Below the pieces are notes generated by a model. The model was not told where the DNA came from and made no database searches. It worked only from the letters and a program-made list of their open reading frames with translations. The position numbers and the translations under genes were made by a program. A DNA stretch of 33,272 bases from Bacilli bacterium (lineage in GTDB: Bacteria > Bacillota_I > Bacilli_A > RFN20 > CAG-826), in the NCBI GenBank assembly GCA_017534425.1, contig JAFXWB010000036.1, positions 1 through 33,272 on the forward strand, written 5' to 3'. This document shows, one piece after another, positions 1 to 33,272 of this stretch; the stretch's first letter is position 1, and the number at the start of each line of letters is the position of its first letter.

Positions 1-141
1 AATCGGCAAATTTGGGTTAAATTATAACGAATGTAGACAATACGCAAAAATAAAAGACTTTGATATTGATTACATAAAATATAGTGGCGGCATGCCTTAC
101 GATGTTTTTATTAAAAGATGCAAGGGCAAGGATGAAGAAAC
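1..141. repeat. Terminal overlap, left copy (identical to 33132-33272)
   Basis: Bases 1-141 match 33132-33272 exactly. The repeat lies inside the PcfJ-like coding sequence, and the frame continues across it. It is best explained as the overlap left by an assembler on a circular molecule (141 is a common k-mer size), not as a biological terminal repeat. Confidence 0.95.
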
Positions 142-649
142 AAAACAATATTGGCGTTGGCATTACAAAGACTATATCAGACTAGCAGAAGAACAAGGTC
201 ACAACATAAAAGAAGATTACTGGAAATATCCAAAGGATCTAAAAGAAGCACATGACAAGTTAATGGATGCAAAAACAAAGATAGAAGCTGCTAAGAAAAA
301 AGAAGAGTTTAAAACACTTTTAAAAAGAATTAAAAAGTATCTTAAATACAATGCAGAAATCGATGGCTACTCAATATTCTTCAGTGCTAAATATGAAGAA
401 TGGAAAGAACAAGCCGACACGCTACATCAATGCATCCTAGCAAGTGCATATTACAAAAATACAAACTGCATCCTAGCATTCATAAGAAAAGGCAATAACC
501 CTATCGCAACAGTAGAAATTAAGAAGAACAAAGAGATAGGGCAATTTTATGCAAATGAATGGGATAGGGCAAATTGTCAACCTAGTGAAGAGGTTAAAAA
601 GGTATTTTACAAATGGTTTGAAAATGTGAAAGTAGGTGCTAGATTATGA
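2..649 (+). CDS. PcfJ-like protein, C-terminal part (gene wraps round from 32587)
   Basis: This is the 3' part of a gene that begins at 32587. When joined across the circular ends it encodes 397 aa. An internal ATG at 92 should not be taken as the start, because the frame is open to base 2 and beyond through the overlap. The C-terminal half has the PcfJ-like signature: Leu-His-Gln-Cys (LHQC), then an Ala-Phe-Ile-Arg-Lys segment, then a Val-Glu-Ile strand and an acidic/aromatic tail. PcfJ is named from the conjugative plasmid pCF10 and is common in Firmicutes phages, but its function is not established. It sits directly behind a PcfK-like gene, the usual pairing. It ends in TGA overlapping the next start by 4 nt. 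Confidence 0.85.
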   Translation: MGKFGLNYNECRQYAKIKDFDIDYIKYSGGMPYDVFIKRCKGKDEETKQYWRWHYKDYIRLAEEQGHNIKEDYWKYPKDLKEAHDKLMDAKTKIEAAKKKEEFKTLLKRIKKYLKYNAEIDGYSIFFSAKYEEWKEQADTLHQCILASAYYKNTNCILAFIRKGNNPIATVEIKKNKEIGQFYANEWDRANCQPSEEVKKVFYKWFENVKVGARL

Positions 650-1074
650 CAGATTTATTTACACCTGAAGAACAGGTAGAACAAGAAAATAGATATTACA
701 GAAGAAAAAAGGAAGCAATAGAGTATTTTAAGAGTGAGGGTTTTATATGCAACAAGATAACTGAACGATGCTATGGATCTATTAATAAAACATACTTCCT
801 AAATGACAGCCGACAAACTGCGACAATATGGATACAGTTTAATGATTCAGAACATTACCACGACACACCAGATGGTGTAAAGCCTACAGGTGATGGAATA
901 ATAACAGCGTGGAACATAAGACTACACACATGGGAATGGGAGCATTATTTCACAGGTCAATTCGCAGAAGATAGACACTGCGACATGATAAAAGTGTTAA
1001 AAGAGCTTGAACCAGTAGCTAAAGATTTTGAAAAGTACAAAGCATGGTTAAAAGAGTGGAACAAGCGCAAATAG
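646..1074 (+). CDS. Hypothetical early protein, 142 aa
   Basis: I do not recognise this family. The start ATG overlaps the TGA of the PcfJ-like gene (ATGA), which implies translational coupling. The protein is rich in charged and aromatic residues, with several Trp and His residues in the middle (around the segment ending HTWEWEHYF) and a Lys-rich helical C-terminus. There is no membrane segment or metal-binding cysteine cluster. It is the last gene before the hairpin element at 1076-1223. Confidence 0.75.
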   Translation: MTDLFTPEEQVEQENRYYRRKKEAIEYFKSEGFICNKITERCYGSINKTYFLNDSRQTATIWIQFNDSEHYHDTPDGVKPTGDGIITAWNIRLHTWEWEHYFTGQFAEDRHCDMIKVLKELEPVAKDFEKYKAWLKEWNKRK

Positions 1075-1075
1075 C

Positions 1076-1223
1076 TACAACCTAGTGGCGGCTAGTTGTA
1101 AATATGCTGGCGAGCCAAAAATACGCAGAAAATTAAATTTATTAAAAATCGGATAAATATACGAACAAAAAAAGATTTCATCGAAAAAATACATATAAAA
1201 GTTAAAAGCCGCCACTTTTAACT
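1076..1223 (+). promoter_or_regulatory. Two-hairpin element with mutually complementary loops
   Basis: Hairpin 1 (1076-1100) has a 9-bp stem with one bulged C and loop TGGCGG (1086-1091). Hairpin 2 (1200-1223) has a perfect 9-bp stem and loop CCGCCA (1209-1214). The loops are exact reverse complements. Including the closing pairs, AGTGGCGGCT (1084-1093) is an inverted repeat of AGCCGCCACT (1207-1216). A third small stem, GCT-GGCG-AGC (1106-1115), also displays TGGCG. About 100 nt of A-rich sequence separates the two hairpins. Neither is followed by a T-run, so they do not look like terminators. The element occupies the leader of the wHTH gene at 1246, whose SD (GGAGG, 1236-1240) lies just downstream. 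A kissing-loop RNA or a DNA-level site is inferred, not shown. Confidence 0.6.
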
Positions 1224-1245
1224 GAATGAAAAACTGGAGGAAAAT

Positions 1246-1641
1246 ATGAGTCATAGTAATTTAAAAGAAATTAAGCAAAACAAGGCAACAAAGGATAATT
1301 ACAATCATCCAATAATCAATTTATTATTTTCTGATTCACCACTAACAAAGGAAGAAATAGGGGAAAAGTTAAACATAACAAGTGATAGATCAATTAGAGA
1401 TGTTATAGCGGTATGTAGTATGCACTACCCTATACTTGCGACATCTAATCAAAAGGGATACAGAAGAGCAAAAGATATAAACGATTTAACAATCGAAGAG
1501 TTAGAAAAAGAAATGGAAGAAGTAAAACATCAGCTTGAAGAACACAAATCAAGAATCGCATGTTTAAAAAAGAAAATGAAGCCACTTGTTGCATGGTTAA
1601 AAGTAGCTGAAAAGAAAGTAGGAACAAACAATGGACAATAA
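1246..1641 (+). CDS. Winged-helix-like DNA-binding protein with coiled-coil tail, 131 aa
   Basis: Residues about 20-75 resemble a helix-turn-helix of the winged type: PLTKEEIGEKLNI, then SIRDVIAVC, then a short wing ending in KGYRRAKD. Residues about 78-115 form a Glu/Lys-rich heptad region, probably a dimerising coiled coil. The start has a strong GGAGG SD at 1236-1240. It is preceded by the only sizeable gap in the early operon, which holds the paired-hairpin element, so it may be separately regulated or autoregulated. It overlaps the next gene by 11 nt. DNA binding is inferred from the fold pattern; the target is unknown. Confidence 0.7.
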   Translation: MSHSNLKEIKQNKATKDNYNHPIINLLFSDSPLTKEEIGEKLNITSDRSIRDVIAVCSMHYPILATSNQKGYRRAKDINDLTIEELEKEMEEVKHQLEEHKSRIACLKKKMKPLVAWLKVAEKKVGTNNGQ

Positions 1642-2179
1642 AGAGAGAGTCATAGAATTATTACAAAAAGTTAATAGACCAGGAATTGAAAAGTTAATAA
1701 ACTGGTTAGAAAAATCAACATTCTTTACTGATCCTGCATCAACAAAGTATCACGATGCAGAAGAGGGCGGACTTTTAAATCATAGCTTACTTGTCTATGA
1801 CAATTATGTAGCTTTAACAGGTAAAGAAGATGAAACCACAATAATCACGTGCTTACTACATGATGTTTGTAAGATAGGCACTTATAAAAAGGTTATGAAA
1901 AACGTTAAATCAGAAAACGGACAATGGATACAAGTAGAATCTTACGACTACCAAGACGATGGAATGCCATACGGACATGGTGAAAAATCAGTGTTAATGA
2001 TTAGCCACTTTATAAATTTAACAAAAGAAGAAATGCTGATGATCCGCTGGCACATGGGAGCATACGAAAGTAAAGAGGTATGGAACAATCTAGGAAAAGC
2101 ACAGGAAATGTATCCAAGTGTTTTATATATACATTTTGCCGATATGATGGCGAGCAAAGGCATACATTATAAAAGGTGA
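1631..2179 (+). CDS. HD-domain phosphohydrolase, 182 aa
   Basis: A single HD-type metal-dependent phosphohydrolase domain fills the protein. The visible ligands, in order, are H51 (LLNHS), H77-D78 (LLHDVCK), H116 (GHGEKS), H141 (IRWHMG) and D171 (HFADMMAS), which is the complete HD set. Proteins of this size are common in phages of Firmicutes and are thought to act on nucleotides or nucleic acid ends, but the substrate cannot be read from sequence. The start overlaps the end of the wHTH gene, and the stop is TGA. The position in the early operon fits a nucleotide-metabolism or anti-defence role (inference). Confidence 0.88.
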   Translation: MDNKERVIELLQKVNRPGIEKLINWLEKSTFFTDPASTKYHDAEEGGLLNHSLLVYDNYVALTGKEDETTIITCLLHDVCKIGTYKKVMKNVKSENGQWIQVESYDYQDDGMPYGHGEKSVLMISHFINLTKEEMLMIRWHMGAYESKEVWNNLGKAQEMYPSVLYIHFADMMASKGIHYKR

Positions 2180-2183
2180 TAAT

Positions 2184-2291
2184 ATGGCGTGGTATCACAT
2201 TTTATTAATAATTTTAGGCATTGTAGCTTTATGGTTACTTGCGACAATAATATATGCTTGCATAAGGTTAGGTGATGTTGACAATGATTAA
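2184..2291 (+). CDS. Small single-TM membrane peptide, 35 aa
   Basis: A short frame begins with ATG 4 nt after the HD gene stop, with SD AAAGGTGAT overlapping that stop. It encodes a hydrophobic helix (about residues 4-26: Leu, Ile, Ala and Trp rich) followed by a short acidic tail. The downstream gene starts inside its 3' end. Nothing identifies its function, and it is called from its start site, spacing and coherent TM helix. Confidence 0.5.
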   Translation: MAWYHILLIILGIVALWLLATIIYACIRLGDVDND

Positions 2292-2640
2292 ATGCAAAAT
2301 ATGCGGTGAGATAAAAAACGAATCCCAATATTATGTAGCTAGAAAATACTACAAAGGTACATTACATATAAACTACTTTGGTGCTTGTAAAACTTGCTGT
2401 GGTAAAAGGCAAAAGCAAAGACTACTTGAAAGAAAAGAAGAAGCTAAAAGGCAAAGAGTAGTAAAAATTGAAGAGCAAAAAGATGACTGGATCATTAGGA
2501 ATCTTCAAAGGTTTGGAAACTGCTACATCAAGAAAAAAGATAAATACGATTTAGATAAAATCAAAGCAATTATAAACAAAGACTTTGACCTACAACCAGC
2601 AGGCGACATGATAGGGTTTATAATCCAGGTAAAGAGGTAG
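2284..2640 (+). CDS. Zinc-finger protein, 118 aa (paralogue of 31191-31592)
   Basis: The start at 2284 is chosen because AGGTGA at 2270-2275 sits 8 nt upstream. A GTG at 2272 and an ATG at 2275 would be too close to that SD. Residues 1-40 carry CKIC and CKTCC motifs, likely one zinc site. The C-terminal part has DWIIRNLQRFGNCYIKKK and ends with a Gly-Phe-Ile-Ile strand. The same layout and core motif (W-x-x-R-N-L-x-x-x-G-N-C) occur in the protein at 31191, so the two are paralogues. The N-terminal double-CxxC pattern resembles zinc modules found on phage HNH/endonuclease VII-like proteins, but no nuclease residues are visible. Confidence 0.72.
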   Translation: MIKCKICGEIKNESQYYVARKYYKGTLHINYFGACKTCCGKRQKQRLLERKEEAKRQRVVKIEEQKDDWIIRNLQRFGNCYIKKKDKYDLDKIKAIINKDFDLQPAGDMIGFIIQVKR

Positions 2641-2646
2641 AAGAAA

Positions 2647-2757
2647 ATGCAAATAACAGTAACAAAGTTTATACTAATATGCATTGCTTGCTTTGCATCA
2701 GGAATGGCTACAGCAGGAACGATATCTATATTACTTAACAGAGGTAGAAGAAAATGA
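2647..2757 (+). CDS. Small single-TM membrane peptide, 36 aa
   Basis: The ATG at 2647 follows the SD AGAGGTAG. It encodes a hydrophobic helix of about 20 residues (starting FILICIACFASG) with a basic C-terminus (NRGRRK), giving a predicted N-out/C-in membrane peptide. Its TGA overlaps the next ATG (ATGA). The same 17-nt SD-to-start sequence precedes this gene and the next. Function is unknown. Confidence 0.5.
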   Translation: MQITVTKFILICIACFASGMATAGTISILLNRGRRK

Positions 2758-2975
2758 TTAAGATAATTAAAGATGGTGCGATGCCAAAGAAAACAAAGAT
2801 AGTTTTTAAAGAAACTTGCGATGAATGTGGTTGCGAGTTTGAATTTGAACTTGAAGATTTTGTGTCTAGGGAAAGAAGATTAGATGGCTACGGAACTATA
2901 CTTTGCCCTTGTTGTAATAAAATCATCAAAAAGAAAATAGAACAATACGAACAGATAGAGGTAGAAGATGAGTAA
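2754..2975 (+). CDS. Small zinc-ribbon protein, 73 aa
   Basis: Two cysteine clusters, CDECGC near residue 22 and CPCC near residue 52, are spaced as in a zinc ribbon. The rest is charged, with a Lys-rich then Glu-rich tail. The start at 2754 overlaps the previous stop and has an AGAGGTAGAAG SD. An internal ATG at 2781 is possible but has no SD. Its role is not identifiable; small zinc ribbons in phage early operons often bind nucleic acid or host proteins. Confidence 0.7.
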   Translation: MIKIIKDGAMPKKTKIVFKETCDECGCEFEFELEDFVSRERRLDGYGTILCPCCNKIIKKKIEQYEQIEVEDE

Positions 2976-3423
2976 ATTAGATATGTTTAACAAAGAATAT
3001 TCATTAGAATTATTAGGCAACAAAATAAGATACAAGAAAGAATATGTTGGAAATGACATATACAGATTATACATTAAGAAAAATGAAATTGAATTACTTG
3101 AAAAATATTTAACTGAATTACAAGCGATTAAAAATGCCAATCCTACTGAAGCGTTAGAAGACTTAAAAGAATTACATAAACTTGCCTATGATATTGATGT
3201 GTGGAAAATAGAAGATATAGTTCAATCATCACATATCAAACAAGCATTACTTAAAGCACAAGAGCAAGGCAAGGCTTTAAATGAGTTAATAAAAAATCAT
3301 ATTGAGTTTGTTGTAGAAAAAGATAGATGCTATTTCAAGATAAAAAATTCCAAAGGTAATGAAAAATCTTTTACAAGTTATACAATGCTTGATTTTTGGA
3401 AAGAGGTATTAAAAAATGAGTAA
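2968..3423 (+). CDS. Hypothetical early protein, 151 aa
   Basis: I do not recognise the family. The protein is mainly alpha-helical and charged, with Leu/Glu/Lys-rich helices in the first half and a short beta-type segment at the end (CYFKIKNSKGNEKSFTSYT). It has no TM segment or metal motif. The start overlaps the previous gene by 8 nt, and the SD is AGAGGTAGAAG at 2957-2967. It overlaps the next gene by 8 nt. Confidence 0.7.
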   Translation: MSKLDMFNKEYSLELLGNKIRYKKEYVGNDIYRLYIKKNEIELLEKYLTELQAIKNANPTEALEDLKELHKLAYDIDVWKIEDIVQSSHIKQALLKAQEQGKALNELIKNHIEFVVEKDRCYFKIKNSKGNEKSFTSYTMLDFWKEVLKNE

Positions 3424-3697
3424 AGAAATGCTAGAAGATTTGATAATTGAATTTGATGAAATGGGATACGAGCCATCAACATTATGCCCAGATGTAGAAA
3501 AAGAAGTTAATAGTTTTAGAAGAAGACTAAAACAAACTAAAAAAGAGTTAGAAGAGTTAGACAAGTTCAAAGCATTACTAAACAAATACGAAATTAAAGA
3601 CATTGAAGCGCTAGAAGAGTTAATCAACGATTATGACGATATGGCAAAAGCATTGATCCAATACACTCTTGGAATAGAGGTAGAGGTAAAAAGCTAA
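3416..3697 (+). CDS. Hypothetical coiled-coil protein, 93 aa
   Basis: A short, acidic, mostly helical protein. Residues about 30-60 have heptad-like Leu/Lys/Glu spacing (RRRLKQTKKELEELDKF), suggesting a coiled coil. The SD AGAGGT at 3402-3407 lies within the end of the preceding gene. It ends on the first base of the next start codon. No function can be assigned. Confidence 0.68.
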   Translation: MSKEMLEDLIIEFDEMGYEPSTLCPDVEKEVNSFRRRLKQTKKELEELDKFKALLNKYEIKDIEALEELINDYDDMAKALIQYTLGIEVEVKS

Positions 3698-4002
3698 TGG
3701 AAGATAAAAGAATAAAACTTACTGACATCCCGTATGGTGATGGCTACATAGTAGTTTACACATTAGAACATGAATCTGCAAGAAAGGTTTATTCCACAGT
3801 AAACCCAAGAATGGACAAGAACGGCAAGTATTACCAGGTGTCATTTAAAGACATTATGAAAGAGATAGAAACCAAAGAAAAGAAGAAAATAGACTATTTT
3901 ATAATGATTGCTGAAAGTGGTCTAAGCGGAATAATATACAGGTACAACAACTACAGAGAAAAAGAGCTTTTAATAGTTGGAACAACAAAAGGTTATGCGT
4001 AG
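3697..4002 (+). CDS. Hypothetical early protein, 101 aa
   Basis: No family is recognised. The N-terminus reads like a small beta-domain (YGDGYIVVYTLEHES) followed by a Lys/Glu-rich helix and a final hydrophobic strand. The start overlaps the upstream stop by one base, and the SD AGAGGTAGAGG is at 3676-3686. Tight packing and consistent codon use support it as a real gene. Confidence 0.66.
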   Translation: MEDKRIKLTDIPYGDGYIVVYTLEHESARKVYSTVNPRMDKNGKYYQVSFKDIMKEIETKEKKKIDYFIMIAESGLSGIIYRYNNYREKELLIVGTTKGYA

Positions 4003-4015
4003 AAAGGAAGAAAGA

Positions 4016-4210
4016 ATGAAAAGTAAATTCACAGGTTTATGGTTTATTATAGGATCATCAATTTTACTAGGATTTGGAATAGCATTATTTTTTAAAAGCG
4101 AACACGACTTTATGATATTTGGAACAGCCTGCAGCTTCATGAATGTTGTTATAGTTTTATTCGTAATAGGTGCGATTATGAAAGACAAGGAAAATGATGA
4201 TGAAAAATAG
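4016..4210 (+). CDS. Small membrane protein with two TM helices, 64 aa
   Basis: The ATG at 4016 is preferred over an upstream TTG (3977) because GAAAGGAAG lies just upstream and the extra 13 residues would overlap the previous gene. Two hydrophobic helices are visible, about residues 7-25 and 31-53, joined by a short charged loop (FKSEHDF), with an acidic tail. The product is a membrane protein of unknown role; superinfection exclusion or holin-like activity is possible but unsupported. Confidence 0.62.
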   Translation: MKSKFTGLWFIIGSSILLGFGIALFFKSEHDFMIFGTACSFMNVVIVLFVIGAIMKDKENDDEK

Positions 4211-4757
4211 CAATAATACTACACTTATAGAAAGAGTAAAAGTATATATATATAAGAAATTCAGTATTACAGAAGAAGAATTACATAATAGTAGTAGAAG
4301 ATATATAAAAGAGTTATTACAAAGTATTAAGAGTAGTAACTTACAAGTAAAGTATTTAAGAATTAAAAGAGAACGTTTAAAAGAAGATATAAAGGATTTA
4401 GAAGCATCATTTGTGGTTGGTGATTCATACGATAGAGAGTTCACAGGACCAAATACAGGCTTACAAGCTAACACCACTGAAATAAAGTACATGAAGCGTG
4501 CAACAATGAAAGAAGAGTTGCAACAGCTTGTACTTAAAACACTAGAAATCGAAAAATCCCTAGAAGATAACAACAACCTTATATCAGACTTTATTAGTTT
4601 AATTTCTAAAGAAGAATATCAAATAATTTTAAAAATGACTTACATTGACTGCATGTCAAACATTGAAATATCGAAAGCTTTATTTTACGCAGTTAACACA
4701 ATAGACAATGCAAGATGGCGAGGAATAAGAGAATTAACAAAAATAATAAAAAATTAA
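4194..4757 (+). CDS. ArpU/RinA-type late transcription regulator
   Basis: The C-terminal 50 residues form a sigma-70 region-4-like helix-turn-helix: EEYQIILKMTYIDCMSNIEI, then SKALFYAVNTIDNARWRGIREL. The N-terminal two thirds are helical and charged. Size, fold and place (last early gene, directly before the terminase operon) match the ArpU/RinA family of phage late-gene activators. Three in-frame ATGs occur at 4194-4200, of which 4197 or 4200 has the better SD spacing. Its likely target is the dyad and promoter region at 4778-4813. The family call is strong; the activator role is inferred. Confidence 0.8.
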   Translation: MMMKNSNNTTLIERVKVYIYKKFSITEEELHNSSRRYIKELLQSIKSSNLQVKYLRIKRERLKEDIKDLEASFVVGDSYDREFTGPNTGLQANTTEIKYMKRATMKEELQQLVLKTLEIEKSLEDNNNLISDFISLISKEEYQIILKMTYIDCMSNIEISKALFYAVNTIDNARWRGIRELTKIIKN

Positions 4758-4777
4758 AAGTAAAGGAAAAAATAAAA

Positions 4778-4813
4778 TTGCATAGTTTTGCAAGTATTTA
4801 AATATGTTAAAAT
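4778..4813 (+). promoter_or_regulatory. Putative late promoter with TTGCA-N6-TGCAA dyad
   Basis: An inverted repeat TTGCA-N6-TGCAA (4778-4793) lies 14 bp upstream of a -10-like TAAAAT (4808-4813). The spacing is poor for an unaided sigma-70 promoter, which fits an activator-dependent late promoter. It lies directly downstream of the ArpU-like gene and upstream of the packaging genes. The promoter is inferred, not demonstrated. Confidence 0.4.
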
Positions 4814-4862
4814 GATAGTGTGGAAATTAACAAGACAAGTTATATCCATACATTCCCCCAAT

Positions 4863-4879
4863 AATGAAAGTTTTTCATT
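4863..4879 (+). repeat. Short perfect hairpin
   Basis: AATGAAA (4863-4869) and TTTCATT (4873-4879) form a 7-bp stem with a 3-nt loop just upstream of the terminator hairpin at 4886. It may be part of the late leader RNA structure. Confidence 0.4.
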
Positions 4880-4885
4880 CGCAAG

Positions 4886-4920
4886 AAGCAACTATTTAAA
4901 AAAAATGGTTGCTTTTTTCT
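4886..4920 (+). terminator. Rho-independent terminator before the late operon
   Basis: A long stem pairs 4886-4897 with 4903-4914 (one G-T pair) around a 5-nt A loop and runs into six T residues (4913-4918). It lies between the putative late promoter and the first late gene, so it ends early transcripts and may also act as an attenuator of the late transcript. Confidence 0.75.
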
Positions 4921-4982
4921 TTGCTCTTTTTAGGAAAGGGGAAGAAACATAGAGAAGATGGGGATAGGTGGTGTAAGAAGAA

Positions 4983-5234
4983 TTGGGATTAATAAAAGAC
5001 ATTAAAGATGTATTACTAGCAGTTCAAGTAAAACAATCTAAGTACAAATACGATTTAATAACAATAGATTACTACAACCAAAGAGATCATACTTTAAGCT
5101 GTAGATTTGAACTTGTTAAGTACCACAAAGAAAACATAAATAAAAAAAGACAAAGGGTTAAGGATGATGAGGTCTATGGTAGGCCACTCGATATTTTAAA
5201 TTATCTATTAAGTGAACTTGAATCCTTTTCTTAA
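4983..5234 (+). CDS. Hypothetical protein at head of late operon, 83 aa
   Basis: The frame opens after a TAA at 4974, so TTG at 4983 is the first possible start. The only SD-like sequence is AGGTGGTG about 10 nt upstream. The protein is basic and helical with no recognised motif (GLIKDIKDVLLAVQV at the start, RPLDILNYLLSELESF at the end). It is the first late gene, ahead of the terminase genes. It could be an accessory packaging protein, but that rests on position only. Confidence 0.6.
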   Translation: MGLIKDIKDVLLAVQVKQSKYKYDLITIDYYNQRDHTLSCRFELVKYHKENINKKRQRVKDDEVYGRPLDILNYLLSELESFS

Positions 5235-5253
5235 AGAAAGGGGGTAGGCAGTT

Positions 5254-5703
5254 ATGAGCAAGGTCGCGGATAAGAAGCCCAAAAAAACAGGCAAAAAAGA
5301 AAAATCGCAACAAAAAGAAAAAATAAAACAAGATAAAGAAATCTTGTCTAAGCATTATACTGGAACAAATATCCGCAAGCTTCCTAAAGTACCTAAAGCG
5401 TACTTAAAAGATTTAGCAAAAATAGAACCAATAACAACAGAGCAATTAGAAAGTTATTTAACTGCAATGCTTTTAGGTGTCATCCCTGATAGATTCGGAT
5501 TAGAAGTTACTGCTGATACAAAGATGAAAGCAGCCAAGAGCTTAATGGATTTAAGAGAAATAAAATTGAGAGAGCAGTCGATGCAGACTGAAGAAGATTT
5601 ATCCAACATAGCTATTGAGTTCGTAGTCAAGCAAAAGAAACAAGTTGATGAAGAACAAATAGAAGAACAAGAAGAAATGAGTGAAGATGATGGAAGTAAT
5701 TGA
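5254..5703 (+). CDS. Putative terminase small subunit
   Basis: This is called mainly from position, immediately upstream of and overlapping TerL. The protein has a Lys-rich disordered N-terminus (about 1-45), a helical core (about 50-120, including TTEQLESYLTAMLLGVIPD) and an acidic Glu-rich tail. The length of 149 aa is normal for TerS, which recognises the packaging site and forms a ring on DNA. A clear HTH is not obvious. The SD is the G-rich stretch just upstream of ATG 5254. Confidence 0.6.
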   Translation: MSKVADKKPKKTGKKEKSQQKEKIKQDKEILSKHYTGTNIRKLPKVPKAYLKDLAKIEPITTEQLESYLTAMLLGVIPDRFGLEVTADTKMKAAKSLMDLREIKLREQSMQTEEDLSNIAIEFVVKQKKQVDEEQIEEQEEMSEDDGSN

Positions 5704-6997
5704 ATATAGCCAAAAGCAATTACAATACATTAAAGAGTCATTACACTTAAACCCTAAAGAAGATCATAGATGGAACATCAAGTCAGGTGCTACTCAATGC
5801 GGAAAAACAACAGTTGACTTTCAAGAGGTCATCCCGTTTAGAATAGCAGTAAGACACAACATGCCTGGATTAGTTACAATCTTAGGCGTATCACTTGGAA
5901 CAATAGAAAGAAATGTACTCATCCCAATGAGAGAGTATTTCAGAGCTAAGAATCTACCAAGAGCAGTAAGTCAAATTCATAAAGATGCAGCAGGAAACAC
6001 TTATGTAAAAATCTTAAATCAAATAGTGTACTTATGCGGAATGATGAATAAGACAGCAATATCTCGTTTAAGAGGTAGTAAGTTCAAATATGCTTATGGT
6101 GATGAGGTCGCCGAATGGAATGAAGAAGCGTTCGCATTGTTAAAGTCAAGAATGAGTTTAGAGTATTCTTGCTTTGATGGTGCTTGTAACCCTGCAAGTG
6201 ACACACATTTCTTATATAACTTTATTCATTCAAACATCGACATTTATTTACAAGAATATACGATATTTGATAATCCGTTCTTGTCAAAGAAATATGTTCA
6301 AGGTCTTTGCGATGAATACGCAGGCACTGTATATTACGATAGATACATTTTAGGGCTTTGGAAGAAAGCAGAGGGAATTATCTTTAGAAAGTACGCTGAC
6401 AATCCAAGCAATTACATTTTAAGTGAGATACCAAGCAACACAAGATTTTCACATGTCAATATTGGTGTGGATTTCGGTGGCAATGGTTCGTATCACACAT
6501 TCGTTGCGACAGGGTTCTTGGCAAACTACTCAAATGTCATTGTTTTAGAAAGTGAAAGAATAACAGGACAAACAACACCTGATGAATTAGATCAAGCGTT
6601 TGTTAAGTTCGTAAGAATGGTTATAGACAAATATCAAAAATATTCAATGTCTTATACTTGGAATGTTTATGCAGATAGTGCTGAACAAGTTCTTATAAGA
6701 GGTTTTCGTGTGGCAGTAGATAAAAACAACTTGCCATGCAATGTACTAAATGCTAGAAAGATGGAAATAAAACAAAGAATAGAATTGTTGTTAAGATTGT
6801 TTGGAATCAACAAGCTCTATTTTATGTTTACAGCCAAGAGTGCTATTGCAGCTTATTCAACTGCTGTATGGAATTCAAAAGAGGGACACCTAGATGAAAG
6901 ACTAGATGATGGATCAACTGATATTGATACTTGCGATGCTACCGAGTATTCAATAGAGCCAGAATATAAAAATATTTTAGCAAGGTTAGGAGGTTAG
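5687..6997 (+). CDS. terL: Terminase large subunit (TerL)
   Basis: This is the ATPase-nuclease motor that packages DNA into the procapsid. Counting from the GTG at 5681, the Walker A is GATQCGKT (residues 36-43), the Walker B is KYAYGDE (136-142, D141-E142) and the nuclease domain opens with GVDFGGNGS (D264). Further acidic nuclease residues lie near YADSAEQ and in the C-terminal DIDTCDATEY. The 438-aa length is typical of the PBSX/Terminase_3 type. The start is more likely ATG 5687 or 5690 than GTG 5681. It overlaps the TerS candidate, and portal follows after 2 nt. Confidence 0.93.
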   Translation: MMEVIEYSQKQLQYIKESLHLNPKEDHRWNIKSGATQCGKTTVDFQEVIPFRIAVRHNMPGLVTILGVSLGTIERNVLIPMREYFRAKNLPRAVSQIHKDAAGNTYVKILNQIVYLCGMMNKTAISRLRGSKFKYAYGDEVAEWNEEAFALLKSRMSLEYSCFDGACNPASDTHFLYNFIHSNIDIYLQEYTIFDNPFLSKKYVQGLCDEYAGTVYYDRYILGLWKKAEGIIFRKYADNPSNYILSEIPSNTRFSHVNIGVDFGGNGSYHTFVATGFLANYSNVIVLESERITGQTTPDELDQAFVKFVRMVIDKYQKYSMSYTWNVYADSAEQVLIRGFRVAVDKNNLPCNVLNARKMEIKQRIELLLRLFGINKLYFMFTAKSAIAAYSTAVWNSKEGHLDERLDDGSTDIDTCDATEYSIEPEYKNILARLGG

Positions 6998-6999
6998 AG

Positions 7000-8619
7000 A
7001 TGTTAGATTTAGAAAATTATGTCAAAAGTGCATTAGCAGTTTTAAAAGGGCAAAACGCTAATGTTAATGTACAAGGAAGAAATAAAAACATAGAACTTTA
7101 TTATGATATTTGGAGAGGCAATCCATCTTGGCTTAAATATAACTACAAATTAACAAGTGGTGTTTCAAAAGAAGCTAAAATGAAAACCTTAAACATGCCA
7201 AGATACATTTGCAGGTTATGGGCTAATAATTATGCCAATGAAGATACAACATTAACAATTAACGGAGAAAATAAAAATAATAGATTACAAGAGATTTTAA
7301 CAAACAACAATATTTTTGGAAGATTTAATAACTTCTGTGAAATGTTTATGGGGTTAGGTATTGGTGCAACTGTTGTCGAAACTGATATCGAATACGACAA
7401 AGAAACAAAAGACATCATACCAGGAGATAGTGAAGTAAGAATTAAAATGATTCCTGGTAGGAGAGTAATCCCCATTACAATTGATGATGGAGAAGTAATC
7501 GAGTGTGCATTTGTTTCCTATAGTACAGGTGCAATAAAGCTCATACTTCACTATTTAGATGAAAGCAACAAATATCATGTGGCTACATTTAAAGGTAAAC
7601 AAGCAGAACAAGGTGGATATAACATCGATTTAGAAAACTATGTAGACATTAAAGCTGATACAATTCCGCTTTTTCAAATATGGTATCCTAACTTATCAGA
7701 AGAAGATGAAGTTGACAAATCAATAGGCACTTCAATATTCTCAACTGCAATAGACACATTTAAACATCTTGATTTAGGTTATACAGCTTATTACAAAGAA
7801 ATTAAACTAGGTCAAAAAATTAAATTTTTGTCAACAGATCAAGTAGACCATGATAAAGATGGCAACCCTGTATACGCATTCGATGAAAATGATGAATCAG
7901 TTATTTTCATAAAGAACGCAAACGATAGTAAATCTCAAATGCAAGAATTCAATGGCGAATTAAGAATTGATGCAATTACAAAATACATCAATACAAATCT
8001 TAATTGTGCTGCAATGTTATGCGGATTAGGTCAAACACAATTCGAGTTCGATGGTGGCGGAGGTAGACCAATACAAACAGCCACAGGTGTTATTGCAAAA
8101 CAAACAGAGCTTTATAGAAATGTTGTAAAACAAGAAAATCTAGCTACAGGTTTATTTAGAAAATTAGTTCAAGCAATAGCGTATGTTAATAACACATTTA
8201 CAAATAACACTAAAATTGAGATTAAATCGTTAAATGATATAACAATAACATACGATGACAATATTGTTGAAGATACAGCATCAAAGAAGCAAGCTGAACT
8301 AAATGAAGTAAACGCTGGTGTTATGTCAATTGCGGAATTTAGAAGCCATTGGTATGACGAGGATCTTGAAACCGCAAAGAAATTCGTACAAAATAATGCG
8401 CTACTAATTGATAAGTACACATTAGCTTTACAAAGTGGTGTAATGACACCTGAAACATTTGTAGATATCGTATATGGTGAGAACTACAAATATAAAAACG
8501 AATTAATCCAAATGATAAAAGGACAATATTCACAACCTAAAGAACAAATCAATACTGGTTTTGAAGATGAAAACGATGAACCTGTAGAAGAAGAAAAGGA
8601 CCAAGAGGATGATGAATAA
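7000..8619 (+). CDS. Portal protein, 539 aa
   Basis: It forms the dodecameric DNA gate at the capsid vertex. Size, position between TerL and the minor head gene, and the domain pattern fit the SPP1 gp6-like portal family: an N-terminal region with WRGNPSWLKYNYK, a central clip/wing domain, a stem region near ATGVIAKQTELYRNVVKQE, and a crown with a long acidic tail. AGGAGG sits 6 nt before ATG 7000. It ends in TAA overlapping the ATG of the next gene. Confidence 0.88.
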   Translation: MLDLENYVKSALAVLKGQNANVNVQGRNKNIELYYDIWRGNPSWLKYNYKLTSGVSKEAKMKTLNMPRYICRLWANNYANEDTTLTINGENKNNRLQEILTNNNIFGRFNNFCEMFMGLGIGATVVETDIEYDKETKDIIPGDSEVRIKMIPGRRVIPITIDDGEVIECAFVSYSTGAIKLILHYLDESNKYHVATFKGKQAEQGGYNIDLENYVDIKADTIPLFQIWYPNLSEEDEVDKSIGTSIFSTAIDTFKHLDLGYTAYYKEIKLGQKIKFLSTDQVDHDKDGNPVYAFDENDESVIFIKNANDSKSQMQEFNGELRIDAITKYINTNLNCAAMLCGLGQTQFEFDGGGGRPIQTATGVIAKQTELYRNVVKQENLATGLFRKLVQAIAYVNNTFTNNTKIEIKSLNDITITYDDNIVEDTASKKQAELNEVNAGVMSIAEFRSHWYDEDLETAKKFVQNNALLIDKYTLALQSGVMTPETFVDIVYGENYKYKNELIQMIKGQYSQPKEQINTGFEDENDEPVEEEKDQEDDE

Positions 8620-9776
8620 TGTCAAAGAAGAAAGAAAAGAAGCTCGAACACATCCAAGTAAAGGATAACGGCATTAAGTTGTCACAAAAGATAGGTGATA
8701 AGTTAAACGATGTATCGCAAGAACTTGAAAGCACTATTGAAGCATCCTTGATAAAAGATACTGAAGATTTAAGAAGATGGCAAATCAAGAAAAACAACGA
8801 AATAAGAAACTTTAAAAAGCAGTCAAAGGATTTAATCCAAAAGGCAGCAAAAGAGATAAAAAAGGACCTTAAAAACGATAATAGCGTTAATTTAAAGCCA
8901 AGCCAACAAGTAGCAATATCAAGTCAAATCAATAAAGGCTTGTTATTCATCCAGGATGATGCGACAAAGACATTTCAAAGAATAGTACAACAAACAATGC
9001 AGACATTAAGAGTCAATAAAACATTGGATTTACAACAAGCATTATCAAAGCACATGGATGCAGGCCTTGACATTGGTGTTGTTTACAAAGATGGTAAACA
9101 CTACGAGTTTGACACATACTTTGAAATGAAAGCAAGAACAGACATTCAACAAGATATCGGTTCAAACATGATAAGTACAGGTCAAGAAAGTGGTGTGGTC
9201 TTTTACATCTCGGCATATTTTGGTGACTGTGCAAAGGATCATGTCGATTTGAATGGAAAAATCTTCTGTGATGAAAAGTGGGAATCATTAGCTCCAAAAG
9301 ATAGAGTAGATGAAATAAGGGATTATATCGAAGCAAATAAAATAATGACAGTGCAAGAAGCAATGGGAGAACCATACTACTACACAACAAGACCAAATTG
9401 TAGACATTATTTTCAATACATCGATATCGACTCGGTTATAGGTGCTAAAACTCAAAAGGAAGTATCAAACCTAAGAGATGATAGAAGCCTTAATTTTAAC
9501 GGAAAATACAAACCAGAGAAATACAAGGCACTACAACAACAAAGAGCAAATGAACGCCAAATAAGAGCTGAGAAGAAAGAAATCGAACACAACGAGAAGA
9601 TGCTGGCACTTGATCCTAACAATGACAAGATTAAAAGTAGCATCCTAAGAGGTGAAGCAAGAGTTCGCGACATACAAGCTAAGCAAAGAGAATTAATAAA
9701 TAACAATTCTAACCTTGTAAGGCAGTATGACAGGGAACAATTAGGCAATAGAATAACACTTAATGTTAAAAAGTAG
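8619..9776 (+). CDS. Minor capsid / head morphogenesis protein, 385 aa
   Basis: It belongs to the minor capsid 2 / SPP1 gp7-like group by position behind portal and by a conserved C-terminal region (about residues 165-275): ARTDIQQDIG, then YFGDCAKDHVDLNGKIF, then TTRPNCRHYFQYID. These Cys and His residues are the family hallmark and may bind metal. The N-terminal 100 residues are helical and Lys-rich, and the C-terminus is a long charged helix. Such proteins ride in the procapsid near the portal and can be ejected with DNA. The start overlaps the portal stop (TAATG). Confidence 0.82.
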   Translation: MSKKKEKKLEHIQVKDNGIKLSQKIGDKLNDVSQELESTIEASLIKDTEDLRRWQIKKNNEIRNFKKQSKDLIQKAAKEIKKDLKNDNSVNLKPSQQVAISSQINKGLLFIQDDATKTFQRIVQQTMQTLRVNKTLDLQQALSKHMDAGLDIGVVYKDGKHYEFDTYFEMKARTDIQQDIGSNMISTGQESGVVFYISAYFGDCAKDHVDLNGKIFCDEKWESLAPKDRVDEIRDYIEANKIMTVQEAMGEPYYYTTRPNCRHYFQYIDIDSVIGAKTQKEVSNLRDDRSLNFNGKYKPEKYKALQQQRANERQIRAEKKEIEHNEKMLALDPNNDKIKSSILRGEARVRDIQAKQRELINNNSNLVRQYDREQLGNRITLNVKK

Positions 9777-9785
9777 GTGATAAAA

Positions 9786-9839
9786 ATGGGAATAATACTT
9801 ATTTTAGGGCTAATTATAGCCGCAATAGGTGAAGCATAA
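9786..9839 (+). CDS. Possible 17-aa hydrophobic peptide
   Basis: The ATG at 9786 follows GTAGGTGAT and opens a 17-codon frame of nearly all Ile, Leu, Gly and Ala residues, ending GEA. The good SD and coherent hydrophobic content make translation plausible, but at this length it may only couple translation to the next gene. Confidence 0.3.
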   Translation: MGIILILGLIIAAIGEA

Positions 9840-9852
9840 GAAAGGAAACAAT

Positions 9853-10164
9853 ATGATAACACCAGATACAAGAGATAGTAGTTATGATAACCCATATTGG
9901 GAGGGAAACCTCAACGAGAAAAACGAAACCATAACAAAGGGTTACGATATCGCAGTAAAACAAGTAGACAAAGCAATTGATAATATAGCATGCATTGACA
10001 CATCAGAGCTTAATACGGACCAAATATATCACTTGCAAAAGGTTGTTGAAGATGGCTCAACAAGGCAAAAATTAAGAGAGTATTTTCTCGGATATTTAGA
10101 AATTCAAAGAAACACGATGGTTGTAGCAATGATAGAGAATCAACCTGATGAAGAATCTAATTAA
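9853..10164 (+). CDS. Hypothetical head-region protein, 103 aa
   Basis: The start at ATG 9853 is chosen for the AAAGGAAAC SD; the GTG at 9829 has none. The protein is acidic and helical, with no recognised motif. It lies between the minor capsid and scaffold genes and is followed at once by a terminator that overlaps its stop codon. It may be a small head accessory protein. Confidence 0.6.
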   Translation: MITPDTRDSSYDNPYWEGNLNEKNETITKGYDIAVKQVDKAIDNIACIDTSELNTDQIYHLQKVVEDGSTRQKLREYFLGYLEIQRNTMVVAMIENQPDEESN

Positions 10165-10187
10165 AGGGCTTGGTAGTCCTTTTTTTA
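10163..10187 (+). terminator. Rho-independent terminator
   Basis: AAAGGGCT (10163-10170) pairs with AGTCCTTT (10175-10182), with one G-T pair and a TGGT loop, and runs into T residues. It overlaps the stop of the 103-aa gene. Being only partial, it may tune expression between the portal/minor head genes and the scaffold and capsid genes. Confidence 0.7.
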
Positions 10188-10257
10188 TTGTTGAACATAA
10201 CAACGTTAAAAAAATGCAACTATATTGCTAAATCCATGTAGCGTAAAAAATTGGATA

Positions 10258-10286
10258 TTGTCAAAAATTTAAAAAGTGGCTAGAGA
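10258..10286 (+). promoter_or_regulatory. Weak promoter candidate upstream of scaffold/capsid
   Basis: TTGTCA (10258-10263) is followed after 17 bp by TAGAGA (10281-10286), a poor -10. The 160-nt gap that follows a terminator makes a capsid promoter sensible. The match is weak, and nothing else stands out in this gap. Confidence 0.25.
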
Positions 10287-10325
10287 AAGCACGTATAAAA
10301 TTATCTCGTTAAAAGAAAGGAAAAT

Positions 10326-10853
10326 ATGACAAGAGAACAAATTAACACTATCTTTACTGATTTAGGACTTGAAACACCTAATAAAGGGGTAGTAAACGCA
10401 TTATTAAATGCTTTTAATCAAGAAAAAGGCACTGAAATTGATAATGCAAAGAAAACTGCTAAAGATGAAGCAGAGGCCAAATACAAAGATTTTGTAAAGC
10501 CTGAAGATCATCAAAAACTCGTTGATGAACTCAACGCTGAAAAGGGCAAAGGTGCTTTAGCTGAAAGAAAAGCAAAATATCAAGCAAAGAACCTAAATAT
10601 CGATGATGAAGATATCTTGACATTAATCGAATCTAAATTAAAGGATTCTAAAGATTTCGAGAAAGACTTAGATGAATATGTCAAAGCTCATCCATCATTT
10701 GTAAAGGTTACAGAAAAGAAAGAACCAAAGAAACCTGAAACAGCAAAAGTCACTCTCGGCGGTGCTGGGAATGAAGATAAATCAGGACAATCAATAAATC
10801 CTGGAGATATGTTGAGCGCAGTAAACGAACATTACAACACAGATAAAAAATAA
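10326..10853 (+). CDS. Capsid scaffolding protein, 175 aa
   Basis: It lies directly upstream of the major capsid gene and has scaffold-like composition: a long, highly charged, Lys/Glu/Ala-rich helical centre (about 35-120, including KKTAKDEAEAKYKDF), a Pro/Lys linker, then a Gly-rich short C-terminal segment that would contact the capsid protein. The length is typical. Scaffolds are needed for procapsid assembly and leave before DNA packaging. The SD AAAGGA lies before ATG 10326. No protease domain is present. Confidence 0.78.
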   Translation: MTREQINTIFTDLGLETPNKGVVNALLNAFNQEKGTEIDNAKKTAKDEAEAKYKDFVKPEDHQKLVDELNAEKGKGALAERKAKYQAKNLNIDDEDILTLIESKLKDSKDFEKDLDEYVKAHPSFVKVTEKKEPKKPETAKVTLGGAGNEDKSGQSINPGDMLSAVNEHYNTDKK

Positions 10854-10882
10854 AAGAGAAAGGTTAAAAAGGTAAAACAATT

Positions 10883-12004
10883 ATGGCTATTACTTTAGCA
10901 CAATTCAAGGTTGGCATGGCTGATAAGGTCGACCAAAATGTTATAGATTTAGTACAAAGAGAATCAGCACTTATGAATGGATTAACTTATGATGATGCAG
11001 TATCTCCTGGAACAGGCGGTTCTACATTGACTTATGGTTATTTACAAACTACAACACCAGCTTCTGCAGCAGGTAGAGCAATCAATAGTGAATACACAGC
11101 ACAAGCTGCAGTTAAAACTAAAAAGACAGTAGATCTTCAAATCATGGGTGGTTCATTTGAGATTGATAGAGTTCTTGCTCAAAATGAAACTTCAAGAAAT
11201 AGTGAAGTTGCATATCAAATTTCAGAAAAGACAAAAGCAACTGTAGGAAGATTCCAATATTTAGCAATCAATGGTAATTCAGCAACTACAAATGAATTTG
11301 ATGGTTTAAATGCATTACTTGCTGGAACTGAAAATGAAATCATGGCATCTTCTGTTGCAGTTAATGGTGCAATGACAGCTGCACACGCTGAAGATTTATG
11401 CGAAGCATTAGATTTAGCACTTGCTTCTCTTGATGGCACAGCATCAATGATTCTATGCAACGACAAGATGAAAGTTAAATTAAATGCAGCAGCTCGTATG
11501 CTTAACTACAAAGAAAATAAGGTTGATGCATTCGGCAATGGTATTGACAATTATAATGGTATTCCTATCGTTGATATGAAAGACTATTACAATGGATCTG
11601 CTACGGTTAAAGTTGTACCTGCAAGAACAGCTGCTGAATACAGAGTTCAAGTTGTTACTTCATCAACATTCAAGACTGATGGTTCATTTGCAGCTTCAGC
11701 AGATGGCTACTTATATACTGAATCAAGTGGAACATATACAAAGGTTTCAAGTGGTTCATTTAACTCATCAGCAACTTACTACATTTTATTAGGTGCAGCA
11801 AATACAACTGACATCTATGTAGTTAGATTAGGTTTAGATGGATTCCATGCAGTTACACCTAAAGGAGGCGTTGGTATCAATACAATTCTTCCTGATTTCA
11901 GCCAAGCTGGTGCAGTACACAAAGGCGAAGTTGAAATGGTTGGTTGCGTTGCATTAAAATCAACAAAAGCAGCTGCAGTTTTAAGAGCTATTAAAATTGC
12001 TTAA
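10883..12004 (+). CDS. Major capsid protein (HK97-fold), 373 aa
   Basis: It is called from position after the scaffold gene, size, and an Ala/Thr/Gly-rich composition unlike the surrounding early proteins. The N-terminal arm (ALAQ-like, VDLVQRESALMNGLTYDD) and the following segment QIMGGSFEIDRVLAQ match phage capsid proteins of the HK97 fold. Residues about 245-305 are Ser/Thr/Tyr-rich with short repeated beta-type phrases (DGSFAASADGYLY, SGTYTKVSSGSF), which looks like a surface insertion in the fold. Strong codon regularity and its own downstream terminator fit high expression. Confidence 0.88.
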   Translation: MAITLAQFKVGMADKVDQNVIDLVQRESALMNGLTYDDAVSPGTGGSTLTYGYLQTTTPASAAGRAINSEYTAQAAVKTKKTVDLQIMGGSFEIDRVLAQNETSRNSEVAYQISEKTKATVGRFQYLAINGNSATTNEFDGLNALLAGTENEIMASSVAVNGAMTAAHAEDLCEALDLALASLDGTASMILCNDKMKVKLNAAARMLNYKENKVDAFGNGIDNYNGIPIVDMKDYYNGSATVKVVPARTAAEYRVQVVTSSTFKTDGSFAASADGYLYTESSGTYTKVSSGSFNSSATYYILLGAANTTDIYVVRLGLDGFHAVTPKGGVGINTILPDFSQAGAVHKGEVEMVGCVALKSTKAAAVLRAIKIA

Positions 12005-12025
12005 TTAAGTAAATAATTGAATAAG

Positions 12026-12053
12026 AGGGTAGGCAAATGTCTACCCTTTTATT
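12026..12053 (+). terminator. Rho-independent terminator after major capsid gene
   Basis: AGGGTAGGC (12026-12034) pairs with GTCTACCCT (12039-12047), with one G-T pair and a 4-nt loop, followed by a T-rich tract. It probably lets the capsid gene be transcribed at a higher level than the tail genes beyond it. Confidence 0.8.
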
Positions 12054-12071
12054 TGTTATAAGGGGGTTATT

Positions 12072-12485
12072 ATGTCTATAGAATATACATACAATAACAT
12101 AACAACAAATGAAGACTTGATGCGATTAAAAGGCATCGACTTAAATGAAGAATTAGTATCAACACAAACAAATGACTCAAATGCTAAAGCTGCAGAACAA
12201 GCCATTAATGATGTAGAAGAGTGGTTAATCAATTATATTAACTTAAATTACTCTTTTAAAGGTGATAGGGAAGATTTATCACCATATCAAAAAGAACGCT
12301 TTAAAAAGGCAGTTTGTGAGCAAATAGACTATATTCTTGAAAATGGCGACTTAAGAAACATATCAGGAATAAACCAAGACAACAATACTACTATTGATAT
12401 TGCGACTTTAGAGAGAAGAGGAATTGCTCCATCAGCATTAATGAATTTAAGAATGTGCGGTCTTGCTAATTTAATGAGGTACTAA
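12072..12485 (+). CDS. Head-tail connector (adaptor) candidate, 137 aa
   Basis: This is the first gene after the capsid gene. It is a mainly helical protein with the pattern of gp6/gp15-like adaptors: a helix with VEEWLINYINLNY, then SPYQKERFKKAVCEQIDYIL, then a C-terminal segment ending in IAPSALMNLRMCGLANLMR. Adaptors of this type dock under the portal ring. The SD is the G-run before ATG 12072. The call rests on position and helical pattern, so another neck role remains possible. Confidence 0.62.
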   Translation: MSIEYTYNNITTNEDLMRLKGIDLNEELVSTQTNDSNAKAAEQAINDVEEWLINYINLNYSFKGDREDLSPYQKERFKKAVCEQIDYILENGDLRNISGINQDNNTTIDIATLERRGIAPSALMNLRMCGLANLMRY

Positions 12486-12487
12486 TT

Positions 12488-12850
12488 ATGTCATTATTCA
12501 AATATGCAGGAACAAATAGAAAATATACTGATTTTTACTACTTATTCAAAAGAGTAAAAAATTATAAATTTGAAGAATATGAAACTGAACCAAGCAAAGA
12601 ATTTAGAGCTTGCGATTTAGTCGATTATTACGAAGAAGAAGTACAAGATGGTAATACATCAATAAGAACAATAAAACACTTAACTATCGAATCACCTATT
12701 CCAATCAATTGTAATCCTGGTGATGTAATAGTTAATTTAAAAGATAATTCAAGATGGCGAATAGCAAAAGTAACTGTCAACGATGATAACAGAGGAAAAG
12801 ATAAATCATTAAGACCAAAGCAAAAAACAATCCTAGAATTAAGAGGTTAA
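12488..12850 (+). CDS. Head-closure / neck protein candidate, 120 aa
   Basis: A beta-rich small protein in the second neck position, where stopper or head-closure proteins normally lie. The C-terminal half (SRWRIAKVTVNDDNRGK, then KQKTILEL) resembles the small beta-barrel of SPP1 gp16-type stoppers. No catalytic motif is seen. It starts 2 nt after the upstream gene and ends 3 nt before the next. The role is inferred from gene order. Confidence 0.55.
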   Translation: MSLFKYAGTNRKYTDFYYLFKRVKNYKFEEYETEPSKEFRACDLVDYYEEEVQDGNTSIRTIKHLTIESPIPINCNPGDVIVNLKDNSRWRIAKVTVNDDNRGKDKSLRPKQKTILELRG

Positions 12851-12853
12851 TAT

Positions 12854-13195
12854 ATGGAACAAGATACAATTCAAACTGCTATTGATAGATTCTATACATT
12901 ACTTCATTGGCAATTAGCTGCACAGCTTCCAAGACCTGGAGGCGTGCATATTTATTCAAAAGGTGCAATGATAGCTGGCTTTACATCAAGAAAAACGGCT
13001 GATGGCTGGGTTATAAGTATATCAGATGGTATTGATTATGGCTCACTTGCACTAGGTTTTAATGATGATGGTTCAAAAAGAACACCACGCGGACCACTTG
13101 AAGCTTTAAACTTTAAAATCGTTGAAAGAGCATTGCGAGATGTCGCAAAAGTTATTGCTATTCCATCAGGTGGTAAGGTGGTAATTAATATATGA
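12854..13195 (+). CDS. Neck / tail-completion protein candidate, 113 aa
   Basis: It sits in the third position after the capsid gene, where HK97 gp10-like tail completion proteins are found. It has an N-terminal helix, a central beta region (GGVHIYSKGAMIAGF), and a C-terminal helix LNFKIVERALRDVAKVI followed by a final strand. It overlaps the next gene by 4 nt. The assignment depends on order and size. Confidence 0.5.
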   Translation: MEQDTIQTAIDRFYTLLHWQLAAQLPRPGGVHIYSKGAMIAGFTSRKTADGWVISISDGIDYGSLALGFNDDGSKRTPRGPLEALNFKIVERALRDVAKVIAIPSGGKVVINI

Positions 13196-13977
13196 TTAAT
13201 ACAGAATATAAAAAATACCTTGAAACAACAATAAAAGCGCTTGCCGAAAGTGGTGAAATAGCAAACGATATTAAATTCGGATATCATGAAGAATTTTACT
13301 ACGAACAAGAAAACGATGTTGAAATAACAATATCAACTCTTCCAGGACAAATAAACAAAGGATTAGTACAATATCCTGTTCAATTAAAAATCGATGTAAT
13401 AGATAAATATGTCGATGAAATAAAAACGGCTTTAGATGAGTTGGTTGTTAATTTAAACGAAAGCGTTGTAGCTTTAGATGGTGTTAGCTACAAACAATTT
13501 TATACAACCTCAACAATGCTAGGCTCGTTTTCAAATAATGGTTCTAAAAAATATAATTCATTAACAATTAGCGTAACACTTATAAATTATTCAAACATAC
13601 TAGGACTTGAATATTTAACAATAAATGGTGTCGATACGCTTGGACCATTAGTAAGCTATTCAATTAGTTATGAAGCTGAAACATCATCAACTGGCGCAAT
13701 AGGCACACCAGAAACAAAGTCCTTAGCCAAGACATACGCAAGAACATATAACTTTGTATTTGTAGCAAACACGAATAACAATGGTGTTAAAGCATTATTA
13801 AGCCAAATAATTCGTGGAACAAATCCAAATACAAGCATAACAATGATAAGCAAATTCAGTACGATAGACAATTCAAATGTAACTGAATCTTTAATCGTAA
13901 AGACAGGATCAAGCGAACAAGAATTAATTTCAACAAACCTACCATTAATGAGAATCATGTTAATTAAGGGGGTATAA
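13192..13977 (+). CDS. Two-part tail protein: tail terminator-like plus tube-like halves
   Basis: This 261-aa protein looks bipartite. Residues 1-135 have the helix-strand pattern of small tail-terminator proteins (YKKYLETTIKALAESG, then long beta segments, then YNSLTISVTLINYS). Residues about 140-261 begin afresh with LEYLTINGVDTLGPLVSYS and read like a beta-rich tail-tube or distal-tail domain (ARTYNFVFVANTNNNG, LPLMRIMLIKGV). No other gene in the cluster is an obvious tube protein, so it may supply both functions. Both domain calls are inferences from secondary-structure pattern and position. Confidence 0.5.
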   Translation: MINTEYKKYLETTIKALAESGEIANDIKFGYHEEFYYEQENDVEITISTLPGQINKGLVQYPVQLKIDVIDKYVDEIKTALDELVVNLNESVVALDGVSYKQFYTTSTMLGSFSNNGSKKYNSLTISVTLINYSNILGLEYLTINGVDTLGPLVSYSISYEAETSSTGAIGTPETKSLAKTYARTYNFVFVANTNNNGVKALLSQIIRGTNPNTSITMISKFSTIDNSNVTESLIVKTGSSEQELISTNLPLMRIMLIKGV

Positions 13978-13978
13978 A

Positions 13979-14476
13979 ATGGGAAGATTAGACATTTATA
14001 TCTCAAATAAAGGAACAAGTGAACAAGCACTAGACAATAGCGCAGCCAATGGCGGAATTGCCCCTGAAAGCAAAGCAAACAATAGCTCAACAAATGGAAT
14101 GGCAAGAACAATAGCCGCAAGCGCAATAACTCATTCAATTGTAAACGCAGGTATAAACAACGCTAAAAGCATTATTCAAAATCAAATAAGCATTTATGGT
14201 GATGTTACAGGCGACTACATAAAGCAAACTAACATGGAACAAACATATAACAATATCATGAATGGTGCGGGAATGCTACTAAACGTTGGAACATCGTTCA
14301 TGGTACATCCTGTTGTAGGTTTAATCAATTTTGGTTTACAAGGCATCAATATGGGTGTTCAAGAGTGGCAAAGGCAAAAGCAATATTCAATCGAATATGC
14401 AAGAAGCAATGCCATAGCAAATTATAACAGTGTCAGATTAGGTGAAAAGCTAGTCGATGGAAATAGAAACAGGTGA
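13979..14476 (+). CDS. Protein in tape-measure position, 165 aa (very short)
   Basis: It lies between the tail tube candidate and the tail hub, exactly where the tape-measure gene should be, but it is only 165 aa. The first 35 residues are polar and low-complexity. The middle contains helical, Ala/Ile-rich stretches (ARTIAASAITHSIVNAGINN) and a hydrophobic segment MLLNVGTSFMVHPVVGLINF that could span or insert in a membrane. The tail end is a charged helix. A miniature tape measure or an injected membrane-penetrating protein are both possible. The next gene's SD overlaps its end. Confidence 0.5.
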   Translation: MGRLDIYISNKGTSEQALDNSAANGGIAPESKANNSSTNGMARTIAASAITHSIVNAGINNAKSIIQNQISIYGDVTGDYIKQTNMEQTYNNIMNGAGMLLNVGTSFMVHPVVGLINFGLQGINMGVQEWQRQKQYSIEYARSNAIANYNSVRLGEKLVDGNRNR

Positions 14477-14480
14477 TCGT

Positions 14481-17159
14481 ATGCAAGCAATGACTTTAAG
14501 AGAAATTAATAACAAATATGAATCATCAAATGTAAGATGGGGAAGAGCCAAGACACAAACATTAAGTACAGAACTTGACTCATCTATTATTGTTATTTCA
14601 AATTCCGATAAATTAGATATACAAAGCTACGACATTGTGGAACTTTTAAACGAACAAGGACAATACGAGCACTGGCTCGTTGCAGATAAGCAAGAAAGTT
14701 ATATAACATTTACTGCTCCTTTTAAGTTTCAATATACAATCCAGTTAATGAGCTTAACAAAGCTGCTTGAAACAAGCTTCCTACCTAGCATGACAATTAC
14801 AAATATAGGGCAAAATAGAACAATAATCTTTTATATCGAAGATGCGTTCCGCAATTCCTATTTTAAATCTAGCCAAAATATTCCAATAAGCATATCCGAC
14901 AGATTACGAGCATTTGCTAATGTAGTAGTCAAAGAACACACATTCTCCGAACCAACTATAAGAGAATTTATCGACTGGTTGTTGTCATCATTAGGCGCAA
15001 TATGTACCTTAAAAATGGCAAAGACAAACAATCATTATTCATTTGTACTTGATTACATAAAGTTAAGTGCATCATCGACACAAATCGGCAACTACATAAC
15101 AAATATTGAAACAGGGCAAGATAGCGAAGCGTATGTATCAAGAATATTACAAACAAGTGATGACATTGTATCAGAGCAAACAATAAAAGAATACTTAAAA
15201 GAAGCTACTACTGAGCCAATATTTAACACTGATACAGCTCAGTTGATACTAAAGAGAAAAGCGTATGATTTTACATCGTTAAAAGCGTTAAATGTAGGTT
15301 TTAGAGTAAGATTGCAATACGGGATGCATGGTCCTGGTGGTGGATCAACACCAGAAGTGTTCACAGCTTACAACTCGGATAATGATAGCAATGTGCCAAG
15401 CACAATATCAATAAGTATTGGGGATTTAGTAGTCCCTACTGAAGAATACTCAACATTAAATAAACCGAAACCGAGTGCCTACGAGTCATCAAATCCAATA
15501 AACCATCCAGGAAATTGTGCAGTAGAGTTTTATACAACGACATCAAAAAAATGGTTAACAAACACTTTGACTTGGGATAGAGGTAAAAGTGTAATTACGA
15601 ATATTCACTACATGCAAGAGTGGAAAGAATGGTGGCAAGAATACAACACAGGAACATCCATAGAAAACGCGATAAGAAGAAAAATATGGGAATGGTTCAA
15701 AACAACTTATCCTAACAAAGGTGATTCGTATGTAACCGCAGGCTCATGGCAAGATGATGAGATGGAAAGAAAAGTGACAACCACAGGACTACCATCAATG
15801 TATTGGTGGCTTGTTGATAATTTATCATACGAATACGATGAACAATTATTCGAGGTAGAATATCAACCTTACTTCTCACCTAAAATCGTGGAACAATCAG
15901 AGAGAAGAAACGCGATATACTCGGTAGATACAAACACAAACGCTAAAACTAATATTTTACTACAACTTGATAGAAACAAAGAAAAGTTAAATCAGTTAGC
16001 ATGTGATTATAAAATAATGACTGCAATATCAAAGGTCACAAATGATGATTACACGCCTAAAATCTCAGTAGGTCAATATTGGCTTGATGAGAATAATAAG
16101 AAATACATCCTTACAAAGCTAGAAACAGCCGTAAATCCATCTTTCATCCAATACAAGGGTACTTTATCCTTAAACTTTTCAAATGCGATTATAGACACAT
16201 CTTTGAACCGCGAGAAAAGATACTATGCTTATGCTAACACTGAAATTGTAACAAGAAAAGAATCTATAACTTATTATTATAAAATAATTTTAAATAACTA
16301 TAATTCAGGTTATAGTCCATTGATGCCTGCGAATTATTGTAGAATTGAGTTTCTAGCTGGTGGTACGCCTTATCGCAGAGTAGGTTATTATATATTGCCT
16401 GTCGTAGCAATTTATAACGATAGAATGGCATCGTTCGAAATTCAAACAATGGATAATATATCAATTACATCAGTTAAAGGCGATTCAATCACAGGCGGAT
16501 ACCAAAACAAGGTATTAAAATATGTCGATGACTACGGTGAATTCGCGTATGCTAATGTAGAGCTTGGTGTTTTAGATCATAAAGCATTTGAGGGCGGCAA
16601 AACCGCTATTGAATGGGCTGCGGAAACAGATATCAGCGAATGCGGTGATTGGTGGGGTAGCAATGAGGATATATTCGACGACATGAGCGAATTTCTATTC
16701 TTTGATTTGACACCAATTATTGACGTTGCCATTGATAAAGACAATAGAGAAAAAATAAATATCACAGTGCAATACATTCCAAAAACTGAAGTACAAATAG
16801 CAAACAGTACCGCATATTTTAATGCGTTTTACTTTGATAGATACCTTGACAATTTAAAACAATACTATGAAGCTGTTAATGCTTCAGATAATCCTAGTTC
16901 ATTGACAAAGCCATTTACTTGGACTTTGACATGGTTAAGCGGAAGAACAGAACAAGGCGTAACAAAAACTGGTACTGTAACATTGGGTGAACTATTCAGT
17001 ACAAACTTTATGTCTATTTATACAGCATCAGGCGGACAGTACGCCAACGATGACAATATAAGATTACGAATTTCATGTAATTATTCAGGTAGCTATACAA
17101 TAGACATAAGAAATTACAAAGGTGGTTATTTAACACCTGAATATGAAGATTTTAAATAG
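14481..17159 (+). CDS. Tail hub / tail-associated structural protein, 892 aa
   Basis: The start ATG 14481 is chosen because AGGTGAT lies just upstream across the previous stop; the ATG at 14457 has no SD. The first 350 residues follow the hub (gp27/Tal-like) pattern: a beta domain with SYDIVELLNEQGQYEHWLVA, then FKFQYTIQLMSLTKLLETSF, and a helical link EPTIREFIDWLLSSLGA. The rest is long, beta-rich and aromatic, and ends with a segment typical of tail-tip adhesins. No lytic transglycosylase, CHAP, NlpC/P60 or lysozyme motif is visible, so there is no sign of a tail lysin. It should form the tail tip under the tube. Confidence 0.7.
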   Translation: MQAMTLREINNKYESSNVRWGRAKTQTLSTELDSSIIVISNSDKLDIQSYDIVELLNEQGQYEHWLVADKQESYITFTAPFKFQYTIQLMSLTKLLETSFLPSMTITNIGQNRTIIFYIEDAFRNSYFKSSQNIPISISDRLRAFANVVVKEHTFSEPTIREFIDWLLSSLGAICTLKMAKTNNHYSFVLDYIKLSASSTQIGNYITNIETGQDSEAYVSRILQTSDDIVSEQTIKEYLKEATTEPIFNTDTAQLILKRKAYDFTSLKALNVGFRVRLQYGMHGPGGGSTPEVFTAYNSDNDSNVPSTISISIGDLVVPTEEYSTLNKPKPSAYESSNPINHPGNCAVEFYTTTSKKWLTNTLTWDRGKSVITNIHYMQEWKEWWQEYNTGTSIENAIRRKIWEWFKTTYPNKGDSYVTAGSWQDDEMERKVTTTGLPSMYWWLVDNLSYEYDEQLFEVEYQPYFSPKIVEQSERRNAIYSVDTNTNAKTNILLQLDRNKEKLNQLACDYKIMTAISKVTNDDYTPKISVGQYWLDENNKKYILTKLETAVNPSFIQYKGTLSLNFSNAIIDTSLNREKRYYAYANTEIVTRKESITYYYKIILNNYNSGYSPLMPANYCRIEFLAGGTPYRRVGYYILPVVAIYNDRMASFEIQTMDNISITSVKGDSITGGYQNKVLKYVDDYGEFAYANVELGVLDHKAFEGGKTAIEWAAETDISECGDWWGSNEDIFDDMSEFLFFDLTPIIDVAIDKDNREKINITVQYIPKTEVQIANSTAYFNAFYFDRYLDNLKQYYEAVNASDNPSSLTKPFTWTLTWLSGRTEQGVTKTGTVTLGELFSTNFMSIYTASGGQYANDDNIRLRISCNYSGSYTIDIRNYKGGYLTPEYEDFK

Positions 17160-17172
17160 GAGGTAAAAAAGA

Positions 17173-20097
17173 TTGAAAATATTTATTAACACAACAAGTT
17201 GGGCAATCGTTAAACAAGAAAACGAAGCTCCAATTCTAGTTGGTAACAATTACGTTGATGCATTAAAGGTATATTATAATGCGAATCCATCAACTCAATA
17301 CTTTTATCCAACATTAAACATTTTAAAACCAAATGATAGAAAGGTGGGATTAATAAGTTTTGATGCTACAAGCGTTGAAGAACCAAACCCATCAACTTAT
17401 ACAGATGATGACAATAATACTTGGTACATGTTTAAATTCACATTATCAAGCGACAATCACCAAATCGATGTATCAGGTAAATATCAATTTACAATAACAA
17501 CAAATTATTACAACAGCACAAATGGAGCAATATTAAAGCAAAGAAACATCAATACGATATTAAGCGTTGTTAATGCCGTTACAAACGATGACAATAGCGT
17601 GTTAATTTTAGGTGATGATCCTAGCCAGGTTGTCGCTGAACTATATGCATTATGCCAATCATTACAAACAGGTGTTGCAAGCCTACAAATAAGCGTATCA
17701 GCTTTAATATCAAACAAAGCAGATAGAGATAACACAAGTCAAACAATAAAAGCTGGTTTGATTAAAACCCATACATTACAGGGTAATGGCTTCGGTGTAC
17801 TTGTTGATGATGAAATATCGTTCAATGATATCACCTGGTTTACTGATGGTGATGGAACAAACAAATGGAAGATTTTTTATAATTCAGATGGCAACTTACA
17901 ATTTACATCAGTTACACCAGCCAAAAAGGTTGAAATTGCTAATGTAAAAGTAAATGAAATTCACGATGGTACAGGCACGAGTGAAATTGAAATGACACTT
18001 GGTGGAATACAATTTATTGCTAAAAAATGGGACAACCCAAGCCTATATAGACAACTTAATTTCTACTACGAAAGCGGAGTAGAAATTGATGAACCAACAC
18101 GTAGTTTTAACCCTACAACAAAGAATTATGTAGATACAAAAGATGCAACACTTCAAACAAATATCAATACTGAAATAACAAATAGAACAAATGCAGATAC
18201 AGCTTTACAAACAAACATTAACAACGAGGCAACAGCACGATTTAATGCAGATAACAACCTACAATCACAAATTGATGGTATTAATGCAGGTCAGAATTTA
18301 GCTGATATCGTTGCAGATTTAACAGCATTAAATAATCTTCCAACTACTAATTTAAAAGTTGAAGATAAGGTGCAAGTATTAGTCGATAGCGACCACGATG
18401 ATGGCTCAACTGTATATAATTGGAACGGCTCTTCTTGGAGGTATATTGGTAAGTATGGACAAGATGGCTATACAAAAGCAGAAGCCAACACATTACTTGC
18501 AACTAAACAAGATGTAATCGATGATGATAATAAAGTATCAAGTGATTATATCGATGACACTAACCAAACACATAAATTCGTAAGTGCCAACGAAAAAGCA
18601 CAAATAGCTCAAAACGCAAACGATATAACAGCCATGAAGGATGGCACAAATATTGATAGTTTCGCAGATGTAGAAACTGCAATAAGCAATATCACACTAT
18701 CAGGTGATAACACAAGCGTTGAAATCAACAGCAAAGTCATAAGCGTGAAAGATAAAGGAATTACAGGTAATAAACTAAATTTATTATCAATTTCTAATAT
18801 AAAAAATCTTGCAACTAATAATTGTGGTAATATTCATAATGATACTGCCCCTGCGTGGCTAAAATTAAGAATTTATAATTTTAACATTGAACAAGGTAAA
18901 ACTTATTTAGTATGTGCTATGTTCAAGAAAAATGCTAATCATACTGATACGGCACAAGTTGTATCAAATTTAAGATATAGTGGCACAACATATTCAAATT
19001 ATACTACTATTGCATATCAAAATATTACATTATCTAGTGATTATCAATTCGTATATAGAGTATTTACTGCAAATGAAGATAAATCAAATTATTTTGGTGC
19101 TTATTTTTATAGATATAGTGCATATAATCAAGAAAAAGTTATAGACATTGATGTTAAATCTATGTTGGTTTGTGAATTACCAAATAATTATAATTATGAA
19201 GAAATAATGAATGTTGTTAAAAATTATGATTATTTAGCAAATATAGATTATTTAACAAATATTCAAGAAATTAAAAATGATTTTTGGGACGATAAAACTA
19301 TATTGTGTTACGGCGATAGTTTAACAATGGGTGCGGGTGGTAGTGGAACAACTTACCCTAGTGAATTACAAACTTTATTAGGTAATACTTATGATGTTAA
19401 AAATTATGGTGTAGGTGGTGAGGACGCATTAATGATTGCGTGCCGACAAGGTGGAATACAAGCAATGTTAAAACCTATGAATATTACAACATCTTATACA
19501 AATTGTGAAATAAAATCTATTATAGGTAATACGACATTAAATTCTTTTGGCTATCAATCAGGTAGAGGATTAAATCCTGTATTGGTTGACGGAAAAGAAT
19601 GTGACTTGCATTTTTCAAGTTGGACGCAACAAACTATTAAATCAACAACTGCATTTACAACAACTAGACCATTACCTGTTATACCTTATTCTGCAACATT
19701 AAAGAATAAAACTTTAATTATATGGGCGGGTCAAAATGGTTGGGGTAGCCAAGATTATGAAGATTTAATCAAAATTATTAAAAATATGATTGAATACAAT
19801 CAAAACAATAAATATTTAGTAATTGGCTTGTCGACAGGAACTACAACATCAAGAGCAGATTTAGAAAACGCAATGACACACGCTTTTGGAAATCATTATA
19901 TAAATATTAGAGAATATTTAGTAAATTATGGTTTAGATGATAATAATTTAACGCCAACATCACAAGATGAAACAGATATATCTAACGGCACTGTTCCGAC
20001 ATCATTAAGAAATGACGGAACACATTTAAACGCTAGTGGTTATTCATCAGTAGCAAAGTGTGTATATCAATATGGTAAAAATAATGGGTTATGGTAA
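17173..20097 (+). CDS. Receptor-binding tail fibre with C-terminal SGNH/GDSL esterase
   Basis: It starts at TTG 17173, 8 nt after a perfect AGGAGGT. Residues 1-150 form a beta-rich, baseplate upper-protein-like attachment domain. About 150-470 alternate beta domains with heptad segments of trimeric fibres (DATLQTNINTEITNRTNADT). The C-terminal ~260 residues are an SGNH hydrolase: GDSL with Ser716, the GQN block (853-855) and DGTH with D948 and H951. Such domains remove acetyl or other esters from surface glycans, so the phage likely modifies its host polysaccharide on binding. From about 18780 the DNA switches to almost pure AAT/TAT codons, unlike the 5' half, suggesting an exchanged C-terminal module. 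Confidence 0.85.
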   Translation: MKIFINTTSWAIVKQENEAPILVGNNYVDALKVYYNANPSTQYFYPTLNILKPNDRKVGLISFDATSVEEPNPSTYTDDDNNTWYMFKFTLSSDNHQIDVSGKYQFTITTNYYNSTNGAILKQRNINTILSVVNAVTNDDNSVLILGDDPSQVVAELYALCQSLQTGVASLQISVSALISNKADRDNTSQTIKAGLIKTHTLQGNGFGVLVDDEISFNDITWFTDGDGTNKWKIFYNSDGNLQFTSVTPAKKVEIANVKVNEIHDGTGTSEIEMTLGGIQFIAKKWDNPSLYRQLNFYYESGVEIDEPTRSFNPTTKNYVDTKDATLQTNINTEITNRTNADTALQTNINNEATARFNADNNLQSQIDGINAGQNLADIVADLTALNNLPTTNLKVEDKVQVLVDSDHDDGSTVYNWNGSSWRYIGKYGQDGYTKAEANTLLATKQDVIDDDNKVSSDYIDDTNQTHKFVSANEKAQIAQNANDITAMKDGTNIDSFADVETAISNITLSGDNTSVEINSKVISVKDKGITGNKLNLLSISNIKNLATNNCGNIHNDTAPAWLKLRIYNFNIEQGKTYLVCAMFKKNANHTDTAQVVSNLRYSGTTYSNYTTIAYQNITLSSDYQFVYRVFTANEDKSNYFGAYFYRYSAYNQEKVIDIDVKSMLVCELPNNYNYEEIMNVVKNYDYLANIDYLTNIQEIKNDFWDDKTILCYGDSLTMGAGGSGTTYPSELQTLLGNTYDVKNYGVGGEDALMIACRQGGIQAMLKPMNITTSYTNCEIKSIIGNTTLNSFGYQSGRGLNPVLVDGKECDLHFSSWTQQTIKSTTAFTTTRPLPVIPYSATLKNKTLIIWAGQNGWGSQDYEDLIKIIKNMIEYNQNNKYLVIGLSTGTTTSRADLENAMTHAFGNHYINIREYLVNYGLDDNNLTPTSQDETDISNGTVPTSLRNDGTHLNASGYSSVAKCVYQYGKNNGLW

Positions 20098-20120
20098 TTT
20101 TTAATTTAAAACTTGATTCA

Positions 20121-20138
20121 ATTATATTATAATATAAT
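20121..20138. repeat. Perfect 18-bp palindrome
   Basis: ATTATATTATAATATAAT is its own reverse complement. It lies between the receptor-binding gene and the next gene and contains two overlapping TATAAT -10 boxes (20128 and 20133). A TTGATT at 20113 is only 14 bp from the second, so a promoter is possible but not well formed. Confidence 0.45.
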
Positions 20139-20156
20139 AAAGGCAAGGTGGATAGA

Positions 20157-20573
20157 ATGAATGAAATTGAAACAAAGATAGTTCAGCACGATGAACAAAT
20201 AAAAACCTTATTTAATAAAGTTAATAAATTAGAAAATATCACAACTGAACTTAATAAATTAGCTATCAGTGTTGAAAAAATAGCAATTAATCAATCCACA
20301 ATGCTAGAGCAGCAAAATTATAATACAGGGAATATGATGAACCAACAACCTCAAGCTCAACAGAATGTTCAACCTCAAGCACCACAAACTTCTTACTTAC
20401 CCTTAACCTTTGTAAATGGTGTTATTGGTGCTAAATCCTTTATTGTAGCACCTAATCACACAATATTTTTAAGAGATAGTGATGAGGGTAGCAATTTGTT
20501 ATTTGAAAAAAGTGCTGATATGTATGGCAAATACACAATAAAAGCTTTTCGTATGACCGAGATTATGCTATAA
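20157..20573 (+). CDS. Conserved tail-region protein, coiled coil plus small beta domain, 138 aa
   Basis: ATG 20157 is preferred over GTG 20148, with SD AAGGTGG at 20145-20151. Residues about 1-45 are a heptad coiled coil, about 55-80 a Gln/Pro-rich linker, and about 85-138 a compact beta domain (LTFVNGVIGAKSFIVAPNHT, then IFLRDSDEGSNLLF, then TIKAFRMTEI). I recognise the domain pattern as one often found beside receptor-binding genes in gut Firmicutes phages. Its function is not established. Its 3' end overlaps the frame of the next gene. Confidence 0.65.
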   Translation: MNEIETKIVQHDEQIKTLFNKVNKLENITTELNKLAISVEKIAINQSTMLEQQNYNTGNMMNQQPQAQQNVQPQAPQTSYLPLTFVNGVIGAKSFIVAPNHTIFLRDSDEGSNLLFEKSADMYGKYTIKAFRMTEIML

Positions 20574-20578
20574 GAGGT

Positions 20579-20935
20579 ATTGGTCGCCCTCGAAATTATG
20601 ATAGAAGAGATTATGCCGATGATGATGTAGAAAAAGATTACAAAGAAGATTTAAAAGAGTGGACTCAAAAACTAAAGAAATTTGATCGCTTTGGAGTACC
20701 AAAAGAAACAATAATCAATGATGCTAAACAAATGGGTGTTAGTTTCGATGATTATAATGAAGAAGAATTTTATACTGCATATTTAATGCATGTATCAGAT
20801 TATCCTACAATTGCCAACGACCACAGAGTATATCTTGGAATGGCAAAATCATGGTTAGAAGATAAAGACATCCAAATTGAGCCTAGCGAAAAGCTTTGCA
20901 AATACATGTATGAAATTGTTTTATCAGAAGAATAA
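20579..20935 (+). CDS. Conserved phage protein without a standard start codon
   Basis: The frame is open from 20519 (after a TGA at 20516) to 20935. Residues well upstream of the first ATG (20732) look conserved: an Arg/Asp/Tyr-rich start (GRPRNYDRRDYADDD), then DYKEDLKEWTQKLKKFDRFG, then the C-terminal GVSFDDYNEEEFYTAYLMHVSDY. I know this order as a small protein often found next to the preceding gene in related phages. Yet no ATG, GTG or TTG precedes 20732, and 20732 has no SD. The start given (ATT after SD-like AAGAGGT) is arbitrary; an ATA/ATT start or a -1 frameshift from the preceding gene are the options. Function is unknown. Confidence 0.6.
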   Translation: MGRPRNYDRRDYADDDVEKDYKEDLKEWTQKLKKFDRFGVPKETIINDAKQMGVSFDDYNEEEFYTAYLMHVSDYPTIANDHRVYLGMAKSWLEDKDIQIEPSEKLCKYMYEIVLSEE

Positions 20936-20937
20936 AT

Positions 20938-21300
20938 ATGTTTATTTATTTTAACAATAATCCAAAAGGCGATAAAATAGGTGACTGCGTTGTAAGAGCC
21001 ATGAGCCTAGCGTTAGATATTGATTATAATATTATTGGTGATATGCTACTAAAAAACAGCAAAAGAAATAATTGTCATATTATTTCAATTGATTGTTATA
21101 GTAAAATATTAGAAGATGAATTCAAATTAAAAAGGTTTCGTTCAAACAAAATAACTGTTGGAGCATTATCTAAAATATTTTCTAAAAACACATTGCTAAT
21201 AAGAATTAAAAATCATTTAACATGTAGCATAAATGGTGATATATACGACATATGGAATCCTGAAAAAGAAAAAGTAGATTGTTTTTGGGTTGTAAATTAG
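20938..21300 (+). CDS. Papain-like cysteine peptidase-like protein, 120 aa
   Basis: The N-terminus NNNPKGDKIGDCVVRAMSLA places Cys17 at the start of a long helix, as in papain-fold/C39-like peptidases. The C-terminal segment NHLTCSINGDIYDIWNP supplies His93 and Asp104, completing a Cys-His-Asp triad. The small size and this pattern match a family common in phages of gut Firmicutes. Whether it cuts protein, forms isopeptide links or is inactive cannot be told. It starts 2 nt after the preceding stop and is followed by a terminator. Confidence 0.65.
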   Translation: MFIYFNNNPKGDKIGDCVVRAMSLALDIDYNIIGDMLLKNSKRNNCHIISIDCYSKILEDEFKLKRFRSNKITVGALSKIFSKNTLLIRIKNHLTCSINGDIYDIWNPEKEKVDCFWVVN

Positions 21301-21322
21301 GGAGCTAATAACTCCCTTTTTA
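21299..21322 (+). terminator. Rho-independent terminator
   Basis: GGGAG (21300-21304) pairs with CTCCC (21312-21316), flanked by an A-T pair, with a 7-nt loop and a following T-run. It overlaps the stop codon of the peptidase-like gene. Confidence 0.75.
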
Positions 21323-21335
21323 TTATGGAGGAAAC

Positions 21336-21683
21336 ATGGCAAGAATAGGAAACGGAAAAAAATACGATTTACAATGTTTAATTGATCCTGCTACACAACA
21401 AAAAGGTTGGATAAGTCCATCCGATTTAATTATTTTTGTCGGAACAGTAATAACTGACGACAAAGGCAACAAAAAAGTAGGCAGCGCAATAGGTAAAAAT
21501 CTAGGTGTTTTTTTAAGTGAAAAAGATAACGAAATAGATTCGTTAAGAAAAGAAGTAAATGAATTAAAAACAACATATCGTAAGAATATGAAAGAATTAT
21601 CAAAAATAATTGAAATATTAATAGGGCAAACTGAATTAAACGGTTTGAATCTATCAGAATTAAAAGATAACTTGGAGGGCTAA
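21336..21683 (+). CDS. Hypothetical protein with C-terminal coiled coil, 115 aa
   Basis: SD GGAGG precedes ATG 21336. The first half is a small beta-type domain (DLIIFVGTVITDDKGNKK), and the second half is a heptad-rich helix (DSLRKEVNELKTTYRKNMKEL). I do not recognise it. It follows a terminator and leads the cluster of three membrane proteins, so it may belong to that functional group. Confidence 0.6.
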   Translation: MARIGNGKKYDLQCLIDPATQQKGWISPSDLIIFVGTVITDDKGNKKVGSAIGKNLGVFLSEKDNEIDSLRKEVNELKTTYRKNMKELSKIIEILIGQTELNGLNLSELKDNLEG

Positions 21684-21688
21684 ATATT

Positions 21689-22294
21689 ATGAGAAAAAAT
21701 ACTTTAATTAAATTGTTTGTTTTTATCGGTTTTGCATTTATGGCTTTATTTGCTTTTATCGTTCCTACATGGGCTGATGAGGTAGAGCCAGTACAAACAA
21801 CAACTACAACAACTGAAAGTCAAGAAGAAGCTGAAGAACCATCAACAACTACAATAGACATTAATCCTGCAGTATCAGTAGAAATCGAAACACCTGAAGA
21901 AACAGGCGAAGCTACTGAAGAAGATAGTGCATTCGTTAAATGGATTAAATCACTTGATACTGACACAGTAAAAGGTTGGATTATTACTTTAATGGCTAAA
22001 CTTGGAATTGACACTGCTGTATTATTTGCAATGCTTATTTATTTCGTTAAGTCAAAAGTAAAGGATGCAAAGACAAGCAAATTCTACAATGATTTAATTT
22101 CAAAGATGGATGCAGAACATCAAAAAGAACTTGAAAAAGTTACTAATGAATTTGTTACAAGATTAGAAGAATTACAAGCACAGGTAACAAACGAGATCAA
22201 GAAAGCAAATTCAGATGAAAGAAAACAAGCAAAAGACAATGTAGATAAAATGAAAGCTGCTTTAAATGAAATTACTGTAGAACTAGACAAGTAG
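21689..22294 (+). CDS. Exported membrane protein with signal peptide and cytoplasmic coiled coil, 201 aa
   Basis: A clear Sec signal peptide covers residues 1-29 (basic start, hydrophobic core, PTWA then DE at the likely cleavage site). Next come a Thr/Glu-rich extracellular spacer (30-80), a hydrophobic helix at about 97-121 and a long charged coiled coil (about 125-201). It is thus anchored with a short external part and a long internal helix. The arrangement would suit a phage release or envelope-remodelling protein, but no holin or spanin family is recognised. SD GGAGG lies upstream. Confidence 0.65.
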   Translation: MRKNTLIKLFVFIGFAFMALFAFIVPTWADEVEPVQTTTTTTESQEEAEEPSTTTIDINPAVSVEIETPEETGEATEEDSAFVKWIKSLDTDTVKGWIITLMAKLGIDTAVLFAMLIYFVKSKVKDAKTSKFYNDLISKMDAEHQKELEKVTNEFVTRLEELQAQVTNEIKKANSDERKQAKDNVDKMKAALNEITVELDK

Positions 22295-22303
22295 GTGATT
22301 CTT

Positions 22304-22810
22304 ATGTTTTTCAAAAATATAGATACATGGGAACAAAAGACACTACGCATAGCATACATTTTATTTACAATAGCATATTACATTTTTACATTACTTATAC
22401 CAGTTATCATAATAGGATGCAGATATGAAATTTTTAAAAAGGTTTCAAGTTATCGTTTAACAGGTTGGGGAATCATCCTAATAATTGTGGTTGTATTTGT
22501 GGCAATTAGAACTTTAAATAAAGCCTTAAATAAGCTACCAGAAACAACTATAAACGAACAAAGGCTAAAATATAGCCTATTAGGTGTAAAAGCCCTAGTC
22601 ATCCCTATTTTTATCGTTATAGTAATGGGAATGTTAAAAAATGATTTTACACTAGCGTATAAAACAATTTTGCTTTGCGTAATCTTCTTTATTATTGGAA
22701 TAGTTATCGATTATCTTTTTATTAAATATTTAGAAAGAGAAATCGAGCTAAGAAGAAAAGCAAAGGAAAAAATAGAAGTAGACAAGAGAGTCGAAAATTT
22801 AAAGAAATAA
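22304..22810 (+). CDS. Four-TM membrane protein, 168 aa
   Basis: ATG 22304 is chosen for SD GTAGGTGAT; an upstream GTG at 22295 lacks one. Hydrophobic helices lie at about 17-37, 53-68, 92-110 and 120-140, followed by a strongly charged cytoplasmic helix (EREIELRRKAKEKIEVDKR). No family is recognised. It is the second of three consecutive membrane proteins in the place where lysis genes are usually found, so a holin-like role is possible but unproven. Confidence 0.62.
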   Translation: MFFKNIDTWEQKTLRIAYILFTIAYYIFTLLIPVIIIGCRYEIFKKVSSYRLTGWGIILIIVVVFVAIRTLNKALNKLPETTINEQRLKYSLLGVKALVIPIFIVIVMGMLKNDFTLAYKTILLCVIFFIIGIVIDYLFIKYLEREIELRRKAKEKIEVDKRVENLKK

Positions 22811-22820
22811 GGTATAACTT

Positions 22821-23945
22821 ATGGATAAAAAGGTCAAAAATAAAAAACTAATATTATATACATCTTTAGAAATAATAGTTTTATTAATAATGACCGTAGT
22901 CGGAAACATGTGGGACTGGGTGAATATGCAGTTTCGCCCAGACCTCATTGCCACAGGCGGATTCTGGGAAGATACTATAATTAAATCCGTTTTATATTCG
23001 GGTTCATTAGTATTAGCTATATTATTAAAATTATCAAAACTAGAGTTAAAAGATAATAGATACGATGATTTATTAAATTTATATCATCAAAAATGGGATT
23101 TTAAGGAAAAGAATACTACTGCATTCAGTAAGTACATAGACAAGGAATTAAATCCACGCATCAAAAAAGAATACATAAGAACAATGCTTAATAGCAAATT
23201 ATTAAAGATACAAAAGCATGAAAAAGATGAGTGGCTAAGTGATTATTTTAAAGTAAAGGATCTATTGGAAGAAAATCCAGAATTTGATTACATGAACGCT
23301 TATCCGTTCTGTGATGAAGAATCAAAAAACTATTTTATCAAAAGAACAAGAATCGAGGCAATGCTTGAACCTGAGTTCTTAGATAAGCATTATTTGGAAA
23401 TTAGATGTAAATATCCAAGAGTATCAACAGTACAATTCGGATATTATTTAGATATAAGAAGAAATCGTGATGATCGTTATAAATTAGACAATGAAGTAGT
23501 AAAGGATGTATCAAAGCAAGCAGCTATAAAAGTTATATTTACATTCTTTATTAGTTTTTGTTTAACAATCATGATGTTGCAACCATCAACAAACGAACTA
23601 CTAGAACAAGCAAACGGATGGATAATTTTATTAATTAAATATATTATCAGAGTTACAATGATATGCTTGTCATTTGCTACTGGTTTGTGGACTGCAAAAA
23701 CAACATTCAACGATAACTACTTACTACCATTACTAAATAGAAATGACATACTAGATGACTTCGCGTTGTGGTTAGATGTAAACCCAGTCAAAGAACTTGG
23801 TGTATCAGCTATTAAAGAACAGGTAGAAAAAGAGATAAGGCTTGAATATGAAGAAAAGTTGAAAAATTCAATGTCCGATTATCAAAAGCAAGTACTTGAA
23901 AAGTATGAAAATTTAAAAAAGGAAGAAACTAAGGGGACAGCATAA
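22821..23945 (+). CDS. Large membrane protein with cytoplasmic domain, 374 aa
   Basis: Four hydrophobic segments are seen: about 10-28, 53-72, 233-256 and 265-292. Between the second and third lies a 160-residue charged soluble domain containing Trp, Tyr and Arg-rich stretches (FGYYLDIRRNRDDRYKL). The C-terminus is a coiled-coil tail. No enzymatic motif is visible. It is the last gene before attP, and its terminator overlaps its end. Genes next to attP in temperate phages are often lysogenic-conversion or exclusion genes, so this is an alternative to a release role. Confidence 0.62.
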   Translation: MDKKVKNKKLILYTSLEIIVLLIMTVVGNMWDWVNMQFRPDLIATGGFWEDTIIKSVLYSGSLVLAILLKLSKLELKDNRYDDLLNLYHQKWDFKEKNTTAFSKYIDKELNPRIKKEYIRTMLNSKLLKIQKHEKDEWLSDYFKVKDLLEENPEFDYMNAYPFCDEESKNYFIKRTRIEAMLEPEFLDKHYLEIRCKYPRVSTVQFGYYLDIRRNRDDRYKLDNEVVKDVSKQAAIKVIFTFFISFCLTIMMLQPSTNELLEQANGWIILLIKYIIRVTMICLSFATGLWTAKTTFNDNYLLPLLNRNDILDDFALWLDVNPVKELGVSAIKEQVEKEIRLEYEEKLKNSMSDYQKQVLEKYENLKKEETKGTA

Positions 23946-23957
23946 AGTCCCCTTTTT
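23931..23957 (+). terminator. Rho-independent terminator of the late operon
   Basis: AAGGGGAC (23931-23938) pairs perfectly with GTCCCCTT (23947-23954) and continues into a T-run. It overlaps the 3' end of the last late gene and marks the end of the rightward transcription unit. Confidence 0.85.
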
Positions 23958-23963
23958 CTTTTT

Positions 23964-23989
23964 GTGGTGTAATTTGTGGCGTATTTTTT
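23964..23989. repeat. Putative integrase arm-type sites, left pair
   Basis: GTGGTGTAATTT (from 23964) and GTGGCGTATTTTTT (from 23976) are repeated at a 12-bp step. The same motif at the same step occurs on the other side of the attP core (24193-24219), as expected for arm sites bound by the integrase N-terminal domain. Confidence 0.6.
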
Positions 23990-24117
23990 GCAATACAAAA
24001 TAAAAAGCATTAAAATAAATTAAACCGTTTTAAAATTAGTAACCAAAGATAAGATACTAATATAAACGATTTTAAACAATATAAATATAATAATAAAAAG
24101 TGTCAAACGATTATCTA

Positions 24118-24139
24118 TCGATTCCCCTCACTCGCTCCA
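24118..24139. other. attP: attP core: 3' end of a tRNA-Gly gene
   Basis: Bases 24118-24139 read as the T-loop, T-stem and acceptor end of a tRNA: TCGATTCCCC, then TCACTCGCTCCA with an encoded CCA. The ACTCGC acceptor strand with U discriminator fits tRNA-Gly. It lies beyond the 3' end of the integrase gene and is flanked by paired arm-type repeats. Integration here would restore the host tRNA 3' end, a common phage strategy. The 5' part of the tRNA is absent, so it is not a functional tRNA gene. Confidence 0.75.
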
Positions 24140-24148
24140 TGACAGTTT

Positions 24149-24178
24149 AAAGTGCTTGAAATATAAGCACTTTTTTAT
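24149..24178 (+). terminator. Hairpin terminator just downstream of attP core
   Basis: AAAGTGCTT (24149-24157) pairs perfectly with AAGCACTTT (24165-24173) with a 7-nt loop, followed by T residues. After integration it would lie directly behind the restored tRNA gene and could end its transcript. Confidence 0.75.
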
Positions 24179-24192
24179 TTTTTATAATTGTC

Positions 24193-24219
24193 GTGGTGTA
24201 TTTTTTGGTGTATTTTTGG
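24193..24219. repeat. Putative integrase arm-type sites, right pair
   Basis: GTGGTGTATTTTTT (from 24193) and TGGTGTATTTTTGG (from 24206) repeat at a 12-bp step and match the left pair. Looser TTTTTGGAAA repeats follow to about 24240. Confidence 0.62.
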
Positions 24220-24253
24220 AAATTTTTGGAAAAAATTGGACTTTTTAAGATGA

Positions 24254-24288
24254 ATAAAAACAAAAGAAGCGTGTATGCCACACGCTTC
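24254..24288 (-). terminator. Terminator of the integrase transcript
   Basis: GAAGCGTGT (24266-24274) and ACACGCTTC (24280-24288) form a perfect 9-bp stem with a 5-nt loop. On the minus strand it is followed by a T-rich tract (A-rich at 24254-24265 on the plus strand), so it ends leftward transcription from the integrase gene. Confidence 0.75.
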
Positions 24289-24335
24289 AAAATAGGAGAT
24301 TTATTCTTGGACTACTTAATGACACTTACATTATA

Positions 24336-25412
24336 TCATTTAATGTGTAAAATTTCTAATACTTGGCTTTCATCATCCTGGAACAAGTGCCAATAAATAT
24401 TCATAGTGGTTGATGCGTTTTTATGTCCTAATCTTTTTGATACAACCTTAATAGGAACGCCAGCTTTAATAAGATTAGTTGCGTGGCTATGCCTAAAACC
24501 ATATAAAACGATTTGTGGAAGATTCGAAACCTTTAAATGCAATTTTAACTTGCGGTTTAAATTTGACTCTCTAAACGCCTTATCCTTACCAAAGATAAAA
24601 TCATCAGGTTTATAATTTTTAACATGATCCTGAAGAAGCACAATGATGTCATGCGGCATTAATACCTTACGATTTGAATTTATGTTCTTGGGCGTTTGAA
24701 TTATATCACCCTTGCCGAGTTTGGATGTCATCGACTTATTAACGACTAAATAATCACCTTGAATGTCCTTAACTTGTAAGCATCTAAATTCATTAGGTCG
24801 CATACCAGAATAAGCAAAAGCATAAAAATAAAGCCAGTACTCATATTCACTTGGCTCATCCTTAATAAACGAATCTAAAAATTTATTTATTTGTTCCAAA
24901 GTTAAAACAGTGCGTTCATTAACGATTTTATTCATTGAAACATTTTCAAGTTCATCAAGTAAAGAATTATTGGAAATATATCCTTTATTTATGCCAAACT
25001 GCAGAAGCGCCCTAAATTCACCTATAACCATATTTGTGAAAGACTCTGAAAAGTCACATTTTACAAAATTATTCTTCCAGGTAAAAACATCATCATTTGA
25101 AAGATCGTTTAATTTTTTATTTTCAAATGTAGGAGCTACATGATTTTTATAACGGCGCTTAATACCATCGAGCGTTGTTATTTTTGTTTTATTCTTTTTA
25201 TATACAATATACAGGTTAAAAAGGTCAGAAACGGCGTAATTTTCAATTTTCTTTTTAGGGTTGAGTAAATTATCAATTTCGTTTTGCTCTGCCAAAATGG
25301 CTTCGGTTTTATAACTGAAGCCTCTTTTTTTTGCTCTTACTTTTTTATTATTTATTATTTTAGTAAATTCAAAGTACCAAGTACCGCGTTCCTTATCTTT
25401 ATATACTGGCAC
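24336..25412 (-). CDS. int: Tyrosine-family site-specific integrase, 358 aa
   Basis: It inserts the phage at the host attB and, with helper protein, excises it. The N-terminal ~55 residues are an arm-binding AP2-like domain (TWYFEFTKII.. KKRGFSYKTEA). Residues about 60-160 are the core-binding SAM-like domain, and about 165-358 the catalytic domain. Active-site residues are R205 (GMRPNE), R307 (GFRHSHA), H330 (RLGHKN) and the nucleophile Y340 (MNIYWHL). The first His of the usual HxxR box is Tyr304, a known variation. The attP with arm sites lies beyond its 3' end. The length is normal for phage integrases. Confidence 0.94.
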   Translation of the reverse strand: MPVYKDKERGTWYFEFTKIINNKKVRAKKRGFSYKTEAILAEQNEIDNLLNPKKKIENYAVSDLFNLYIVYKKNKTKITTLDGIKRRYKNHVAPTFENKKLNDLSNDDVFTWKNNFVKCDFSESFTNMVIGEFRALLQFGINKGYISNNSLLDELENVSMNKIVNERTVLTLEQINKFLDSFIKDEPSEYEYWLYFYAFAYSGMRPNEFRCLQVKDIQGDYLVVNKSMTSKLGKGDIIQTPKNINSNRKVLMPHDIIVLLQDHVKNYKPDDFIFGKDKAFRESNLNRKLKLHLKVSNLPQIVLYGFRHSHATNLIKAGVPIKVVSKRLGHKNASTTMNIYWHLFQDDESQVLEILHIK

Positions 25413-25428
25413 AATATCACCTCAAAAA

Positions 25429-25626
25429 TTATTCAACTAAAGCAAGGAAATAATCAGCACTAACCTTAAACAAATCACAATTAGCTTTTATTTCATCTTC
25501 AGTTAAAATAGCATCTTCCTTTAAAATTAAATTCGCACGTTCAGGTGATACACCAATTTTGCGAGCGTACTCTTCAATAGTTGCGATGTTATTCCTAATA
25601 CATAAAAATATAGCTCTATTTTTCAT
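25429..25626 (-). CDS. Small HTH protein, 65 aa
   Basis: A short helix-turn-helix protein (TIEEYARKIGVSPERANLIL, then a Cro/CI-like tail KVSADYFLAL) encoded between the repressor and integrase genes on the same strand. It may act as an excisionase/integration control protein or a second regulator. The C-terminal FKVSADYFL resembles the end of the XRE HTH domain in the neighbouring repressor. DNA binding is inferred from fold pattern; the exact role is unknown. Confidence 0.62.
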   Translation of the reverse strand: MKNRAIFLCIRNNIATIEEYARKIGVSPERANLILKEDAILTEDEIKANCDLFKVSADYFLALVE

Positions 25627-25633
25627 TTTTTAT

Positions 25634-25981
25634 TTATCCCCTTTTTTTAGATTTTAAATAGTCAACATAGTTAAAAATTTCTTGCATATCTTCAACGGTC
25701 AAACCTTTAGTAGCATCAAGTAGTTCATGCTGAACCTCAGTAATTGATCCATCGGCATCTGCCACTGTAATTGTTTGTAACTTTGGGTTGTCAGTTTTGC
25801 CAAGAAGATAATCAGTCGACACTTCGAAGAAATTTGCAAAATCAACTAAACTAGAAGCCGTTAAATTCCTTTTATTGTTTTCAATCATACAGATGTTAGC
25901 CTTAGTAGTATGCAATTTATCAGCCAGTTCTTGCTGGGTTAATTTTTTGCTTAATCGAAGCTCTTTAACTCTATTTTTCAT
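25634..25981 (-). CDS. CI-like phage repressor (XRE family), 115 aa
   Basis: Residues 1-60 are a typical XRE/Cro-CI helix-turn-helix: VKELRLSKKLTQQELADKLH, then TTKANICMIENNKRNL, then FFEVSTDYLLGKTDNP. Residues 65-115 form a short acidic C-terminal domain with a helix (LTVEDMQEIFNYVDYLKSK), probably for dimerisation. There is no LexA-type peptidase domain, so RecA-driven self-cleavage is not expected. ATG at 25981 is chosen because GGAGGTGAT precedes it on the minus strand; the longer frame to 26032 adds a hydrophobic run within the control region. It should silence the rightward early promoter. Confidence 0.85.
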   Translation of the reverse strand: MKNRVKELRLSKKLTQQELADKLHTTKANICMIENNKRNLTASSLVDFANFFEVSTDYLLGKTDNPKLQTITVADADGSITEVQHELLDATKGLTVEDMQEIFNYVDYLKSKKRG

Positions 25982-26042
25982 ATCATCACCTCCGAAAGCA
26001 AAAAAGATAACACAAAATAATAAAAATATCAAAAAGTTTCAA

Positions 26043-26048
26043 ATTATA
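26043..26048 (-). promoter_or_regulatory. -10 candidate for the repressor/integrase transcript
   Basis: On the minus strand this is TATAAT, about 65 nt upstream of the repressor start. No good -35 is visible at the right distance, so the promoter call is tentative. Confidence 0.35.
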
Positions 26049-26078
26049 ATAACACAATGATATAAAAAATTAAAAAAA

Positions 26079-26084
26079 GTTAAC
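26079..26084. promoter_or_regulatory. Operator candidate (single GTTAAC)
   Basis: A palindromic GTTAAC lies just upstream of the rightward -35. It matches the half-sites of the paired operators at 26141-26157 and 26521-26537. Confidence 0.4.
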
Positions 26085-26102
26085 AAAAAATAAACTTTAC
26101 TA

Positions 26103-26131
26103 TTGATTTTTATTTTTTAAGGGTGTACTAT
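26103..26131 (+). promoter_or_regulatory. Rightward early promoter
   Basis: TTGATT (26103-26108), then a 17-bp spacer, then TACTAT (26126-26131). It lies between the divergent repressor and Cro-like genes and is flanked by GTTAAC sites, the expected place for the lytic early promoter. Confidence 0.55.
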
Positions 26132-26140
26132 ATAAGAGAA

Positions 26141-26157
26141 GTTAACAAAGAGTTAAC
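26141..26157. promoter_or_regulatory. Operator candidate: GTTAAC-N5-GTTAAC
   Basis: Two GTTAAC palindromes with centres 11 bp apart lie just downstream of the rightward promoter, on the same helix face. Binding here by the CI- or Cro-like protein would block early transcription. The same arrangement recurs at 26521-26537. Confidence 0.5.
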
Positions 26158-26173
26158 CAAAGGAGGAATACAA

Positions 26174-26314
26174 ATGAAACAATTTAGATATGTAATTAAT
26201 GGAATACCAGAACAATGGCAAGATGCAAGAAGCGTTCCAGTATGCTTGATGAACATTAAAGCAGAAAGATATACAAGAATGTATGGAAGAAATTGGAACA
26301 TCGAATATAGATAA
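26174..26314 (+). CDS. Small early protein, 46 aa
   Basis: This is the first gene of the rightward early operon. The start is ATG 26174, set by AAAGGAGGA; a longer frame from 26123 would begin within the promoter and operator. The protein is short and basic, with a few aromatic residues (RYTRMYGRNWNIEYR). No motif or family is recognised. Confidence 0.6.
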   Translation: MKQFRYVINGIPEQWQDARSVPVCLMNIKAERYTRMYGRNWNIEYR

Positions 26315-26328
26315 AAGGAGGTAATAAA

Positions 26329-26532
26329 ATGGATGCAGAAAAGAAACTAAAAGATTATATCGAGCTACATGGAATTAAAAGTCAATTCATTTGTGATAAG
26401 ACAGGCATTACAAAAGTAGCAATGTCAAACATCCTAAACGGAAAAAGAAAGTTAACAGCAAATGAATTATTGCTAATTTCAAAAGCAATTGATCTACCAC
26501 TTAATTTTTTTACTCAAGAAGTTAACAATTAG
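26329..26532 (+). CDS. Cro-like HTH regulator, 67 aa
   Basis: A single XRE-type helix-turn-helix domain fills the protein: LKDYIELHGIKSQFICDKTG, then ITKVAMSNILNGKRKLT, then LLLISKAIDLPLNFFTQ. The size, its position as an early rightward gene opposite the repressor and its good SD (AAAGGAGG) fit the Cro role of shutting off the repressor. Its last codons contain one half of a GTTAAC pair, so it may be autoregulated. Confidence 0.75.
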   Translation: MDAEKKLKDYIELHGIKSQFICDKTGITKVAMSNILNGKRKLTANELLLISKAIDLPLNFFTQEVNN

Positions 26533-26537
26533 TTAAC
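26521..26537. promoter_or_regulatory. Second GTTAAC-N5-GTTAAC site
   Basis: Same half-sites and same 11-bp step as 26141-26157. It covers the stop of the Cro-like gene and the region just before the SD of the next gene. It may be a second operator or roadblock. Confidence 0.45.
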
Positions 26538-26550
26538 GAGGTGAATGGAA

Positions 26551-26751
26551 ATGAATGAAAAACAAATGAACATATTACTACAAAAGAAATATTGGCACTT
26601 AGAAGATATATGCATCTTCTTTGGATGCGGAAGAAATAAGGCTAGTCAAATCAGACAAAAAGCAATCAAAGACTTTAATGGATTTGAGCCGATATTCCCG
26701 CAACGTGTAAAAAGGGATTCAGTGCTAAAAGCAATGAATATAGATATTTAA
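26551..26751 (+). CDS. Small HTH/excisionase-like DNA-binding protein, 66 aa
   Basis: ATG 26551 is chosen because GAGGTG lies 7 nt upstream; the ATG at 26545 is too close to it. The segment WHLEDICIFFGCGRNKASQI then RQKAIKDF reads like a winged-helix/MerR-type DNA-binding domain, and the C-terminus (RVKRDSVLKAMNID) fits excisionase-like proteins that read an arrangement of sites. It might be the directionality factor for the integrase, but an early regulator role is equally possible. Confidence 0.6.
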   Translation: MNEKQMNILLQKKYWHLEDICIFFGCGRNKASQIRQKAIKDFNGFEPIFPQRVKRDSVLKAMNIDI

Positions 26752-26771
26752 TAAGAAAGGAAAAAAGGGGA

Positions 26772-28838
26772 ATGATTAAAGAATTAAGTATTAAGAGTTT
26801 TAGAAACTTAAAAGAGTTAAAAATCAATTTAGCTCAAACAACAATAATCACAGGTCAAAACGAGCTTGGCAAATCAAATGCTTTAAATGCTCTTATGTGG
26901 TTATTAACAGGAACAATCCTAACTGACAAGTGGGGTTCAGGTGAAAACGACATCGACTCAATAGTTCCAAAGGATGCAACAAGAGGAATTAATCCAGAGG
27001 TTGAAATCACACTTGAAACCGGAACAACATTCAGTAAAAAGTACATCACAAAATATAGCAAGGATGGAAGCAAGGTCATAGGACACACTACTGAATTTTA
27101 CATTAATAATGTCGTTTGTAAAAATGAAAACGAATTCAAAGATGCCTTATATCCAATGCTAAAATACACGCCAGGATTAAAAACAAAGGATGTAAACGAA
27201 TTAAGATTATTTACTGATCCTTTATACGCATTACAAAAACTAGATGCAAAGCAGCTAAGACAGTTATTAGTTGACTTAGGATGCAGCGTATCAGATGAAG
27301 AACTATACACTAAGGGATTTGAAGATTTAAGACCTTATGGCGGCAAGTACATGGGTAAATGGAGCGTACTAAGAAAAGACCTAAAAGACAAAACAAATGT
27401 TTTAACAAAAGACATTGAAGCACTACAAGCAAAATTGGAAACAGTACAAACTGCTGAAGCATTTGATGAAACAACCTTAAAAGAATTAAATAAGAATCTT
27501 GAAGATCTAATCGGTAAAAAGGCAAACATTAGAGCTTTAAACAATAATCCAGAGATTAACGAGCTTGAAACAAAAATAGCGGTTTTAAACAACACTATTT
27601 CAAACAAGATAGCAAATCATACAAGTGATTTAATCAAAGAGAAATTAAACCTTAAAGCCAAACGCCAGGAAGCACTTGATAAATTAAACAATGATGAAAA
27701 TAGTAAGTTAAAACCAATTCAAGAAGAATTAAACAAGGTTAACAATGAAATAGCATCATTAAGCTCATCAATGCGAGCATATCAGCAAGCACATGACAAC
27801 AACTCACAATTAGCAAAGTCATACATCGAACTTGGAAAATCAAACCAAGAGAGAAAAAACACGCTTGCTATTAGATTAGATTCAGTAAGAAACGATGAAT
27901 ACAAAGGCAAAGTAAAATGCCCTTACTGTGGCGGTGAATTTGCAGACAGTAAAGACAAAGAACAAGAGTTCTTAAAACATCAGCAAGAAGAAATCGAAAG
28001 CATCTTAAATGAAATTAACAAATGCGATGCTAACAATGAAAAATACAAGGATGAGTATAATAAATACTCACAATTAAAGCGTGAAGCTAGTGAGCAATTA
28101 TTAATCGCAAACAACAAGATGTCAGAGCTTAACAATAAGGCCATAGACCTACAAGGACAAATTAACAAAGTTAATGCTGAACCAGTAGACATGACCGAGA
28201 TAAATAAGATAGATGCTGAAATTCAAGCATTAGAAATGAAACAACCTGATGTATCAGAAGAAACAAAACAATTAAACGAATTACAAACAAAGTTATTCGG
28301 TTTAAAGAACTCTAGTGAAGCATTAATCCAGGATGAAATAAATAAAATAGATATCAAGATTAATGAAACAAGAGAACAGATCCAACAAGAAATAGTAAAC
28401 AAGTCAAAGTTTAATGAAAGATTAGAGTATCAAAAGAAACTTGAAGAAACTCAAAAAGCATTAAACGATAACGAGTACTTACTAGGAAAAGTTAATGCCT
28501 TAATTTACAAGATGATATCAATGGTAAATGAAAAGGCGACTGAGATAACAGGATTAAAGTTCGTAATGCTAGAAGAAAACATCTCAAACGATGGTGTAAA
28601 GGAAGTATGCTATGCAACAATAGATAACATACCATTTAAAGACATCAACACAGCCAAGAAATTAAAATATGGCATCAGCTTTATAGAAAGATTAAAAAAG
28701 ATTTTAGGTGCAAACGATATGCCAATCCTAGCCGACCGCATGGAGGGTATCGATGACATTAACAAAATCAAAGAATTAACTAAAGAACAGTTGGTATGTA
28801 CTAGAGTATCAACTGAAAAACAAATAACAATAATTTAA
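26772..28838 (+). CDS. SbcC/Rad50-like AAA ATPase with zinc-hook motif, 688 aa
   Basis: An SMC-type ATPase split by a long coiled coil. The N-terminal Walker A is GQNELGKS (residues 28-35), after the RecF-like start LSIKSFRNLKELKINL. A central CPYC (383-386, followed by GGEF) sits at the coiled-coil turn like a zinc hook. The C-terminal lobe has a signature-like region (NTAKKLKYGISFIERL) and a Walker B-like MPILADRMEGID near residue 650; the usual Glu after the Walker B Asp is replaced by Arg (ADR). Phages often encode such proteins beside RecT-type annealases for DNA recombination. No partner SbcD nuclease is visible; the MBL-fold gene nearby could be the nuclease (inference). Confidence 0.85.
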   Translation: MIKELSIKSFRNLKELKINLAQTTIITGQNELGKSNALNALMWLLTGTILTDKWGSGENDIDSIVPKDATRGINPEVEITLETGTTFSKKYITKYSKDGSKVIGHTTEFYINNVVCKNENEFKDALYPMLKYTPGLKTKDVNELRLFTDPLYALQKLDAKQLRQLLVDLGCSVSDEELYTKGFEDLRPYGGKYMGKWSVLRKDLKDKTNVLTKDIEALQAKLETVQTAEAFDETTLKELNKNLEDLIGKKANIRALNNNPEINELETKIAVLNNTISNKIANHTSDLIKEKLNLKAKRQEALDKLNNDENSKLKPIQEELNKVNNEIASLSSSMRAYQQAHDNNSQLAKSYIELGKSNQERKNTLAIRLDSVRNDEYKGKVKCPYCGGEFADSKDKEQEFLKHQQEEIESILNEINKCDANNEKYKDEYNKYSQLKREASEQLLIANNKMSELNNKAIDLQGQINKVNAEPVDMTEINKIDAEIQALEMKQPDVSEETKQLNELQTKLFGLKNSSEALIQDEINKIDIKINETREQIQQEIVNKSKFNERLEYQKKLEETQKALNDNEYLLGKVNALIYKMISMVNEKATEITGLKFVMLEENISNDGVKEVCYATIDNIPFKDINTAKKLKYGISFIERLKKILGANDMPILADRMEGIDDINKIKELTKEQLVCTRVSTEKQITII

Positions 28839-28853
28839 AAGGGGATAAGAAAA

Positions 28854-29831
28854 ATGGAAAATAATAATTTATTTGAACAAGCCACACAGGCACAACTTAA
28901 GAAATTAATGGATTTAGGCTACACTGGGGACATGAACCTAACAAAGGCGGAAGCATCAGAGATTATTTCTGACATGTTAAACCGAATGGGAGGCAATACC
29001 TACGGCAACAATTATAAACAACAACCACAATATGACAATTTCAATAGCTCATCAGTACAACCACCAAAGAGCCAACCAAAGCAAGAACAAGTACAAAATC
29101 AAGTATCAAATGTTAATTCAGTAAAAGGAAACAATATGCTAGATTATTCAATTCAAACAAGAACAGGGGAAACATTAACACTAGATCCTCAAACAGTAGA
29201 CTCTTATGTGTGCAAAGATTTAACACCTACAGAATTCAACTACTTCTTTAGTGTATGTAAGACATACGAATTAAATCCATTTTTAAAAGACATATACGCA
29301 ATTAAATTTGGAAACCAACCTGCAACATTTATCATTGATTACAAAGTAATGCAACAAGCTGCAGATAATAGTCCAGTATTCGATGGATTAAAAGTCGGAG
29401 TAGTATATCTAGATAAAAATGGAATACCGCAAGAAAGAGATGGCGCGTATATTCTTCCTGGTGAAACATTAATAGCTGGATGGTGTGATGTTTTTAGAAA
29501 AGATAGAACACACGCAAATAGAACATACGCATTATATTCAGAGAATGTGAAATACAACAACAAAGGCGAAATAAATACCAACTGGGCAAACAAGCCAGTA
29601 TTTATGTGTGTAAAAGTAGCTAAAGCTCAAGCATTAAGAGAAACATTCCCTAATATGTTTAGTAACAATACATACACAGTTGATGAAATGACTGAGTTTG
29701 ATGAGTCAAATGTTATCGATGCCGAAGTTAAAAATAAAAATAATACTGAAGTAAAAGAAGAACAAAAGAAAAAGACAGCATCAAAGAAAGCAGCTCCAGA
29801 CAGTGAAGAATGGTTAAACGATAATGACTAA
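28854..29831 (+). CDS. bet: RecT/Bet-family single-strand annealing protein, 325 aa
   Basis: It anneals complementary DNA strands during phage recombination and replication. The core (about residues 95-275) has the Bet/RecT family pattern: TPTEFNYFFSVCKTYELNPF, then DIYAIKF, then ATFIIDYKVMQQAADNS, then AGWCDVFRK, and NKPVFMCVKVAKAQALRETF. The N-terminal 95 residues hold a helical segment and a Gln/Asn/Ser-rich linker, and the C-terminus is a charged, disordered tail. It overlaps the MBL gene by 8 nt, so the two are probably co-translated. Confidence 0.88.
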   Translation: MENNNLFEQATQAQLKKLMDLGYTGDMNLTKAEASEIISDMLNRMGGNTYGNNYKQQPQYDNFNSSSVQPPKSQPKQEQVQNQVSNVNSVKGNNMLDYSIQTRTGETLTLDPQTVDSYVCKDLTPTEFNYFFSVCKTYELNPFLKDIYAIKFGNQPATFIIDYKVMQQAADNSPVFDGLKVGVVYLDKNGIPQERDGAYILPGETLIAGWCDVFRKDRTHANRTYALYSENVKYNNKGEINTNWANKPVFMCVKVAKAQALRETFPNMFSNNTYTVDEMTEFDESNVIDAEVKNKNNTEVKEEQKKKTASKKAAPDSEEWLNDND

Positions 29832-30495
29832 CCTTAAATGCCTTGCGACAGGATCAAGTGGTAATTGTTACATCTTACAAATAGATGACACCACTTGCAT
29901 CCTAGATGCAGGATGTGACTGGAACAAACTCACATCAAATGTAAATTTAAACAATGTAGAATTCGCCTACATATCACATGAACATAAAGATCACTCGTTA
30001 AATTATAAAAAATTGCTTTTAAGAGGGGTTAAATGCTTTGATGGTATAACAACCCACAATTTAAAGAAAAAACAAATTAAAGGGCAATTACAAGCGTTTT
30101 GGATACCAATTTTACATGGTGCAACTAATAATTGTGCGTTAATTTTAAAAAATAATGAAGAATGTGTACTTTATGCAACTGATTTTAATATATGCGAATA
30201 TGACTTATCAGAGTTTAAATTTACAAGGGTAATAGTTGAATGCAACTACCTTGAAGAAAGAGTCAAAGGACACAACGATGTCAAGACTTTGCGACAAATC
30301 AATACTCACATGGGACTTGATGGTTTAAAGATATTCCTTGACTCGCTAGATTTAAGCAAATGCCAGGAAATAGACCTAATACACTTGTCAAGTGACTATG
30401 GTGACAAAATAATGATGGGTAGTAGCATCTATTCAAAATACAAAATTAAAACTGGGGTATGCTTAAAATTTGGAGGTATTGAATATTATGGCTGA
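29824..30495 (+). CDS. MBL-fold metallo-hydrolase, 223 aa
   Basis: It has the HxHxDH motif as SHEHKDH (H52, H54, D56, H57), a further His at 98 (ILHGA) and the bridging Asp at 120 (LYATDFN), enough for a two-metal site. The N-terminus CLATGSSGNCYIL is typical of the YycJ-like subgroup of phosphodiesterases or nucleases. It sits between the RecT-like gene and the replication gene and overlaps both, so a role as nuclease partner of the annealase is plausible. The substrate is not determinable here. The start overlaps the RecT-like stop and lacks its own SD. Confidence 0.85.
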   Translation: MTNLKCLATGSSGNCYILQIDDTTCILDAGCDWNKLTSNVNLNNVEFAYISHEHKDHSLNYKKLLLRGVKCFDGITTHNLKKKQIKGQLQAFWIPILHGATNNCALILKNNEECVLYATDFNICEYDLSEFKFTRVIVECNYLEERVKGHNDVKTLRQINTHMGLDGLKIFLDSLDLSKCQEIDLIHLSSDYGDKIMMGSSIYSKYKIKTGVCLKFGGIEYYG

Positions 30496-31171
30496 GAATA
30501 AAAAAGCATTCATAGTATATACAGATTGGAAAAAGTACATAGACGAATTAAACGATAAACAAGTCGGTCAATGGATACGTTGGATGTTTGATTATTGCAA
30601 TGACAAATGGAAAGACAAAGACTCAGAGATTCAATATCCAAAAGACACAGCTGTAAAAGTTCTATGTAAAATGACAAAAGACATTTTAAAAAGAGATTTA
30701 AAAAAGTATGAAGATAAAAAAGAAAGAATACTTAAAAATGGTAAACAATATCAAACCGAAATCAGTGTGAAATCAGTTAAAAATAAAACCGATATCGACA
30801 CCGAAATCGAAACCGATATCGATACCGAAATCAAGACAGTAAATAGTAATAAGTTAATAGTAAATAGTAATAAGTTAATAATAGAAGATAAATCTTCTTT
30901 AAATAAAGAAAAAGAGTGTATAAAAGAAAAAACGCCTACAAGTCGTTTTATTCCACCAACACCAGAAGAAATAAGAGAGTATTGTGAAGAAAGAAACAAC
31001 TTGGTTGATGTAGAACGCTTCTATAACTTTTATCAATCTAAAGGATGGATGGTAGGAAAAAATAAAATGAAAGACTGGAAAGCAGCTATAAGAACTTGGG
31101 AAAAAGAAGCAGGCTTTAAAATGACAGAGGAAGATTGGGCAAAAGATGGAATCTTCTTTAAAAAATTATAA
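30488..31171 (+). CDS. Replication organizer / DnaD-like protein with embedded repeats, 227 aa
   Basis: ATG 30488 is set by GGAGGT at 30472-30477. The N-terminal 80 residues (FIVYTDWKKYIDELNDKQVG) match phage DUF6291-type domains. The C-terminus (about 145-227: FIPPTPEEIREYCEERNN, then FYNFYQSKGWMVGKNKMKDW) is the conserved tail seen in phage DnaD/replisome-organizer proteins. Between them lies a linker of repeated peptides (TDIDTEIE twice, then VNSNKLI twice) that directly reflects iteron-like DNA repeats. It likely binds the origin within its own gene and loads the host helicase, as lambda O does. Confidence 0.78.
   Translation: MAENKKAFIVYTDWKKYIDELNDKQVGQWIRWMFDYCNDKWKDKDSEIQYPKDTAVKVLCKMTKDILKRDLKKYEDKKERILKNGKQYQTEISVKSVKNKTDIDTEIETDIDTEIKTVNSNKLIVNSNKLIIEDKSSLNKEKECIKEKTPTSRFIPPTPEEIREYCEERNNLVDVERFYNFYQSKGWMVGKNKMKDWKAAIRTWEKEAGFKMTEEDWAKDGIFFKKL
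30755..30879. other. Putative origin of replication: iteron array inside the replication gene
   Basis: Four head-to-tail 12-bp repeats, consensus ACCGAWATCRAN, run from 30788 to 30835, with a fifth copy at 30755-30766. They are followed by a 21-bp A/T-rich unit repeated exactly twice (30838-30858 and 30859-30879, containing TAGTAATAAG). Ordered iterons beside an AT-rich repeat inside an initiator gene are the classic phage origin design. The activity is inferred. Confidence 0.65.
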
Positions 31172-31190
31172 AAATGGGAGCAAAGAAAGA

Positions 31191-31592
31191 ATGGAAGATT
31201 GGGTAAGATGTAAACACTGTGGTAAGGTGCTACCAATTAGTTGCTTTTATACACATTGGGGAATTAGTACAACAAGCAAAGATAAAAGACAAAAATATTT
31301 AAAAATAAACCATACATGTAAAAAGTGTAGATCACAAATAAGAAAAGATAAAATCAACGGCATTGTCCATGATGTAGTAGAAAGAAGAGTACAAGAAATT
31401 CAAGACATACAGATTTACAAACCAAGTAAAACATTATACTGGGTAGTTAGGAATTTAAAACATTATGGTAATTGCTTTGTAAGAAAATTAAGAAAAGTCA
31501 ATTTACAAAAGACTTCGGAAGCTGTAGGGTTTGAAATTAAAGTAACACCTGCAGGTGGTGACCTAGATGGTTATATTTTAGAAAGAAAGTAA
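31191..31592 (+). CDS. Zinc-finger protein, 133 aa (paralogue of 2284-2640)
   Basis: ATG 31191 is chosen; the frame extends upstream to 31146 inside the previous gene but without an SD. The N-terminus has CKHC and CKKC motifs (about residues 7-10 and 46-49), a likely zinc site. The C-terminal part, YWVVRNLKHYGNCFVRKL followed by GFEIKV, matches the protein encoded at 2284. The two copies lie about 4 kb apart on the circle, at either side of the PcfK/PcfJ genes. The domain arrangement resembles zinc modules of HNH-type nucleases, but no HNH residues are present. Function is unknown. Confidence 0.72.
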   Translation: MEDWVRCKHCGKVLPISCFYTHWGISTTSKDKRQKYLKINHTCKKCRSQIRKDKINGIVHDVVERRVQEIQDIQIYKPSKTLYWVVRNLKHYGNCFVRKLRKVNLQKTSEAVGFEIKVTPAGGDLDGYILERK

Positions 31593-31606
31593 AGGGGTAA
31601 AGAAAA

Positions 31607-31774
31607 ATGAAAAAAATTGAGTTAGAAGAAAATGAAGTAAGAATGGTAAAAGCAATTTTACAGGATCAAGTATGTGAACTTGAATGCTATGTGCCAACAT
31701 ACAATGGTAAGGATAAAGAGGACATCCTAAGAGAAATTGAAAAATGCAAAAAGATAATTAAAAAATTAAGTTAA
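31607..31774 (+). CDS. Small hypothetical protein, 55 aa
   Basis: ATG 31607 follows SD AAAGGGGTAAAG. The product is a charged, helical protein with two Cys residues in the middle (VCELECY) and a Lys-rich end (KCKKIIKKLS). It is tightly packed between its neighbours with a coherent codon pattern. No family is recognised. Confidence 0.55.
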   Translation: MKKIELEENEVRMVKAILQDQVCELECYVPTYNGKDKEDILREIEKCKKIIKKLS

Positions 31775-31785
31775 GGAGTAAAGAT

Positions 31786-31968
31786 ATGCCAACATATGAA
31801 TTTGATTTTAGCCTAGATGCCTGGATAAGAGGTTTAAAAATTGATGCTGATTCAGAAGAAGAAGCAAAAGAAAAATTATCCAAAATGAGCGTTGATGACA
31901 TCATCCAAGAGGGATATGTAAAAGATTATGCTATTAAAGATTTAGATTGTGAAGAACAAGACTACTAA
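31786..31968 (+). CDS. Small hypothetical acidic protein, 60 aa
   Basis: SD AAGGAGTAAAG precedes ATG 31786. The protein is acidic with a beta-type start (YEFDFSLDAWIRGLKID) and a helix (SEEEAKEKLSKM). This pattern is typical of small phage proteins of unknown function that lie before PcfK-like genes. No catalytic motif is seen. Confidence 0.6.
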   Translation: MPTYEFDFSLDAWIRGLKIDADSEEEAKEKLSKMSVDDIIQEGYVKDYAIKDLDCEEQDY

Positions 31969-31980
31969 TAGGAGGACAAC

Positions 31981-32583
31981 ATGGAAAACTTATTTGGCGA
32001 AAATATTGAGGAATTAGAAAAACAAGAAAAGGCAGAAGAAGAAGCAAGAAAGAAAGCGGAAGCTGAAAAGAAGAAACTTGAAGCCGAGCAAAAGAAAGCC
32101 GAGCAAGAAGCCTTAAAAAAAGAAAAAGAAGAAAAAGTAAGTTATACATTCACAACAATAGGTGATGTAAAAACTGAAATTTTAAAAGCATTAAAAGAAA
32201 TTGCGGAAACTGATCCACAATTTAAAACAAAATTTGATGAAACAAAAATGGATGTTTGCTACAACTGGTTAATCGAGCAAATAAAGAAAGCTTATACCAA
32301 AGCAAACGGAAATAAAAATGGCGGTGTAGATATTTCAAACGAGCAGTGCATAGCTGCATGCAAACACTTTTATAATGAAGAGTTATGGAAATATTACGAT
32401 ACACCAAAGGAAGAAGCAAAGAAGAAAGAAACAGTTAAAAAAGAAAAAGAGCCAGAACAAATGAGCCTCGATTTTGATTTTAACGATGATGAAGATACAA
32501 AAGAACAAGAACAGGAAGATACTGAAGATTACTCACAATTCGATGAGGAACAAGAACAGGAAGAAGAACCTGAAGAGGAATAG
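31981..32583 (+). CDS. PcfK-like protein, 200 aa
   Basis: The N-terminal 55 residues are a Lys/Glu/Ala-rich coiled coil. The central domain (about 65-145) matches the PcfK-like pattern: DVCYNWLIEQIKKAYTKANG, then GVDISNEQCIAACKHFYNEE, then a Trp-Lys-Tyr-Tyr segment. The C-terminus is a long, very acidic tail (Glu/Asp) that contains MSLDFDF, which looks like a beta-clamp-binding motif (QMSLDF fits QxSLxF). PcfK and PcfJ are found together in many Firmicutes phages and in pCF10-type plasmids, but their role is unknown. SD AGGAGG is 7 nt upstream. Confidence 0.78.
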   Translation: MENLFGENIEELEKQEKAEEEARKKAEAEKKKLEAEQKKAEQEALKKEKEEKVSYTFTTIGDVKTEILKALKEIAETDPQFKTKFDETKMDVCYNWLIEQIKKAYTKANGNKNGGVDISNEQCIAACKHFYNEELWKYYDTPKEEAKKKETVKKEKEPEQMSLDFDFNDDEDTKEQEQEDTEDYSQFDEEQEQEEEPEEE

Positions 32584-32586
32584 CGT

Positions 32587-33272
32587 ATGCATATACAGTA
32601 TGAAAGAATTTCAACATTAAAAATCAAATACGGTCATTTAATAGTTGAAACTGAAGCACTATGGAAAGGCAAAAGAAGAAAGGTACAAGAAATAAACCTA
32701 GATAAAGGTGTTAGATATCAAGGGGTTTATTACTCAGGTTTATGTGGCTATGGTGTAGTTTTTGAAAACGAAAGAATAATAACTCGTGGTGGTTGGTACT
32801 ATGGCAACGAAAAGCTAGGCATAGAAAAGTATGGCAAATACTACGATGAAATAGATCATCCAGCAATAGCCGATGCAAGAAAAGTGACACCAAAGGAATA
32901 TGAAATAATTTACAGCTTATATCCAGACTTTAAATACACAGTTAAAAAGATGCAGTACGAATGCAACATAACAAACATACTAAGTATTTTAAAAAGATGG
33001 ATAGCACATCCTAAAGAGGTTGAAATGCTATACGCTGTAGGCTACGGACAATTTATTTTTAACAAATCCGTTTATACACTGCCAAAAGAAAGCAAGGATA
33101 GATTAATCAAGTTTTTAATAAAAATGCAAAAAATCGGCAAATTTGGGTTAAATTATAACGAATGTAGACAATACGCAAAAATAAAAGACTTTGATATTGA
33201 TTACATAAAATATAGTGGCGGCATGCCTTACGATGTTTTTATTAAAAGATGCAAGGGCAAGGATGAAGAAAC
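32587..33272 (+). CDS. PcfJ-like protein, N-terminal part (continues at base 2)
   Basis: It starts 3 nt after the PcfK-like stop, with SD GAGGA. The first ~90 residues are a beta-rich basic domain with Gly/Tyr pairs (GVYYSGLCGYGVVFENERI). Next comes a helical section (VTPKEYEIIYSLYPDFKYTV, then MLYAVGYGQFIFNKSVYTLP). The window ends inside the gene; joined to base 2 onward it gives a 397-aa PcfJ-like protein. The break is an artefact of linearising the circle. The last 141 nt duplicate the start of the window. Confidence 0.85.
   Translation, partial: MHIQYERISTLKIKYGHLIVETEALWKGKRRKVQEINLDKGVRYQGVYYSGLCGYGVVFENERIITRGGWYYGNEKLGIEKYGKYYDEIDHPAIADARKVTPKEYEIIYSLYPDFKYTVKKMQYECNITNILSILKRWIAHPKEVEMLYAVGYGQFIFNKSVYTLPKESKDRLIKFLIKMQKIGKFGLNYNECRQYAKIKDFDIDYIKYSGGMPYDVFIKRCKGKDEE
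33132..33272. repeat. Terminal overlap, right copy (identical to 1-141)
   Basis: Exact duplicate of bases 1-141. It should be trimmed to give the 33,131-bp circular genome. Confidence 0.95.

Follow-up and report, generated by a model that had tools for sequence, protein, structure and literature searches.

In the early operon of a phage contig, the gap upstream of a winged-helix gene contains two hairpins (HP1 and HP2) with loops, TGGCGG and CCGCCA, that are exact reverse complements. Our leading interpretation, to which we give slightly less than even confidence, is that this gap encodes a cis-acting RNA whose two loops make contact over a long range and thereby set how the downstream gene is translated. 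The element may best be read as working like the leaders of plasmid rep genes, yet it fits no family tested.

The window, meaning the whole stretch of 33,272 nt that was analysed, begins and ends with the same 141 bases (1-141 = 33132-33272) and is a complete circular contig, the 33,131-bp form of a phage or plasmid-prophage. It is contig C62 in an AT-rich host assembly of 1.34 Mb, and carries genes for an integrase, repressor-type HTH proteins, RecT, a PcfJ-like protein and terminase, the PcfJ-like gene spanning the junction of the circle. A second terminase gene is present on another contig of the same assembly (L385/L386, G000:C69:25500-62998), which is probably a second prophage. Counting open reading frames of at least 33 aa on the plus strand, 1075-1245 is the sole plus-strand gap of at least 40 nt in the early operon, which extends from 26.1 kb round to 5.7 kb. 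An earlier note on this DNA had called it the only real gap in that operon, and this holds. The features of the region are as follows.

646..1074, plus strand: upstream early gene, 142 aa (from the ORF list), stop codon UAG at 1072-1074
1075..1245, plus strand: gap holding the whole element, 171 nt
1076..1100, plus strand: HP1, stem TACAAC(C)TAG / CTAGTTGTA, loop TGGCGG at 1086-1091 (from the sequence)
1084-1093 / 1207-1216, plus strand: 10-bp inverted repeat AGTGGCGGCT ... AGCCGCCACT, which may form the loop-loop pairing or a different long-range helix
1105..1116, plus strand: mini-hairpin with conserved apex CTGGCGAG (sequence, RNAfold)
1200..1223, plus strand: HP2, stem AGTTAAAAG / CTTTTAACT, loop CCGCCA at 1209-1214 (sequence, folding)
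1236..1240, plus strand: Shine-Dalgarno sequence GGAGG of the downstream gene (from the sequence), invariant in the relatives
1246..1641, plus strand: downstream winged-helix gene with a long C-terminal helix, 131 aa (Pfam, PHROG, AlphaFold)
1631-2179, plus strand: HD-domain gene, following the winged-helix gene

The HP1 stem has 9-10 bp with one bulged C and an energy of -8.7 kcal/mol when folded alone; in RNAfold the U and the final G of its loop are paired as well, leaving a GGCG tetraloop, and the mini-hairpin likewise receives a GGCG tetraloop. HP2 has a perfect, AT-rich stem of 9 bp (z = -4.7 folded alone). The arms of the two hairpins differ completely and their stems are unrelated; together with the closing bases, the loops form the 10-bp inverted repeat. 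The calculated duplex energy is -9.9 kcal/mol over the 6 loop base pairs and -19.2 kcal/mol over 10 bp. Two hairpins with perfectly complementary loops, an inverted repeat of 10 bp including closing pairs, and a third small hairpin showing TGGCG had all been proposed earlier, and each was recovered, the last at 1105-1116. The hairpins had also been described as lacking a terminator T-run, in agreement with our finding of 0 terminator-like sites (a GC-rich hairpin followed by a T-run) in 800-1500. Searches of the gap for a promoter and for direct repeats or iterons found none.

The complementarity of the loops is far beyond what base composition would give by chance. Shuffling the gap 20,000 times by dinucleotides never produced two hairpins whose 6-nt loops were complementary throughout. 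Among 36 hairpin pairs in the window as a whole, this is the only one with complementary loops of this kind, and none of 60 whole-window shuffles had such a pair. The sequence GTGGCGGC occurs four times in the window against 0.05 expected. Two of these occurrences are the element itself, and the other two represent a single site in the PcfJ-like gene, which the 141-base terminal repeat of the circular contig makes appear twice. This copy, at 84-91, was taken as a coincidence, as a search of both relative loci outside the element revealed no extra copy. The fold of the region as a whole is only mildly unusual (leader z = -1.56).

The same genes together with the gap were found in two relatives only, the IMG/VR contigs L001 (= L125) and L002 (= L126), in which the protein encoded by 646-1074 is 96-100% identical. 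A loss of complementarity was looked for in these homologous gaps; both keep both loops and nearly all stem pairs. Over the two comparisons the hairpins show 1 change in 96 positions, while four-fold sites differ by 11-13%. HP1 is invariant in both relatives, and the one change in HP2 is the loss of the closing pair in L001/L125. The mini-hairpin is the most changed part, yet its pairing is kept through two two-sided changes: a G-C pair has been replaced by A-U, and the outermost position, which is unpaired in the window, forms U-A in one relative and A-U in the other. The covariation score was matched by 60 of 500 shuffles, reflecting the weak statistics of three close sequences. All six loop-loop pairs are invariant among the three, and covariation therefore says nothing on the loop-loop pairing. 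The earlier note had proposed to look for compensatory changes in both stems and both loops; the two-sided changes seen are those of the mini-hairpin.

Wider searches added no homologous locus. Outside the window's own genome, neither phage records nor 196 host-family genomes nor GTDB contigs yielded a relative of the winged-helix protein, and the gap DNA gave no real match in phage and plasmid records. When IMG/VR was searched for the pattern GTGGCGGC...GCCGCCAC, the loci inspected among the matches listed were largely GC-rich, which made this pattern uninformative; the 10-bp pattern with a spacing of 90-120 nt, a range that misses the relative L002 by 1 nt, gave none. Relatives of the HD gene (L127-L129) were discarded as homologous loci, having no winged-helix gene and no TGGCGG/CCGCCA motif upstream. 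Matches to PHROG 2113 in the host family were likewise set aside: the best candidate inspected (L132) was unrelated and most others resemble generic wHTH matches.

The position of the element points to translation. A single nucleotide separates HP1 from the UAG stop codon of gene 646-1074, and 12 nt lie between HP2 and the Shine-Dalgarno sequence of the winged-helix gene, giving the order stop, HP1, spacer, HP2, 12 nt, Shine-Dalgarno. We consider translation as the target because HP1 lies under the footprint of a terminating ribosome and HP2 adjoins the initiation site. With no promoter or terminator in the gap, transcriptional attenuation is less likely here, unlike in the Clostridia prophage L331 described below. 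The 142-aa upstream protein had no Pfam or PHROGs match. The downstream gene 1246-1641 is likely the regulated gene and, as no internal promoter was found, is probably read from a longer transcript. Its product has a weak Pfam HTH_11 match (21.5 bits against a cut-off of 25) and matches PHROG 2113. An AlphaFold model of low confidence (pLDDT 67) has the arrangement H-H-H-H-H-E-E-long H, and a fold search with this model gave no match at E <= 0.001.

In the proposed mechanism the loops UGGCGG and CCGCCA would pair across about 100 nt as a kissing complex or pseudoknot. This contact would fix the leader structure just 5' of the Shine-Dalgarno sequence and in this way set translation of the winged-helix gene, perhaps that of the HD gene as well. 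A ribosome terminating at 1072-1074 would cover the 5' arm of HP1. The mini-hairpin, with its UGGCG, and a competing nested fold at 1073-1112 can take the same bases, so that the contact might work as a switch that responds to translation of the upstream gene. We infer that the loops pair in vivo, that pairing affects translation, with activation or repression as its sign, and that the terminating ribosome takes part.

In the full leader, HP1 is not the fold of lowest free energy, and HP1, the mini-hairpin and HP2 together are never the nested minimum. In all three sequences a competing nested fold at about 1073-1112 is better by 0.5-4.5 kcal/mol before any kissing energy is added; it consists of GCUAC/GUGGC plus GCUAGU(U)/(A)GCUGGC, of which the window has a variant. 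The energy calculated for the loop pairing exceeds this deficit and would in principle suffice to reverse the preference. In L002, the changes that preserve the mini-hairpin fit the competing fold equally well, which makes it possible that the leader switches between two states.

In order to find parallels, we scanned phages with related terminases for hairpin pairs with complementary loops. Among 1405 hairpin pairs with loops of exactly 6 nt, the main survey yielded 4 with complementary loops against 0 for reversed-loop controls. These 4 fall into 3 families, one of which is the window's own. Overall, the scan brought up the window family, L171 with two near-identical contigs, and L331. For intergenic sequence there were 28 raw matches (at 10 places) against 0 controls. 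Without the window, which had prompted the search, 2 families stand against about 0.3 expected (an estimate from 1405/4096), and this excess of exact loops outside the window's own family is only suggestive. Inverted repeats can also outnumber reversed controls for reasons other than kissing. A later phage sample of 0.64 Mb had 0 exact pairs in 237 and no convincing case; the complementary-loop architecture is rare and its parallels rest on few cases. The one plausible match in this sample, on the other contig of the host assembly that carries a terminase gene (L385), was an ordinary intrinsic terminator and was rejected. Matches in L325, L229, L307, L372 and L403 had weak stems, were very distant, lay within reading frames or were duplicated hairpins, and were not counted as parallels.

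L171 is an unrelated phage with the same layout in unrelated sequence. The stop codon of a small gene is followed after about 4 nt (a distance taken from the coordinates of the near-identical L198) by HP1, which has the loop CCGTGC. HP2, with loop GCACGG, comes 77 nt later and is separated by 12 nt from AAGGAG, after which the start codon stands. In phage of the L171 type a second kissing-type pair, again with loops CCGTGC/GCACGG but on different stems, was observed behind a VRR-NUC-like gene in L197 (2154-2272) and in L198 (near 3292-3386), where a stem change keeps pairing, as G-U, only on the strand opposite the genes. L331, a Clostridia prophage, has two promoter-proximal leaders of one design (349-490 and 4094-4244): a sigma-70-like promoter, HP1, a short linker, HP2 with a T-rich tail, a Shine-Dalgarno sequence and a gene. 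The loops are TTAGGGG/CCCCTAA in one leader and TGACGG/CCGTCA in the other. Judged by sequence, these leaders look like an attenuator with a kissing contact; the window, in contrast, has neither promoters in front nor T-rich tails. The linkers of L331 repeat the 3' arm of HP1, and the gene after its second leader is HNH-like. L171 and L331 are analogies to the window element, not homologues. In L204 (3893-3961) a hairpin with loop ATAGGGTT stands 15 nt before a strong intrinsic terminator with loop GACCCTAA; it had no match in Rfam and is possibly a small noncoding RNA.

Among known systems the closest working analogy is the rep-leader pseudoknot of I-complex plasmids. In the leaders of ColIb-P9 repZ and of IncB and IncL/M repA (work of Asano/Mizobuchi and Praszkier/Pittard), an upstream hairpin with a UUGGCG loop reportedly pairs over a long range with a loop beside the rep ribosome-binding site, and upstream translation is said to control this pseudoknot. 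The window element resembles these leaders in its complementary loops and in an HP2 placed 12 nt before GGAGG, and the position of HP1 behind an upstream stop codon recalls their upstream translation. It differs in that it lies in a phage and not a plasmid, and in that the downstream gene, with its weak HTH_11 match, is no recognised replication initiator. The UGGCG of HP1 is preceded by G and forms no YUNR motif, while that of the mini-hairpin is preceded by C, and CUGG fits YUNR. The rUUGGCG loop motif and the I-complex pseudoknot are named in titles within the reference list of PMC10724649, and the resemblance of UGGCGG to this motif is a lead only. No sigma-70-like promoter, the type searched, was found on the minus strand of 800-1500 for an antisense RNA over HP1, and the gap had no sequence match in a plasmid collection. 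Rfam 15 at gathering thresholds gave no match in the window, the best sub-threshold scores being 11-15 bits against the 38-78 required. With no antisense promoter, no recognised initiator and no Rfam match, we do not claim membership of the rep leaders.

Two phage systems bear comparison as well. Translation of the lambda early gene cIII is set by two competing mRNA folds, and in the window, likewise, two folds compete for 1073-1116; cIII does not involve a kissing loop, and there is no relation in sequence or gene. The put RNA of HK022 acts by loop-sequence-dependent modification of RNA polymerase and is located near or just downstream of early promoters. The window element, unlike put, lies in mid-operon beside a ribosome-binding site, with no promoter before HP1 and no terminator in the gap. 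As with the window element, put belongs to a phage early transcript with hairpins (PMC9378689).

An unlikely alternative is that these are two ordinary mRNA hairpins, HP1 protecting or delimiting the 3' end of the upstream message and HP2 keeping nucleases off the 5' end of the winged-helix message. The bases they share would then make no loop contact, or only the alternative 10-bp helix. Locations immediately behind a stop codon and just ahead of a Shine-Dalgarno sequence fit roles in processing or stability, as does the longer transcript that is probable for the downstream gene in view of the missing internal promoter. Such hairpins leave unexplained both the exact complementarity of 6 nt, extended to 10 bp, and the recurrence of the layout in L171 with other complementary loops.

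It is also doubtful that the element acts at the DNA level, as palindromes bound by the winged-helix protein or by some other regulator of the phage, or as a hairpin-extruding replication site. HP2 is a perfect 9-bp inverted repeat with a 6-bp spacer, HP1 a near-perfect one, the next gene encodes a winged-helix protein, and the changes in stems and mini-hairpin suit DNA as well as RNA. Against this, the palindrome arms are wholly different and so do not form a pair of sites for a single dimer; what the palindromes share is the spacer, whose match an ordinary operator would not need; and neither iterons or direct repeats nor a promoter for repressor action were found in the gap.

Least probable is chance, in the form of AT-rich hairpins with accidentally matching GC-rich loops or of a small inverted-duplication remnant kept because the relatives are close: there are just three closely related sequences, and the later phage sample offered no further convincing case, but the shuffles, the slower change of the hairpins than of four-fold sites and the L171 parallel all stand against it, and an inverted duplication should have copied the unrelated stems too.

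The option of a kissing-loop riboregulator, one of several in the earlier note, is thus the best supported, by complementarity beyond chance, by two relatives and by the layout in L171, while the loop pairs themselves never vary. More speculative, and in our view improbable, is a recurrent and undescribed class of phage leaders, in which two hairpins with interchangeable but always mutually complementary 6-7-nt loops would link the ribosome-binding site of the next gene with a stop codon or promoter upstream, each phage having its own orthogonal loop pair (TGGCGG/CCGCCA; CCGTGC/GCACGG; TGACGG/CCGTCA; TTAGGGG/CCCCTAA). If the loops pair, the early operon of this phage would contain a small, protein-free switch with a pairing code that could be rewritten by swapping both loops. 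Complementary loops between a stop codon and a Shine-Dalgarno sequence would then provide a search rule where sequence conservation fails, and there would be an indication that temperate phages of gut bacteria also use the kissing-pseudoknot control of plasmid rep genes.
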